A stretch of DNA of 46,573 nucleotides from a virus: the IMG/VR virus record IMGVR_UViG_3300033148_006358, positions 1 through 46,573 of that record; one strand, 5' to 3'. The notes under the pieces are model-generated. The model worked only from the letters and a program-made list of their open reading frames with translations. It made no database searches and was not told where the DNA came from. How positions within the stretch are numbered: position 1 is the stretch's first letter; the number at the start of each line of letters is the position of its first letter. Below, piece after piece: positions 1 to 46,573 of this stretch. Both the position numbers and the translations under genes were made by a program.

Positions 1-114
1 GGGCTTGTGGTTTTTAAAGACAATTCTATTTACAAGAAAGATACTGTTTATGAAGATGATATTTTTTCCGCACAGTTTTACCCTGTGTTTGAGAATATGG
101 CGGAGATTATTCTT
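1..114. repeat. Direct terminal repeat, left copy
   Basis: Bases 1-114 are identical to bases 46460-46573. The repeat lies inside a single structural gene that reads through the join in frame, so the contig is best read as a closed circle of 46,459 bp. Whether it is a genuine short terminal redundancy or only an assembly overlap cannot be told from the sequence. Confidence 0.95.
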
Positions 115-789
115 GCAAAGTGTTTTGGTGGAGAGGTTTATTTTCTTAATTTCGATGGTTTTTGGAGATTTAATGGTGGCTCTCCCACTAATCTTTCACA
201 GCCCATACGCAATGAATGGACTCTCGACTTTGGACGTTGGGAAGACATGGCGTATGATCGCAAGAATCATCGCATTGTTTTTGCCGACCATGTTGCAGGC
301 ACGATATGGGATTACGATTTATTAACAGGCAGATGGGAGAAATCAACAGGCACGGTATGGTATATGGCAGTATCAGACCCGTCGGGCATTGTGATATTTT
401 CCGATACTACTAATCAGTTGAAATATATCCACACAGGCACACGGGTTCCAACAGACGACGATCAATACATTGTAACACCGTTTAACGATTTAGGCGATCC
501 TATTTCAAAGAAGAAGTTCAGTAGAATATATCTCAACTGGTCAAAAACAGAAGACGACGTAAATATCATTGTTTATATAAGAGATGAACCTGGCACAGGT
601 GAGGCTACAAAGGCGTATGACTCTTCTGTTGCTGGTTCCGCACAAATAGACTCCGACGGTGTAATAAACCTGCCAAACGGCTGTATAGGGCGGGAGATTA
701 TGGTCAAAATCATAGGTGATACAGGTAGTTATACAGGACGATATGTTTTAAAGTCAATCTTCGTTGAATACGAGGTGTTGCGACGATGA
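1..789 (+). CDS. P22 gp10-like tail hub / DNA stabilisation protein, C-terminal part (continues from right end)
   Basis: This is the C-terminal 262 residues of a gene that begins at 45802. Frame +1 here is the same frame as the open frame at 46460-46573. The protein is rich in beta strands with repeated short blade-like units (VYFLNFDGFWRF, RIVFADHVAGTIWDYD, MAVSDPSGIVIF), as expected for the beta-propeller hub that seals the podovirus portal after packaging. Joined across the ends and allowing for the frameshift near 45955, the product is about 481 residues, close to P22 gp10 (472). It follows the connector-like gene at 44506, the same order as gp4-gp10 in P22. The GTG at position 7 is not the true start. 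Family assignment is by layout and fold-like pattern, not by a search. Confidence 0.75.
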   Translation, partial: GLVVFKDNSIYKKDTVYEDDIFSAQFYPVFENMAEIILAKCFGGEVYFLNFDGFWRFNGGSPTNLSQPIRNEWTLDFGRWEDMAYDRKNHRIVFADHVAGTIWDYDLLTGRWEKSTGTVWYMAVSDPSGIVIFSDTTNQLKYIHTGTRVPTDDDQYIVTPFNDLGDPISKKKFSRIYLNWSKTEDDVNIIVYIRDEPGTGEATKAYDSSVAGSAQIDSDGVINLPNGCIGREIMVKIIGDTGSYTGRYVLKSIFVEYEVLRR

Positions 790-3755
790 ATGTAAACGTT
801 GAGAGAGCCTGTAGGTATTTTTATGAGAAAATTTATCAGCCTGGCGTTGGCTTCTTGTTTAATTTTCTTAATCTTAAAGACACGCCTTCTTCTTATTCGG
901 GTAATGCAAGTAAAATAGTTGCTGTGAACAGCGGGGCGGATGCTCTTGAGTTTAAAGATATTGTAGTTTTTATAGAAGACTACGATGCCGATAATGCTTA
1001 TGATCACCCGTTTATTCATGATGGTAGCGATGAAATAACATCTCACACAATAGTTCAATCTAATTTGGGTGAAGACGCATTGGAGTATGGCGGACACGCA
1101 CTGACTGCTGAATATATGGATAAGCATTTAGGTGGGATGTATTATTACTTGAGAAAAGAATCAATTCCTCATATAATGGATGTTTATGACTGGACTACTG
1201 GTCAATTCTTTTTACCTCACATGTATTTAGCAGGAATACTTTATGACCCTGATACAATATCAAGCCCTCAAGGGTTACCTGCTGGGGTTTATCAGTGTAA
1301 TGATTGGAGGGAAGCAGGTGTTGGTAACATTACTTCACCTGGAATACATGTTATAAATAGGTGGGATACTGAATTTGATGCTAATACATGGCAGTTGAAC
1401 CCAACCACAGCAGGCAATGAGAAATACGGCAGCCCTTTATTTGCCCCTGGTAGTCAGTGGTATAACACACATGATCAGGAATTATGGATGTGTATTGATA
1501 AAAATTATGAATATGGTCAATGGTTCTCGGTATGGAAAAAAATAACAATAGATGACGCAAGTGATATTCCAACCGACACTTCAAACTTTGACACATTGTT
1601 AAGTGTGGCAGACGACACGATTCAAAAGGCTCTTGATACGCTTGACGATATAAGCCATGATGATTTAAACGATTTTGTTGCCAATAAGCATATTGACCAT
1701 ACCAATGTAACCCTGACAGCAGGTTCAGGCTTGTCGGGTGGAGGGGATATTTCTGCAAATAGGACTTTTAATGTAGATATTGATTCACAGGTTAATGTTG
1801 ACGCAACCGTTTTGGATGAAATACTTCTTGCCGATCAGTCTGATTCTTGGAACATTAAGAAAACTACTGTGCAAAAAATTGCTGACTTAGCAACTATAGA
1901 AGGAACAGACTCACAGATTTTATATTTCGATGGTAACAACAATCCCGTGGGGGACAGCAATTTAACTTGGGATAAAACAAATAAAATATTGACCAACAAG
2001 GGAACTGTTCTTATTGGGGGAGTAACTCAAACGGGGGCAACTTTTGATGTAACAACAAACTTAATATCACAGTGGAAAATGAATGACAATGCAGCAAATA
2101 CAACGGTAATTGATTCTTACGGTAGTAATAATGCAACAATGTGCCAATCCGTGAATACAGAAGATGTATCTGTGGCTGGATTAATAAATTCTGCATTTAA
2201 TTTGGAATCTGCTGGTGGTTATCCTGTGGCACCCTATAGTGCAGACTTAAATATTAAAGGTGATTTAACCATAATGTTTAGGCTTTATATCAATAATTTA
2301 TCTGCAGCAACAGCACTGTTTTCATTTTTTACACCTGGCGAATCTGAGGCTACTAATAGTCAATATTATTCTCATTTAGGTTCTGATGGGAAAATGAATT
2401 ACGTTCATGAGCATGGTGGTGGTGGTGCCAATCAAGCAAATACTTTTAATTATGTATGGTCTATAAACACATGGCACACTGTATTTTTTATTCGTGATGG
2501 AACAGCAAAAACGGTGAAGTTATATGACGGAACTACACAGGTTGGATCAACTTATACTTATTCGTATGCTCCTACTGGTGGAACTTCTTGTGTCTTGAAT
2601 ATTGGCGGTGAAGATAGCACGGGAACAAAAAATGTTCATGGAAAATTAGATGACTTCAGAATCTGGAATAGGAAATTAATTTCATCTGAAATGAGTGTTT
2701 TGTATAATGGGGGGGCGGGAACCGAAAACAACACAGGAAATGCTTTAATTATAAGTGCTGTCGGAAGTTCGGCGACAGTTACACCAAATTACATTAATGC
2801 TTCTGACAATGGTAATTTTTATATTGAAAAGAAATTAGAAGTTGGAGATATTTCTTATTTCAATAAAATGATTAATGGGTATGCAGGATCTTACATAAGA
2901 ACAGATCAGGCGACAACGGTTGGGCAAATTATTAAAGGCTATGCCTCCCAATCTGCTGATTTAATTGAATGTCAAAATAGTTCTGATACTGTGTTATGGT
3001 ATATCGATGCAAACGGCAACGCCAAATTAAACACAAATTTAAAACATTATTTCAGAGATTCAAATATTTACATTTCATCTAAAGATGACGGACATCTCGA
3101 CTTGGATGCTGACACAAGTATTGATTTTAATGCTCCCACGATTTTAGATGCAGGAACAGCAGCAGCAGGCACAGCCCCTCTCAAATTTCGGGCAGGGACA
3201 CTTCTCGCAACACCAGAAGCAGGAGCAATAGAATATGACGGTAATAAGTTTTATATATCGAACAACGGGAAGCAAAAAGTAATAGACAGAACCTCTGATG
3301 TGGCATTATCTACGGTAACAGTAGCAAATACAACAGTTGAAACCACTTTGTGGACAGGAGAAATGTCAGCAAATTCTCTCGACGCAGGAAACATTTTTAT
3401 GTTGCATGCCAATGGCATTATCTCAAACGGGGGGTCTGCAGCAGCAGCAGACCAAATTAAAATTCGTGTCAGAGTTGGTGGAGTGGAAAAAGTTCTTTTA
3501 GAACCCGCAACCAAAGCATTAAACGGTGATTATTGGCATATAGAGGCAGAGGCATGCCAAAGAACTATAGGGGCATCTGGCAGTAGGGCTATACACATCC
3601 ATTTACAAATAGACGATATTGAAACCAAATTAGTGGGCGTGGCAAATATTGATACCACAGCAAATATGGATATTACAATTACAACACAGTGGGGAAGTGC
3701 AAAAACCACAAATACAATAAGCCTATATCAAGGTTTTATGCGATATAAAAACTGA
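786..3755 (+). CDS. Tail fibre / receptor-binding protein with LamG-like domain
   Basis: A 989-residue protein whose ATG overlaps the TGA of the tail hub gene (ATGA), so translation is coupled. The N-terminal 300 residues are likely to attach the fibre to the tail. The middle contains short fibre-type repeats (SGLSGGGDISANRTFN, TDSQILYFDG). Residues about 420-650 look like a laminin-G/concanavalin jelly-roll: they begin LISQWKMNDNAANTTVIDS and end LDDFRIWNRKLISSEMSVLY, the usual carbohydrate-binding LamG_3 pattern. The C-terminal 200 residues read like a phage fibre tip. The protein probably binds the host surface glycan. Fibre identity is strong from length, position and LamG pattern; the receptor is unknown. 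Confidence 0.8.
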   Translation: MNVNVERACRYFYEKIYQPGVGFLFNFLNLKDTPSSYSGNASKIVAVNSGADALEFKDIVVFIEDYDADNAYDHPFIHDGSDEITSHTIVQSNLGEDALEYGGHALTAEYMDKHLGGMYYYLRKESIPHIMDVYDWTTGQFFLPHMYLAGILYDPDTISSPQGLPAGVYQCNDWREAGVGNITSPGIHVINRWDTEFDANTWQLNPTTAGNEKYGSPLFAPGSQWYNTHDQELWMCIDKNYEYGQWFSVWKKITIDDASDIPTDTSNFDTLLSVADDTIQKALDTLDDISHDDLNDFVANKHIDHTNVTLTAGSGLSGGGDISANRTFNVDIDSQVNVDATVLDEILLADQSDSWNIKKTTVQKIADLATIEGTDSQILYFDGNNNPVGDSNLTWDKTNKILTNKGTVLIGGVTQTGATFDVTTNLISQWKMNDNAANTTVIDSYGSNNATMCQSVNTEDVSVAGLINSAFNLESAGGYPVAPYSADLNIKGDLTIMFRLYINNLSAATALFSFFTPGESEATNSQYYSHLGSDGKMNYVHEHGGGGANQANTFNYVWSINTWHTVFFIRDGTAKTVKLYDGTTQVGSTYTYSYAPTGGTSCVLNIGGEDSTGTKNVHGKLDDFRIWNRKLISSEMSVLYNGGAGTENNTGNALIISAVGSSATVTPNYINASDNGNFYIEKKLEVGDISYFNKMINGYAGSYIRTDQATTVGQIIKGYASQSADLIECQNSSDTVLWYIDANGNAKLNTNLKHYFRDSNIYISSKDDGHLDLDADTSIDFNAPTILDAGTAAAGTAPLKFRAGTLLATPEAGAIEYDGNKFYISNNGKQKVIDRTSDVALSTVTVANTTVETTLWTGEMSANSLDAGNIFMLHANGIISNGGSAAAADQIKIRVRVGGVEKVLLEPATKALNGDYWHIEAEACQRTIGASGSRAIHIHLQIDDIETKLVGVANIDTTANMDITITTQWGSAKTTNTISLYQGFMRYKN

Positions 3756-3767
3756 AGGAGGTATGTT

Positions 3768-4130
3768 ATGGCAATTAATTTACAGAATCAACTGAAGGAT
3801 AAATGCAAGGTAAATTCAACGTTTAAAAACACTTATTGCGTTATTGACCAAATCAATCAAAACAAAAAAGAGAAGGTAGTTCATCTGGTAATTGAATCAT
3901 ATCCTACACAAGCAGATCGAGATGCAAAAGTTCAGCCATTTTATCAGGAATCTATTGATATTTACGGCGATGATTATGATTATTTTGAAACTGAACACAA
4001 TCCATTTGCACAGGCATATAGTTATTTGCAAAGCAAAGCCATGATTACTGGTGCAACAGGCGATATGGTTCCAAACAAATGGTATTATGCTTTAGACATT
4101 TTAGAAGAGGGACAAGAGAAGACAATATAG
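3768..4130 (+). CDS. Hypothetical 120-residue protein downstream of tail fibre
   Basis: The start ATG follows AGGAGGTATGTT, a strong ribosome-binding site. The protein has no membrane segment and no motif I recognise; it is mixed alpha/beta with an aromatic- and acid-rich centre (DIYGDDYDYFETE). Its place directly after the fibre gene suggests a fibre chaperone or small virion protein, but that is inference from position only. It is the last gene before the repeat-rich region and promoter at 4131-4330. Confidence 0.75.
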   Translation: MAINLQNQLKDKCKVNSTFKNTYCVIDQINQNKKEKVVHLVIESYPTQADRDAKVQPFYQESIDIYGDDYDYFETEHNPFAQAYSYLQSKAMITGATGDMVPNKWYYALDILEEGQEKTI

Positions 4131-4284
4131 GTTTGTGTGTCATGTATGACCCACAAAACAGTTTGTGGGTCACATTCTCCAAAATATGACCCACAAGAAA
4201 ACCTTATTAAAGAAAAATGCTTAAAATTTTAATAAGAAAAACCTTATTAAAGAAAACGGGCAAAAATTTTAACAAGGATTTAAG
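4131..4284. promoter_or_regulatory. Repeat-rich regulatory region upstream of the internal virion genes
   Basis: TGACCCACAAA at 4147-4157 and its exact complement TTTGTGGGTCA at 4162-4172 form an 11-bp hairpin with a 4-base loop. A further TGACCCACAA lies at 4187-4196, and a related GTTTGTGTGTCA at 4131-4142. A second element, AAACCTTATTAAAGAAAA, occurs twice (about 4198-4215 and 4239-4256); its first copy also forms an inverted repeat with the CTTAAAATTTTAATAAG segment at 4220-4236. No T-run follows the hairpin, so it looks more like an operator or transcript-processing site than an intrinsic terminator. Confidence 0.55.
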
Positions 4285-4313
4285 TTGACTAAAACCTTGT
4301 AATATGATATAAT
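4285..4313 (+). promoter_or_regulatory. Sigma70-type promoter for internal virion protein operon
   Basis: TTGACT at 4285-4290, a 17-base spacer and TATAAT at 4308-4313. It sits 45 bases before the start of the next gene and directly after the operator-like repeats, so the 4.4-11.7 kb genes can be transcribed separately from the rest of the late operon. Confidence 0.8.
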
Positions 4314-4357
4314 AAAATTGGAGAATAATATGCTCCAAAAAAATAGGAGTGGTAGAA

Positions 4358-5032
4358 ATGGCAGAATATGTTGATTATACACCGCAATCCCCGCTTGAGC
4401 AGATGGATCCGTTCTGGAATAAACTTGTCGGCATGATAAAGCCGTCAATTTCAGAACAATCACGAGCCAATTTAAGCAGTTCGGGAGTGCAAAGTAGTGC
4501 AGAAAAAACAGCAAGGACGGCTCTTCCTTTAATGTTTAACATGATGGGGCAAAACCTTCAAAACCAACAGTTTGCATGGCAGCAAGCACAAGCAAATCGA
4601 AAACAAGATTATTTGATACAGTTACTTGACTTCAAAAAACACCAAGCACACCAGGCACTAATCCAGCAGAACTGGATGAACAAGATGATGAAAAGTGGGG
4701 CATTGCAAAGAGGTTCTCCCGCTAATATTTCTGGCTCAACCCCATGGACAGGCGGACCTGGTGGCGGTTCAGAAGGCAAGCATTTTCTTGATCAGGATAA
4801 ACCGCAAACACCAGGACCAGGAACTGGAGCAAGTCCACCTTATGGCAGTCCTTATGCCGCAAACAACCCTTACGGGGGTCCTCAGGTGGCAACAAGTAAT
4901 CCTGAAATGTGGGCTGGACAAACTCCGTCTGGTTCTTATTACGGTGGCGTGGCACCAGTGCCTCAAGACCCAAGCGGCATACAGACGTATATGCCGACAT
5001 CAACGCCTTATTATGGAAGCGAGGGATGGTAA
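4358..5032 (+). CDS. Gln/Gly-rich internal virion protein candidate
   Basis: A 224-residue protein. The ATG at 4358 is preferred over the in-frame GTG at 4349 because AGGAG lies 9 bases upstream of it. Residues 1-110 are helical and glutamine-rich (NLQNQQFAWQQAQANRKQ). The rest is low-complexity glycine, proline, serine and tyrosine, as in disordered ejection or scaffold-like virion proteins. Its stop overlaps the next start (TAATG), and the next two genes are also Q-rich or very long, as in the ejection-protein cluster of podoviruses. The function is inferred from context; no family was recognised. Confidence 0.7.
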   Translation: MAEYVDYTPQSPLEQMDPFWNKLVGMIKPSISEQSRANLSSSGVQSSAEKTARTALPLMFNMMGQNLQNQQFAWQQAQANRKQDYLIQLLDFKKHQAHQALIQQNWMNKMMKSGALQRGSPANISGSTPWTGGPGGGSEGKHFLDQDKPQTPGPGTGASPPYGSPYAANNPYGGPQVATSNPEMWAGQTPSGSYYGGVAPVPQDPSGIQTYMPTSTPYYGSEGW

Positions 5033-6141
5033 TGGATTATCTCGGTTTTATGGAAAATGAACTTAACAGGGTTTTACACGATGTTACCCATATCAACCCT
5101 GGTATGCACAACGATCCAAGAGTGGAAAAAGACAGGAAATATGCAGATGAGTTAAACAAAAGAATTAACACGTATAAAACAAGGGAATTGAAACTGAAGG
5201 AACTCATGGCAAAACAGCGTGAGAAACCTGCAGGAACCATGCAAGGAATGACAGGGACAATGACATCAGGAACAACAGGACAAACGTTTGCTGTCCCTGA
5301 ATACCACAAGCCAATGGAAATGCCTTCACAGATAACAAGACCTGGTCTTGCACCCCCAACACAAAGACAAGAGGCTGCAAGCCAATTTCAGGCAATGCCC
5401 GAAACAATGTCAAGATTTGAAGACCCGTTGGCGTGGCGACAACAAGAGGTTGTTGAAGAAACCACAGCAAGAACACGGCGTGATAAAGAGCAAGCGGCAC
5501 AAGGGAAGGCGGATGTGAGGGGAAGAATTGCTTCTTTTCTTGATAAAGGTGATTATGACAGTGCATTATCTCTCGCTGTTGAAGTGGGCGATAAAACAGC
5601 AATAGATGCAATAATAAAAAGAAAAGGGCAGGAAAAGCCTTATGAAGAACAAGCACCACCACAAGAAAAAAGAGAAATGTTTGCTAATGAATATTATAGC
5701 CAAAAACGTGTCCCAGATCCCGACAATGATGAAATTGATATACTGGAGAATAAAACACAAGAAGATTTGACAGCAATATTGTTAAAATACGGTCCCAAAA
5801 TGGCGAAACATTTTAATATTCCATATCCTGACGCAGGAGATGTTTACCAAACAGTTCAACAGGCTTCTTTTGGAAAGATACCGCCGCAACAGGGTATGCC
5901 TCAAGCACAGCCTACTGGTCAACCTACTGCACAACCTCAAGCAATGAGGGATCAACCTACCGACCAACCTCAAACATACAAGGATGAGAAAACAGGCAGG
6001 GAATATCCTCTTCTTAAAGCATATAGTATGCCATTACAAAAACTTCAAGATATTATTAAGCAAGCAGGTGAAGAAGGAGAAGTTCAGTTTCAAATGATAC
6101 TTCAGAGTATTTATAATATAAGGATTAATAGAGGAGAATAA
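5032..6141 (+). CDS. Gln/Pro-rich internal virion (ejection) protein candidate
   Basis: A 369-residue protein starting at the ATG that overlaps the upstream TAA (TAATG), with GAGGGA upstream. The N-terminal 60 residues are helical and charged. The centre and C-terminus contain Q/P/A-rich stretches, including repeated TGQPTAQPQ-type units around residues 295-325. Composition and position between the two neighbouring virion-type genes suggest an ejected internal protein. There is no catalytic motif that I can see. Confidence 0.7.
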   Translation: MDYLGFMENELNRVLHDVTHINPGMHNDPRVEKDRKYADELNKRINTYKTRELKLKELMAKQREKPAGTMQGMTGTMTSGTTGQTFAVPEYHKPMEMPSQITRPGLAPPTQRQEAASQFQAMPETMSRFEDPLAWRQQEVVEETTARTRRDKEQAAQGKADVRGRIASFLDKGDYDSALSLAVEVGDKTAIDAIIKRKGQEKPYEEQAPPQEKREMFANEYYSQKRVPDPDNDEIDILENKTQEDLTAILLKYGPKMAKHFNIPYPDAGDVYQTVQQASFGKIPPQQGMPQAQPTGQPTAQPQAMRDQPTDQPQTYKDEKTGREYPLLKAYSMPLQKLQDIIKQAGEEGEVQFQMILQSIYNIRINRGE

Positions 6142-6142
6142 T

Positions 6143-9100
6143 ATGGGCGTTCTTGACGATTTTGAAAAAGCAGGACAAGAATTAACGGAAGACATCCCCA
6201 GCAAGTTTTCTTCTCCTTTTAGTAAACCAAAAAAAAGCGTCTTTGATAATTTCGTCATGGAGGGAGAACCCAAGCAACAAAATGTTTTCGATGTGTTTGA
6301 AGCACATGGCGAACACACCCTGCAAGACATAGGAGAATTACAACCAGAAGACCCATACACAACACCAGAAGCACCCCAAAAAGGTCTTCACGCAACGGCA
6401 CCCACAGACAAGCCTGCAAATATAAAAGAACACTTGATAAAGGGTTTTAGGTTGGCTGGAACTCCCGCTTTTACTGTTTCCGCCGCTCTTTCACAAGGTG
6501 TCAAAAACAAACGTGAACTTGAGGTAGAAGTAGCCAGAGAACACAATGAAACAAAAAGCACAGGAAAAGTGATAGAACTATATAAAGACGGAAAAATCAC
6601 AATGAGTGAAGCGGGAGCAATTTTAGGTATTGACAATTTAACACCAGAGAAAATGCGAATAAAAGTAGATGTTTACGAGAAATACGGAAACAGAAAAATT
6701 CCAGAAAAAGCAATACTGAGAACGCAAGAGGAATGTGCAAAACAACCCGACTTTTTAGACGTAATAGCCCATCACGCGGGCGTTAAGAGATTGCCTGAAG
6801 ATAAAGCAGAAAAAGTAACCACGCAAAAAGCAATGATGGATTTATATACAAAGGGTAGTGAAATAAACCCAAAAACAGAAAACATAGAAATGGCAGCATT
6901 GAAAGCCACTGTTGCTGAATTTGCTTCATATCGTTTAGATCCAAGGTTTAAGGCTGTTTCAATGGCTTTATCGCCATTAACAAAACAAATATCAAAATTC
7001 ATAGAGTCAAAACCAGGTTATTTTTATACCGAACTTGGACAATTAATGAAGTTCAAGGGTAATAAAATCAAGTTAATGAAAGCATTTAACAAACTTGGTA
7101 ATGCTGTTGATAAGGTTGATATAAAAAACCCCTACAAAGTGCATAGTTTTGTGGATTGGGTTAAAGCCAATGGCGGGATTAACAATGTAGCAAAAGCAAC
7201 AAGCAAAATTAATCCCACGCTTACCCGCAAGATTATTGACAAGTTCTCGCGATCAGGCAATCAAATAAAAATGTGGAATCAGTGGGTGCGAGAAGATTGG
7301 CAACATGTGTTTACAGAAAAACAGTTACCATCTCCGCCAACAGACAGAATGACACCGCAACAAAAAGCCTCGTATGTTGATCCTGGTGATTACGCAAAGC
7401 CAAAACCAGGAATATCTCAAGCCAAACTTCCAAGTGGTCATGCCCCAGCGTTTGTAACCGAGGGCGGCTTAAAAGGACAAACGGCGGAATACGTTGCCTC
7501 AAAACCCGTTGGTCATCCAACACTTAAAATGTTACCTCCAGCAAAAACAGCGTTTACTATACCTGGTGCTGGAAAAGTGGGACCTGCTACAACAGGCTCT
7601 TATATCCCAACAGCAATTAAAACATCAAAAAGCGGTAGGTCTATATACGCAAAAGCAGAAGTAGCACCATTGTTAAAACGATTAGACAAAAAAGACTATT
7701 CAACCAGAAAAGGGGAAATATCTGTAACGCCAAAAGGTGTAGAAAAACTAAACACAGTGGACGATCTCACAGCATTGGCATACAAAAAACACGGCGTATT
7801 AATGATAGGATCGGAAAATGATTTCCAAAGATCCGTGCGTTATGTTATTGATGGATATAATATGCAAGACAGCGAAGCCCTTCATTGGGGTGTTAACGAG
7901 TCTATAGAAAATGTTGTCCAACATTCGGATGGTAATTTTAGATTTGAAAAAGGAGAACATCGTGAAAGAGGGCGTTGGATAGACATAATCAACAAAGAGG
8001 GCGTGAAACCCGTTGGCGATGTTCCAACAACAGGAATAGGTATGAGCATGGTCGGCGGGGTTGATAGATTCTCTGAGAGTGGAGAGTATCACCAAAGAAT
8101 ATATATAGATGAAATAAAGTTTAAAGAAGATGTGAATTTAGCAAGTATGGTTGAGCCAGAAATACCGCCAGAAACAAGCCCGTTGTTAACACAGGAGCCA
8201 GTAACACAACCGCCTATCAAAGAAACAAAGGCTGGTGTTTTAAAAAGGTGGCTTTCTGAAAGTGAACAAGCACCACTACCAGCAACACAGGAGCCGACAC
8301 AGCCAACCGTGTTTCAACAAGAAACACCAGAACAATCTGAGATAATAAAAAACCTCGGTAAGGCACCTGAGGGAACAATAGAAAACTTACCAGATGATCA
8401 GCAAGACAATATTATCGATATGATGGTTGGTTACAATATGACACCCATGATCAAACAAGCAACACAATATATTACAGAAAAATCGTTGAATTTTGGACGA
8501 AAACTATTAAACCGTCTTGATAAAAACATATCTGTTGTAAAACAATTTGCGAACATAGGCGCACCTAAAACAGGGGAAGCATTTAGGCGATATGCTTCAG
8601 GTGTGGAGGTGGTAAAAGAAAAGGCTTTCTACTATGTCATAAAACCATTACATGAAAACCCAGATTTATCGGGATTGGACTATTCGCTTATAACGAGGTA
8701 TGCGTCAACACCAGGTCTTATGCCTGCAAACACAAAGCCTGCCATAAAAGAGGGCGTTACAATGGTAAGGAAGTTCTTTGACGACATGCTTGAACAACAA
8801 CAAGAGTTAAAAATATTAACAAAAGGTTTTTACGACAATGCAAAACAAAAATTAAAAGATGAAATAAAACACATGGAGGCTGGTTTAAAAAAATTTAAAA
8901 CACCAGAAGATAAAAGGAAACTCTTGGATAGTATTGCAGAAAACAAAGGAAAATTAAGATGGATAGACATGGCTAATGCTGAATATGTTCCAGTTCCCTT
9001 TAAATTGTGGTTTGGTGATATAATGCAAAACACATATAACTTTAAAAAACTTGTTTCTCAATACTATAAACCAAGAGATGTTTTTAATTTGCCAAAACTT

Positions 9101-10759
9101 ATAGACCACCTTGTAAAACAAGGTATAATAACAGAAGAGGATGCCGATATTCGTAGAATAGTATCCTCATACGCACATCAAAGCGGAATTAAAATAGGTA
9201 TGGCAAGAGCGTTAAACGCTGCAAAAGAAGAAGGTTTGTTGTTGCCTATACACAAGGCTCCTGCTGAGTGGGCAGCATTACCAACATCGGTAGCACCAGA
9301 CCTTCTCGGCTTTAAAGCACATCCTATTCTTGATGAGTTTTTACAAACAAACCACATGGGCGGTGATACAAAAGGATTGTGGACAAAGGTTGCAACGAGT
9401 GTCAAAATGGGAACATTTTGGAATCCACCTGTTGTTGCTACAAACGATGTTTTTCAGTCGGCAATGGCTGGAGCGTTAATAAACATAAAAGCACCAAAAT
9501 ACATAAAAAAAGCCCTCAAATCGGTCCTTTTTAAAGATAAAGATTATTGGGATGCTATGGAAGAAGCATTGTTTTCAACTCCATATACTATTCCATGGGG
9601 AACGACAATAGATGATGTTGATAGACTTATTCGTGAAAACAATATTCTCTCATATATGTATAATGAATTTATTAATATGGAGGTTGATGTTAAAAAATTA
9701 GCGGCACTCGATAAAACATCAATAAAAGAGTTATATGAAGCGAGAATTCCCGCCATAGAGGGATTAATGCAAAATATTCACAAGTTAACATGGACGGGCG
9801 ATCATATCATAAGAATGATAACACGAGCGCACTTTATCGAAGAGGGGTTTACTTCCGCAGAGGCTTCAAAAATGGCTGCTGAATTTCATGGAGATTATGC
9901 TGACATACCAAAAAAGACAAGAGATTATTTTAATAAGTTTCTCTATACCCCAACATACAACATTGCCATGTTAAAACTTATTGCCAAAATGACAGGTGGT
10001 TTAATTAAAGAAGGTGGTATTATTGCGGGAAATGTGATAGATACAATGAAGCGTTATGGCATAGGTAAAAAAGGTGTTTTTAGTAAGGGTGGAATTCCAA
10101 TTGGCGAAAAACAAGAATTGTTTACGAAAGAAATGTTAAAAATAGAAGGCAAAAAAACACCACCACGAGAAAGTTATGTTAATGCGAGAGGTTTACTTAT
10201 CGCTACCGCAATAATTATAGCAAGACACCTTATAAATGAGAAACTTGAGTTTAAAGCAAAGGAATTTGGGGTTAGGTATGAAAACAAGGAAGGTGTTACC
10301 CTTTATCATGCAGATCCTTTAACAGTGGGGCTTAGATATTATCATAGATTAAACAAGTTTTCCACACATCTCGAATCATATATTGAAAGACAATCTCCTT
10401 ATAAACTTATAAGACTTTTTGAAGATGTTTCTCCTATAGGTAAAGGACAACCCGCAATTCATGCTCTTATAGCGTTGGCTGCTGGTTATGATCCAAAATA
10501 TGGCAGACCGAGCGATAATTGGTTTAGGTATGCTGTTAAGGTTATTGCTCCCGTGTTACTGCAAACCCCATGGACAAAAACAGAGAAAGAATTAAAAGAA
10601 AACAAAAAGGTTGACGCAGCGTTAAAAAAAGAGTTTGGAATATTTGCACCTATTATAAAACACACGACACTAACTTTTATCAAAAGAATGAACGCTTCCA
10701 AGAAAAGAAAACTAAGACCTTTAAGAAAGTTAAGACCATTAAGAAAACTGAGAAAATAA
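6143..10759 (+). CDS. Giant (1538-residue) internal virion / ejection protein with a possible GHKL-type ATPase segment
   Basis: The start ATG follows AGAGGAGAATAAT. Length and position match the very large ejection proteins of podoviruses, which enter the cell with the DNA. Residues 1-130 are charged. Residues about 580-645 contain an N-box-like NESIENVVQHS and, some 40 residues later, a glycine-rich TTGIGMSMVGG, the spacing seen in small GHKL (HATPase_c) domains; a central D-x-G-x-G box is not convincing. Residues 770-1500 are a long, mainly helical region with several amphipathic or hydrophobic helices (for example GLLIATAIIIARHLI near 1355). The C-terminus is a basic repeat (KLRPLRKLRPLRKLRK) that may bind DNA. 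The ejection role is inferred; the ATPase segment is a hypothesis. Confidence 0.8.
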   Translation: MGVLDDFEKAGQELTEDIPSKFSSPFSKPKKSVFDNFVMEGEPKQQNVFDVFEAHGEHTLQDIGELQPEDPYTTPEAPQKGLHATAPTDKPANIKEHLIKGFRLAGTPAFTVSAALSQGVKNKRELEVEVAREHNETKSTGKVIELYKDGKITMSEAGAILGIDNLTPEKMRIKVDVYEKYGNRKIPEKAILRTQEECAKQPDFLDVIAHHAGVKRLPEDKAEKVTTQKAMMDLYTKGSEINPKTENIEMAALKATVAEFASYRLDPRFKAVSMALSPLTKQISKFIESKPGYFYTELGQLMKFKGNKIKLMKAFNKLGNAVDKVDIKNPYKVHSFVDWVKANGGINNVAKATSKINPTLTRKIIDKFSRSGNQIKMWNQWVREDWQHVFTEKQLPSPPTDRMTPQQKASYVDPGDYAKPKPGISQAKLPSGHAPAFVTEGGLKGQTAEYVASKPVGHPTLKMLPPAKTAFTIPGAGKVGPATTGSYIPTAIKTSKSGRSIYAKAEVAPLLKRLDKKDYSTRKGEISVTPKGVEKLNTVDDLTALAYKKHGVLMIGSENDFQRSVRYVIDGYNMQDSEALHWGVNESIENVVQHSDGNFRFEKGEHRERGRWIDIINKEGVKPVGDVPTTGIGMSMVGGVDRFSESGEYHQRIYIDEIKFKEDVNLASMVEPEIPPETSPLLTQEPVTQPPIKETKAGVLKRWLSESEQAPLPATQEPTQPTVFQQETPEQSEIIKNLGKAPEGTIENLPDDQQDNIIDMMVGYNMTPMIKQATQYITEKSLNFGRKLLNRLDKNISVVKQFANIGAPKTGEAFRRYASGVEVVKEKAFYYVIKPLHENPDLSGLDYSLITRYASTPGLMPANTKPAIKEGVTMVRKFFDDMLEQQQELKILTKGFYDNAKQKLKDEIKHMEAGLKKFKTPEDKRKLLDSIAENKGKLRWIDMANAEYVPVPFKLWFGDIMQNTYNFKKLVSQYYKPRDVFNLPKLIDHLVKQGIITEEDADIRRIVSSYAHQSGIKIGMARALNAAKEEGLLLPIHKAPAEWAALPTSVAPDLLGFKAHPILDEFLQTNHMGGDTKGLWTKVATSVKMGTFWNPPVVATNDVFQSAMAGALINIKAPKYIKKALKSVLFKDKDYWDAMEEALFSTPYTIPWGTTIDDVDRLIRENNILSYMYNEFINMEVDVKKLAALDKTSIKELYEARIPAIEGLMQNIHKLTWTGDHIIRMITRAHFIEEGFTSAEASKMAAEFHGDYADIPKKTRDYFNKFLYTPTYNIAMLKLIAKMTGGLIKEGGIIAGNVIDTMKRYGIGKKGVFSKGGIPIGEKQELFTKEMLKIEGKKTPPRESYVNARGLLIATAIIIARHLINEKLEFKAKEFGVRYENKEGVTLYHADPLTVGLRYYHRLNKFSTHLESYIERQSPYKLIRLFEDVSPIGKGQPAIHALIALAAGYDPKYGRPSDNWFRYAVKVIAPVLLQTPWTKTEKELKENKKVDAALKKEFGIFAPIIKHTTLTFIKRMNASKKRKLRPLRKLRPLRKLRK

Positions 10760-10771
10760 CAGGGAGGCAAT

Positions 10772-11656
10772 ATGTATCCAATAGGTTTTGAAGAAGTTGT
10801 CAAGAAACACGGGACTACAGAGAAATTTTTATCAAGATACTACAGGGTGGCACCAAGAACCGTGCGTTTTTGGAACGCTTTATTAAGAGCACAAGATAAA
10901 CCGTTTCAGCCATCCAAAACGCTTATTGTTTGTGATCCCCATACGTATTATGAGGATGATGACCTTGTAAGGTTTATTTACCTTAATAAGTTTATCAAGG
11001 ATTGGAAGCCCGACGTGTTTATCCTTAATGGCGATCTTGAAAACTTGGACAGCATATCTAAATACAATGAAGATCAAAATTTAACAAAAGAAAATTTTCG
11101 TTTTCGTTATGAAAAAGATATTTACGCTGCAAACAGGGCGTTGGATTTAATATTAAAAGACATTGACAAAAACATAGTTAAGATATTTATAGAAGGCAAC
11201 CACGAAGATAGAATTCATAGATATGTAGAAAAACGTCCAGAGATGAGCGGGTTTGTTGATCTTGTTAAAGATTTTCGTATCAACGAGAGATTTAATGAGT
11301 TTGTTCCTTATAGAAAGTTCTATCACATACAAGACATAATGGTAACACATGCCGTTATGAACAAGAAAAAAACTCCCATAGGCGGAGTATATGCCACAAA
11401 AACAATTTTAGAAAAGTGTAGTAAGAGTATTGTTTATGGACACACCCACGAGAAAGACTGCAGAGAGTTAAAAAGATTTGGCGCACCTGTTATATACGGC
11501 GTTTGTGGAGGTTGCTTCTTCCGTCATACCCATAAGTATTCAGAAGACACCCCAAGGGCTGAGTGGGCGGGTATTGTCCTCGTAGAGCATACCAATCCCG
11601 ACCATTCAGAGTTTAATTTCAAGTCGTTGATGGAATTAGAGTCTATGTATAGTTGA
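10772..11656 (+). CDS. Calcineurin-like metallophosphoesterase
   Basis: A 294-residue protein after an AGGGAGG ribosome-binding site. It carries the ordered metal-binding motifs of the family: DPH (about residue 53), GDLEN (about 89), GNHED (about 146), a histidine in THA (about 190) and GHTH (about 222). The N-terminal 45 residues look like a helix-turn-helix (FLSRYYRVAPRTVRFWNAL) and may target nucleic acid. The likely reaction is hydrolysis of phosphomonoester or phosphodiester bonds with two metal ions; the substrate is unknown. It is the last gene of the plus-strand operon, before a bidirectional terminator. Confidence 0.88.
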   Translation: MYPIGFEEVVKKHGTTEKFLSRYYRVAPRTVRFWNALLRAQDKPFQPSKTLIVCDPHTYYEDDDLVRFIYLNKFIKDWKPDVFILNGDLENLDSISKYNEDQNLTKENFRFRYEKDIYAANRALDLILKDIDKNIVKIFIEGNHEDRIHRYVEKRPEMSGFVDLVKDFRINERFNEFVPYRKFYHIQDIMVTHAVMNKKKTPIGGVYATKTILEKCSKSIVYGHTHEKDCRELKRFGAPVIYGVCGGCFFRHTHKYSEDTPRAEWAGIVLVEHTNPDHSEFNFKSLMELESMYS

Positions 11657-11714
11657 TTAATAGTCGATTAGGCTTGTTGACAAAACGTCAAAACTTATTC
11701 ACATCTTTATACAA

Positions 11715-11770
11715 TTTAGTTAACAAAACCTCGGTATATGTTTATAACTACCGAGGTTTTGTTAACTAAA
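11715..11770. terminator. Bidirectional terminator between convergent transcripts
   Basis: A perfect 22-bp inverted repeat (11715-11736 and 11749-11770) with a 12-base loop. The stem contains CCTCGGTA/TACCGAGG flanked by A-runs on one side and T-runs on the other, so it can stop both the late plus-strand operon and the minus-strand RNA unit. Confidence 0.85.
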
Positions 11771-11825
11771 AATAGCACCTTATAGATGCTATTCAAAGGG
11801 TTTTCTCTTGGCGTTTCCTGCACAA

Positions 11826-11903
11826 TGGTGGTTACGGCTGGACTTGAACCAACATCTCCGAGCCATCGTTTGCTCGGTGTTTTACCAGTTAAACTACGCT
11901 GCC
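11826..11903 (-). tRNA. tRNA gene with unusual anticodon arm, isotype not assigned
   Basis: 78 bases including an encoded CCA. The D-arm (GTTT/AAAC with GG in the loop) and T-arm (GTTGG, loop TTCAAGT, CCAGC) are normal. The acceptor (GGCAGCG/CGTAACC) has two mismatches. The anticodon arm is odd: CCGAGC pairs with GCTCGG around an 8-base loop AAACGATG that has no U at the usual position 33, so no anticodon can be read with confidence. It lies four bases after the preceding tRNA-like element on the same transcript. It may be a degenerate tRNA, a frameshift-type tRNA or a decoy. Confidence 0.65.
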
Positions 11904-11907
11904 GTTT

Positions 11908-11987
11908 TGGTGGAGATTGTGGGAATCGAACCCACGTCCGCTTGGCACGCCTCACGTTTTTAACAAGCGTCTAAACCCTTAATCCCC
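11908..11987 (-). ncRNA. tRNA/tmRNA-like element with alanine-type acceptor
   Basis: 80 bases ending in CCA. The acceptor is GGGGATT/AATCTCC, seven pairs with a G3-U70 wobble and discriminator A, the alanine identity set shared by tRNA-Ala and tmRNA. The T-arm (GTGGG, TTCGATT, CCCAC) is perfect and is preceded by CGGAC, as in tmRNA 3' ends. There is no normal D-arm or anticodon arm. Instead CGCTTG/CAAGCG closes a 19-base loop where tmRNA has helix P2, and GGGTTTAGACG resembles the tmRNA D-loop region. No tag reading frame is visible. I read it as a minimal tmRNA-like or degenerate tRNA molecule. Confidence 0.55.
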
Positions 11988-11993
11988 ATTTAT

Positions 11994-12049
11994 GCTCCCC
12001 TATTCTGGATGTCCCAGACAGACCACCATACGGTGAATGTTCGGGGAGC
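11994..12049 (-). ncRNA. Folded RNA module (three-way junction) upstream of the tRNA-like genes
   Basis: On the minus strand GCTCCCC (12049-12043) pairs with GGGGAGC (12000-11994). The 42 bases between them form two hairpins, CACC-GTAT-GGTG and TCTGG-GACAT-CCAGA. The module begins about 40 bases after the predicted transcription start and ends six bases before the tRNA-like element. It contains no reading frame. It could be a processing signal, a tRNA relic or part of a larger tmRNA-like RNA. Confidence 0.45.
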
Positions 12050-12094
12050 AAGACACCACCAACCTGTTATTCAACATTAAAGTGGTTCTCTATT

Positions 12095-12123
12095 ATAATA
12101 TCACACATTTTCTCTTTTGTCAA
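12095..12123 (-). promoter_or_regulatory. Promoter of the tRNA-like RNA unit
   Basis: On the minus strand TTGACA (12123-12118), a 17-base spacer and TATTAT (12100-12095) followed directly by AAT. Predicted start near 12088. The unit downstream holds only the RNA modules and ends at the 11715-11770 terminator, so the RNAs have their own strong promoter. Confidence 0.8.
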
Positions 12124-12170
12124 GTAGTTAACCTTTCCTGTAACTTTGTGGACAATGTTCCAGTAAAAGT

Positions 12171-12356
12171 TCACTCCGTCCCATAAATATTAATATAAAG
12201 CCGTATCAATGATGTCAGTTTTTCTTCTGCCTCGATCATCTTTGAGAAACAGCCGTTATCGCTAATATCCACTCTCCCCGCCAAAACCCTGTTTTCTTGG
12301 ACAACTTCCTCAAGTATTTTTATTTGACCCTCTATCACTTTTTTTATGCTTTTCAT
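12171..12356 (-). CDS. Small helical early protein (61 residues)
   Basis: The ATG at 12356 follows AAAGGAGATTAAA and is preferred to the in-frame ATG at 12386. The protein is almost entirely helical (KKVIEGQIKILEEVVQENR). Its second half, with a CF/E..LTSLIRLYINIYG pattern, resembles the end of the 13099-13440 product, so these may be distant paralogues. It is the last gene of the leftward early operon. Confidence 0.7.
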   Translation of the reverse strand: MKSIKKVIEGQIKILEEVVQENRVLAGRVDISDNGCFSKMIEAEEKLTSLIRLYINIYGTE

Positions 12357-12392
12357 TTTAATCTCCTTTGGTGTTGGTTTGCTCATTGAAAA

Positions 12393-12671
12393 TTAACGGA
12401 TAAAATTGTTAATGTCATCAAAATTGGAGGTTTTTTTAAGCCCCAACATTGGCGTGTCATGTTCTACAGTTTCAAGTTCCCCTGTGAGTGGCGATCCCAC
12501 TGTTTGCGTCGGTGAATCCGCAGGTATTGGATCATCGCTTTCTGCTTCCATTGTTTCTAATTGCCGCATTTTTTGATCGTATTCCGCATCAGTAATTATA
12601 ATTTTGTTTTCGATGTAATATAAGTGATTATGATATTTTAATTCTTCTCTCAGTTCATCTATTTCAGACAT
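12393..12671 (-). CDS. Stand-alone NAD+-dependent DNA ligase domain Ia
   Basis: A 92-residue protein that matches the N-terminal domain Ia of bacterial LigA. It has the helical pair with YHNHLYY and TDAEYD (residues 13-32), then ADSPTQTVGSPL and HDTPMLGL, which in LigA lead into the adenylation domain. Y18, Y19, D28, Y31 and D32 correspond to the residues that bind NMN. The gene stops at residue 92, before the KxDG nucleotidyl-transferase motif, and nothing downstream restores it. It has its own GGAGGTGAAAA ribosome-binding site and overlaps the upstream gene by 13 bases, so it looks like a maintained gene rather than debris. It may bind NMN/NAD+ or host ligase; it cannot ligate alone. Confidence 0.85.
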   Translation of the reverse strand: MSEIDELREELKYHNHLYYIENKIIITDAEYDQKMRQLETMEAESDDPIPADSPTQTVGSPLTGELETVEHDTPMLGLKKTSNFDDINNFIR

Positions 12672-12895
12672 TTTTCACCTCCCATATCAATATACTTCTT
12701 CTTGATATTCAACGCTGACTCGTGCAATTCTTCGTCGGGCAACCTTGTGTATTCCTTGTAAAAGTGTTTGTATTGGTCAACGAAATCTTCAAAGACTCCT
12801 TTTAGGGTTTCTTCTCCCGCATAAAGGTGTAGTTCTTTGCAACCAAGCATGTATCCGTCATCTTCTTTTGTTAATTCAATCGTTATTTTTGGCAT
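12659..12895 (-). CDS. HicB-like small protein, copy 2
   Basis: 78 residues. The N-terminal half (ITIELTKEDDGYMLGCKEL, then LYAGEETLKGVFEDFVDQY) follows the beta-beta-beta-alpha pattern of HicB/UPF0150 proteins, whose typical form is DGYxxxxPELxGxxTxGxTxEEAxxNxxE. It is clearly related to the neighbouring 12876-13124 product. No HicA-type toxin is adjacent, so a toxin-antitoxin role is not supported; a regulatory or inhibitor role is possible. Confidence 0.7.
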   Translation of the reverse strand: MPKITIELTKEDDGYMLGCKELHLYAGEETLKGVFEDFVDQYKHFYKEYTRLPDEELHESALNIKKKYIDMGGEKCLK

Positions 12896-13124
12896 CTTTT
12901 ATCTCCATTTTTTTGAACCTTCTCTGGTAAACCAGCCCTTTTTTGCTCAAATCGCCTTTTGCTGCCCGTGAGAAAAAACTCTCTTGACGCTTATAGTCTT
13001 CTGACAAACTCCACAACGCGTCCTCTACCGTTTCTCCATATCCGTAAAGTTGTAATTTTCGACAACAAGTTTCATATCCATTCTTAGACCTTGTCAACTC
13101 AATTATTATTTTCAGTTTCTTCAT
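12876..13124 (-). CDS. HicB-like small protein, copy 1
   Basis: 82 residues from the ATG at 13124, which lies 12-16 bases after AGGAGGAGG. The residues KIIIELTRSKNGYETC, then LQLYGYGETVEDALWSLSEDY, align with the next gene in the operon, so the two are tandem paralogues. The C-terminal 35 residues are basic and charged. It overlaps both neighbours. Confidence 0.7.
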   Translation of the reverse strand: MKKLKIIIELTRSKNGYETCCRKLQLYGYGETVEDALWSLSEDYKRQESFFSRAAKGDLSKKGLVYQRRFKKMEIKDAKNND

Positions 13125-13440
13125 ATTGTTTTTTAACCTCCTCCTCCGTTGGGCAATGGTCAAAAGTTTTTATGTCTGAGATATTCATATTATATAATAT
13201 TTCATCGCCGAACATATTGTTATACATTTGTATGTATGATATAATCCTATCTTCTAATGATATAACCTCACAAGCAAGATCACACTTGTCTATACGCTCT
13301 GCCAACCAACTCACCCTATTCTTAATAATTCCCCTGATATTCAATGTTTGTTCCTCCTCCTCCATTCTTATTTCCAATCGCTTGCCAATCACCATTGCTA
13401 TTTCTATATATAATCTACAGTTTAGTGTTTCTTCTTCCAT
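13099..13440 (-). CDS. Helical early protein (113 residues)
   Basis: The start ATG at 13440 overlaps the upstream stop (TAATG) and follows GGGGAGGTG, so it is chosen over the longer frame. The protein is helical and acidic, with cysteines near residues 60 and 64 and an LEDRIISYIQMYNNMFGDE segment resembling the end of the 12171-12356 protein. No known domain recognised. Confidence 0.7.
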   Translation of the reverse strand: MEEETLNCRLYIEIAMVIGKRLEIRMEEEEQTLNIRGIIKNRVSWLAERIDKCDLACEVISLEDRIISYIQMYNNMFGDEILYNMNISDIKTFDHCPTEEEVKKQYEETENNN

Positions 13441-13772
13441 TACAACACCTCCCCTTTGTTGCGATGGTTTTTCCACCACTCTTTCACCTTTTTCTTGTAT
13501 TCTGCTTCTCTTTTTGCTTTCTCCTGTTTTTCTTCAGCCATGAGGGATGCAAACACTTCTTTACTTTTCTTTTGTTGAAATACCTGCTCGACTATTTCGC
13601 CGTATAAATTCTCATCCAACCTCACCAACGGCAGCCTCCACCCGCAGAACAAACACACGAGGTCTTGTTTCTCGTCCTTGTCGATGTAATATTCTGGATC
13701 CAGTGTTTCCTCAACGGACAAACCATTGCCACATTTTGGACACTTGGCGTTTATTTGAAACCTTATTCCCAT
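13440..13772 (-). CDS. Zinc-ribbon protein with charged helical tail
   Basis: 110 residues. CPKC at residues 11-14 and CLFC at about 40-43 form a four-cysteine zinc ribbon. Residues 60-105 are a lysine/glutamate-rich coiled coil (KQEKAKREAEYKKKVKEWW). Zinc ribbons of this size often bind nucleic acid or an RNA polymerase subunit; the actual partner is unknown. Confidence 0.75.
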   Translation of the reverse strand: MGIRFQINAKCPKCGNGLSVEETLDPEYYIDKDEKQDLVCLFCGWRLPLVRLDENLYGEIVEQVFQQKKSKEVFASLMAEEKQEKAKREAEYKKKVKEWWKNHRNKGEVL

Positions 13773-13784
13773 TATTCCTCCTTG

Positions 13785-14402
13785 TTAATCATTCTCAACC
13801 AAAAAATGATAAATTCCCTTAAACCGATACAATTCATTTGTTTCCATCTCCCTTGATTCCGCCACGTCGCGGACAGTTTTTGCTAAATCTCTATCATCCT
13901 TATGAAGATAATATTGATATAACCTGTAGTAAAAATCAAATTCCATGTCGTGTGCTTCGTATTCCCCTTGTGCGGGTATCAACTGTGTTGTGTGAACCCA
14001 TTCATGCAAGAGTATGCCTGCAAACAATACATTGGTTCCAAAGTCGTCGTGTAGTAAGCGAGGCGAAACAAATATAATCGGGTTTATTTGTGTCAACCTG
14101 CTCAACACCGCAAGCGTGCCTCTCTTACCCTCTTCCCCACGAAGCAGACATGGCGATATATGCACATTCATGAGTGCTACTTTGTTCGCTCTATTGTCAT
14201 TGCGATGCGGATCGGCTTGTTTGAGTTTCCATATCGCATCAAGAAGTATTTCATATTCATCGTTGTCATAACGTATTGATCTTGACCCCATACCGTATAT
14301 AGTGTTGTAATAAACAGCCAAACCCAACAGATACATTTTAAAAATTATAATAGCCAAAAACACAACCAGTATAATTAATATCACCTTGTTAATCATCGTC
14401 AT
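13785..14402 (-). CDS. Membrane-anchored putative zinc metallopeptidase
   Basis: 205 residues from the ATG at 14402 (MTMINKV), which follows TTAGGAGAAATAAA. Residues 4-32 form one hydrophobic transmembrane segment (ILVVFLAIIIFKMYLLGLAV), leaving a soluble C-terminal domain. At about residues 130-150 it has LLHEWVHTTQ, an HExxH zinc site, followed by GEYEAHDMEFDF, which can supply a third glutamate ligand as in gluzincins. It therefore looks like a membrane-tethered zincin. Topology would place the catalytic domain outside the cytoplasm if the N-terminus stays inside. Substrate unknown; superinfection exclusion or envelope remodelling are possibilities only. Confidence 0.7.
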   Translation of the reverse strand: MTMINKVILIILVVFLAIIIFKMYLLGLAVYYNTIYGMGSRSIRYDNDEYEILLDAIWKLKQADPHRNDNRANKVALMNVHISPCLLRGEEGKRGTLAVLSRLTQINPIIFVSPRLLHDDFGTNVLFAGILLHEWVHTTQLIPAQGEYEAHDMEFDFYYRLYQYYLHKDDRDLAKTVRDVAESREMETNELYRFKGIYHFLVEND

Positions 14403-14412
14403 TTTATTTCTC

Positions 14413-14586
14413 CTAATAATTATCAATTCGGAATTTAAGTAATTCTAAAAGCATTTGTTGTGTTCTTATTAATCCCTCGCTCGATCCATCGTGAATGGGA
14501 TAATTTATATTCATATTGCTTATCCTTGTTATGAGTATTTCTATTTGATTATCTATAATTTTTCTTCCTGATATGTTTTCAGACAT
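14413..14586 (-). CDS. Small early protein (57 residues)
   Basis: A complete reading frame from the ATG at 14586, behind a GAGGGGG ribosome-binding site, to TAG at 14413. It fills what would otherwise be a 180-base hole in a tightly packed operon. The product is helical (NQIEILITRISNMNINYP, then GLIRTQQMLLELLKF). No family recognised. Confidence 0.65.
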   Translation of the reverse strand: MSENISGRKIIDNQIEILITRISNMNINYPIHDGSSEGLIRTQQMLLELLKFRIDNY

Positions 14587-14644
14587 TCTCTACCCCCTCG
14601 TCCACTTGTTCTTTTTCTGATTCTATCAATCTTTCATTTTTCAT
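14579..14644 (-). CDS. Possible 21-residue leader or micro-protein
   Basis: ATG at 14644 follows AGGTGAAAAAA and the frame ends in a TGA overlapping the start of the next gene. The product (MKNERLIESEKEQVDEGVENV) is charged. It may be a real micro-protein or only translational coupling for the following gene. Confidence 0.35.
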   Translation of the reverse strand: MKNERLIESEKEQVDEGVENV

Positions 14645-14653
14645 TTTTTTCAC

Positions 14654-14839
14654 CTATTTAATCCTAACACTCAATCGCTTGGTGTCTTTATCTTTCTCAA
14701 TCACAATCTCCGTTGCCTGTTTAGTATCGCCATCACGCAGTTTTATGGTTACTACGTGTTCTAAAAAAAGATCGCCACCCTCGTAGGAATATATTTTGCT
14801 ATCGCCGATATAAACCTCTAACAAATTATACACACTCAT
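14654..14839 (-). CDS. Small beta-rich early protein (61 residues)
   Basis: Start at 14839 behind AAGGAGGAAGAAG. The sequence alternates short strands (NLLEVYIGDSKIYSYEGG, then HVVTIKLRDG) like a small beta-barrel. It overlaps the upstream gene by 14 bases. No family recognised. Confidence 0.7.
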   Translation of the reverse strand: MSVYNLLEVYIGDSKIYSYEGGDLFLEHVVTIKLRDGDTKQATEIVIEKDKDTKRLSVRIK

Positions 14840-15167
14840 CTTCTTCCTCCTTGCTTAAAATCTCTTCAAACTCACCCCACCATTCCTCACCACAGGAACA
14901 TTCGCTTTTATCTATCCTGTAAATTGGACAAACCCCATTTTCCCAACCACCATTAATCCCTGCAGCAAAACAAGGATCTAAACCAGCAGGATAATAACCA
15001 GTATTAGCCATATTGTTTGCAAGTTTTTTTGCATCATTAACACTTTCTATTTTGTTATACCCCAACGGCAACCCGTTATCCAGCATTATAAATTTTTCAC
15101 CAGATCCAACAGCATACAGAAGTTCATCAATGCTTCTTTTTCTTTTACCGTGCAGATGTTCGCTCAT
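14826..15167 (-). CDS. Hypothetical early protein (113 residues)
   Basis: Start at 15167 behind AGGAGGTGTTGAA and overlapping the RuvC stop (ATGA). It has a conserved-looking centre, NTGYYPAGLDPCFAAGINGGW, and three further cysteines (CP, CSC) that could bind a metal. Acidic C-terminus. No family recognised. Confidence 0.7.
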   Translation of the reverse strand: MSEHLHGKRKRSIDELLYAVGSGEKFIMLDNGLPLGYNKIESVNDAKKLANNMANTGYYPAGLDPCFAAGINGGWENGVCPIYRIDKSECSCGEEWWGEFEEILSKEEEDECV

Positions 15168-15754
15168 TTCAACACCTCCTTGTTCAAAAATGCCAACCCT
15201 ATCGCAATGGCGTCTGCTTCTCCGTCAGTAATGCTATCAATCTCACGTTTATGTTCTTTGTATTTAGGGGTAAAGCCATACAGTTTACACACAGAAGCCA
15301 TTGTTTCTGATTTTGAGAGGGTTAATCCAGTTTCAAGTGAAACTCTGTATATTTCTTTCTTGCAGGCGTCCTTGTCGTCGCCAAAGGCAACCTTTTTAGC
15401 CATTGCTTTTATTGTTGGGACACATAGTTCCTCTAAGGGTATTTTATGCTTTCTGCAGGCTTGTCTGATAACACAGACGTATTCACATTGGTTCAGTTTG
15501 CTTACTGCGTTACCCGAATTTAATGTAGGGTGTTCGGATACGACATGGTCGATGATATACTCTTCAAAGAGTGGGTCAAATATTGCTTCATAACATTCTA
15601 TCTTATGATCTTGGGTTACAGATTTTAGGTTTTTTAAACCAAACATTTTTTGTGCGTGTTTTTGGCAATCAAAAGACTCGTGGCTTTTAAGTTCTTTGTC
15701 CTTGAATACCGCCATCGCTCCGTTTTGACCTGGGTCTATCGCCAGTATATACAT
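15164..15754 (-). CDS. ruvC: RuvC-type Holliday junction resolvase
   Basis: 196 residues starting after GGAGGTATGG. It has the RNase H-fold resolvase pattern: LAIDPGQNGAMAVF with the first catalytic aspartate at residue 6, SEHP with the second acidic residue at about 73, and the C-terminal EIDSITDGEADAIAIG with the last catalytic aspartates. It should cut branched DNA made by RecT/YqaJ recombination before packaging. It is about the length of bacterial RuvC. Confidence 0.88.
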   Translation of the reverse strand: MYILAIDPGQNGAMAVFKDKELKSHESFDCQKHAQKMFGLKNLKSVTQDHKIECYEAIFDPLFEEYIIDHVVSEHPTLNSGNAVSKLNQCEYVCVIRQACRKHKIPLEELCVPTIKAMAKKVAFGDDKDACKKEIYRVSLETGLTLSKSETMASVCKLYGFTPKYKEHKREIDSITDGEADAIAIGLAFLNKEVLK

Positions 15755-15763
15755 CCATACCTC

Positions 15764-16003
15764 CTATGTCCAGAAGTTGCCGTCTGGAGTAACGTTGATT
15801 TTGTTTTCAAGATAGCCGTCCTTGTCTTCCTTGAACGTTAATTCCGTGTCGATTGTTTCAACTAACATTCGCTCAGCCTCAAACGCGGTATTCGCTATTA
15901 TCGTGTCGTCTGGAAAGTTCTTAAAAAACCCAACAAAGACATTTTTATCGTTTATGTGGTCTTTTACTTTTACTATTTCTGTTTTGTATATTCTCTTATT
16001 CAT
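15764..16003 (-). CDS. Hypothetical early protein (79 residues)
   Basis: ATG at 16003 follows TTGGAGGAGAAA and overlaps the stop of the helicase-loader gene (ATGA). The product is alpha/beta with the segment VFVGFFKNFPDDTIIANTAF. Translational coupling to the helicase loader suggests a replication-linked role, but no family is recognised. Confidence 0.7.
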   Translation of the reverse strand: MNKRIYKTEIVKVKDHINDKNVFVGFFKNFPDDTIIANTAFEAERMLVETIDTELTFKEDKDGYLENKINVTPDGNFWT

Positions 16004-16728
16004 TTTCTCCTCCAATCTTTTCCGTGCATCGGCAACATCCGACACATCTCATAAAGCCTTGACATGCTCGCCTCTCCAATATTGCCGTCCAACACGTCCA
16101 GTTCGGAGTTGCAAGTTACTATTAAGGGTAGCATGTTCTCGTATCTTGTGTTAATTATATCATACAAAATTTCTTTTGTCCAGTCCGTTGACTTGACTTT
16201 GTCTATATCGTCAAGAATCGCAAGCCTGGCACGTTTTATTTTTTTTGTTATTTCGTTAACGCTCTCTCCTTTCCCTATTGCTTCTTTAAGCCTCCTAAAA
16301 AGAGTAACAACGTTATAAACAATAACCGACATTTCGCTGTGTCGCATAACATCTATTGCGATTGCTGATGCGAGATGTGTTTTACCAACACCCGTGTTCC
16401 CGTAAAAAAGAATTCCCCTTCCCGTCTTGTGTAATTTCTCGAAGTTTTTGGCATACAGCCATGCTTTGCCGTGTGCCTCTTTTATTTCCTTTGAAACGCT
16501 TTCCGTTTTGAACTTCTTGAAAACCATTGTCTTGAATCTTTTTCCAAGACCAGAGGCTTCCATGAATCCTTCTAATTTTTCTCTTTTACGGGTTTCTTTT
16601 TCCTTCTCTTCTCTTTCTTTTTCCTTTTTTTCTTGACATTCACACATTTTCGGAAATCTGAAACCAAGCGATTCACCAAAGATGATCTCCTTTCCACACG
16701 CTGGGCATGTTTTTTTATTGTTGTTCAA
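16000..16728 (-). CDS. DnaC-like helicase loader, AAA+ ATPase
   Basis: 242 residues. The start codon is TTG at 16728, since no in-frame ATG precedes the N-terminal zinc motif. CPAC near residue 8 and CEC near 35 form a zinc site, as in phage and Firmicute DnaC/DnaI loaders. Walker A is GNTGVGKTHL (about 110-119), Walker B is LAILDDI (about 170), and a sensor-like VTCNS follows. It would load the host replicative helicase, because the phage has none of its own. The C-terminal arginine-rich end is normal for the family. Confidence 0.85.
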   Translation of the reverse strand: MNNNKKTCPACGKEIIFGESLGFRFPKMCECQEKKEKEREEKEKETRKREKLEGFMEASGLGKRFKTMVFKKFKTESVSKEIKEAHGKAWLYAKNFEKLHKTGRGILFYGNTGVGKTHLASAIAIDVMRHSEMSVIVYNVVTLFRRLKEAIGKGESVNEITKKIKRARLAILDDIDKVKSTDWTKEILYDIINTRYENMLPLIVTCNSELDVLDGNIGEASMSRLYEMCRMLPMHGKDWRRK

Positions 16729-17050
16729 TTGTGTTTACCTTTACCAGATTGTAGTTTTGTTTTTCCCCATGTTTATACATTTTTGCTTCCCCATAGTTCC
16801 ACGAAATCCACTCAGCATCCATTTTCATTATTCGATATAAACGTTCTTTGTTTTCATATTCTTTTTCTATCCTCTCTGCTTGTTTGTCATATGCCTCATA
16901 GCGTTTTTTGTTTATCTCATCTGTTTCATCTATTATAAATGATAAGGCTCTCAAGAAAATGAAAATAGTTGCACTGATAATAAAAACTGAAATCATTATC
17001 AAAGACAACATTTGCATTAAATTGTATAGGTTCAAAAGTAATGGTTTCAC
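16715..17050 (-). CDS. Small membrane protein with coiled-coil tail
   Basis: 111 residues. The start is GTG at 17050, overlapping the groES stop (GTGA) and preceded by GGGGGTG. Residues 12-36 form a transmembrane helix (LSLIMISVFIISATIFIFL), followed by a charged coiled coil (residues 40-75). Short basic tail. Function unknown; it sits between the co-chaperonin and the helicase loader. Confidence 0.65.
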   Translation of the reverse strand: MKPLLLNLYNLMQMLSLIMISVFIISATIFIFLRALSFIIDETDEINKKRYEAYDKQAERIEKEYENKERLYRIMKMDAEWISWNYGEAKMYKHGEKQNYNLVKVNTIEQQ

Positions 17051-17346
17051 TTTGTTTCACCCCCTTGTTTAGCGGTTATGCCAACCTCACGCAGAAGGAT
17101 GTATTCATCGCCGTCAATTTTTAATATTTCGCCGACACCTTGACTATAATATACCGTGTCGCCGATATTAACAGACATTGGTATGATTTTCCCTTCGCTG
17201 TTCTTCTTGCCTGGACCTGTTGCCTCGACAATACCTTTTGGAAGGTATCGTCCCGTGTTTGATGGTAAAACGATTCCTCCTCTTGATTTTTCTGTCATTA
17301 CGATTGGTTTCACCAACACCCTATCGCCTAAAGGTTTAAAGTTCAT
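17047..17346 (-). CDS. groES: GroES-type co-chaperonin
   Basis: 99 residues from the ATG at 17346 (after AAGGAGGCAGAGA). The upstream in-frame extension is not needed. It begins MNFKPLGDRVLVKPI and has the mobile-loop GGIVL, GIVEATGPG, the roof segment, and VGDTVYYSQGVGEIL, then DEYILLRE, all typical of GroES. It should cap host GroEL and may help fold the capsid protein, as gp31 does for T4. No GroEL is present in the genome. Confidence 0.93.
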   Translation of the reverse strand: MNFKPLGDRVLVKPIVMTEKSRGGIVLPSNTGRYLPKGIVEATGPGKKNSEGKIIPMSVNIGDTVYYSQGVGEILKIDGDEYILLREVGITAKQGGETK

Positions 17347-17398
17347 TCTCTGCCTCCTTGTAATATTCTTTATAATTTGAAACACCCTCTTTGTTATA

Positions 17399-17623
17399 TC
17401 AAATAGCGCGTTTCCCTTCACATACTGTTTCATATATTTGAAACAAACGATCTAAACAACCTGCTTTAAATACCATATTGTCCATATAACGATGATTCTT
17501 GACGACAAGAGCAAATAAAAAGCCAACCTTCCCAGTTTCACCATCTTTATAGTTTAAACTCCACAACTCAAAAGATCCATCATCTACCACTTTCTTATAC
17601 CCTAACTTCTCCAGTTTATTCAT
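17399..17623 (-). CDS. Hypothetical early protein (74 residues)
   Basis: Start ATG at 17623 after GGGAGGTAATAAA, overlapping the methyltransferase stop (ATGA). Alpha/beta, with two cysteines in the second half. No family recognised. Confidence 0.7.
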   Translation of the reverse strand: MNKLEKLGYKKVVDDGSFELWSLNYKDGETGKVGFLFALVVKNHRYMDNMVFKAGCLDRLFQIYETVCEGKRAI

Positions 17624-18270
17624 TTTATTACCTCCCTTATATCCCGTCCGTCTATTTCGTTGCCAATGGCATCCCAGCCATCGGCTTGTTCTCGTGCAAA
17701 AAGTTCCACTCGTGGTAGGCTTCCCATTAATTTGACTATCTTATCTCGTGTTTCGGGTGGTTTGGCACTATGCCCCATAGACGGAGCAACGATCAACTGG
17801 AAAACACCCGCACAATCTCTTTTTGGTTTACCTTTTGTCGCAAGCAGGCATGGTTCAACATCAACAATATCTTCTGGACACATTTCCGAGCCTTCTCTGG
17901 TGGCAAACAAACACGGTTCGATATTTCCCCTCGTCCATCTGCCAAGACCATAAGATGGTGTTTTTTTATTCTTGTTTATTTTTAACCATATAAAGCCACC
18001 ACTTTTGTATTTAAAACCCCACGCCTTGATTACATTCAAGGCTTCTTCAATTTTTGGAAACGTCGCCCACATAAACAAAATACAATCATCGTTAGCAATA
18101 TTTTTAACTGGAATATCGCATATTTCTTCAACCGTCATTACGTCATAGTGATTTTTAGCGGCACCTCGACAAGTGGCATCGCGATATGACCAGGGCGGTT
18201 ACGGGTCGGCATAGATTATGGAATATTTCTTTCCACTTTCTACGCCGACCAAATCCTCACTTTTATTCAT
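17620..18270 (-). pseudogene. MT-A70 family adenine methyltransferase interrupted by in-frame TAA in its catalytic motif
   Basis: The gene starts at the ATG at 18270, coupled to the upstream stop (ATGA), and reads YSIIYADP before a TAA at 18199-18201. The same frame then continues PPWSYRD... to the stop at 17620. MT-A70 enzymes have DPPW here; the DNA reads GAC CCG TAA CCG CCC TGG, so a 6-base insertion carrying a stop splits the motif. The rest is intact: an ILFMWAT motif, AWGFKYKSGGFIW, an aromatic GLGRWTRGN, and MGSLPRVELFAR. It also has a second, diverged EPCLxAT copy (about residues 100-120 of the lower fragment), suggesting an internal duplication. An ORF from 18138 could be translated but lacks DPPW. 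Likely an inactivated N6-adenine methyltransferase. Confidence 0.85.
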
Positions 18271-18641
18271 TTTGTTATTTCCTTTCCTTCAACCCGCTTC
18301 TTTGGCTCTTCGGTTTCTTCGAATATAACATTAAATATCGCACCAAGCAACAGCAAGTGGTTTGGTTCTTTTGGGTTTGTTATATAGCCAGCAATAGCAC
18401 CTTCTATAATATTTGTTTCGTTCATACAAACAAGGGTTGAAAGTGTATTCGTTAACAATTTATCGTATTCCGTAATAAGATTAGAGTGTTCATGCAACAA
18501 TCTGTTGTTTTTGTATATCCACTCGTATATCTCTTCTTTTAATTTTATGAGAATTTCTTCATCATCTTTATCTCTTTTGGGAGCAAAAGATACAAATTCA
18601 TCCCAATGTGGAAATATTTTTTTAACATCATGTTCGCTCAT
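18267..18641 (-). CDS. Hypothetical early protein (124 residues)
   Basis: Start at 18641 behind GGAGGGTTAAA. The N-terminal half is helical and charged. Residues 85-115 contain a moderately hydrophobic stretch (LLLLGAIFNVIFEE). Its stop overlaps the methyltransferase start. No family recognised. Confidence 0.7.
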   Translation of the reverse strand: MSEHDVKKIFPHWDEFVSFAPKRDKDDEEILIKLKEEIYEWIYKNNRLLHEHSNLITEYDKLLTNTLSTLVCMNETNIIEGAIAGYITNPKEPNHLLLLGAIFNVIFEETEEPKKRVEGKEITK

Positions 18642-18642
18642 T

Positions 18643-18966
18643 TTAACCCTCCTTAGTTCTGTATTTTGTTGTAATCTCCAAGAACTGGTATAATATACAT
18701 AATCCTTCTAAGTCTAAACAGTCATAAGTTATATAACATTCTTCTGTGTCTTTTTCTGTATAATGAAAACCACAATCAGTTAAGTTGTTAACTGTAGAGG
18801 AGCAACTATCCCCTGGTATTTTCACCAAAAACAAGTCTTCGGTAGCATAATCATATCCTGTTGAGGGAAAGTTTTCAACTCTTTTTAATATCTTAACTAA
18901 CATTTCCACTTTCATCTCATTATACTCTTTTAAAACACTTATAGCATTAATTACAGTCCAATCCAT
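18643..18966 (-). CDS. Hypothetical early protein (107 residues)
   Basis: The ATG at 18966 follows GGGAGGCTAAAA and is preferred to the longer frame. The product is acidic with six cysteines in its second half (CSS, CGF, CYITYDCLD, LCI). No membrane segment. No family recognised. Confidence 0.7.
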   Translation of the reverse strand: MDWTVINAISVLKEYNEMKVEMLVKILKRVENFPSTGYDYATEDLFLVKIPGDSCSSTVNNLTDCGFHYTEKDTEECYITYDCLDLEGLCILYQFLEITTKYRTKEG

Positions 18967-18979
18967 TTTTAGCCTCCCT

Positions 18980-19393
18980 TTAAAACGGCATGTCGTTAGC
19001 GTCAAATTCATCGATTGTAATGTCCTCTACAGTTTCTTGAGAGATAGTGTTTTTTTGTTCTTGCTGTTCTTGTTGGTTGTTGTCGTTGTTTTTACAACCA
19101 ACGAATTCAAACCGATACACGTTAACCTTGTATTTGGTTCTATTCTTACCCGTTTCCTTCTCCTGCCACTTGTCGATTTTGATTGAGCCTTCAATCAGTA
19201 TTTGCGAACCCTTCTTTAAATACTGATTGATCAATTCTGCCGTTTTTTCCCATGCTACACAATCGAAGAAGTTGGCAGGTTGATCCTTTCTGTCGTTTTG
19301 GGCAACAGAAAATGTGCAAAGTTGCTTGCCACCATTGGTATATTTCAGTTCTGGATCCCTTGCCAAACGACCCATTAAGAAGAACTTATTCAT
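18980..19393 (-). CDS. ssb: Single-stranded DNA-binding protein
   Basis: 137 residues from the ATG at 19393 (after GGAGGGCAACA). It has the OB-fold signature of bacterial SSB: MNKFFLMGRLARDPEL, CTFSVAQND, FFDCVAWEKTAELI, LKKGSQILIEGSIK. A Q/N-rich linker leads to an acidic tip ending DANDMPF, the form that recruits replication and recombination partners. It overlaps the recT gene and clearly works with RecT and YqaJ. Confidence 0.95.
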   Translation of the reverse strand: MNKFFLMGRLARDPELKYTNGGKQLCTFSVAQNDRKDQPANFFDCVAWEKTAELINQYLKKGSQILIEGSIKIDKWQEKETGKNRTKYKVNVYRFEFVGCKNNDNNQQEQQEQKNTISQETVEDITIDEFDANDMPF

Positions 19394-20378
19394 TGTTGCC
19401 CTCCACAAGCCCCTTTAACACACCTATCATCGTCTTGTATTCATCAACAGTAATATCAGGCATGTTTTTGCCACTCGCATATTGCAAGACTAAATCATTA
19501 ACTGCGTTCTTATCGTTACCAAGGGCGTCTTGGCAAAGGTTGTTGAATGTTTTTCTCTGTGTTTCAATGGCTGTTTCTTTTTTTGCTTGTTCAGCAGGCA
19601 CATAATCAATATAACTACCACTTTCAAAATCCTCTTTTGAATCAGGTAAATGTGCAATCGTTTCATCTCTTGACAAAGCATCTATCTTTTCAATTGACAC
19701 GGGGAGCCATTTAATAGCATCCCTGACGACAGTTTTTCTTATCATCGCTTCGTAGTCAGTGTTCCACGGTGAACTCGAACTGTTTCTTGATGCGGATCTT
19801 GCCTTTTTCTTCATTATGTCTTGATACGGCATGTAGTGAATATGATGACCGCCACTTTTAAAACGGGTTACCATATAACAGCCCCTAATATCTCCACCAT
19901 CCTCGAAAGTTTTATCTTCACGAAGATACCACGGGACATGGGTAAGTTTTTCCTCAACGCCGTAAACAAGATTAAGTTTGTCGTTTTGATAAACAATATG
20001 AACATTTAACGATGCGATTTCGCTTGATCGTCGCAAGAGATCAAGGTATCCTTTATAACCAATTATAAACTGACACTCTCGCCCATAAGGAATAAAATAG
20101 CAATGCCCAAGAAGACCAGGCTCAAGCCCCAATTGGGCAGACTGCATTACTGCAGCGAGAACACTGTCCCTTGTGCAATCTAAAAGTTTAGGTGTTGTCC
20201 TTATTGCATATAAAGCCAACCTTGCAAGCCTTTCTGGTGTTATATGTTTTGGTAACACCATTGCCATTTGTTTTTTAAAACCTACAGATTTTAAAAAGTC
20301 TTCCACTGTTGGTTCTCTTTTTGATAAAGCCTGATTATCCGCTCTTTTTGCAAGAGCCTGCGTTGTGTTTTTATTCAT
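19386..20378 (-). CDS. recT: RecT-type single-strand annealing recombinase
   Basis: 330 residues starting after GGAGAGTAAAA. The N-terminal half carries the RecT hallmarks: LARLALYAIRTTPKL, then LAAVMQSAQLGLEPG, QFIIGYKGYLDLLRRS, GCYMVTRFKSGG and the late core motif MIRKTVVRDAIKWLP. It anneals complementary strands exposed by the YqaJ exonuclease encoded directly upstream (overlap of 8 bases) and acts with SSB downstream, forming a complete phage recombination cassette. Confidence 0.95.
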   Translation of the reverse strand: MNKNTTQALAKRADNQALSKREPTVEDFLKSVGFKKQMAMVLPKHITPERLARLALYAIRTTPKLLDCTRDSVLAAVMQSAQLGLEPGLLGHCYFIPYGRECQFIIGYKGYLDLLRRSSEIASLNVHIVYQNDKLNLVYGVEEKLTHVPWYLREDKTFEDGGDIRGCYMVTRFKSGGHHIHYMPYQDIMKKKARSASRNSSSSPWNTDYEAMIRKTVVRDAIKWLPVSIEKIDALSRDETIAHLPDSKEDFESGSYIDYVPAEQAKKETAIETQRKTFNNLCQDALGNDKNAVNDLVLQYASGKNMPDITVDEYKTMIGVLKGLVEGNNE

Positions 20379-21324
20379 TTTTACTCTCCTTTTTTAGTTT
20401 TTTAATAGAAAATCTTCTTTGTTGGCTTTCTACCACAAACTTGTCATATATTTTTGGATACTGATCTTTTAGGGTTTTGGAATCAAGTCGCCTTGAAACA
20501 CTGTTGACCCATCCTACCTCAAAGTTATCAACAAAACCCTTGTGAAACTCTCCAAGACTTTGTTTCAACTGTTGTTGTGCCTCTTTTTTACGCTTCTCAG
20601 CGTCTTTCATGTTTTCGTGTGCTTCTAAATATTGCTGAACCCAGCCTTTGTTTTCTGGTGGCAAATATATTTCTTCTTGCTTTACAAATGTATAAAGGTT
20701 GTCTAAAACATCGTCGGCATCCTTTGAGCCATCGGGAGATGGCATTTCCATGTTCACAACCTTATCCCAGAACTCGGATTCAATCTTTATTAAATGTTTT
20801 ATTGCCTCGTCATCACGATCGACAACAAAACATCTATACTCTTGACCGCCTATTAGCACTGCGAGATACCAGCGAACAAAATCAGTAACAGCCATGCTGT
20901 GTTGGCACTGAAGAAATCCTTCGGGCGGAACCTCGTCTTCCGTCCATTTATCAGCACTGTAAACGCTCGTTGTTTTACACTCAAGCCCTGCTTTTTCGCC
21001 CACAACGAGCCTGTCAACATTCACAAGCATAAAATCATAATCAGCATGTCCCAAAATATAGTTTACATTACGAACCTTTTTGCCTGTTCTTTTTGTAAAC
21101 TCCCTTGCCACAACTTCTTCAAGTTGCGTCCCCCAATACATTCTTTCATTTTCTTCTATTGGTTCTGTTTGTCCTGTTTTATCAAGCCAGACACTTAAAG
21201 GAGAACGCCAACGATTCAGCCCTGCTACTGCAGCCGCATCGCTTCCCCCAATGCCCTTCTGCCGCCATTTGAGCCAATCCTCACGGCTGAGGTTCTTTTT
21301 ATTCACGAGTTTTATAGCGTTCAT
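20371..21324 (-). CDS. YqaJ-family viral exonuclease
   Basis: 317 residues from the ATG at 21324, which follows GGAGGAGGTTGGAGA and overlaps the upstream stop by four bases. Residues 15-45 (WLKWRQKGIGGSDAAAVAGL) and 65-80 (YWGTQLEEVVAREF) are the YqaJ N-terminal motifs. NVDRLV followed by LECKTT supplies the D...ExK nuclease core, and GFLQCQHSMAV completes the site. A lysine-rich coiled coil near 225-260 may contact RecT. Role: 5'-3' resection for RecT-mediated annealing. Confidence 0.93.
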   Translation of the reverse strand: MNAIKLVNKKNLSREDWLKWRQKGIGGSDAAAVAGLNRWRSPLSVWLDKTGQTEPIEENERMYWGTQLEEVVAREFTKRTGKKVRNVNYILGHADYDFMLVNVDRLVVGEKAGLECKTTSVYSADKWTEDEVPPEGFLQCQHSMAVTDFVRWYLAVLIGGQEYRCFVVDRDDEAIKHLIKIESEFWDKVVNMEMPSPDGSKDADDVLDNLYTFVKQEEIYLPPENKGWVQQYLEAHENMKDAEKRKKEAQQQLKQSLGEFHKGFVDNFEVGWVNSVSRRLDSKTLKDQYPKIYDKFVVESQQRRFSIKKLKKESKNE

Positions 21325-21569
21325 TCTCCAACCTCCTCCAGCCATTGTTTTATAGCATCCGTTAGATAACCTGTCGGAAAATCAATATTGTATAAGTCTG
21401 AAAAAGCGTTGTTAAGAATATCAACAATTTTTCTTGTGAGATCGTTTACTTCATCGATCGTTCTCTGCTCGGAAATCTCGTCATCGTCCTCGTTATAATA
21501 AGGATCGTTTCTTGTGTCGTTTTTGTATCTAACAACAGATGTTTCTCCTAAATATTTTTCTAAATTCAT
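21321..21569 (-). CDS. Hypothetical protein, first gene after the recombination promoter
   Basis: 82 residues, ATG at 21569 after GAGGTGATTAC and only about 12 bases after the predicted transcription start. Acidic and helical, with an NDPYYNEDDDE linker. It is coupled to the exonuclease gene (ATGA). No family recognised. Confidence 0.7.
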   Translation of the reverse strand: MNLEKYLGETSVVRYKNDTRNDPYYNEDDDEISEQRTIDEVNDLTRKIVDILNNAFSDLYNIDFPTGYLTDAIKQWLEEVGE

Positions 21570-21586
21570 GTAATCACCTCAACGTT

Positions 21587-21615
21587 ATTGTAGCATGTTT
21601 AATGTTAAATGTCAA
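21587..21615 (-). promoter_or_regulatory. Promoter of the recombination/replication operon
   Basis: On the minus strand TTGACA (21615-21610), a 17-base spacer ending CATGC, and TACAAT (21592-21587). It lies in the only gap in this stretch and drives yqaJ, recT, ssb and the genes to 12.2 kb. Confidence 0.85.
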
Positions 21616-21616
21616 A

Positions 21617-22153
21617 CTATTCTTGGTATAATTTTTCGTTGCTTCTGTCATAACAGCCGAAGGCATTATGGTGTTTTGTAAAGTTATAATCTATAACTGT
21701 ATTGCCGAAGTATTTATCATTATAATGCTCTACACCGATAACATCAATACCGCAACGATCTCCTTTGTGATACATTCTATCTATAGTTTTTATTGAATAC
21801 ATTCCACTATCCTCCTTCCATGTTTCCTTAACAGGCTTAGAATATCCGTCGATGTTTATAATAATGAAATTGTATATAAATTCCATCACTTCTTCTTTTT
21901 CCATTTTTTTATATGTAACTATTGTCAAACGACTTGTTTTACTACTGTTGTGACTGCTCCCAGCTCTTTCAAATTTGATTGTTTTTATGTTGTTAATATT
22001 TTTAATTGGTATCGCATATATATTTTTTTTAATAATATATCCCTTTTTCTTCCATTTTCTCAATTCTGCTTGCTCAAAAAGATCATTTACCATAAGCATC
22101 AAAATGATAATCAATAGTGGAGTTCCCAACACCCACAAAATTATTTTAATCAT
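21617..22153 (-). CDS. Membrane-anchored hypothetical protein (178 residues)
   Basis: Residues 3-23 are a single transmembrane helix (IILWVLGTPLLIIILMLMV) followed by a basic stretch, so the C-terminal domain is probably cytoplasmic if the N-terminus is outside. The soluble part is alpha/beta. The start overlaps the stop of the RHH gene. Function unknown. Confidence 0.7.
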   Translation of the reverse strand: MIKIILWVLGTPLLIIILMLMVNDLFEQAELRKWKKKGYIIKKNIYAIPIKNINNIKTIKFERAGSSHNSSKTSRLTIVTYKKMEKEEVMEFIYNFIIINIDGYSKPVKETWKEDSGMYSIKTIDRMYHKGDRCGIDVIGVEHYNDKYFGNTVIDYNFTKHHNAFGCYDRSNEKLYQE

Positions 22154-22632
22154 ATGTCAAACTCCTTCCTGTATTTTTCATCAATGGCTTCTTCAATAAG
22201 GGCTGTCATCGATCTTCCTGTTTGGTATTTCAAAGACATAAGCATGTCGTGATGTTTTACATCAACACGAACTGCTTTAAACTTCTTCCAGTTCTCCCTC
22301 GTCCTGTCGGTATAACGAGGGAAAAACTTTTTATAGAGGTCTTGCCTGTCCGCCTCATTCACAAGTCTTTTCGCTTCTTTTTCTGAGATTAAATAGGCAA
22401 CAGGTTCCTTTTTGGAGTCAAAAGAATATATAGAAACAAAAGACATGCCTTTATACTCCTTTTGTAAACGGGTTATGCCAAGATGCGCGCCCACTTTCAG
22501 GTAATACCATATCTTGTATTTGGGATCGTAAACATCCAAATCCCTATTGATGTTCACGGCTGGCACAAACCAGGGATCTCCCTCGCAATAGATGTTCACT
22601 TTGTCAAATTTGGTTTTTCTTCGCTTGCTCAT
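22150..22632 (-). CDS. Ribbon-helix-helix domain protein
   Basis: 160 residues from the ATG at 22632 (MSKRRKTKF), whose start overlaps the stop of a 29-codon ORF (ATGA). The C-terminal 45 residues (KAVRVDVKHHDMLMSLKYQT, then GRSMTALIEEAIDEKY) match the ribbon-helix-helix pattern of Arc/CopG-type DNA-binding proteins. The N-terminal 110 residues are alpha/beta and unassigned. It may regulate early transcription or partner a small-molecule or protein-binding domain. The longer frame to 22773 is rejected because the micro-ORF has the better ribosome-binding site. Confidence 0.75.
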   Translation of the reverse strand: MSKRRKTKFDKVNIYCEGDPWFVPAVNINRDLDVYDPKYKIWYYLKVGAHLGITRLQKEYKGMSFVSIYSFDSKKEPVAYLISEKEAKRLVNEADRQDLYKKFFPRYTDRTRENWKKFKAVRVDVKHHDMLMSLKYQTGRSMTALIEEAIDEKYRKEFDI

Positions 22633-22718
22633 TGCAAGTCCCCTCTCTCTTCTCTGAGCATCTGTATGCCCATAACAAGAACAGAGTATGCCAAAATATA
22701 TATTGTTGCTGTTTCCAT
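22629..22718 (-). CDS. 29-residue single-pass membrane micro-protein
   Basis: ATG at 22718 overlaps the TAA of the upstream gene (TAATG), follows AAAGGAGGAGG with good spacing, and the frame ends in a TGA that overlaps the next ATG (ATGA). Residues 4-20 (ATIYILAYSVLVMGIQM) are hydrophobic and the tail is charged (LREERGDLQ), so it would sit in the membrane as one short helix. The double overlap is strong evidence that it is translated. Function unknown; a regulator of membrane proteins or a small antagonist is possible. Confidence 0.65.
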   Translation of the reverse strand: METATIYILAYSVLVMGIQMLREERGDLQ

Positions 22719-23020
22719 TATTCATCCTCCTCCTTTGCGGGTGATCCATAAAACCCAACCCAGTCATCGGCACTTATAATAAACGGCTTTTCTTCCCATG
22801 TCGGAAGTTGTCTTTTTGCTCGCTCAGCGTTTTCTCTCCCTTTAGGACACGAGCAAAACTTACTGTGAAGGTATCGCCCGTTTTTGTATCCGTCAACAAC
22901 GCCATTGCCACCACATACAGAGCAAACATGTTTATAATAATTTGGTTTCCATTCAATGCCACCAACAGAATCAATGATCTTCGACGGTATAAACATAGAG
23001 ATTTTTTCGTTATTATCCAT
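22718..23020 (-). CDS. Zinc-finger protein with half a DnaJ-type motif
   Basis: 100 residues. CSVCGGNGVV (about residues 33-42) is a CxxCGGxG zinc knuckle like those of DnaJ, and FCSCPKG about 20 residues later supplies two more cysteines. Acidic C-terminus. Possibly binds zinc and a nucleic acid or a protein; partner unknown. Start at 23020 overlaps the upstream gene by eight bases. Confidence 0.72.
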   Translation of the reverse strand: MDNNEKISMFIPSKIIDSVGGIEWKPNYYKHVCSVCGGNGVVDGYKNGRYLHSKFCSCPKGRENAERAKRQLPTWEEKPFIISADDWVGFYGSPAKEEDE

Positions 23021-23201
23021 TATCCGCCTCCTCTTTAAGTCTTTCCCACTCTATTTTAATCATTTTCTTTGACATTTTAAGGGTTTTAATGTCCCAAAAA
23101 CCCTTCTCGTCCTTTTTGTAAATAACAATTTCCTTTTCGGTTAAAATAGCCGTATCGCCGTTTTTATATTTGATCTTGTCCAATGGATCCATCTTTGTCA
23201 T
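23013..23201 (-). CDS. Small early protein (62 residues)
   Basis: Start ATG at 23201 after GAGGAGGCGCGCA. Lysine-rich, beta-strand pattern (DTAILTEKEIVIYKKDEKGF). It overlaps the upstream gene by 38 bases. No family recognised. Confidence 0.65.
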   Translation of the reverse strand: MTKMDPLDKIKYKNGDTAILTEKEIVIYKKDEKGFWDIKTLKMSKKMIKIEWERLKEEADNG

Positions 23202-23568
23202 TGCGCGCCTCCTCTATGTTCCGCCATTTTATAACTTCATCCTCGTTGTAAAATCTCTTTAACTCTCGTTCAACAAAGATTCTTATTGTTTTTCCAATGT
23301 CGGTTAAAGATGACTCTATAACCATCTTGGAATCGTCAGGTTTGGCATCACCAAAACATGAACGATGATACGTAGAAATAATCACAACCTTCTTTTTGTC
23401 TGTCAAACAAAAAGAGTGTTCGACAACTTCACGAACAAAATTATTCGTAAGGTGTTTTGCCATCTCTTGAAAACCAACGCGGATAATGGTTTCGGATCTA
23501 ACCGACTGTTTGAACACATAGCCCTCGTAATTTATTCCTATCACAATATCCAAATACATAAGCCTCAT
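23164..23568 (-). CDS. Hypothetical early protein (134 residues)
   Basis: First gene after the 23.6-kb promoter, with an AAAAGGAGGCATGAA ribosome-binding site. Alpha/beta; it starts with a strand-rich segment (LMYLDIVIGINYEGYVF) and contains KKVVIISTYHRSCFG. No family recognised. Confidence 0.72.
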   Translation of the reverse strand: MRLMYLDIVIGINYEGYVFKQSVRSETIIRVGFQEMAKHLTNNFVREVVEHSFCLTDKKKVVIISTYHRSCFGDAKPDDSKMVIESSLTDIGKTIRIFVERELKRFYNEDEVIKWRNIEEARNDKDGSIGQDQI

Positions 23569-23591
23569 TTCATGCCTCCTTTTATACTTTT

Positions 23592-23620
23592 ATTATAGCA
23601 CATCAATGTTACATTGTCAA
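23592..23620 (-). promoter_or_regulatory. Early promoter at 23.6 kb
   Basis: On the minus strand TTGACA (23620-23615), a 17-base spacer ending GATGTGC, and TATAAT (23597-23592). It lies four bases after the terminator of the preceding operon. Confidence 0.88.
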
Positions 23621-23623
23621 CAT

Positions 23624-23650
23624 AAAAAAAGAGCATGTTTTCACATGCTC
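23624..23650 (-). terminator. Rho-independent terminator of the first early operon
   Basis: On the minus strand GAGCATGT (23650-23643), loop GAAA, ACATGCTC (23638-23631), then seven T. A clear intrinsic terminator closing the 28.2-23.7 kb operon. Confidence 0.88.
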
Positions 23651-23720
23651 CGCAATGGAGGAAACTAACCTTTTCACCTCGTGAAGTGAAGCGTTACACT
23701 CGCAAGTGTAAACCTACCCT
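23651..23720 (-). ncRNA. Hairpin-rich 3' untranslated segment
   Basis: Between the last gene of the operon and its terminator the minus strand carries TTACACT-TGCG-AGTGTAA, a TTCAC...GTGAA element and CTCC-ATTGC-GGAG. The CCTCC could sequester or compete for ribosome-binding sites. It may be a stabilising 3' end or a small RNA processed from the mRNA. No reading frame. Confidence 0.35.
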
Positions 23721-23918
23721 TCACATCTTTTCATCTAATATCATCACGTCATGCTTTCCGTTGAGTTTACGAACAAATTTATTCCATGTTTTTTTGGCTT
23801 CAAATTTGTTTTTACACAACCTTCTTTTGATTTTCTTATACCGATAATACAAATAAACATCATTGTCTTTATACCACACTAACGAATAGTTACGATACCT
23901 GTATTCTCTTAATATCAT
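23721..23918 (-). CDS. Basic small protein (65 residues)
   Basis: ATG at 23918 after TTGGGAGGATAAT. Very basic and aromatic (REYRYRNYSLVWYKDNDVYL, then KKIKRRLCKNKFEAKKTW). It probably binds nucleic acid. Last gene of its operon. Confidence 0.7.
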   Translation of the reverse strand: MILREYRYRNYSLVWYKDNDVYLYYRYKKIKRRLCKNKFEAKKTWNKFVRKLNGKHDVMILDEKM

Positions 23919-23919
23919 A

Positions 23920-24042
23920 TTATCCTCCCAATTCGGGTTTAAACTCTGCCATGTCAGACATCATCAAAATTAAATATCGCATAACCATGCTTTTAAAAAA
24001 CTCATTCTTTGGATGTGATCTATCCAACAAGATATCTATCAT
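23920..24042 (-). CDS. Small early protein, start uncertain
   Basis: The frame ends with TAA just before the next ribosome-binding site. The first conventional start is ATG at 24042 (40 residues) but has no good ribosome-binding site. The same frame is open further up to an ATA at 24102 which lies five bases after AAAGGAGATCAA; that would give 60 residues with a sensible sequence (NDEIIISVVGRSQAMIDILL). Either the start is non-AUG or the upstream end has changed. Helical, function unknown. Confidence 0.5.
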   Translation of the reverse strand: MIDILLDRSHPKNEFFKSMVMRYLILMMSDMAEFKPELGG

Positions 24043-24079
24043 TGCTTGTGATCGCCCTACTACACTTATTATTATTTCA

Positions 24080-24352
24080 TCATTTGTTAAATTTTTTAAT
24101 ATTTGATCTCCTTTCTTTAATTTGTTTCAATCTGTTTTTTAACCAAATTATCTTTACTTTATCTTTTTTTATCATTTTTTGACAATGAATTACGGAACCC
24201 TTACGCTCTTCAATCTCAATTTCTATTTCCCTTATTTGTTCTTTACAATCTCGGAAGGTCATATTTTTTAACTCATCGTTGAGTTCGACTTCAGTTATAT
24301 CATCTTGGAAATAACGGATAAATGATCCTAATGCTCTTCTGATTTTAAACAC
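24080..24352 (-). CDS. Coiled-coil early protein (90 residues)
   Basis: Apparent GTG start at 24352, with AAGGGGGG so close that coupling to the upstream micro-ORF seems likely. Residues 30-85 are a long charged helix (CKEQIREIEIEIEERKG, then KKDKVKIIWLKNRLKQIKER) predicted to form a coiled coil. No family recognised. Confidence 0.6.
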   Translation of the reverse strand: MFKIRRALGSFIRYFQDDITEVELNDELKNMTFRDCKEQIREIEIEIEERKGSVIHCQKMIKKDKVKIIWLKNRLKQIKERRSNIKKFNK

Positions 24353-24384
24353 CCCCCTTTCTGATTAATAAATGATTTATTCAT
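24328..24384 (-). pseudogene. 18-codon remnant related to the 27583-27885 gene
   Basis: ATG at 24384 overlaps the upstream TGA (ATGA) and encodes MNKSFINQKGG..., nearly the same as the start MYKSFINQKVG of the gene at 27885. The DNA around both starts is also similar. The frame ends after 18 codons, so this is a truncated copy that now at most serves translational coupling. Confidence 0.4.
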
Positions 24385-24662
24385 TCCCCCTCCTGAAAAA
24401 TTTCGCTAATTATGCTTTCCAAGTCGGACATACTCATGTCCTTTATTCTAATTTCGCAACAGTCATCGGTTTCGATAACGCCATCTTCAATCGAAATAAT
24501 CTCACCTGCCATAAAACCATTACCATACATCACAAATCGTTCGTTTTTTATGAGTTTTTGGCAGTTCTCTTCGCTTTCTATAAACTCGTAAAGAAAATCA
24601 ACCATTTCTTTTCGAAACCTTTCTGTGGCTTTCCACTTTTTGTCAAATTGTTTCTTCGTCAT
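24381..24662 (-). CDS. Early protein, paralogue of the 25861-26136 product
   Basis: 93 residues beginning MTKKQF. The C-terminal pattern (EIRIKDMSMSDLESIISEIF) and the N-terminal MTKK...E...FIE match the product at 25861-26136, so the two paralogues flank the sliding-clamp gene on both sides and both overlap it by four bases. They may act with the clamp. Confidence 0.7.
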   Translation of the reverse strand: MTKKQFDKKWKATERFRKEMVDFLYEFIESEENCQKLIKNERFVMYGNGFMAGEIISIEDGVIETDDCCEIRIKDMSMSDLESIISEIFQEGE

Positions 24663-25864
24663 TTTACGCCTCCTTTTGGTTTTATAGGCATTATCAAAAA
24701 CGTTTCGTTCGATGAAAAATGCTCATTATTATCTTTTATTATTATTGGATCGTAAGAACTATTAACGATAATATCTATTTCCTCACTGTTCAATACATCA
24801 ACCATTTCATAAAACAATTTCGCGTTAATGTTAAACTTAACATTACCTTGAACAATACTTTTCATGTTTTTTGAAATTGTTATACCTGCAAAAGAGTTTG
24901 CCCCCGCTTTTATTTTTCCATCGGCGAAAGATTCAATTTCCGCCACATAATTATCGTTATCTTTTTCTTTTAGTTTTATTATCGGTTTTAAAAACCTTAA
25001 AAAGTCTTTTTTATTAACGGTTATAATGTTGTTTCTGTTGTTTTTTATTAACTCGCCATACCCGACAAAACTTGTATTATCATTATCGTAAACGACAATG
25101 CCAAAATCTTTTATTTCTTGGAAATAATCGTTCTTGCCATTTATTTCAATTATTCTGCGTCCCTTGTCGTTTTCAAAGATGGTAAAATATGTTTTACCGC
25201 CCTTTTTTTTGTTGGTTTTTGTCAACCGCCAAAGGTTCTTTATTGCATTGTCGGTTAAATAAAAACTAATCTTTTTTTCTGTTTCTTTTTCTGGAATAAT
25301 ATTATACTCAATGTGCGTTAAACGCTTGCCGTCTGTTGTAGTTAACTTGAGGGTCATTCCCTCCAGTTCACAATAAACTTTCTTAAGGCTTTCTCTTCTT
25401 ACGTCTTTTGGTGCTATGGACATTAAAAGTTTTTTTGTTGTGTCATGAATATCCATAGAATCCATTTTAAATGAATTAACGAGGCTAAAACCCTCAAATC
25501 CTCTTGTCTGGTATTTTTCAACGTCGCTTAACGGCAGGGTGTATATTTCACTTGTGCTTAACACTGTTATTTTAAGGTTCTCTTCTTTGCTCAACCCTAT
25601 CCTATCGTTTTTGTCAATGTTAGACAGAACCTGTTGTAAGGTTTTTCCATCGACACAAAAAGGATCGTCAATAAAACTTGAGAGCAATTTTACTTCTTTT
25701 TTTATAACAACATCGTAGTTTGTTGCCTCAACGATAGCACTACCACCCAAAATTGTTATTTTAATTAGTTTTAAGTTTTTCTGCCATTTTTCGATGGCTT
25801 TTGTTATTGGCAGAACGGCGTTGACCGCCTCCAATAATAAACATGCTTTTACGTCAAAACTCAT
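24659..25864 (-). CDS. dnaN: DNA polymerase III sliding clamp (beta subunit)
   Basis: 401 residues starting after AAGGAGGAAAA. The three-domain clamp pattern is visible: residues 1-125 with the domain I start and FCVDGKTLQQVLSN, a middle domain with LMSIAPKDVRRESLKKVY and LTTTDGKRLTHIEY (the conserved TDxxRL loop), and a final domain ending ETFLIMPIKPKGG, which corresponds to the YLIMPMR end of DnaN. Length is somewhat above the bacterial 366. The phage has no polymerase, so this ring probably captures the host polymerase III on phage DNA. Confidence 0.88.
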   Translation of the reverse strand: MSFDVKACLLLEAVNAVLPITKAIEKWQKNLKLIKITILGGSAIVEATNYDVVIKKEVKLLSSFIDDPFCVDGKTLQQVLSNIDKNDRIGLSKEENLKITVLSTSEIYTLPLSDVEKYQTRGFEGFSLVNSFKMDSMDIHDTTKKLLMSIAPKDVRRESLKKVYCELEGMTLKLTTTDGKRLTHIEYNIIPEKETEKKISFYLTDNAIKNLWRLTKTNKKKGGKTYFTIFENDKGRRIIEINGKNDYFQEIKDFGIVVYDNDNTSFVGYGELIKNNRNNIITVNKKDFLRFLKPIIKLKEKDNDNYVAEIESFADGKIKAGANSFAGITISKNMKSIVQGNVKFNINAKLFYEMVDVLNSEEIDIIVNSSYDPIIIKDNNEHFSSNETFLIMPIKPKGGVK

Positions 25865-26136
25865 TTTTCCTCCTTACATTCTGTTATAAGGATTTTTAAA
25901 TCACTTATGCTTAAATCCCTAACGTTAACAATTTGACCGCCTGACAAATCTATGTTGCCATCGGAATCAATGGAATGGACAACAGAATCATAAAATTCAC
26001 TGCCACCGTTAAGATATATATGCTTATGCTGTGTTATCGTCTTACAAAAACCCTTGTTTTCAATAAAACCCACAACGTATTCAATCATTTTCTCTTTAAC
26101 CTTCTCTAAATCTTTATAAATTTCTTTTTTTGTCAT
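25861..26136 (-). CDS. Early protein, paralogue of the 24381-24662 product
   Basis: 91 residues, ATG at 26136 after TTAGGAGGAAATT. MTKKEIYKDLEKVKEKM, then IVNVRDLSISDLKILITE, match the 24381-24662 protein. The start lies just inside the 40-base repeated leader that carries a hairpin before the ribosome-binding site. Coupled to the clamp gene (ATGA). Confidence 0.7.
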   Translation of the reverse strand: MTKKEIYKDLEKVKEKMIEYVVGFIENKGFCKTITQHKHIYLNGGSEFYDSVVHSIDSDGNIDLSGGQIVNVRDLSISDLKILITECKEEK

Positions 26137-26175
26137 AATTTCCTCCTAATAATTCTGTCTGCCCGCACAGGCGGG
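26136..26175 (-). repeat. 40-bp repeated leader, copy 1
   Basis: Identical to 26513-26552. On the minus strand it holds a CCCGC-CTGT-GCGGG hairpin, a short A/T spacer and the ribosome-binding site AGGAGGAAATTA. Both copies lie directly before a start codon, so the hairpin may tune initiation or protect the mRNA end. Confidence 0.8.
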
Positions 26176-26221
26176 TCTTGAAAAGTTAAGGCAGACCTCG
26201 CAAGAAGCCTGTCTGTGAATT

Positions 26222-26509
26222 CTATTTTTTTGAAGCCAGTTCTTTTTTTCTGGCTTCCCAGCTATATATACTCTTTCGGTTGTCCAGTTCGAACCAGACG
26301 ACAGTGCAGTCATTTGCTCTGTCCACGTCGTGGCTGAATCTTCTCCACACCTGCCCGAAGGCAAATATGAACGGGTAATACTTTCTCATGAATGTCCCAT
26401 GACATCCGTTCCCGACCATTTCTTCTCTTGTTTCAAGGTGCTTGAAATCAGGTGCCACTTTCAATTCCTGATAATGTTTTCTCTTATCATCTTCAAAATA
26501 CTTTCTCAT
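26222..26509 (-). CDS. Hypothetical early protein (95 residues)
   Basis: ATG at 26509 after GGAGGAAATTAGAA. The product is basic with many aromatics (GTFMRKYYPFIFAFGQVWRR) and ends in a lysine-rich helix. No family recognised. It begins just after the second 40-bp leader. Confidence 0.7.
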   Translation of the reverse strand: MRKYFEDDKRKHYQELKVAPDFKHLETREEMVGNGCHGTFMRKYYPFIFAFGQVWRRFSHDVDRANDCTVVWFELDNRKSIYSWEARKKELASKK

Positions 26510-26512
26510 TTC

Positions 26513-26552
26513 TAATTTCCTCCTAATAATTCTGTCTGCCCGCACAGGCGGG
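26513..26552 (-). repeat. 40-bp repeated leader, copy 2
   Basis: Exact second copy of the hairpin plus ribosome-binding-site leader found at 26136-26175. A related GC-rich inverted repeat (CCGCCTG...CAGGCGG) occurs in the terS leader near 33299-33322. Confidence 0.8.
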
Positions 26553-26818
26553 ACTTTGAAAGTAACTTCTCATCGGCACTTCCAGCCGTTAAAAAACAAA
26601 GTAAAAATCCAATAAGTCAAGCCATTGTCAGAGAGAGAGAGAATAAGTTGAATTAAATTCCCTGAAGATACCCCACTATAGTTATTATATATATATATAT
26701 ACTATAATAAGGTGTATATACACGATCTTGTCTTATTCTTATTCTTCTCAGATCCTATATATATACCCTCTCTCTCTCTCTATATATTATAAGATTAGAT
26801 CATGTATTATTATATAAA
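26553..26818. other. AT-rich, low-complexity noncoding region; candidate replication origin
   Basis: No reading frame. It contains a GA run at 26631-26642 and a matching CT run at about 26768-26781 (able to pair across 125 bases), a TA run at about 26686-26702, the 12-bp palindrome GTGTATATACAC at 26712-26723, and several smaller inverted repeats. This is the most easily melted stretch of the early region and lies close to the clamp gene, so an origin is plausible, but no iterons or DnaA boxes are obvious. Confidence 0.4.
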
Positions 26819-27106
26819 CTATACTTTTAGTTGGTTCACAAAACCATTTGCAAACTCTTCTAATTCCTCAAGGATTCGCCATCTCAAGAGGTTTATAATG
26901 CTTGCAGGTTCAGCAAGTGAGATGTCCCCGACATCAACAAGGTAAAAGCGGTTAAAATCACTATTTGCCACTTCTACAATATCGCTATTGTAAACAGGGA
27001 CTATTGGATCTATAATATCATAAAGATTGTCCTTGTCAAAAGCATCCCTTTCAACCTCTTCTGTTATGACCTGCTTGGTCATTTTCTTTAAACTTTCCCA
27101 TGTCAT
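26819..27106 (-). CDS. Hypothetical early protein (95 residues)
   Basis: Start at 27106 after AGGAGGAAAAATC. Acidic; a helical N-terminus and C-terminus enclose a strand-rich centre (VEVANSDFNRFYLVDVG). No family recognised. Confidence 0.7.
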   Translation of the reverse strand: MTWESLKKMTKQVITEEVERDAFDKDNLYDIIDPIVPVYNSDIVEVANSDFNRFYLVDVGDISLAEPASIINLLRWRILEELEEFANGFVNQLKV

Positions 27107-27130
27107 GATTTTTCCTCCTTTTGTAATACT

Positions 27131-27586
27131 CTATATAGTCATTTTGAATTTACTATGTCCGCATAATTCACACTCATAAACCAATTCGAATTTTGCTGAT
27201 TCAAGTTCTTTTAATCGTTTGATGATATTTTTTATGGTATCATCAATGAACCGTTCGTTGTGATCTATAATATTTCGCAGACAACTGTTTGTATCAAACC
27301 CTATTACGAAATATTTATCTAAATTATTAAATATTTCAGATATTTTCTTGACCTGTTCGTGTATGTGAACATCACAGGCTATTCCGTCTGCTTTCTCTTT
27401 AAAAGTGATTTCTACGTTTAACGCCTCGTTGATGGCGTTATAATCTAATTCTGACGAAATCAATGGATGTTCTATCGGCATGATAACATAACCATTTCCC
27501 CAGCCTCCTTCCCTTTCTCCATCAATAATAAATCTTGGATCTTCCTCAGGGGAATCATAACTATGTTTTAGACTATAATATTTCAT
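27131..27586 (-). CDS. Hypothetical early protein with C-terminal CxxC (151 residues)
   Basis: Start at 27586, overlapping the upstream gene by four bases. The N-terminal half is mixed, residues 85-135 are helical, and the end carries CELCGH, possibly half of a zinc site. No family recognised. Confidence 0.7.
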   Translation of the reverse strand: MKYYSLKHSYDSPEEDPRFIIDGEREGGWGNGYVIMPIEHPLISSELDYNAINEALNVEITFKEKADGIACDVHIHEQVKKISEIFNNLDKYFVIGFDTNSCLRNIIDHNERFIDDTIKNIIKRLKELESAKFELVYECELCGHSKFKMTI

Positions 27587-27885
27587 TCTGCCTCCTCAAA
27601 GCCAAACTCCTTCAGTTTGTCAGTCGCCTGCAGTTCACTCAATGCGAACTTAACATCTTTTGCCTGTAATTTGCCGTAGAACCTGCCAACGCTGACATAC
27701 AGGTTAGTGTAACCGTTTTTAGTCATGATTTTACTTATAGCGGCTTCTCCGCCATAGATGCCCTGATAAATAATTGAATGTGCTTTGAATTCCCCATCAA
27801 ACCAGATCAACTGAAAATACTCTCCAGTGCAACCCATCTTTCCCGACGTGTAGCCCACCTTCTGATTGATAAATGATTTATACAT
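27583..27885 (-). CDS. Hypothetical early protein (100 residues)
   Basis: ATG at 27885 after AAAGGAGGAAAGAAA; the extension to 27945 is rejected. MYKSFINQKVGY is shared with the truncated copy at 24384. It contains aromatic strand segments (EYFQLIWFDGEF) and a helical end. No family recognised. Confidence 0.7.
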   Translation of the reverse strand: MYKSFINQKVGYTSGKMGCTGEYFQLIWFDGEFKAHSIIYQGIYGGEAAISKIMTKNGYTNLYVSVGRFYGKLQAKDVKFALSELQATDKLKEFGFEEAE

Positions 27886-27932
27886 TTTCTTTCCTCCTTT
27901 TTTTTCAAAGCCCCACAAAACCGCTTCCACTT

Positions 27933-28184
27933 TTAAGTAATCCATTCAAGCCCATCGGGAATATTATTTCTATAATAATCAAAACAATGGGTTCCGTCTC
28001 GGTATTTCCAACTTTTGGCTTCAGCGTTGGAAATAATTTCTGCGGGGCAGTAACTTGTTATATTTCCCCCTTGTGCTTTTACTTTCGAGTGTATTTTTTC
28101 GATCCAATTTCCACATTCTTTTTTAGTCCCAGGTCCGAAAGTTTCAAAGTTTCCTGATCCTGGTATATTTATATGTGCAAACAT
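27933..28184 (-). CDS. Hypothetical first early protein (83 residues)
   Basis: First gene after the 28.2-kb promoter, ATG at 28184 after GGAGGTTAGAA. Mixed composition with three cysteines and many aromatics (KSWKYRDGTHCFDYYRNN). First genes of early phage operons often act on the host, but no family is recognised here. Confidence 0.7.
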   Translation of the reverse strand: MFAHINIPGSGNFETFGPGTKKECGNWIEKIHSKVKAQGGNITSYCPAEIISNAEAKSWKYRDGTHCFDYYRNNIPDGLEWIT

Positions 28185-28214
28185 TTCTAACCTCCTGTTT
28201 TTATTTTATGACTC

Positions 28215-28243
28215 ATTATAGCACACTTTCTATTTTATGTCAA
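28215..28243 (-). promoter_or_regulatory. Main early promoter at 28.2 kb
   Basis: On the minus strand TTGACA (28243-28238), a 17-base spacer ending GTGTGC, and TATAAT (28220-28215). The TGTGC before the -10 box is close to that of the 23.6-kb promoter, giving an extended -10 character. Confidence 0.9.
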
Positions 28244-28249
28244 GAACAT

Positions 28250-28870
28250 GTTAAAAATAAATGTAAACCCGATGAATACTACGGAAGAACAGAATACATC
28301 ATAAATGATGTGTAAAAAACACGTTTTAAAAGAGGAAATCTAACGGCTTGAATCCTGCGGCATGGGATGATTCTGCCTAAAAGGAATTTCAACGGCTTAA
28401 AAATGAAATTAGGGGTGTTAGAGACGATTCTAAGCAAGGAGACGACCTCCGAAATAAACACCTGTTTTAACATACAAAAGTCATATCTTTTGTTAAAAGT
28501 GATAGAAACGTAGTGTTTGCAACGTTCAACCAATTTGTTAACGTCAACAAAAAGGTATATTTCAACGGCATGTTGAAAGTGTAAAAAAGTGAACTCATCG
28601 AGTTTTTCGAATAGTTGGTTGAGTAAAAATAAAATGTAGAATGTGATAAAAGTCATATTGTTTGGGTTGTGAGTGTGGTATTGTAAGGATAGAATCCTAT
28701 ATAAATCATACGTTAGTGATTCAGCAGGGTTTTCGCTGTTGATGGGTGGCAACCCATCTAGTGTTGTTATGTCCAGGCATGGACAACTAACAAGGCGGAG
28801 TTTTAATATTACCTTGCGGCACGGCTAAGAAAGACTACGGGTTGATCGCCTGTAGTCTTTTGCTTTTCGG
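28250..28870 (+). ncRNA. Candidate large structured noncoding RNA (about 600 nt)
   Basis: No plausible coding frame with a ribosome-binding site exists on either strand, yet the region is dense in helices. Examples on the plus strand: ACATCAT/ATGATGT (near 28295-28312), AATTTCA/TGAAATT (28385-28410), a junction closed by GGTGTT (28414) and AACACC (28457) around two hairpins, ACAAAAG-TCATAT-CTTTTGT (28474-28493), TTTCAAC-GGCAT-GTTGAAA (28560-28578), AGGAT/ATCCT (near 28686), GATGGGT-GGCA-ACCCATC (28741-28758), CAAGG/CCTTG (near 28791-28815). AACGGC occurs three times. It ends in a strong plus-strand terminator that faces a minus-strand terminator. Size and phage setting recall ROOL/GOLLD-class RNAs; I cannot confirm membership. 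The 5' end and promoter were not located. Confidence 0.6.
28830..28867 (+). terminator. Plus-strand terminator of the structured RNA
   Basis: AAAGACTACGGG (28830-28841), 7-base loop, CCTGTAGTCTTT (28849-28860) with one G-U pair, then TGCTTTT. No plus-strand gene lies upstream for over 600 bases, so it must end a noncoding transcript. Confidence 0.82.
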
Positions 28871-28886
28871 TTAAACATCCCCGAAA

Positions 28887-28918
28887 TGAAAAAGCCCCTG
28901 CCTTATGCGGCGGAGGCT
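28887..28918 (-). terminator. Minus-strand terminator facing the structured RNA
   Basis: On the minus strand AGCCTCCGCC, loop GCATAA, GGCAGGGGCT with one mismatch, then TTTTTC. It closes the single-gene transcript from 29208. Confidence 0.8.
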
Positions 28919-28977
28919 TAATCGAATATGGCATGACCCTCACCTTCTTTTTTCCTTTTCTTCCTTCCACGTGGCTT

Positions 28978-29208
28978 TCAGTTCCACATCGCACTTACAA
29001 TGTCGTTTGCCACGCCAAGCGGCGTGAGCGGCTTTCCTTCTTCGTCCTCTGTCAGGTTCCATCTTTCGATAGCGTTATTATTTAGCTCGTTTGTAGCAGA
29101 AGGGTTTCCGCAGGTGCCGTTCGGGTCGTTCGCCCACTTCTTCGCAAGGGTAAGACCTCTTACAATTGCTTCATAGCGATCGAATTTACCTTGATTTGTT
29201 GATCTCAT
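28978..29208 (-). CDS. Small early protein transcribed alone (76 residues)
   Basis: ATG at 29208 after AAGGGAGGAAAA, with its own promoter and terminator. Helical N-terminus (FDRYEAIVRGLTLAKKWAND) and a hydrophilic centre. Single-gene transcription close to the left/right divergence suggests a regulator or immediate-early host takeover protein, but no family is recognised. Confidence 0.72.
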   Translation of the reverse strand: MRSTNQGKFDRYEAIVRGLTLAKKWANDPNGTCGNPSATNELNNNAIERWNLTEDEEGKPLTPLGVANDIVSAMWN

Positions 29209-29238
29209 TTTTCCTCCCTTGATATTCTTTCTGTATTC

Positions 29239-29267
29239 AGTATAACACACATCCTCCCGTTTGTCAA
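29239..29267 (-). promoter_or_regulatory. Promoter of the 28978-29208 gene
   Basis: On the minus strand TTGACA (29267-29262), a 17-base spacer ending TGTGTGT, and TATACT (29244-29239). Confidence 0.85.
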
Positions 29268-29289
29268 GCATTTTATAAAGATAATTCAA

Positions 29290-29702
29290 ATAAAGATAAT
29301 ATAACTGAACACGCCAGAAGCACGCTGAAGCCTACGCCTGAAACAGGCTAATATCACACCATAATACACATAACGCCTGAATCCCGCTTATTCAGAATGT
29401 ATGATATACTCTATACCCCCGCCTGAAGGCTTGAATCATACATCATGGACATAAACTACCCCCATTCTTGGCTTGTTTTGGGACTTTTGATACATTCACG
29501 GCGGACACGGGCGCGCTCGTTCTCGGATGAGGATAGGAAAACATACGCATACATCACGGACATACGCACCCCCCTACACCCCCTTTTGCTGTTAGACCTA
29601 TATACACATGCCGCTCCGTCAAATTTATTCGGTTTTAAAGTCCGCCAAAAAGGGTTTAATTTAATTCAATTCGAATAGTCAAGGAATATTTGATGATTGA
29701 AC
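29290..29702. other. Noncoding divergent region with short repeats
   Basis: No gene with a ribosome-binding site is visible. The 17-base element CATACATCATGGACATA at 29437 recurs with one change at 29549. ATGTATGAT near 29397 and ATCATACAT near 29435 form an inverted repeat, and CGCCTGAA occurs three times (about 29334, 29373, 29420). The region separates leftward early and rightward transcription, so these may be regulator-binding sites or an origin. Confidence 0.45.
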
Positions 29703-29731
29703 TTGACAACGTGTTGTTTTTATGGTATTAT
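29703..29731 (+). promoter_or_regulatory. Rightward promoter at 29.7 kb
   Basis: TTGACA at 29703-29708, 17 bases, TATTAT at 29726-29731, 16 bases before the chosen start of the next gene. Confidence 0.85.
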
Positions 29732-29746
29732 AGTGTTGGGGTATTT

Positions 29747-30100
29747 ATGAATAATATGAAGGGCAGAGAGGTTTGGAATGTTGAAGGGTTAGTGCCTACG
29801 TGGGGTGATGAAGATATAGTTAAGCATTTTAGTGATATTGAAATCATACAAACAATGCTTGACAATCCTGATGAATACAAATGGAGTAAGCATGAATTTA
29901 AAGCACTAAAAGGAATTCTCGATCTTTTAATTAGGCATAAAAAAGGTGCGATAGAAAGTCCGATTAGTAGAGATTTTGATGTTGATATGGGAATGGACAA
30001 AGAAGATTTTGTAAATGGAACTATTTATAAATATAGAACAATATTCTTTTTATTTATACGTGTAAATTGGAAAACTATGATTTACAGAATAAAATTTTGA
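29747..30100 (+). CDS. Hypothetical early protein (117 residues)
   Basis: The start is taken at the ATG at 29747, because the promoter -10 box lies inside the longer frame. Ribosome-binding site is weak (GGGG). Mostly helical and charged; hydrophobic end (RTIFFLFIRVNW). First gene of the rightward modification/metabolism unit. No family recognised. Confidence 0.65.
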   Translation: MNNMKGREVWNVEGLVPTWGDEDIVKHFSDIEIIQTMLDNPDEYKWSKHEFKALKGILDLLIRHKKGAIESPISRDFDVDMGMDKEDFVNGTIYKYRTIFFLFIRVNWKTMIYRIKF

Positions 30101-30125
30101 CAAGTTTACATCTTTATGTTACTAT
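30097..30125 (+). promoter_or_regulatory. Promoter of the methyltransferase operon
   Basis: TTGACA at 30097-30102, 17 bases, TACTAT at 30120-30125. It overlaps the end of the upstream gene. Confidence 0.85.
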
Positions 30126-30142
30126 AGAGTGGGAGGAATAAC

Positions 30143-30964
30143 ATGGAATCAATAAAAAGTCCCTTAATCTATATAGGTGGCAAATATCATTTGGCAAAAA
30201 ATATCATTGGTTTCTTCCCAAAACACACGATATATGTTGAGCCCTTTGGTGGTGCCGCCCATGTATTGTGCCAAAAACCAAGGAGTATGTCTGTAACTGA
30301 GGTTTACAATGACACCAACGAAGAAATGATTAATCTTTTTAAAGTGTTGCTTAACCCTGAAACGGCAGAAGAACTTCTTGAGATATATGATTTAACGCCA
30401 TATTCAAGACAGTTGTTCATCGAAATAAGGGATGGGATATATAATTTACCAATTAAAAACAACATGGTTAAGAAAGCATGGGAAACACTCGTAATAATGA
30501 AACAGTGTTTTTCTGGAAACTTTACAAATAAAAAACCCTCGTTTGGTTTTGATAAACACAAACACAATAAAAACGCAAGTCATGTTTTGTTTACGGGAAG
30601 ACTGAGAAATTTAATTGATAGGCTTCGTAGTATTCAGATTGAAAAGTTAGATTTCAGAGATTGTATTAAAAAATACGATTCACATGAAACGCTTTTTTAT
30701 TGTGATCCCCCGTATGTGGACAAAGAGGATTATTATACTGGTGTTTTTAACAAAAAAGACCATATAGACCTCGCTGGGTTATTGAACAACATACAAGGCA
30801 AAGTAATTGTGTCTTATTATCCTTTTGAAGGGTTTGAAGGATTATATCCACAAGAAAAGTGGAATTACAAATATTTTAACATCGCAAAATACTCATCTAT
30901 TACAAACAAGACAAATCCCAAAAAACCAAGGGCAAAAGAGTTGTTACTTATAAAAAAGCAATAA
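30143..30964 (+). CDS. D12-class (Dam-type) DNA adenine methyltransferase
   Basis: 273 residues after GTGGGAGGAATAAC. Motif order is that of D12 N6-adenine methylases: PLIYIGGK (residues 7-14), YVEPFGGAAHVL (about 30-41) for S-adenosylmethionine binding, YNDTNEEMINLF (about 54-65), MKQCFSGNF, and the catalytic LFYCDPPYV (about 190-198). All key residues are present, so it should be active. It may protect phage DNA from host restriction. Confidence 0.92.
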   Translation: MESIKSPLIYIGGKYHLAKNIIGFFPKHTIYVEPFGGAAHVLCQKPRSMSVTEVYNDTNEEMINLFKVLLNPETAEELLEIYDLTPYSRQLFIEIRDGIYNLPIKNNMVKKAWETLVIMKQCFSGNFTNKKPSFGFDKHKHNKNASHVLFTGRLRNLIDRLRSIQIEKLDFRDCIKKYDSHETLFYCDPPYVDKEDYYTGVFNKKDHIDLAGLLNNIQGKVIVSYYPFEGFEGLYPQEKWNYKYFNIAKYSSITNKTNPKKPRAKELLLIKKQ

Positions 30965-30974
30965 GGAGGCAAAC

Positions 30975-31478
30975 ATGGAATTACAATACGCATGGGCGAT
31001 GCCAAACGCGGAAACATTTACCATTAAACCGATAAAAAAACTTCTTAAAAAGGAGTTAGTAAACAAGTTCATTGTTGATCCTTTCAGTGGAAACAGCAAA
31101 TTTGCAGATTGCACAAATGATATAAACCCTGAAATAAAAGCGGACTTCAATCTTGACGCATTAGAATATTTAAAATTGTTTTCTGGTAATTCTATGGATG
31201 GCGTTCTGCTTGACCCTCCATATTCCTCAAGACAGGTTGCGGAACACTATAAAGCGGCAGGTGTAAAATGGGATGGGCGGTCATCTTGGATGTCAAAGAT
31301 TAAGGATGAGATTGCGAGAATTACTGTGGTTGGCGGGAAGGTTATAACTTTTGGCTGGAATTCAACTGGGATTGGAAAGTGCCGTGGCTTCAGGAAGGAT
31401 AAGATTTTACTTGTATGCCATGGTGGAAGTCATAATGACACTATTTGCGTGGTTGAAACGAAGATAAAGGAGGCATAG
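30975..31478 (+). CDS. Second putative DNA N6-adenine methyltransferase (DPPY type)
   Basis: 167 residues after AAGGAGGCAAAC. VDPFSGNSKFA (about 34-44) resembles the S-adenosylmethionine motif and LLDPPYSS (about 76-83) is the catalytic DPPY. GGKVITFGWNS follows at the expected distance. It is short and lacks a target-recognition domain. Likely an orphan phage adenine methylase with different specificity from its neighbour. Confidence 0.82.
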   Translation: MELQYAWAMPNAETFTIKPIKKLLKKELVNKFIVDPFSGNSKFADCTNDINPEIKADFNLDALEYLKLFSGNSMDGVLLDPPYSSRQVAEHYKAAGVKWDGRSSWMSKIKDEIARITVVGGKVITFGWNSTGIGKCRGFRKDKILLVCHGGSHNDTICVVETKIKEA

Positions 31479-31479
31479 T

Positions 31480-32178
31480 ATGATAATAGGTTTCGCGGGA
31501 AAGGCTGGGAGTGGGAAGAATTGGTATGGACAAAAACTGAACTGTGTTTTATCTGGGTTGGGTTATTGTGTGGGGGAATGTTCAATTGCAGAGGATTTGA
31601 AAAAGATTACCAATGGTTGTCTTAATGATAATTTATCTCTTGTGATAGACATAATTCAAGATTTCTGTTTTGGAACTGAGCAATATTTTTCTGCTATCAA
31701 AATCAATAAGTTGGCAAAAAAATATATTAATTATTCCAAAAAGCATTACAAGGACGAAGATAAACGACGGTTTTTACAATTGCTTGCCGACGACATAAAA
31801 CATGATTTTGGTCAAAGTGTTTTCATACAAAGTCTGTTTTCATGGTTTGGAAAGTCGATTTCAAATAAACGTAACATGCTCATTATCACCGATGTTCGCT
31901 TCCCATGCGATGTTGACGAGATTGTAAAAAGAGGCGGTATAGTCTTTTACCTTGACGTATCAGAAGGTATCAGATCGGAGCGACTTGACACACGAGGCGA
32001 CAATAGACAGGTTGTGGGTGATGCAAAGAACCATTCTTCCGAAACGGCATTATCGGAGTTTACCTACGATGTTATTTGTCCACACGCCGAACAGGTTAAA
32101 GGATCTGCCATAGACGAAACACTCAAGGTTGTTTTGGACGTGGTTTTTGATAGATTGATAAATGAGGAGGCATCATGA
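31480..32178 (+). CDS. Deoxynucleoside monophosphate kinase-like P-loop protein
   Basis: 232 residues starting one base after the previous stop, with AAGGAGGCATAGT upstream. P-loop GKAGSGKN at residues 6-13. The body has RRFLQLLADDIKHDFGQSVF, IITDVRFPCDVDEI (Walker B-like) and YLDVSEGIRSERLDTRGDN, which follow the phage dNMP-kinase (T4 gp1-like) pattern. It would phosphorylate dNMPs for dNTP supply. Specificity unknown. Confidence 0.8.
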   Translation: MIIGFAGKAGSGKNWYGQKLNCVLSGLGYCVGECSIAEDLKKITNGCLNDNLSLVIDIIQDFCFGTEQYFSAIKINKLAKKYINYSKKHYKDEDKRRFLQLLADDIKHDFGQSVFIQSLFSWFGKSISNKRNMLIITDVRFPCDVDEIVKRGGIVFYLDVSEGIRSERLDTRGDNRQVVGDAKNHSSETALSEFTYDVICPHAEQVKGSAIDETLKVVLDVVFDRLINEEAS

Positions 32179-32600
32179 AGAAACCGTTGATTTACTTAGG
32201 GGGTCCCATTGAGGGCTTGAAAATTGCTGATGCAAAAGAGTGGAGAGAAAAAGTTAAAAGTGGATACTCTTATTGGTTTGAGTTTATTGACCCGACAGAC
32301 AACCTTGACGAGAACACAAAGGCTGAGGACAAGTATGACATCGACATGGCGAATATAAACCGTTGTGATGGTCTTCTTGTCAACTACACTCGTTATGACA
32401 GGCAGAACATTGGGACAGAGAGAGAAATACAAAGTGCCTGCGATCAAGGAATTCCAGTTTATGCTTTCTTTGGTGAAAACAACTATGCCCGTAATTACGG
32501 GTGGAATAAAAAGAATTTAAGGGTGAGAACAGCAGAAATGAGCAGAGCGGCAAAATTAATGACGCTTGATTTCCATAAAGATCGTGTTGTTTTTAAATAA
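32175..32600 (+). CDS. Nucleoside 2-deoxyribosyltransferase-like protein
   Basis: 141 residues, overlapping the kinase stop (ATGA). LIYLGGPIEGL at the N-terminus, CDGLLVNYTRYDRQNIGTEREI (Asp and Glu of the catalytic centre) around residues 63-85, and IPVYAFFG are the marks of the family. It may exchange bases on deoxynucleosides or hydrolyse dNMPs. With the kinase and methylases it forms a nucleotide/modification module. Confidence 0.8.
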   Translation: MKKPLIYLGGPIEGLKIADAKEWREKVKSGYSYWFEFIDPTDNLDENTKAEDKYDIDMANINRCDGLLVNYTRYDRQNIGTEREIQSACDQGIPVYAFFGENNYARNYGWNKKNLRVRTAEMSRAAKLMTLDFHKDRVVFK

Positions 32601-32653
32601 AAACCGACCCTTTCGAGTCGGCTGATCCAGCGATTCTATCTACTGGAGTTGCT
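32596..32653 (-). ncRNA. Candidate 57-nt antisense small RNA
   Basis: A minus-strand promoter at 32660-32688 predicts a start near 32653. The RNA has a TCCAG...CTGGA hairpin and ends with GCCGAC-TCGAAAGG-GTCGG followed by TTTTTATTT, an intrinsic terminator in the minus direction only. The last bases overlap the end of the plus-strand deoxyribosyltransferase gene. There is no minus-strand gene nearby that this promoter and terminator could serve. Confidence 0.62.
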
Positions 32654-32659
32654 AATTAT

Positions 32660-32688
32660 ATATTAACACATTTTTGGGGATTTGTCAA
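32660..32688 (-). promoter_or_regulatory. Promoter of the antisense small RNA
   Basis: On the minus strand TTGACA (32688-32683), a 17-base spacer ending AATGTGT, and TAATAT (32665-32660). It shares the TGTG before the -10 box with the early promoters. Confidence 0.78.
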
Positions 32689-32697
32689 GGAGGCAAT

Positions 32698-32868
32698 ATG
32701 ACCAATTCAAGAGAAGTAATATTAAAACTTCAAACACTCGAAGATTTGGAGATGACGATGAAAGAACTTGAGAAGATGAAGCCTGCTTATGATATATATT
32801 TTGTTAAAATTAGAAAAGATCCAACGGGTTCTTTGGATATGCTTAAAGGAAGACCGTATTTTCATTAA
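32698..32868 (+). CDS. Small helical protein (56 residues)
   Basis: ATG at 32698 after CAAGGAGGCAAT; the extension to 32674 is rejected. Helical and charged (LQTLEDLEMTMKELEKMK). No family recognised. Confidence 0.65.
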   Translation: MTNSREVILKLQTLEDLEMTMKELEKMKPAYDIYFVKIRKDPTGSLDMLKGRPYFH

Positions 32869-32877
32869 GGAGGCAGT

Positions 32878-32910
32878 ATGGGATATACAACAACATTTAA
32901 AGGACAGTAA
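32878..32910 (+). pseudogene. Ten-codon ORF resembling the start of a common phage protein
   Basis: A strong AAGGAGGCAGT site precedes ATG, and the ten residues MGYTTTFKGQ match the typical start of a widespread phage/bacterial hypothetical family (MGYTTxFxGxF...). The frame then stops, and no continuation is seen in another frame. Probably a deletion remnant. Confidence 0.35.
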
Positions 32911-32924
32911 AAGAGGTAAATATA

Positions 32925-33209
32925 ATGCTTGATATTTATAAGATTTGGGGGGAAATAAAAAATCGCAAAAAAGAAGGAAAGTCTTGTAGTGAAAAATCTC
33001 TGGTTGAATTTTTCAACAAACAACGAATTCTTAAAAAAGACACAAGAAGATTAATAAAGTCGGCGTTAAAATTACAACAAATAATGAAAGAGCCAAACGG
33101 CGAATTGAGATTGTCAACAAGAAAAGAGAAAAAAGAGATTGTTATGGAGATATTGCAAATGATCAAAGAAAAAGAAAGAAAAAGTAAAAAATCTTTAAAA
33201 ACCCCTTGA
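32925..33209 (+). CDS. Basic helical protein (94 residues)
   Basis: ATG at 32925 after AAGAGGTAAATATA. Lysine-rich throughout, with helical segments and a basic tail (KEKERKSKKSLKTP); probably binds nucleic acid. The late promoter overlaps its last codons. Confidence 0.68.
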   Translation: MLDIYKIWGEIKNRKKEGKSCSEKSLVEFFNKQRILKKDTRRLIKSALKLQQIMKEPNGELRLSTRKEKKEIVMEILQMIKEKERKSKKSLKTP

Positions 33210-33234
33210 CAAACTTGACAAGAGGGTGTATAAT
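33206..33234 (+). promoter_or_regulatory. Promoter of the packaging/late operon
   Basis: TTGACA at 33206-33211, 17 bases, TATAAT at 33229-33234. It precedes a 120-base leader that contains the GC-rich inverted repeat CCGCCTG...CAGGCGG (33299-33322), then terS. Confidence 0.88.
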
Positions 33235-33356
33235 AAAGATGGTGGAAGAGAATAACTAATTATCTCATCTGCCAATCGAGGCAGAAAGAGTTCATGATCC
33301 GCCTGTTCGTGCAGGCAGGCGGTGATTGTTTCCATTTAAGGTGATGAAATAAACGG

Positions 33357-33809
33357 ATGACGAAAAAAGAAAGACAACACGAAAAAGAAAAAGAAAAAAT
33401 GAAACTGGCTCGTGAAACAACCGAGTGGAGGTTTGTCCAACTCGTTGAGATTGTATCGAATCCAACGGAACATAACTTAGGTGCTAAAGAAATATTCGAA
33501 AAATATGACATCCCGATTTCAACAACCAATGCAATTAAAAGGAAAGCCTCTTTTTACGAAGAGGTTAAAATGGTTAATAGAAACAGGGCAATCGAAAACA
33601 CAGCACCTATTTTTGACGCTCTTATCAATAAAGCGAAATCAGGGCATGCACCGAGCATTAAACTGTTTTTCGAGGTAACAAGACAGTATGAAACTTTCCA
33701 CAACCACAAACATGAGGTTAAACACAAAGAAGAGATTGCGAAAATGACTACGGAGCAAATCATTGAAAGAATTAAACAAACGTCGATAAACTTTGTTTCT
33801 AATAACTAA
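33357..33809 (+). CDS. terS: Terminase small subunit
   Basis: 150 residues located immediately before the large terminase gene. It has a lysine/glutamate-rich N-terminus, a helix-turn-helix region (LGAKEIFEKYDIPISTTNAI), a central helical segment (NTAPIFDALINKAKSGHAPS) and a coiled-coil end, in line with small terminases that recognise the packaging site. Start at 33357 has a modest AAGGTGATG site. Confidence 0.8.
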   Translation: MTKKERQHEKEKEKMKLARETTEWRFVQLVEIVSNPTEHNLGAKEIFEKYDIPISTTNAIKRKASFYEEVKMVNRNRAIENTAPIFDALINKAKSGHAPSIKLFFEVTRQYETFHNHKHEVKHKEEIAKMTTEQIIERIKQTSINFVSNN

Positions 33810-33824
33810 TCATGGCGGGGTGTA

Positions 33825-34514
33825 ATGACAACAGAGGAAAAAGAAAGAACAAGGGCGATTAATCGCTATAACCTCAATGTTGCATGTGGTGATGAAAAGC
33901 GTGCCGCTTTAGAGTGGGAGTTATGTAAGAGGGATCCATGGCATTGGATATATAATTGGGTGTGGACGTTAGACACACATGACAAAAAGTGTCCAAAGAA
34001 ATGGTTTCCCGACAAAGAATATATCAAGAGATTTGTGGAGGTTTACCAAAAAGAAGATTTGTTGTTGGTTCCAAAATCAAGGCAAATGATGTTGACGTGG
34101 ATATGTGTATCATTATTCTTACATGAAGCAATCTTTAATAACGGGCGTTATCTGTTCATGATTTCCAAGAAGGAAAAAGACGCCGACGATCTGGTTCAAA
34201 AGAGAATAAAATACATATACGACCAATTGCCAAAGTTTATGCAACCAAAAGTAGTTTTTACTTTTTGTAATGCAAATTTCCCCGACAATAATTGTGTTAT
34301 ACATGGTTTTCCTCAAGGGGCAGACCAAATTCGTTCGCAAACAGCATCGACGGTTTTGGTGGACGAGGCTGCGTTTCAGCCAGAAGCGGAGTCAACGTAT
34401 GAGGCGATTAAACCGTCAATTGATGGCGGGGGTAAGATTATAATGATTTCATCGGCGAACCCAGGTTTCTTTGAGAGGCTGGTGAACGATAAAACGGAAA
34501 TGGCTGACAAATAA
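33825..34514 (+). CDS. terL: Terminase large subunit, ATPase half
   Basis: 229 residues after a GGGGTG site. It holds the packaging motor motifs: a Walker A-type LLLVPKSRQMMLTW (about residues 79-92), Walker B STVLVDEAAF (about 174-183) and the coupling motif IISMISSANPG-like segment (MISSANPGFF, about 206-215). It stops at residue 229, just where a normal TerL would pass into the nuclease domain. The nuclease half is a separate ORF at 34783, after an unrelated 91-residue ORF. Together the halves total about 506 residues, a normal TerL length. Confidence 0.88.
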   Translation: MTTEEKERTRAINRYNLNVACGDEKRAALEWELCKRDPWHWIYNWVWTLDTHDKKCPKKWFPDKEYIKRFVEVYQKEDLLLVPKSRQMMLTWICVSLFLHEAIFNNGRYLFMISKKEKDADDLVQKRIKYIYDQLPKFMQPKVVFTFCNANFPDNNCVIHGFPQGADQIRSQTASTVLVDEAAFQPEAESTYEAIKPSIDGGGKIIMISSANPGFFERLVNDKTEMADK

Positions 34515-34523
34515 GGGGGCGTG

Positions 34524-34799
34524 ATGGATTTCTCTAAAGATGATGCTGTAGATGCTTTTAGCGAAATTGTTGACATTGCAAAAAACAAACAAAGAGCAAA
34601 ACAAGCAATAGATGGATACAAACCAACGTTCAACGGAATTATAATTGTGTATGAAAGCGATGATAAAGATGTTGGTTTCCATTTTATAAACAGTAATTTC
34701 GCCTCGGCAAGACAATCTCTGTTGAGAGCAGCAGATATATTTCTTAAAACAGAGATGAAAGAAGAATTATACGGAGAACTCGATGAAGGGAATCTATGA
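34524..34799 (+). CDS. Small ORF inserted between the two terminase halves
   Basis: 91 residues from the ATG at 34524, behind AAGGGGGCG. Helical N-terminus, a two-strand centre (FNGIIIVYESDDKDVGFHFI) and a helical end (ARQSLLRAADIFLKTEM). It is not a recognisable homing endonuclease, and the coding frame fills the whole gap, leaving little room for an intron. It resembles small accessory proteins of phage operons. Its end overlaps the nuclease-half start by 17 bases. Confidence 0.75.
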   Translation: MDFSKDDAVDAFSEIVDIAKNKQRAKQAIDGYKPTFNGIIIVYESDDKDVGFHFINSNFASARQSLLRAADIFLKTEMKEELYGELDEGNL

Positions 34800-35616
34800 G
34801 AGAAAGAACAAAAACGGCTTTTATGTGTTTAGGATACACTACTCGGCTGATCCCGACAAAGATCCCGACACAAAGCAGGGTAAGGTATGGTATGATAAAG
34901 TCCGCAAGGGAATGATGGATAAATCATGGCAGAAGGAATACGAGATTGACTGGTTCGCAAAATCGGGAGAACTCGTTTATCCGATGTTTGATCCTTCCGT
35001 TCATGTAGTTCAACCCTTCGCAATACCAAAGAGTTGGACACGGTATATGGCATTAGACCCTGGTTTAAGGAATCCGACGGCGGCGTTATGGGCGGCGGTT
35101 GATCCTGATGATAATATATATTTCTATCGGGAATACTACAAAGCGGAGATGACACCGAAAGAACATGCCGTTGTAATAAAGGAGTTAGAAAAAGGGGAAA
35201 AGATATTTGTAAGACTCATCGATCCTGCGGCACGTGGCAGGGATATGACAACAAAGAAGTCGGTGAGCGAGTCTTACGCCGAAAATAAACTGTTTTTTAT
35301 CGAGGCAAACAACAAGGTTGAACTCGGTATATCGAAAGTTCAAGAAGCAATGAAAATCGGCAAGACAGGTCCAAGGATGTATGTATTCAGCACGTTGAGA
35401 AATTACATACAAGAAAAGAGTGAATATAGGTGGCATCAGGAAACCGAAACGGTTTTAAGGCAAAAAGATCCGACTGAGAAGCCGATAAAGAAACGAGATC
35501 ACCTTATGGACTGCGAAAGATATATAATAGTGGCTAATCCGCACTATAGGCGGATATACGGGTTTAAGAAAAACAAGGACATTCATGTTTGGGATGGAAT
35601 GTCAACGGGGTATTAA
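34783..35616 (+). CDS. terL: Terminase large subunit, nuclease half
   Basis: 277 residues with its own GGAG site 6 bases before the ATG. It begins in the linker region (FYVFRIHYSADPDKDP) and carries the RNase H-like nuclease motifs: MALDPGLRNPTAALW (first Asp), VRLIDPAARG (second Asp) and RDHLMDCERYIIV (last Asp). All catalytic aspartates are present. It must act with the ATPase half at 33825, either as a two-chain motor or after fusion of the transcripts. Confidence 0.88.
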   Translation: MKGIYERKNKNGFYVFRIHYSADPDKDPDTKQGKVWYDKVRKGMMDKSWQKEYEIDWFAKSGELVYPMFDPSVHVVQPFAIPKSWTRYMALDPGLRNPTAALWAAVDPDDNIYFYREYYKAEMTPKEHAVVIKELEKGEKIFVRLIDPAARGRDMTTKKSVSESYAENKLFFIEANNKVELGISKVQEAMKIGKTGPRMYVFSTLRNYIQEKSEYRWHQETETVLRQKDPTEKPIKKRDHLMDCERYIIVANPHYRRIYGFKKNKDIHVWDGMSTGY

Positions 35617-37362
35617 ATGGATAAAGATGCAAAAATTGTTGACATGGTTATTGACCATTTTAACGCTGCGAAAGATAGTCGTAGTGATAATGTTGACAAA
35701 TGGAAACGCTGGTATGACTTATATCGCTCAAAATCACCGACAAGAAGTGATAGTGAGGGTAAGTCTAATATTTTTATTCCAATGACATTTACGGCAATTG
35801 AAACAATCACACCACGGTTGGTTTCTGGATATATGAACTCGACAGAACCTCCGATTTCCGTTATTCCTCGTGGCGAAGAAGATATAGAGAAGGCTGAATC
35901 TTTCGAACAACTTTTAACTTATCAATTCGAACAGATTAATTTTCCTGCAAAACTGTTAAATTATTACAAACAATGTCTGATATATGGCACATCTGTAATA
36001 AAAGTGTTTTGGGATTTAGACACGGTTTACTCACAGTTTGACAGACCAAATTTTGAAGTGTTAGACTTGTATGACTTTTATGTTGACCCTACCGCAGTAA
36101 CCATTGATGATGCCCGTTTCTGTATTCATAGAAGTTATATTTCCAAAGAAGAACTTGAATCAAAAAGAGATGTCCCTGGTTTTAAAAATATCAACAAGGT
36201 GTCAGGTGAAGACCTTTCACGTGATAGTGAATCAGCCCCAAAATATGAAGAATACGGAGATTTTGAACAAGAACTTGACGATGACATAAAGAGAGACATT
36301 GAGATTCTTGAGTATTGGGAAGATGACAGGATTATTGTTGTGGCAAACCAAAAGACGTTGATTTGCGACAAGAAGAATCCATTTGAACACAAAAGAAAAC
36401 CATTTGTAGCGATTAAACTTATTCCCGTTCCAAACGAATTTTACGGAATCGGGATTATAGAACCGATTGAAGGGCTGCAAAACGAATTAAACACGAAACA
36501 CAACCAGCGTCTTGACAATGTCAATCTTATTTTAAACCAAATGTGGACAGTTCTGCGTGGTGCTATTGATGATTACGACCAGTTAAAATCAAGACCTGGC
36601 GGTATTATTACGGTGAACGACATGGGCGGTATAAAACCCCTTGTTGTCCCAGATGCTACAATGGGAGCATACAGGGAAGAACTCAGTTGTATGGACAGGA
36701 TTAAGGAAACCACAGGTGCCACAGAACTCATCCAAGGTATGTCCCAGCAAGGGCAAAAGGATATGACAGCAACAGAGGTTACGATTAAGACAAAACAAGC
36801 CTCTACCCGTATAGACTTTTATTATAAACTGATGGCTGAAACGGGCTTAAGAGGGCTTGGAAATATGTTTATAGCCTTAGACCAACAGTTTATAAAAGAA
36901 GAGCAGGTGGTGCGGATAATGAACGACAGATCAGCGTCTTTTATTCACATTGACCCTGAAAACATATCGGGAAGGTTTGACGTTACGGTTAACCCAGAAC
37001 CGATGCTTTTGAACAGAAACGAAGAACTTAACAAATACATATCAGCATTTGGTATGGGACAAAGCGTTGAGGGTTTCAATCCAATACCAGTCTTAAAAGA
37101 AGCATACAAAAAATTACAAATACCGAAAAAGATAACAAACGATGTTTTTGAATTACCCGAACAAATAATGGACTTCAGGCAGGATCAATTGAAACAGCAG
37201 GAAATAGCAGCCAAAATGCAGCAAGACCAACAATTACAAACAGGTCAAATGGATCAATTTCAACCTCAAGGGCAAATGCCTTCTCCCAACGAGATTCCGC
37301 AGGATTTCGGTTCTGCGGGATCTCAGCCCTTACCTAATATGATGATGGGAGGAATGGAATGA
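35617..37362 (+). CDS. Portal protein
   Basis: 581 residues directly after the terminase and before scaffold and capsid genes. Typical portal features: a helical N-terminus with KSNIFIPMTFTAIETITPRL, a NFPAKLLNYYKQCLIYGTSV segment, NELNTKHNQRLDNVNLILNQ (crown/stem helices), the TGATELIQGMSQQGQKDMTA loop, and a glutamine-rich C-terminal tail from residue 525. It forms the dodecameric gate for DNA. The pattern fits P22/podovirus-type portals. Confidence 0.88.
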   Translation: MDKDAKIVDMVIDHFNAAKDSRSDNVDKWKRWYDLYRSKSPTRSDSEGKSNIFIPMTFTAIETITPRLVSGYMNSTEPPISVIPRGEEDIEKAESFEQLLTYQFEQINFPAKLLNYYKQCLIYGTSVIKVFWDLDTVYSQFDRPNFEVLDLYDFYVDPTAVTIDDARFCIHRSYISKEELESKRDVPGFKNINKVSGEDLSRDSESAPKYEEYGDFEQELDDDIKRDIEILEYWEDDRIIVVANQKTLICDKKNPFEHKRKPFVAIKLIPVPNEFYGIGIIEPIEGLQNELNTKHNQRLDNVNLILNQMWTVLRGAIDDYDQLKSRPGGIITVNDMGGIKPLVVPDATMGAYREELSCMDRIKETTGATELIQGMSQQGQKDMTATEVTIKTKQASTRIDFYYKLMAETGLRGLGNMFIALDQQFIKEEQVVRIMNDRSASFIHIDPENISGRFDVTVNPEPMLLNRNEELNKYISAFGMGQSVEGFNPIPVLKEAYKKLQIPKKITNDVFELPEQIMDFRQDQLKQQEIAAKMQQDQQLQTGQMDQFQPQGQMPSPNEIPQDFGSAGSQPLPNMMMGGME

Positions 37363-37637
37363 ACAGAGAAACGGAATTAAAGTATAGGGAACAACATAGG
37401 ATTTCAATAGCGGTAAAAGAGATGATAAAAACTGAAGGTTGGAAGTGTTTTGAAAGAGAGGTGGAAAACCATAGACAATTTATAATTAATAAAATAAAAG
37501 CATGCGACAGGGATGAATTATTAGAAACAAGATCGCGTTTAAAAACGATAGATTTTGTTATGGGTATGTCAAGAACAATAATAAATACAGGCAAATACGC
37601 TCTAAGCGAATTAAACAGGGGAGGGTTAAATGGCTAA
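37359..37637 (+). CDS. Small head-region protein (92 residues)
   Basis: Overlaps the portal stop (ATGA). Helical and charged (HRISIAVKEMIKTEGWKCFE, then LLETRSRLKTIDFVMGM). Position between portal and scaffold suggests a head-assembly accessory role. No family recognised. Confidence 0.7.
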   Translation: MNRETELKYREQHRISIAVKEMIKTEGWKCFEREVENHRQFIINKIKACDRDELLETRSRLKTIDFVMGMSRTIINTGKYALSELNRGGLNG

Positions 37638-38523
37638 GGAAAATATTACAGAAGAAGAATTTGATGTTAGGGATGATTTTAGCGATGCAGTTTTAGAAAG
37701 CGTAGAGGATGAATCATCTTTCGAGGATCTTATGCAGTCTGCGTTTTATAAAGAAGCGGACAAGGAAGAACCAGAAGAAGATGCCGATATAGAAAAACCC
37801 GAAGATGATGATGGTAGAGAAGAAGAGCCTATAAAAGAAGCGGAAGCAGGAATAGAAGAACCTGAAAAAGAGGCTGACACAAAAACAGACTTCACTCAAG
37901 AAGAAGTTTTGAAGATGAAGAACACATTATCAAAACTTGGATACAAAGTAGAATCAACACAGCAGCAGGCGATGTTAACAGATGATAAGATTCTTGCTAA
38001 ATATTCGAACGATATACAGCAAGCCATTAATGATGATGTGGCGAAACGACTGAGTCTTTATGACAAAAACTTTATGACAGAAGAAGAATATAACGAGAAA
38101 AAGCAAAAAGCAGAAGAATTGGCACGACAAGGGGCGTTCCAATATGTAAATAACGCAAAAGCGTATGAGGTTCAAAATCATCCGAGGAAAAACGAGATAA
38201 TAAATCTTATGACAGCAGTAAAAGATAGCACGGGCGTCGCGTTATCACCTGAACAGGCTGAGGCAATAGTGATAACAACTGGGAGATACAAGACTGACAA
38301 AAACCCCAACGACGAAAAAGAAAAACGGGAAGCGGTTGCCGAACGAGAAAAAAAGGAATTGACCACATATCGGAAAAAAGAAAAAGAAAATGCTGGTGTA
38401 GTAAAATCAAGAAAAGAAAAAGAGAGCAAATCTATATCTAAAAGCCAAAAGAGGGTTTGGGGTAAACTGGGTTTAAACGACAAAGACTTCTCTAACATGG
38501 AAGTTGATTGGAATTCAATATGA
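37630..38523 (+). CDS. Scaffolding protein candidate
   Basis: 297 residues after ACAGGGGAGGGTTAA. The N-terminal 100 residues are extremely acidic (runs of EE, DDD), residues 130-175 are helical, and residues 215-285 are highly charged coiled coil (EREKKELTTYRKKEKEN) with a basic end. This acidic-then-basic helical build, between portal and capsid genes, is typical of phage scaffolds. Confidence 0.78.
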   Translation: MAKENITEEEFDVRDDFSDAVLESVEDESSFEDLMQSAFYKEADKEEPEEDADIEKPEDDDGREEEPIKEAEAGIEEPEKEADTKTDFTQEEVLKMKNTLSKLGYKVESTQQQAMLTDDKILAKYSNDIQQAINDDVAKRLSLYDKNFMTEEEYNEKKQKAEELARQGAFQYVNNAKAYEVQNHPRKNEIINLMTAVKDSTGVALSPEQAEAIVITTGRYKTDKNPNDEKEKREAVAEREKKELTTYRKKEKENAGVVKSRKEKESKSISKSQKRVWGKLGLNDKDFSNMEVDWNSI

Positions 38524-38583
38524 AAAAATATAGAAAAATTTATGCAGAATTAAGGTTGCAAATTAGATAAGGAGGCGTGAGAT

Positions 38584-38982
38584 ATGGGCAAAAACATAAC
38601 GGATAAGATTAGGGAGTCGGTTTTAAAAGAAGAACCCGTCGTAATTATTAATGAGAATTCTTTTTCTGAGGATATATACAAGATATACGGAGAAGAATCT
38701 GGCTATAAATACAGATGGTGCTGGGTTAACGACAGACAAATGACGAGAAATAAATATCTTGGCTGGGAGGTTGACACTAACGAAAAGACATATTCGCTTA
38801 ATCTTTATGGCGAAAGAATAGAACCTGGAGTTGATGGCTCTAAAAGAATTGAAGATTTGGTATTGTGCAGAATCCCAAATAGAAAATATGCTATTCTGAA
38901 AGCCAAAAACGACAGGCTAAGGATATTGGAAGAAAAAGCAAGATTAAACGATATTGACAATACAATAAAAGGAGATGATTAA
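38584..38982 (+). CDS. Hypothetical head-region protein (132 residues)
   Basis: ATG after AAGGAGGCGTGAGAT. Mixed alpha/beta with an aromatic centre (GYKYRWCWVNDRQM) and a helical C-terminus. It stops one base before the next ATG. Such proteins occur between scaffold and decoration genes in podophages of this type; function unknown. Confidence 0.7.
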   Translation: MGKNITDKIRESVLKEEPVVIINENSFSEDIYKIYGEESGYKYRWCWVNDRQMTRNKYLGWEVDTNEKTYSLNLYGERIEPGVDGSKRIEDLVLCRIPNRKYAILKAKNDRLRILEEKARLNDIDNTIKGDD

Positions 38983-39465
38983 ATGGCTACCATTACACAG
39001 AGAGCAGCGCGGGTTGCGAGGACTATTTCGGGAAACTCTCCTGAGATTCTCACTTTTCCCGAAGCGGCTTCTCAGTCGTTCAAAGCGGGAGAGTTTGTTT
39101 ATCTGTCAAGCGGCAAGGTAACCGTATGTGCGGATAACGCAACAACAATTCTCGGCATGGCTACGCATAACGCAAGTGGCACAACTGATACTGATTGTGA
39201 GATTGCAATTGCAAACTATGATACAGTGTTCGAAGCAAACGTGTATCACGGCACGCCTGGAAGTGCAATAACAACGATAGAACAGCCTGGTGTAAACTAT
39301 GCTTTGCAGTCTGACTCAAACAAAAGTTATGTTGACGTCGAAGATACCGATAACGATGCGTTTGTTGTGAGAAATCTCTCACCGAGAGATTCTGTTGGCG
39401 ACCAATACGGAAGAGTGGAGTTTCAGGTTCTCGGCTCAGTTGCAGAATTAAGTGCTGGTTCGTAA
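38983..39465 (+). CDS. Head decoration / stabilisation protein candidate
   Basis: 160 residues directly before the capsid gene. Beta-rich with the segment FPEAASQSFKAGEFVYLSSG and a C-terminal EFQVLGSVAELS, the sort of small barrel used by capsid-decorating proteins. The assignment rests on position and fold-like pattern. Confidence 0.7.
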   Translation: MATITQRAARVARTISGNSPEILTFPEAASQSFKAGEFVYLSSGKVTVCADNATTILGMATHNASGTTDTDCEIAIANYDTVFEANVYHGTPGSAITTIEQPGVNYALQSDSNKSYVDVEDTDNDAFVVRNLSPRDSVGDQYGRVEFQVLGSVAELSAGS

Positions 39466-39511
39466 ACTACTAAAATCCTTGGAGAAGGCAAAAATCTAAG
39501 GAGTGAAAATA

Positions 39512-40429
39512 ATGGCAGATGCGGTAAGAAGATCAGAACATACCGATTTAACTGATCTCAGGAAAGGCATCGACAAGGTTGTTTATAATAGATACAAATA
39601 TTACAAACAACTTTACAAGCAAATATACAATCTTGAACCAATGACGACAAGAACAGCAAAAGATACATCGGTGTCTGGGTTGTCAATGGCGACAAAAAAA
39701 CTGGAAGGACAGTCTATAAGATGGGATAAACCTCTCAAGGGTTACACCTATACCTATACCCCCGATGCTTATGGTATGGGAATTCGTATTACAATGGAAA
39801 TGCAACAGGATGATCAGTTTGGGATTATAAAAAAGCAGGCGGCAGAACTTGGTCGTCAAATGAACTATCGTGTTGAATATGACGGAGCATCCCTGTTTAT
39901 TAATGCGTTTGATAGCGGTGTTGGTGGTGATGCTAAGTATTTATGTGATACAGAACATCCACTCGGACAAGGTCAAGAAGGCACCTATGATAATATGCCC
40001 TCTGTCGCAACCGACCTTTCAATTACTTCTTTGAGATCAGCAATTGAAAATATTAAAGCAACACCAGATGACAGGGGACAGTTGTTACATTTAAAACCCA
40101 AGGTTTTGTTGGTTCCCCGTGAGTTAAAGTGGGCGGCATACGAAATTCTGCTCTCTGATAAAAGAGCATACACTGGTGATAATACAATGAACGCCTTCAA
40201 AGACGAAGGAATAAAAATTGTTGTGTGGGACATGCTTACAGATGCAAATGCTTGGTTTTTAATGACAGATAAAGCAGAACATAGCATACAATTCAGATGG
40301 AGAATGAAACCTAAATCAAGTATGGGAGATGACTTTGATACAGCAGACTTGAAATACAAACAGATTATGAGATATGCCTACGGCTTTTCCGACTGGAGAG
40401 GTGTATATGGCTCTGCAGGTGCAGCATAA
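39512..40429 (+). CDS. Major capsid protein (HK97 fold)
   Basis: 305 residues from the ATG at 39512 (after TAAGGAGTGAAAATA). The sequence has the layout of Mu gpT-like/HK97-fold capsids: a helical N-arm, an E-loop region (SIRWDKPLKGYTYTYTPDAY), the spine helix (GIIKKQAAELGRQMNYRVEY), and an A-domain with LKPKVLLVPRELKWAAYEIL and KIVVWDMLTDANAWFLM. It follows the decoration gene and is followed by a strong terminator, as expected for a highly expressed capsid gene. Confidence 0.88.
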   Translation: MADAVRRSEHTDLTDLRKGIDKVVYNRYKYYKQLYKQIYNLEPMTTRTAKDTSVSGLSMATKKLEGQSIRWDKPLKGYTYTYTPDAYGMGIRITMEMQQDDQFGIIKKQAAELGRQMNYRVEYDGASLFINAFDSGVGGDAKYLCDTEHPLGQGQEGTYDNMPSVATDLSITSLRSAIENIKATPDDRGQLLHLKPKVLLVPRELKWAAYEILLSDKRAYTGDNTMNAFKDEGIKIVVWDMLTDANAWFLMTDKAEHSIQFRWRMKPKSSMGDDFDTADLKYKQIMRYAYGFSDWRGVYGSAGAA

Positions 40430-40454
40430 TAACTCCCTCCCTCCCTATACTCGC

Positions 40455-40482
40455 AAGGGGAGTCTTTGCGGCTCCCCATTTT
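40455..40482 (+). terminator. Intrinsic terminator after the capsid gene
   Basis: GGGGAGTC-TTTGC-GGCTCCCC (one G-U pair) followed by ATTTTTT. Partial termination here would give high capsid expression relative to downstream tail genes. Confidence 0.88.
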
Positions 40483-40501
40483 TTCACAAAGGAGTGATAT
40501 A

Positions 40502-43009
40502 ATGTTTAGAAACAAAACAATACTTGCCGTTATAATGATTATGGCGTTATTGTTTATTCCTATAGCAAGTGCCGATACGACCCACTACCACAGTATCGGC
40601 TTCATAGGAGATACGGTAAAGCCTGATTCAACTACTGTAACAGCATGGTTATATGATGGCGATGGGAACTTGCTGTTTGCATCGGGAACCACGGCTCCCT
40701 CTTCTGAAGAAGGTTACGCCAAGGGTTGCACGTTTTTGGATACAGATGCAACGGGTGATAGTATATATCTGACCAACAAAGGAACCACAAGTTCTTGCAC
40801 ATTTTCAACAGGAACGGCGGCAACTTCCTTTATTGCGTTGACTGATACACCCGTGGGTATAACTACAAATACTTATTACAAAGGTGATAGTGCTGGGACT
40901 GCTCTTGACGCAGGCATTGTAATGGGAACCACAACCGCCACAAATGGTAATGTTCTCATTGCCGATGGAACTGACTGGGATACCTCAACAAAAGATTCTG
41001 CAGGCATTGTTACCAAAAGTGGCGATCAGACAGGTATTGCTGGTGCGAAGACATGGACAGGAGCGGCTACATTTAGCAGTAGTGTTGCTGTTGCAGGCGG
41101 GCAGAAATTAACACTAAGAGATGCAACAGAATATATTTATTCTTCTGCAAATGGTCAAACTGATATTGCCGCAACCGATAAGGTTCAGATTGTAACTTCC
41201 ACTGTTGATATTAACGGTGCTGTTACAATGTCTGGTAATATGCTTGCTGAATCAACTGCTGAGGTTCAGTTCTATGATAGTGATATGGCTATCAGAGCGA
41301 TGAGCGACGGCACGCTTGGCGTTAAGGCTGATACAGAGGTTCAAATAGATACAACCACATTAGACATTAATGCTAATGTTGATATATCTGGAACATTGGG
41401 CGTTACAGGTGCTTTAACAGCCTCATCCACGACAGCATTAAATGATACTGTTACAGTTGGGACTGACAAGAAATTGCAGTTCAGAGATACTGGTTTGTTT
41501 GTTCGGTCTGGAACTGATGGCAAATTGACTTACTCTTCAGATGGTGCTGGTGATGACGACCATTCGTTTATTGGAACTGTAACTTTCAGCGATGCTGCCT
41601 TGTTTAGAGAAGACGTAAAATTGCAGTTCAGAGATAGCGGTGTATATGCACAGTCTGGAACTGATGGCAAATTTACATTATCTTCAGATGGCACAGGTGC
41701 GGACGACATCACACTTGATGGAACTGTTACCTTTGGTGATGACACAATCTTGGGAACAGACAAGAAAATACAGTTTAGAGATACTGGTATCTATGCACAA
41801 TCTGGTGCTGACGGCAAGTTGACCATTGCGGCAGATGGCACAGGCTCTGACGACATTACAATATCTGGCACATTGGCATTAAGTGATGATGTTCTTGTCG
41901 ATACTGATAAATCTATTCAATTTAGAGATATTGGTATTTATATGAAGTCTGGATCAGATGGTAAATTGACTATATCATCTGATGGTGTTGGAGCCGACGA
42001 TATTACAATGGACGGAACTGTAACATTCAGTGATGATGCTATCTTTAGCACTGACAAAAAAATACAGTTTAGAGATACTGGAAATTATATCAAATCAGGA
42101 TCTGACGGAGAATTTAACTTCTACTCAGATGGAACTGGTGCAGACGCTTTTAATGTTGTATCCGACGGTGGATTTGTTCTTGATGCCGTAGATGCAGTTG
42201 ATGTTAATAGTTCAACAAGCACAATTAACATTGCTAATGATGATATTGATCAGGCTGTAAATGTTGCGACAGACGGAGAGAGAACCGTAACCATCGGTTC
42301 CGTTAATGGTGCTGCTGGTTTAGTTCTTCAGGCTGGAACAGGCAATTTCAGTATGGCTGGTGTTGCTGCTTCTACGTTTACATTTGGCAAGGCAGATCAG
42401 ACTGGCACAATGTCTTTTGCTGCTTCTACAGGGGCATTAACCTGCAATATCGCAACAGGTGCAACTGGCAATAAGACCGTTCATATTGCCGATCACGACA
42501 CACCCGCAAGCACAATTACACAGGGTGGTGCTGCATCTACAGTAACGCTTGATGGTGCAACAATTACAATTGGTGATAGTGATACCGTAAGAACAACTGG
42601 TATCGCAACTGGCAATGCCGTGCAGACAGTTAATGTTATGACACATGACACCCCTGTAAGCACATATAGCCTCGGCGGAACAAACTCAAAAGTAAACATT
42701 AAAGCCAATGCTGGCATTACAATGGCGGCAGTTAACTACGCTGCAGATGCTGGCGGCGATGATGCTTATGTAACAACGCTTTCACCCGCCCCAACGGCTT
42801 ATACAACAGGACAAATGTTTCTCCTTAAAGTGGCAACCGCCAATACTGATGGTTGTTCGCTTGACGTAAACGGACTTGGAGCATTGGCAATTAAAACTGC
42901 AACAGGCACAGATCCAGCAACCAACGATATTGTTGCAACAAGCATTGCGATAATTGTCTATGATGGCACAGATTTTCTGCTTGTTAATCCCGCGACTACA
43001 ACCGACTAA
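40502..43009 (+). CDS. Repeat fibre protein with a Sec signal peptide
   Basis: 835 residues from the ATG at 40502 (after AAAGGAGTGATATA). Residues 2-6 are charged (FRNK), followed by a hydrophobic stretch ending ALLFIPIASA before DTTHYH, a clean signal-peptidase I site. Residues about 200-560 hold 49-residue repeats with the core KxQFRDTGxYxxSGxDGK; five are exactly 147 bp apart (41477, 41624, 41771, 41918, 42065). The C-terminal 90 residues (FLLKVATANTDGCSLDVNGL, then IAIIVYDGTDFLLVNP) look like a phage fibre tip domain. A secreted virion fibre is unusual; it might decorate the surface of the infected cell or the signal may be bypassed. Confidence 0.8.
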   Translation: MFRNKTILAVIMIMALLFIPIASADTTHYHSIGFIGDTVKPDSTTVTAWLYDGDGNLLFASGTTAPSSEEGYAKGCTFLDTDATGDSIYLTNKGTTSSCTFSTGTAATSFIALTDTPVGITTNTYYKGDSAGTALDAGIVMGTTTATNGNVLIADGTDWDTSTKDSAGIVTKSGDQTGIAGAKTWTGAATFSSSVAVAGGQKLTLRDATEYIYSSANGQTDIAATDKVQIVTSTVDINGAVTMSGNMLAESTAEVQFYDSDMAIRAMSDGTLGVKADTEVQIDTTTLDINANVDISGTLGVTGALTASSTTALNDTVTVGTDKKLQFRDTGLFVRSGTDGKLTYSSDGAGDDDHSFIGTVTFSDAALFREDVKLQFRDSGVYAQSGTDGKFTLSSDGTGADDITLDGTVTFGDDTILGTDKKIQFRDTGIYAQSGADGKLTIAADGTGSDDITISGTLALSDDVLVDTDKSIQFRDIGIYMKSGSDGKLTISSDGVGADDITMDGTVTFSDDAIFSTDKKIQFRDTGNYIKSGSDGEFNFYSDGTGADAFNVVSDGGFVLDAVDAVDVNSSTSTINIANDDIDQAVNVATDGERTVTIGSVNGAAGLVLQAGTGNFSMAGVAASTFTFGKADQTGTMSFAASTGALTCNIATGATGNKTVHIADHDTPASTITQGGAASTVTLDGATITIGDSDTVRTTGIATGNAVQTVNVMTHDTPVSTYSLGGTNSKVNIKANAGITMAAVNYAADAGGDDAYVTTLSPAPTAYTTGQMFLLKVATANTDGCSLDVNGLGALAIKTATGTDPATNDIVATSIAIIVYDGTDFLLVNPATTTD
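41477..42211 (+). repeat. 147-bp tandem repeats in the fibre gene
   Basis: Five units in exact register start at 41477, 41624, 41771, 41918 and 42065, each encoding 49 residues that begin with (Q)FRD. They are diverged from one another but keep length perfectly, pointing to a repeated structural unit (for example a beta-helix rung set). Confidence 0.82.
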
Positions 43010-43069
43010 TATATACGGCTTTAGCCGTTGAGCCATAATCAACGGTTAATTCAAAACAAGGAGGGCGAC

Positions 43070-43330
43070 ATGGAGGAATTTCTTAATCTCATAACACCAG
43101 AAAACTTTTCAAGGCTTCTTGTTGTTTATCTTCTCTTTAGGTTTGAGAAAACAATGAAAGAAAGTCAAAAAAGCAACGAGGAACAGACAGACAAGACACT
43201 CACCATTCTTAACAATTTATCAAAACTGATAGCAGCATTATATGTTCGTTGCCACGGTAAAACCAGCAAAAACAACGGCAAGCCAAACAGTGATATTGAG
43301 GCGATAATGGGTGAAAAGAAGGTGTTATAA
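43070..43330 (+). CDS. Small protein before the endolysin; possible holin-like
   Basis: 86 residues from the ATG at 43070 (after AAGGAGGGCGAC). Residues 11-25 are hydrophobic (FSRLLVVYLLFRF), the rest hydrophilic with a helical centre. It overlaps the amidase start by one base (TAATG). The position suggests a lysis accessory role, but a single short hydrophobic segment is weak evidence for a holin. Confidence 0.65.
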   Translation: MEEFLNLITPENFSRLLVVYLLFRFEKTMKESQKSNEEQTDKTLTILNNLSKLIAALYVRCHGKTSKNNGKPNSDIEAIMGEKKVL

Positions 43331-43776
43331 TGTATAAGCGACCTGTATCCGATATAAAGTATCTTGTGGTTCATCACAGCGTAACTGGTGAGGGCTGGAC
43401 GACCGACGAAATACGCTATATTCACAAATGTATGGGATACTCCGACATCGGGTATCACTTCTTGGTCAACTGGGAAGGACTCAAGGTCGGGCGTTGTGCA
43501 TTATACACGGGCGCGCACGTGATACCAGAGAAACCCCCTTACAAGTATTGGAATATGAACTACTTGGCATTGGGATTGTGTATCATTGGTAACTACCAAT
43601 ACAATATTCCAAGCAAAAAAGTTATAAACGAAACAGTATATGCGATAAAAAGAATTTGCAAGAAATACAATATACCGATTGACAGGAAGCATATCCTTGG
43701 ACATAGGCGTATTTCAAGAACTGTATGTCCTGGTATTGGCACAATGCCAGAGATTTACAAAAAATTAGGGATATAG
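43330..43776 (+). CDS. N-acetylmuramoyl-L-alanine amidase endolysin (T7 lysozyme type)
   Basis: 148 residues, nearly the length of T7 lysozyme. The Amidase_2 zinc ligands are present: His in LVVHHS (about 15-16), His in ILGHRR (about 124) and Cys in TVCPG (about 132). DIGYHFLVNWEGLKVGR and ALGLCIIGNY are the family core. It cleaves the amide bond between muramic acid and the peptide stem. No signal peptide, so it needs a holin. Confidence 0.93.
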   Translation: MYKRPVSDIKYLVVHHSVTGEGWTTDEIRYIHKCMGYSDIGYHFLVNWEGLKVGRCALYTGAHVIPEKPPYKYWNMNYLALGLCIIGNYQYNIPSKKVINETVYAIKRICKKYNIPIDRKHILGHRRISRTVCPGIGTMPEIYKKLGI

Positions 43777-43788
43777 GGGAGGATAATT

Positions 43789-44010
43789 ATGGGAATTTAT
43801 CAGAATGTGGGGAACAGCAGGCTTCTTGGCAATATAACAGGCAGTAAGGTTTGCCCAAAATGTCAAGAACAAACATGGTATTTCAAAAAAACCATACAAG
43901 TGCCATGTGATTTTAGAATTTGGTTCATCAAGGTTAGAATAAGATTTAATATTGGGTTTCAATATTGCCCAAAATGTGGCTTTTTGAGAGTAGAATTAAA
44001 CAAGGCATAG
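43789..44010 (+). CDS. Zinc-ribbon mini-protein (73 residues)
   Basis: After GGGAGGATAATT. CPKC near residue 22 and CPKCG near 63 form a four-cysteine zinc ribbon enclosing a basic, aromatic segment (WYFKKTIQVPCDFRIWF). Unusual in a late operon between endolysin and structural genes. Function unknown. Confidence 0.72.
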   Translation: MGIYQNVGNSRLLGNITGSKVCPKCQEQTWYFKKTIQVPCDFRIWFIKVRIRFNIGFQYCPKCGFLRVELNKA

Positions 44011-44019
44011 GAGGTTATT

Positions 44020-44352
44020 ATGGCTAACACATGGGGAACAACACCCATCATACTTGATACAGCAAACGCTGACGGTTCTTACGATGCCGACAATGATGCA
44101 AAAAACGGTGGGGTGAAATACTCCACACTTAGATACAAACTTAACAAAATTGAAGTTGTTGGTGCTGTCAATGGCAATGATGTTGTCCTTACACAATGTG
44201 AAAAGGACACAATAACAGGCAACGCCTTACTGACATTAAAACTTGAAACGGGCGACTTAAACAAGACTGTTTATTTTAACGGGCAATGGGTCCAGGGCAT
44301 CATTCCCGTAACACTTGACGGTGCTTGTGTTGTCCGTGTATGGAGAATGTAA
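44020..44352 (+). CDS. Hypothetical structural-region protein (110 residues)
   Basis: ATG after AGGAGGTTATT. Beta-rich with small residues (LDTANADGSYDADNDAKNGG) and a strand-rich second half. Likely a small virion component by position. Its stop overlaps the next ATG (TAATG). Confidence 0.7.
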   Translation: MANTWGTTPIILDTANADGSYDADNDAKNGGVKYSTLRYKLNKIEVVGAVNGNDVVLTQCEKDTITGNALLTLKLETGDLNKTVYFNGQWVQGIIPVTLDGACVVRVWRM

Positions 44353-44519
44353 TGAGTGATTATGTAGGGAAACAACCCTTACCGTCATGGTATAAAGGAC
44401 AATTGTATGATTGCGACCGTTGCGGTTTTACGTGGGCAAAGAGCGAAACCGTTGTTCAAGGTGGTTGGCGACTTTGCCCAAGGTGTGTTGATGAGGATGT
44501 GGATTATGACGCTGACTGA
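44352..44519 (+). CDS. Zinc-finger mini-protein (55 residues)
   Basis: ATG at 44352 overlaps the upstream TAA. CDRC (about 20-23) and CPRC (about 43-46) make a zinc ribbon; acidic C-terminus (VDEDVDYDAD). The upstream in-frame ATG is rejected because of the overlap. A second zinc mini-protein within 600 bases of the first. Confidence 0.72.
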   Translation: MSDYVGKQPLPSWYKGQLYDCDRCGFTWAKSETVVQGGWRLCPRCVDEDVDYDAD

Positions 44520-45390
44520 GATGCTTGCAAGTTTTTATCTTAAAATTAATGAATCGTCAACCAATACGAGGTTCAGTTCTGCTTTTGTTACAGAACTGCT
44601 TAATGAAGGGTATAAAAAGATATGTCAATTTAGGAATATTCCATGGAATTGGTTGATTGACACCGCTAAAATGACTTGTGTATATACTACAGTTGCAACC
44701 TCTTCCACTTCCACAACGCTCAACGTAACTTCTCATACCAATATATTTGACGATCAATGGCTTATGGTTACGGATGATGATATTTACGAGCGTGTCAAAG
44801 TAGATGATTCTTCCATTGACGGCTCAGTTACACTTGATAGTGATTTTCCCCTTGTTAACACATGGGCTGCCGATAACTATGTTCTGAGCGGGCAATTAGA
44901 ACTTCCATCTGACTTCCGTTCAGCCATTTCTTTGCGGGCAGAGGATTTGGAATCAGATAGTCAAGATATTGTAACGCTTACAAAGGTATCCAAAAGGGAA
45001 TTTGATGTTGTTTACAACTGGAAGAACTCCTCTGGGACACCAACTTATTATTATATTGACAGTTCGCACCTTTATATATACCCGCTTCCTGACGACAATT
45101 GGAACATTTGGATGGATTATATTATCATGCCATCTGATTTAAGTGCTGGAAGCGATACTCCCGCAATGCCCACAATGTATCATCAAATGCTTGTTGGCTT
45201 TGCCGTGGCAAATGCTTTATTATCGGACACAAGGGCGATGAATCAGGCTGCGTCGGGACAGGCGAAATATTATTTAGATAAATTCCACAGGGATTTAAGC
45301 GAAATGGCAGCCGACCATAACAACCAATGGAATGAATTTCGGTCAATGACGGTAAGTTCTGACAAGGATTTACCACAATTCAAATGGTAA
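44506..45390 (+). CDS. Head-tail connector (P22 gp4-like adaptor)
   Basis: 294 residues from the ATG at 44506, overlapping the upstream gene by 14 bases; the longer frame is not needed. The N-terminus (TLTEMLASFYLKINESSTNT, then FVTELLNEGYKKICQF) is typical of adaptor proteins whose helices dock under the portal. A beta domain (residues 60-190) and C-terminal helices follow. Position directly before the tail hub supports gp4-like function. Confidence 0.78.
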   Translation: MTLTEMLASFYLKINESSTNTRFSSAFVTELLNEGYKKICQFRNIPWNWLIDTAKMTCVYTTVATSSTSTTLNVTSHTNIFDDQWLMVTDDDIYERVKVDDSSIDGSVTLDSDFPLVNTWAADNYVLSGQLELPSDFRSAISLRAEDLESDSQDIVTLTKVSKREFDVVYNWKNSSGTPTYYYIDSSHLYIYPLPDDNWNIWMDYIIMPSDLSAGSDTPAMPTMYHQMLVGFAVANALLSDTRAMNQAASGQAKYYLDKFHRDLSEMAADHNNQWNEFRSMTVSSDKDLPQFKW

Positions 45391-45403
45391 GGAATGATTT
45401 TAA

Positions 45404-45796
45404 ATGGGATACGAAACATATTACGGTTCAGGTCCTTGGTGGGAAAGACCACAAAACACGCCAGGTCCTTCATATCACAATCAATATCATGGATCAACAT
45501 ACGGAGGTCCCGCACAGGCACATGGATACCAACCCCCACAGGTTCAAAACACCACACCAACAACTTCCCATGGTGTCCCTGGTGTCCCTGACTCAAACGC
45601 TGGAACACCTCCCTCTATCACGATGCCTGGTTTCCCCCAAATGCCAGAAGCGACACCGCCTCCAATGAATCCAGAGATATTAAACATATTCAGTGGACTG
45701 AAAGACATAATGGGACAAGCATATAAACCTGAAAAACAACAGTGGCAGGCTCCACAGGGATTGGGGCAAATAAAATATAAACCGTTTGGAATTTAA
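45404..45796 (+). CDS. Pro/Gln/Gly-rich small virion protein (130 residues)
   Basis: Starts 14 bases after the connector with a weak AAGGAAT site. Low complexity: P, Q, G, Y and H rich (GYETYYGSGPWWERPQNTPG), then a short helical C-terminus (NPEILNIFSGLKDIMGQAY). Composition resembles the 4358-5032 protein. Probably a disordered virion component. Confidence 0.7.
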   Translation: MGYETYYGSGPWWERPQNTPGPSYHNQYHGSTYGGPAQAHGYQPPQVQNTTPTTSHGVPGVPDSNAGTPPSITMPGFPQMPEATPPPMNPEILNIFSGLKDIMGQAYKPEKQQWQAPQGLGQIKYKPFGI

Positions 45797-45801
45797 TTTT
45801 A

Positions 45802-46026
45802 ATGAAGTTATTTAAAATGCCAATTGACAAAGGTAATGCTGCATCTATTGATTGTGGCTGTAATTCCGTTTCAACTATAACACAGGCGAATATACCGCCT
45901 GGTTATGTTTACGCACAGAATTTAAGATACCTCCCAAATCCCAAACGGTCTTTTGGGTTATCCAGTATTTCATGCCAATTTCGGACCTGCTGTTGGCACA
46001 GGTCAAATAAAAGGTGTATTCTCTGA
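45802..46026 (+). CDS. P22 gp10-like tail hub, N-terminal fragment (frameshifted)
   Basis: ATG at 45802 encodes about 53 residues of a virion-type N-terminus (KMPIDKGNAASIDCGCNSV, then YAQNLRYLPNPKRSFG) before leaving the hub frame near 45955. The ORF itself runs on to 46026 in a frame that looks non-native. The downstream frame continues GYPVFHANFGPAVGTGQ without a start codon of its own. One base too many in TTTTGGGTT accounts for the change. Confidence 0.75.
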   Translation: MKLFKMPIDKGNAASIDCGCNSVSTITQANIPPGYVYAQNLRYLPNPKRSFGLSSISCQFRTCCWHRSNKRCIL

Positions 46027-46573
46027 GTTGGGATATATCTTTGTCGTAACGGGCGATAGTAAGATTTACCAAACCAACGAGGTTGCTGCCTCATGGACAC
46101 AGATTACATGGGTTGGCGGCGGAAACGCGCCGACATTCGGGAATGACGGTTATGCGTCAACTTCGTTTGGGATTGTCCATGTTTTGTTTACGTCAACTTT
46201 AAACACAACGCATACCTATCATATTAATCTTTCAAATCATACTTTCGCCGAAGCGGGAGATACCACATATAATACAGGCATGTGTCTTGCGTCTAACGAG
46301 CAGAGAATCATGGTTGGCGGGCATGCTGATGCAATAACTGGTGGTTATAACCAAATACGTTATTCTGATGCAGGCACGTATGCAACAGGCTATGGTGCTA
46401 ATTATGTTAATGTGGGCGATTCACGAGAAAGGGTGCGGTTTATAATTGGTATTAGTGGCGGGCTTGTGGTTTTTAAAGACAATTCTATTTACAAGAAAGA
46501 TACTGTTTATGAAGATGATATTTTTTCCGCACAGTTTTACCCTGTGTTTGAGAATATGGCGGAGATTATTCTT
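45953..46573 (+). CDS. P22 gp10-like tail hub, middle part (continues at position 1)
   Basis: This frame is open from about 45953 to the window end and joins in frame to 1-789. It encodes repeated blade-like segments (GYIFVVTGDSKIYQTNEV, SWTQITWVGG, RFIIGISGGLVVFKDNS) of a beta-propeller hub. It lacks its own ribosome-binding site and, apart from a TTG, any start codon, so it must be expressed as a continuation of the 45802 ORF by a sequence error or a +1 frameshift. Confidence 0.78.
   Translation, partial: MGYPVFHANFGPAVGTGQIKGVFSELGYIFVVTGDSKIYQTNEVAASWTQITWVGGGNAPTFGNDGYASTSFGIVHVLFTSTLNTTHTYHINLSNHTFAEAGDTTYNTGMCLASNEQRIMVGGHADAITGGYNQIRYSDAGTYATGYGANYVNVGDSRERVRFIIGISGGLVVFKDNSIYKKDTVYEDDIFSAQFYPVFENMAEIIL
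46460..46573. repeat. Direct terminal repeat, right copy
   Basis: Exact copy of bases 1-114. See the left copy for interpretation. Confidence 0.95.

What the first reader, a model, noticed from the sequence alone, without database searches (positions are those of the whole stretch)
12393..12671. Stand-alone NAD+-ligase Ia domain
The protein is a near-perfect LigA domain Ia, with the NMN-contact residues (Y18, Y19, D28, Y31, D32) kept, but it ends before the adenylation domain. It has a good ribosome-binding site and normal operon overlaps, so it seems to be selected. Domain Ia alone can bind NMN/NAD+ and could modulate host ligase, buffer or sense NAD+, or counter NAD+-depleting defence systems.
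Basis: partly seen in the sequence, partly recalled or inferred. Interest (0 to 1): 0.72.

Follow-up and report, generated by a model that had tools for sequence, protein, structure and literature searches.

The report
Phage solo NAD-ligase Ia domain
This complete 46.5-kb phage genome carries an intact small gene for only the NAD-handling first domain of a bacterial DNA ligase and no other ligase part. Stand-alone domains of this kind are already known in phages, but this copy was apparently cut from an ordinary LigA independently of the known family.

Summary
ORF 12393-12671 (minus strand, 92 aa) is LigA domain Ia plus about 29 residues of the adenylation domain, stopping before KxDG. All five NMN-site residues are kept, as are 18 of 19 strongly conserved LigA columns. 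The one lost (S77 to G) is constant in full-length LigAs and lies in the adenylation part. The genome is complete (114-bp terminal repeat), and no other NAD-ligase piece was found in six frames, nor an ATP-ligase domain. The downstream gene has its own Shine-Dalgarno, with no adenylation-domain debris between, so the cut is clean.

Solo Nlig-Ia proteins are prior art: Iyer et al. 2022 (PMC9503650) reported 81 phages and proposed NAD+ sensing or shielding. I found about 230 phage records of that family (phrog_6466/PF22745), many annotated 'DNA ligase'. This protein is not in that clade: it scores 105 bits to a LigA-Ia profile against 27 to a solo-family profile, and a 100/99-supported branch puts it with LigA. 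It is an apparently independent, LigA-derived solo Ia. No sister gene was found, so selection after truncation cannot be measured. Best reading: a small protein using the NMN site to sense or bind NAD+/NMN; rivals are a host-LigA modulator or a relic.

The parts
12393..12671 (-). Stand-alone LigA-type domain Ia protein, 92 aa; helices at residues 3-19 and 28-44; NMN-site residues Y18, Y19, D28, Y31, D32
12393..12485 (-). C-terminal tail (about residues 63-92) corresponding to the first ~29 residues of the LigA adenylation domain, ending before KxDG; the LigA-constant Ser is Gly (residue 77)
   Evidence: (PF01653 begins at residue 68 of a full LigA)
12676..12683 (-). Shine-Dalgarno GGGAGGTG of the Ia gene
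   Evidence: sequence
12659..12895 (-). Upstream gene, 78 aa, overlapping the Ia start by 13 nt; weak PHD_like antitoxin-type match (E 5e-4, below cut-off)
12171..12356 (-). Downstream gene, 61 aa from the ATG behind AAAGGAG (71 aa from the first ATG at 12386); unrelated to ligase
1..114 (.). Direct terminal repeat, identical to 46460-46573: the record is a complete genome
46460..46573 (.). Second copy of the 114-bp terminal repeat

Best explanation
Shown: an intact gene for a solo LigA-type domain Ia, with every NMN-site residue kept, in a complete phage genome with no detectable ligase. By profile scores and tree it belongs with full-length LigA and not with the known solo Nlig-Ia phage family. 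Inferred: the rest of the ligase was lost by one clean deletion. Inferred, less sure: the product is kept as a small ligand-binding protein that uses the NMN pocket to sense or hold NAD+/NMN during infection, for example where host NADase effectors act, as proposed for the other solo Nlig-Ia proteins. The confidence given covers the mechanism; the identity and LigA descent I hold at about 0.95.
For: Identity: pLDDT 91-97 over the Ia helices; all top 27 solved-structure matches are NAD-dependent ligases. NMN residues intact. LigA descent: 104.9 bits to LigA-Ia against 27.2 to the solo-family profile, and a 100/99 branch separating the 12 solo-family proteins from LigA plus the window. Complete genome. 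No other ligase part. Conserved-column retention 18/19 against 25/72 elsewhere, Fisher p 2e-6; the one loss is the Ser in the adenylation part, kept in the LigAs recovered by a search not keyed on it. End branch 1.42 against a median of 0.63 while the ORF and Ia residues stay intact; in a neutral simulation 0.5 changes per site kept all 12 conserved Ia residues in 0.4% of runs and never with an open frame. Precedent: PMC9503650.
Against: No sister sequence, so selection after truncation is not measured; some full-length LigAs have equally long branches. The adenylation-domain tail is about as similar to LigA as the Ia part, which fits a fairly recent truncation. No NAD-linked neighbour: no NAPRTase/NadV in the genome and no defence or NAD family among the adjacent genes scanned. 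NAD+ binding in LigA is shared with the missing adenylation domain, so affinity of Ia alone may be low.
Confidence: 0.4

Rival explanations
1. Trans-acting modulator of host LigA: the short protein competes with, or substitutes for, the mobile Ia domain of the host ligase, damping or steering host ligase during phage replication.
For: It is LigA-type rather than solo-family type and keeps the start of the adenylation domain with LigA-like residues, which a pure ligand binder would not need. The gene lies at the end of the leftward gene block that carries the replication and recombination genes. The phage encodes no detectable ligase, so it depends on the host's.
Against: No interaction data, and complexes could not be modelled here. 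The constant Ser of the adenylation part is lost. The host and its LigA are unknown.
Confidence: 0.22
2. Remnant: a phage-acquired LigA that lost most of its sequence in a deletion; the stub is translated but has no function.
For: LigA-type sequence and a tail about as LigA-like as the Ia part. No other LigA-type solo Ia was found: every LigA-like hit checked was full length, a longer ligase fragment or frame, or cut by a contig end. Long end branch.
Against: Open frame, good Shine-Dalgarno, tight gene packing, no debris downstream, 12 of 12 conserved Ia columns kept. Compact phage genomes lose dead genes quickly (own knowledge).
Confidence: 0.3
3. One subunit of a split ligase, with the adenylation and DNA-binding parts on another gene, as in T5-type phages.
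For: Two-part phage NAD-ligases appear to exist: PHROGs phrog_3359 and phrog_3498 cover the N-terminal and C-terminal parts of LigA separately.
Against: The genome is complete and no adenylation, OB, HhH or BRCT piece is found by a maximum-sensitivity profile search or by PF01653/PF01068. The known split falls elsewhere: phrog_3359 holds Ia together with the adenylation domain.
Confidence: 0.03

Closest known systems
Solo Nlig-Ia phage proteins (PF22745, phrog_6466), Iyer et al. 2022, PMC9503650
   Same: Single-domain protein of about 90-130 aa in a phage; NMN-site residues largely conserved; usually no ligase elsewhere in the genome; reported as known only from viruses
   Different: Known members share a F-x-G-x-[TS]-G-type C-terminal motif and form a separate clade; the window protein lacks that motif, keeps the LigA sequence DSPTQTVG...H..PML.L, and scores just under the PF22745 cut-off (26.6 against 27 bits)
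NAD+-dependent DNA ligase LigA, domain Ia (phrog_3869; e.g. E. coli LigA, PDB 5tt5)
   Same: Sequence, predicted fold and NMN-site residues of domain Ia
   Different: No KxDG adenylation domain, OB fold, zinc finger, HhH or BRCT: it cannot be a ligase
T5-type two-gene NAD ligases (phrog_3359 + phrog_3498)
   Same: Ligase divided over separate genes
   Different: Here no second part exists in a complete genome

Membership tests
LigA (NAD+-dependent DNA ligase) | Adenylation domain with KxDG lysine | tested here: not met
   no match beyond Ia and the first ~29 residues
LigA (NAD+-dependent DNA ligase) | Domain Ia with NMN-site residues | tested here: met
LigA (NAD+-dependent DNA ligase) | OB, zinc finger, HhH and BRCT domains | tested here: not met
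Solo Nlig-Ia (Iyer et al. 2022), by architecture | Stand-alone Ia domain encoded by a virus | tested here: met
Solo Nlig-Ia (Iyer et al. 2022), by architecture | Ligand-binding residues conserved | tested here: met
Solo Nlig-Ia (Iyer et al. 2022), by architecture | No ligase catalytic module elsewhere in the genome | tested here: met
Solo Nlig-Ia, by descent (phrog_6466/PF22745 clade) | Groups with the family in sequence scores and tree | tested here: not met
   26.6 bits against the PF22745 cut-off of 27; 27.7 bits phrog_6466 against 70.1 phrog_3869; 100/99 branch
Solo Nlig-Ia, by descent (phrog_6466/PF22745 clade) | F-x-G-x-[TS]-G-type C-terminal motif seen in nearly all members translated here | tested here: not met
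NAD+ sensor or shield (function) | Binds NAD+ or NMN | not testable with these tools
   needs a binding assay

The most novel reading that the evidence does not exclude
A phage cut domain Ia out of a LigA to make a trans-acting factor that docks on the host ligase and controls its NAD+ step: a new way for a ligase-less phage to command the host ligase, arising independently of the known solo Nlig-Ia family.
Probability: 0.15. Interest if true: 0.65.

Novelty: new variant of a known kind. Interest (0 to 1): 0.36.

Why it matters
Solo Nlig-Ia proteins are widespread in phages, many are annotated 'DNA ligase', and their role is untested as far as the papers searched show. A second solo Ia that clearly comes from LigA suggests that the domain can be useful alone, and questions the published idea that the separation could be a relic of ancient replicons. 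It is a small, assayable protein that could make the NAD+ sensing or shielding hypothesis directly testable.

Tried and rejected
Close relatives of the protein in viral contigs: none. Relatives of the virus by the phosphoesterase gave only distant matches; by the RuvC-like, DnaC-like and RecE-like proteins none. Genome contigs gave only two LigAs at 39-41%, one full length and one running off its contig end. An alignment keyed on PMLSL found only LigA-type genes, nearly all full length, with L025 ending at 191 aa, past its K-x-D-G-like motif; a second alignment keyed on the N-terminal half gave the same, after a first attempt had no usable stretch. The apparent continuation of homology past the stop against L022 is a weak chance extension into the next gene. 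NAD-salvage in the genome: NAPRTase absent. The NadV/Prs neighbourhood of the solo protein in Rhodococcus phage Weasels2 was not seen in the other solo and fusion loci inspected, so it is not used as functional evidence.

Full report
The thing itself. The ORF at 12393-12671 (minus strand) codes for 92 aa and has a strong Shine-Dalgarno GGGAGGTG a few bases before its ATG. It overlaps the gene upstream by 13 nt. It matches the full-length NAD-dependent ligase family phrog_3869 at E 2.8e-19, only at the start of the profile (8-96 of 656). Pfam Nlig-Ia matches at 26.6 bits, just under its cut-off of 27. Solved LigA structures match at E down to 1e-12. AlphaFold2 gives the two Ia helices (3-19, 28-44) at pLDDT 91-97 and a less certain tail (71-77 over residues 61-92). 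Foldseek's top 27 PDB matches are all NAD-dependent ligases.

Residues. Against 103 LigA Ia domains, the protein keeps 18 of 19 columns that are at least 80% conserved, but only 25 of 72 others match the consensus (Fisher p 2e-6). Y18, Y19, D28, Y31 and D32 are all present; I map them to E. coli LigA Y22, H23, D32, Y35, D36, residues required for reaction with NAD+ (own knowledge of Sriskanda and Shuman 2002, cited in PMC9503650). The single lost column is the Ser of PMLSL (Gly here). Because the first search pattern demanded that Ser, I checked LigAs found with a pattern in the N-terminal half instead: the Ser is kept in all of the printed ones whose stretch covers it. It lies in the adenylation part, which Pfam begins at residue 68 of a full LigA.

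Nothing else of a ligase. The record carries an identical 114-bp repeat at its two ends, so it is a complete genome. A profile of 14 full-length LigAs, run at maximum sensitivity on all six frames, finds only this ORF; the next hits have E of 0.4 or worse. PF01653 (adenylation) and PF01068 (ATP ligase) find nothing. The next gene downstream has its own AAAGGAG and probably starts at 12356, 36 nt past the stop. The cut is therefore clean, not a fresh frameshift with debris.

Where it comes from. Stand-alone Ia-like proteins are common in phages. A search with Rhodococcus phage Weasels2 gp242 found 227 phage records at E of 0.01 and 238 at 0.05, the looser set including some full-length ligases, in Escherichia, Arthrobacter, Enterococcus, Erwinia, Rhodococcus and other phages, many named 'DNA ligase'. 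The ones I scanned are phrog_6466/PF22745. The window protein is not one of them. A LigA-Ia profile scores it 104.9 bits (LigA median 117.6, solo proteins median 22.4), and a profile of the solo family scores it 27.2 (LigA median 18.5, solo median 125.4). A maximum-likelihood tree separates the 12 solo-family rows from the 68 LigA rows plus the window with 100/99 support. That tree has few columns, so the window's place within LigA is unresolved. I found no other LigA-type solo Ia: the LigA-like hits in viral contigs and genome contigs are full length, longer ligase fragments or frames, or cut by contig ends. Only the best-ranked candidates are returned by these scans, so rarity is a lower-confidence statement.

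Prior art. Iyer, Burroughs, Anantharaman and Aravind (authors from own knowledge; Viruses 2022, PMC9503650) reported Nlig-Ia as a solo protein in 81 phages, with ligand residues conserved and, with one exception, no ligase in those genomes. They proposed that it senses NAD+ or shields it from host NADase effectors, and suggested the separation could be a remnant of ancient replicons. What is added here is a case where the solo domain plainly derives from LigA.

How it may work. The first step, an NMN-type pocket on a free-standing domain, is supported by sequence and predicted fold. That it binds NMN or NAD+ by itself is inferred; in LigA the dinucleotide is held by Ia and the adenylation domain together (own knowledge). 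That this serves sensing or shielding is a further inference borrowed from the published proposal. The retained start of the adenylation domain and the LigA-type sequence leave room for a trans-acting effect on host LigA. A relic remains possible: the tail looks about as LigA-like as the Ia part, and with one sequence selection after truncation cannot be measured. The end branch (1.42 against a median of 0.63) combined with intact residues argues mildly against neutral decay: in simulation 0.5 neutral changes per site kept all 12 conserved Ia residues in 0.4% of runs and never with an open frame. Some full-length LigAs have equally long branches, so this is weak.

Context. The phage has a DnaC-like loader, RecE and RecT, SSB, a beta-clamp-like protein, a RuvC-like resolvase, GroES and an SU10-type adaptor. 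No NAPRTase is present, and none of the neighbours scanned matched a defence or NAD family convincingly. I could find no near relative of the virus; the tools warn that near-identical records may be left out.

Verdict. A real, intact, unusual gene; a new variant of a known kind; function unproven.

Noticed in passing
window 11826-12050, minus strand: Cluster of RNA genes just beyond the end of the leftward gene block: a tRNA with a predicted four-base anticodon (acga), an 80-nt match to both ends of the tmRNA model (58.9 bits) and a DUF3800-IX RNA match (39.9 bits).
   Followed up: no
window 41477-42146: Four tandem copies with a 147-nt period, the others 66-72% like the reference copy, inside a large late-region ORF (40466-43009).
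   Followed up: no
window 26102-26186 and 26479-26563: Two 85-nt repeats, 79% alike, both carrying CCCGCACAGGCGGG.
   Followed up: no
window 12659-12895 and 12876-13163: Two neighbouring small proteins that look like paralogues of each other (ITIELT.. / IIIELT.. starts), with a weak PHD_like antitoxin match for the first.
   Followed up: no
L010:982-2782 (Rhodococcus phage Weasels2): A solo Nlig-Ia gene directly behind a nicotinamide phosphoribosyltransferase gene, with a PRPP-synthase-type gene upstream, resembling an NAD+ reconstitution operon.
   Followed up: partly
L181:3950-5575 (Rhodococcus phage ReqiPoco6): A solo-type Nlig-Ia domain fused to a phage DNA helicase (phrog_62) in one 541-aa protein.
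   Followed up: no

What the first reader, a model, noticed from the sequence alone, without database searches (positions are those of the whole stretch)
28250..28870. Large structured noncoding RNA candidate on the plus strand
About 600 bases without a credible gene contain at least a dozen perfect or near-perfect hairpins and one clear multi-branch junction. They end in a strong plus-strand terminator, although no plus-strand gene lies upstream. A second terminator in the opposite direction sits 20 bases further on, which shows that a separate rightward transcript ends here. The AACGGC loop-type motif occurs three times (28342, 28391, 28564), which could mean repeated tertiary contacts. Size and phage context are those of ornate RNAs such as ROOL and GOLLD, but I see no proof of membership, so it could be a new class.
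Basis: partly seen in the sequence, partly recalled or inferred. Interest (0 to 1): 0.88.

Follow-up and report, generated by a model that had tools for sequence, protein, structure and literature searches.

The report
Orphan structured RNA candidate in phage
A 600-base stretch of a virus of bacteria has no convincing gene, is unusually rich in hairpins and ends in a transcription stop signal, so it probably makes a structured RNA, but no relative was found, so neither its true length nor its function can be shown.

Summary
The anatomy is largely real. 28250-28870 holds no convincing gene and 12 perfect hairpins of at least 5 bp (shuffles mean 4.5, 0 of 200 reach 12; at most 11 in 448 other tiles). 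It ends in a 14-bp plus-strand terminator facing a minus-strand one. Strand composition and G-U pairing favour the plus strand. No Rfam family matches; the ROOL model, tested directly, does not match the region. Weaknesses: no homologue except an identical contig of the same phage, so no covariation; no good plus promoter; folding energy only ranks 6 of 150 in this genome and is concentrated in about 28630-28861; the 17-bp closing helix of the 3' domain is stable in short transcripts but not in the 600-nt one; the AACGGC repeat is unexceptional. Two coding signals remain unexplained: gene-like codon phase in a plus frame broken by stops (28310-28610) and a 181-codon stop-free minus frame; neither has a protein relative. 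Best reading: an orphan plus-strand structured phage RNA with a 3' core at 28630-28861; whether it extends to 28250 is open. A ROOL/GOLLD-like role is speculation. A tagless mini-tmRNA elsewhere in the window may deserve its own look.

The parts
28208..28236 (+). best plus-strand sigma-70-like site near the proposed 5' end (ATGACT-17-TATTTT), overlapping the leftward promoter; weak
   Evidence: score 7.57 with recalled consensus weights, reached by 0.3% of all positions
28215..28243 (-). perfect TTGACA-17-TATAAT promoter-like site for the leftward ORFs, at the 5' border of the candidate RNA
28274..28518 (+). proposed domain I, closed by 10-bp helix 28274-28283/28509-28518; low confidence
   Evidence: pair probability 0.87 in the full-length fold; z -2.4 for 28268-28522
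28525..28624 (+). proposed domain II, four-way junction closed by TCAACCAA/TTGGTTGA with three hairpins
   Evidence: helix probability 0.91; z -2.1 for 28520-28628
28640..28659 (+). linker hairpin, 8 bp
   Evidence: pair probability 0.97
28666..28820 (+). domain III: five hairpins (two with GGCA tetraloops), enclosed by a 17-bp helix with one bulge and 7 G-U pairs
   Evidence: z -4.0 for 28630-28826; structure; 17 bp on plus versus 9 bp on minus, 3 of 150 shuffles reach 17; closing helix p 0.82-0.90 in pieces starting at 28525 or later but 0.10-0.48 full length, inner pairs 0.80-0.90 throughout
28829..28861 (+). intrinsic terminator of the plus-strand transcript
   Evidence: 14 pairs plus U-rich tail; -19.1 kcal/mol
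28888..28919 (-). opposing terminator-like hairpin with T run, for the minus-strand ORF 29211-28978
   Evidence: sequence and fold -21.7 kcal/mol; not listed by the scan
28279..28752 (-). 157-aa TTG-start open frame inside a 181-codon stop-free run; probably not a gene
   Evidence: no PHROGs family at E <= 0.001 (best E 0.041), no Pfam hit, no relative but itself
28310..28610 (+). stretch where one plus frame, broken by stops, has gene-like codon phase (possible decayed gene)

Best explanation
The region is the gene of an orphan noncoding RNA of this phage, read on the plus strand and ended by the intrinsic terminator at 28829-28861. Its best-supported part is about 28630-28861: a linker hairpin, a five-hairpin domain that can close into a six-way junction by a long G-U-rich helix, and the terminator. 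Two less certain domains upstream (28274-28518, 28525-28624) would make it up to about 600 nt long, starting close to the leftward promoter. It works as folded RNA, not as message. The most likely role, inferred only from kind and place, is that of a structural or binding RNA made during infection, divergently from the leftward ORFs. Shown: hairpin excess, strand-specific helix potential, terminator, lack of a recognisable protein. Inferred: transcription, 5' end, upstream domains, and any function.
For: 12 perfect hairpins versus 4.5 expected, 0 of 200 shuffles, unmatched in 448 other tiles. With G-U allowed and 6 bp or more, 15 on plus (shuffles 8.8, P 0.005) versus 9 on minus (P 0.11). 17-bp helix on plus, 9 bp at best on minus. 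z -5.6 for the whole, -4.0 for 28630-28826. Plus-strand terminator without a family-matched plus ORF upstream back to 11656. Plus purine fraction 0.567 and GC skew +0.22, like the coding strands of all 25 ORFs measured, while the flanking stretches measured have the opposite sign. Three hairpin loops share GGCA (20 of 2000 shuffles reach three).
Against: Energy rank 6 of 150 in this genome; the complement also folds well, z -4.8. The 5' part is ordinary at 150-nt scale (z -1.6 for 28250-28625). Hairpins of 7 bp or more with G-U are not significantly enriched (7 versus 4.3, P 0.065). The closing helix is weak in the full-length RNA. No plus promoter comparable to the best sites of the window. 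Codon-phase signal in a broken plus frame, P 0.016. Long stop-free minus frame, 2 of 3000 shuffles.
Confidence: 0.48

Rival explanations
1. Short RNA only: the transcript is about 160-230 nt (start between about 28640 and 28702) and the upstream 380 nt are spacer or promoter region.
For: Plus energy signal lies in windows starting at 28576 or later; z -4.2 for 28625-28826 against -1.6 for 28250-28625; the domain III closing helix has p 0.90 in 28640-28865 but 0.10-0.48 in the 600-nt RNA. The best plus promoter-like site of 28050-28900 is TTGTGA-17-TAGAAT at 28667-28695.
Against: That promoter lies inside the 5' strand of the closing helix, so both cannot be used together; hairpin excess is also present upstream (8 versus 2.9 expected in 28250-28625, P 0.001); plus-like composition runs through the 5' half.
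Confidence: 0.22
2. Decayed plus-strand gene: 28310-28610 is the remnant of a rightward coding gene, and the terminator is its leftover.
For: The frame beginning at 28252 is the best plus frame (tied once, at 28670) in the 120-nt windows starting from 28280 to 28700. Its 240-nt windows starting at 28310, 28370 and 28430 score 0.11, 0.05 and 0.02, above the 5% quantile of real genes (0.011) though below their mean 0.16; best window P 0.016 in shuffles. Gene-like strand composition. One 27-nt near match, in the same reading phase, to an open coding stretch in a MAG, E 0.012.
Against: Three to five stops in each of those windows; no Pfam hit, best PHROGs E 0.15, best phage tblastn E 5; frame spread over the whole region is ordinary (P 0.29); does not explain the hairpins.
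Confidence: 0.15
3. Untranscribed DNA element (operator, origin or insulating terminator region) between two leftward units.
For: Lies directly upstream of a perfect leftward promoter-like site; no good plus promoter.
Against: A DNA element has no need of strand-specific G-U pairing or of a plus-oriented terminator.
Confidence: 0.1
4. Minus-strand protein gene of 157 aa (28752-28279).
For: 181-codon stop-free run, 2 of 3000 shuffles; same direction as its neighbours. Its codon score, -0.12, is slightly above the reverse frames of the known genes printed (-0.14 and lower).
Against: That score is below all 20 reference genes (lowest 0.062) and below the small neighbour 29211-28978 (0.008); TTG start without a visible ribosome-binding site; none of the eight best minus promoter-like sites of 28050-28900 lies between it and 28870; no significant family; no relative.
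Confidence: 0.05

Closest known systems
ROOL RNA (Rfam RF03087)
   Same: About 600 nt if the long reading holds, multi-domain, phage context; the same genome has a tRNA-like cassette.
   Different: No match in the region: the only ROOL-model scores in the window are 8.6 and 7.5 bits elsewhere, cut-off 99.1; no hit in the region at E <= 5; not next to the tRNA-like genes. The search had no positive control (0 of 14 control genomes ring).
GOLLD RNA
   Same: Large structured RNA of phages and prophages, function unknown (PMC12286853, passages seen).
   Different: Many members exceed 800 nt by that paper; no Rfam match in the region at E <= 5.
OLE RNA
   Same: About 600 nt and highly structured (abstract starts in a search listing).
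   Different: No Rfam match in the region; found mostly in Gram-positive extremophiles and anaerobes by the same abstracts.

Membership tests
ROOL (RF03087) | score over the family's gathering cut-off (99.1 bits) | tested here: not met
   no match in 28250-28870; 8.6 and 7.5 bits elsewhere in the window (no positive control rang); cmscan at E <= 5 shows none
ROOL (RF03087) | phage or prophage location, often near tRNA islands | tested here: inconclusive
   phage yes (portal, capsid, terminase); nearest tRNA-like genes at 11826-12050, about 16 kb away
ROOL (RF03087) | homo-oligomeric nanocage with kissing loops | not testable with these tools
   feature taken from passages of PMC12286853; not predicted here
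GOLLD | covariance-model match | tested here: not met
   absent from the all-family cmscan of 28150-29000 at E <= 5 and of the window at gathering scores
OLE / HEARO / any other of 4227 Rfam families | covariance-model match | tested here: not met
   only IS009 (15.6 bits, cut-off 117) and DLEU2_4 (14.7 bits, cut-off 40, minus strand) appear at E <= 5, both far below cut-off
large structured noncoding RNA (general kind) | covarying helices across homologues | not testable with these tools
   no homologue found; the one other contig is 100% identical over the 11 kb compared
large structured noncoding RNA (general kind) | excess of strand-specific structure over composition-matched controls | tested here: met
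   but see energy rank and full-length pair probabilities
large structured noncoding RNA (general kind) | own transcription unit | tested here: inconclusive
   terminator yes, promoter weak, no expression data

The most novel reading that the evidence does not exclude
A new class of roughly 600-nt ornate phage RNA with three domains, unrelated in sequence to ROOL and GOLLD, made divergently from the leftward ORFs and assembling through loop contacts (three GGCA-capped hairpins; loops AACGU and ACGUU of domains II and III are complementary) into a homo-oligomeric particle.
Probability: 0.08. Interest if true: 0.85.

Novelty: new member of a known kind. Interest (0 to 1): 0.4.

Why it matters
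If transcribed, it would be a further structured phage RNA outside the Rfam families searched, adding to the puzzle of why phages carry such RNAs. As it stands it is a single sequence, useful mainly as a seed for searching phage metagenomes.

Tried and rejected
The genomes centre on the one behind L238, a host chosen by a mobile recombinase gene, so the true host is not known. The tool warns that an empty answer without a positive genome shows little. R3 was run on 88 and 8 sources only; its best other matches (19.6 bits on the window's minus strand; 16.5 and 13.7 bits in two loci) look like noise.

Considered and dropped: AACGGC as a tertiary motif (the three copies lie in different structural settings). 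Kissing of AACGU/ACGUU loops kept only as speculation, not tested. Alternative genetic code: not pursued.

Full report
What the window is. The window is a phage genome: SU10-type portal and adaptor, capsid, terminase, RecE, RecT and DnaC-like genes, and a clamp gene. Its two ends share a 114-bp direct repeat, so it is probably complete. A second contig, 24 kb long, is identical to it over the 11 kb compared. Other portal relatives are distant; the nearest found in the viral collection is 40% identical. Habitat and host are not known from any call.

The observation. The ORFs directly left of 28184 and the small ORF 29211-28978 run leftward, and the next rightward ORF is 29690-30100 (no gene caller was run). 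Between them 28250-28870 has no convincing gene. A perfect leftward promoter-like site at 28243-28215 borders it on the left. On the right a plus-strand terminator at 28829-28861 faces a minus-strand terminator-like hairpin at 28919-28888 (the scan did not list the second). The first folds at -19.1 kcal/mol as plus RNA and -12.2 as minus RNA. The last plus ORF upstream with a family match ends at 11656, so a plus transcript probably begins inside the region or antisense to the leftward ORFs; shorter plus ORFs in between were not examined.

Structure against controls. The whole region folds at -166.5 kcal/mol, z -5.6 with 20 shuffles; the complement also folds well, z -4.8. Against the genome itself, the plus strand ranks 6th of 150 windows of 621 nt (z -4.7, mean -1.3, sd 1.6), so energy alone is not proof. 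Hairpins are more telling: 12 perfect Watson-Crick hairpins of 5 bp or more, 4.5 expected, 0 of 200 shuffles; the other 448 tiles reach at most 11. With G-U allowed and at least 6 bp, plus has 15 (shuffles 8.8, P 0.005) and minus 9 (P 0.11); at 7 bp the excess is not significant (7 versus 4.3, P 0.065). Local energy is concentrated at the 3' end: plus 150-nt windows starting at 28576, 28651 and 28726 have z -3.7, -4.7 and -3.6, those starting from 28276 to 28501 between 0.04 and -1.3. Sub-pieces: 28630-28826 z -4.0, 28520-28628 z -2.1, 28268-28522 z -2.4.

Domain III. In 28630-28826 the best fold is a 17-bp helix with one bulge (28666-28683 with 28804-28820), 7 of 17 pairs G-U, around five hairpins. 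The longest comparable helix on the minus strand is 9 bp; 3 of 150 shuffles reach 17. Against it: the helix holds with mean probability 0.82-0.90 in four pieces that start at 28525 or later, but only 0.48 in 28250-28870 and 0.10 in 28246-28865; the five hairpins hold throughout (0.80-0.90). A piece starting at 28673 or 28684 also folds otherwise. So the domain as drawn fits a shorter RNA better than a 600-nt one. Three hairpin loops carry GGCA, reached by 20 of 2000 shuffles.

Strand. All 25 ORFs measured have purine-rich coding strands (0.51-0.63) with positive GC skew. The region on plus has 0.567 and +0.22, while 28185-28249, 28871-28977, 28978-29214 and 29215-29700 have negative skew and less than half purines on plus. 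That fits a plus transcript, but would also fit a decayed plus gene.

Coding tests. The minus frame has 181 codons without stop (2 of 3000 shuffles), but its codon score of -0.12 is below all 20 reference genes (lowest 0.062) and below the small neighbour ORF (0.008), and it lacks a visible ribosome-binding site. No family is significant and no relative was found except itself. One plus frame, with several stops, has gene-like codon phase over 28310-28610 (P 0.016). Its pieces match nothing (best PHROGs E 0.15, best phage tblastn E 5). A 27-nt near match in the same phase to an open frame in a MAG (E 0.012) may be chance. I keep a decayed gene as a rival at 0.15.

Promoter. The eight best promoter-like sites of the window score 14.7-16.6, mostly with TG before the second hexamer. 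The candidate's plus strand has none like them: 9.3 at 28667 (inside domain III) and 7.6 at 28208 (overlapping the leftward site) (weights recalled). This is the main gap in the transcription argument.

Known families. Rfam has nothing: the E <= 5 search of 28150-29000 gives two hits far below cut-off, and the ROOL model gives only 8.6 and 7.5 bits elsewhere (without a positive control). The gathering-score search does detect three small RNAs in this window, so the method works on this sequence. From the passages of PMC12286853 that I saw, ROOL and GOLLD are phage and prophage RNAs, often near tRNA islands, that form nanocages; the resemblance here is one of size and setting only. I searched the library for ROOL with GOLLD and for large phage RNAs and, apart from that paper, saw only listings.

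Homologues. None, in the searches listed in Tried and rejected. There is therefore no covariation test, and both 'new class' and any function stay open.

Verdict. A probable orphan structured RNA whose 3' core is the best-supported part; its length, expression and role are unproved.

Noticed in passing
11908-11987 (-): An 80-nt tmRNA-like RNA over Rfam's cut-off (58.9 bits) with 300 model positions, the mRNA-like part, replaced by 8 nt: tRNA-like half with CCA end, T arm and, by eye, a G3-U70 pair (alanine identity element, recalled). A second one of 81 nt with the same layout and also G3-U70 by eye, ending CTG, not CCA, is in a 69% GC virus contig without tblastx match to the window (L210:12398-12478, 70.1 bits). 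Possibly tagless mini-tmRNAs of phages. The pattern, which fits both, is in 0 of 391 genomes of one class. The phrase 'phage-encoded tmRNA' is in no paper of the library; a methylophage paper (PMC9004378, abstract start only) mentions tmRNA 34 times, so phage tmRNAs as such may be in print.
   Followed up: partly
11826-12123 (-): The mini-tmRNA is part of an RNA cassette: promoter-like site at 12123, DUF3800-IX RNA (11989-12050, 39.9 bits), the mini-tmRNA, then a tRNA-like gene with an 8-nt anticodon loop by eye (ARAGORN: four-base anticodon acga).
   Followed up: partly
11701-11776: Very long near-perfect hairpin (150-nt window z -8.5 on plus, -7.1 on minus) between convergent units, probably a two-way terminator.
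   Followed up: no
33825-35616 (+): Terminase large subunit split over two ORFs (33825-34514 and 34783-35616, matching different parts of phrog_2) with a small ORF 34521-34799 between.
   Followed up: no
26136-26186 and 26513-26563: 51-nt direct repeat, 94% identical; also a 33-nt repeat at 24353-24385 and 27854-27886, 88%.
   Followed up: no
29215-29700: Second long intergenic stretch with CGCCTGAA three times (29335, 29374, 29420), between divergent promoter-like sites.
   Followed up: no
L128:5124-5180, L132:5079-5135, L126:1112-1179, L175:9081-9148: Other virus contigs carry an element with AACGGCTTT, GTGGTATAAATACCCA and AAAACGGCTT, not covered or barely covered by an open frame, with no alignment to this RNA.
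   Followed up: no
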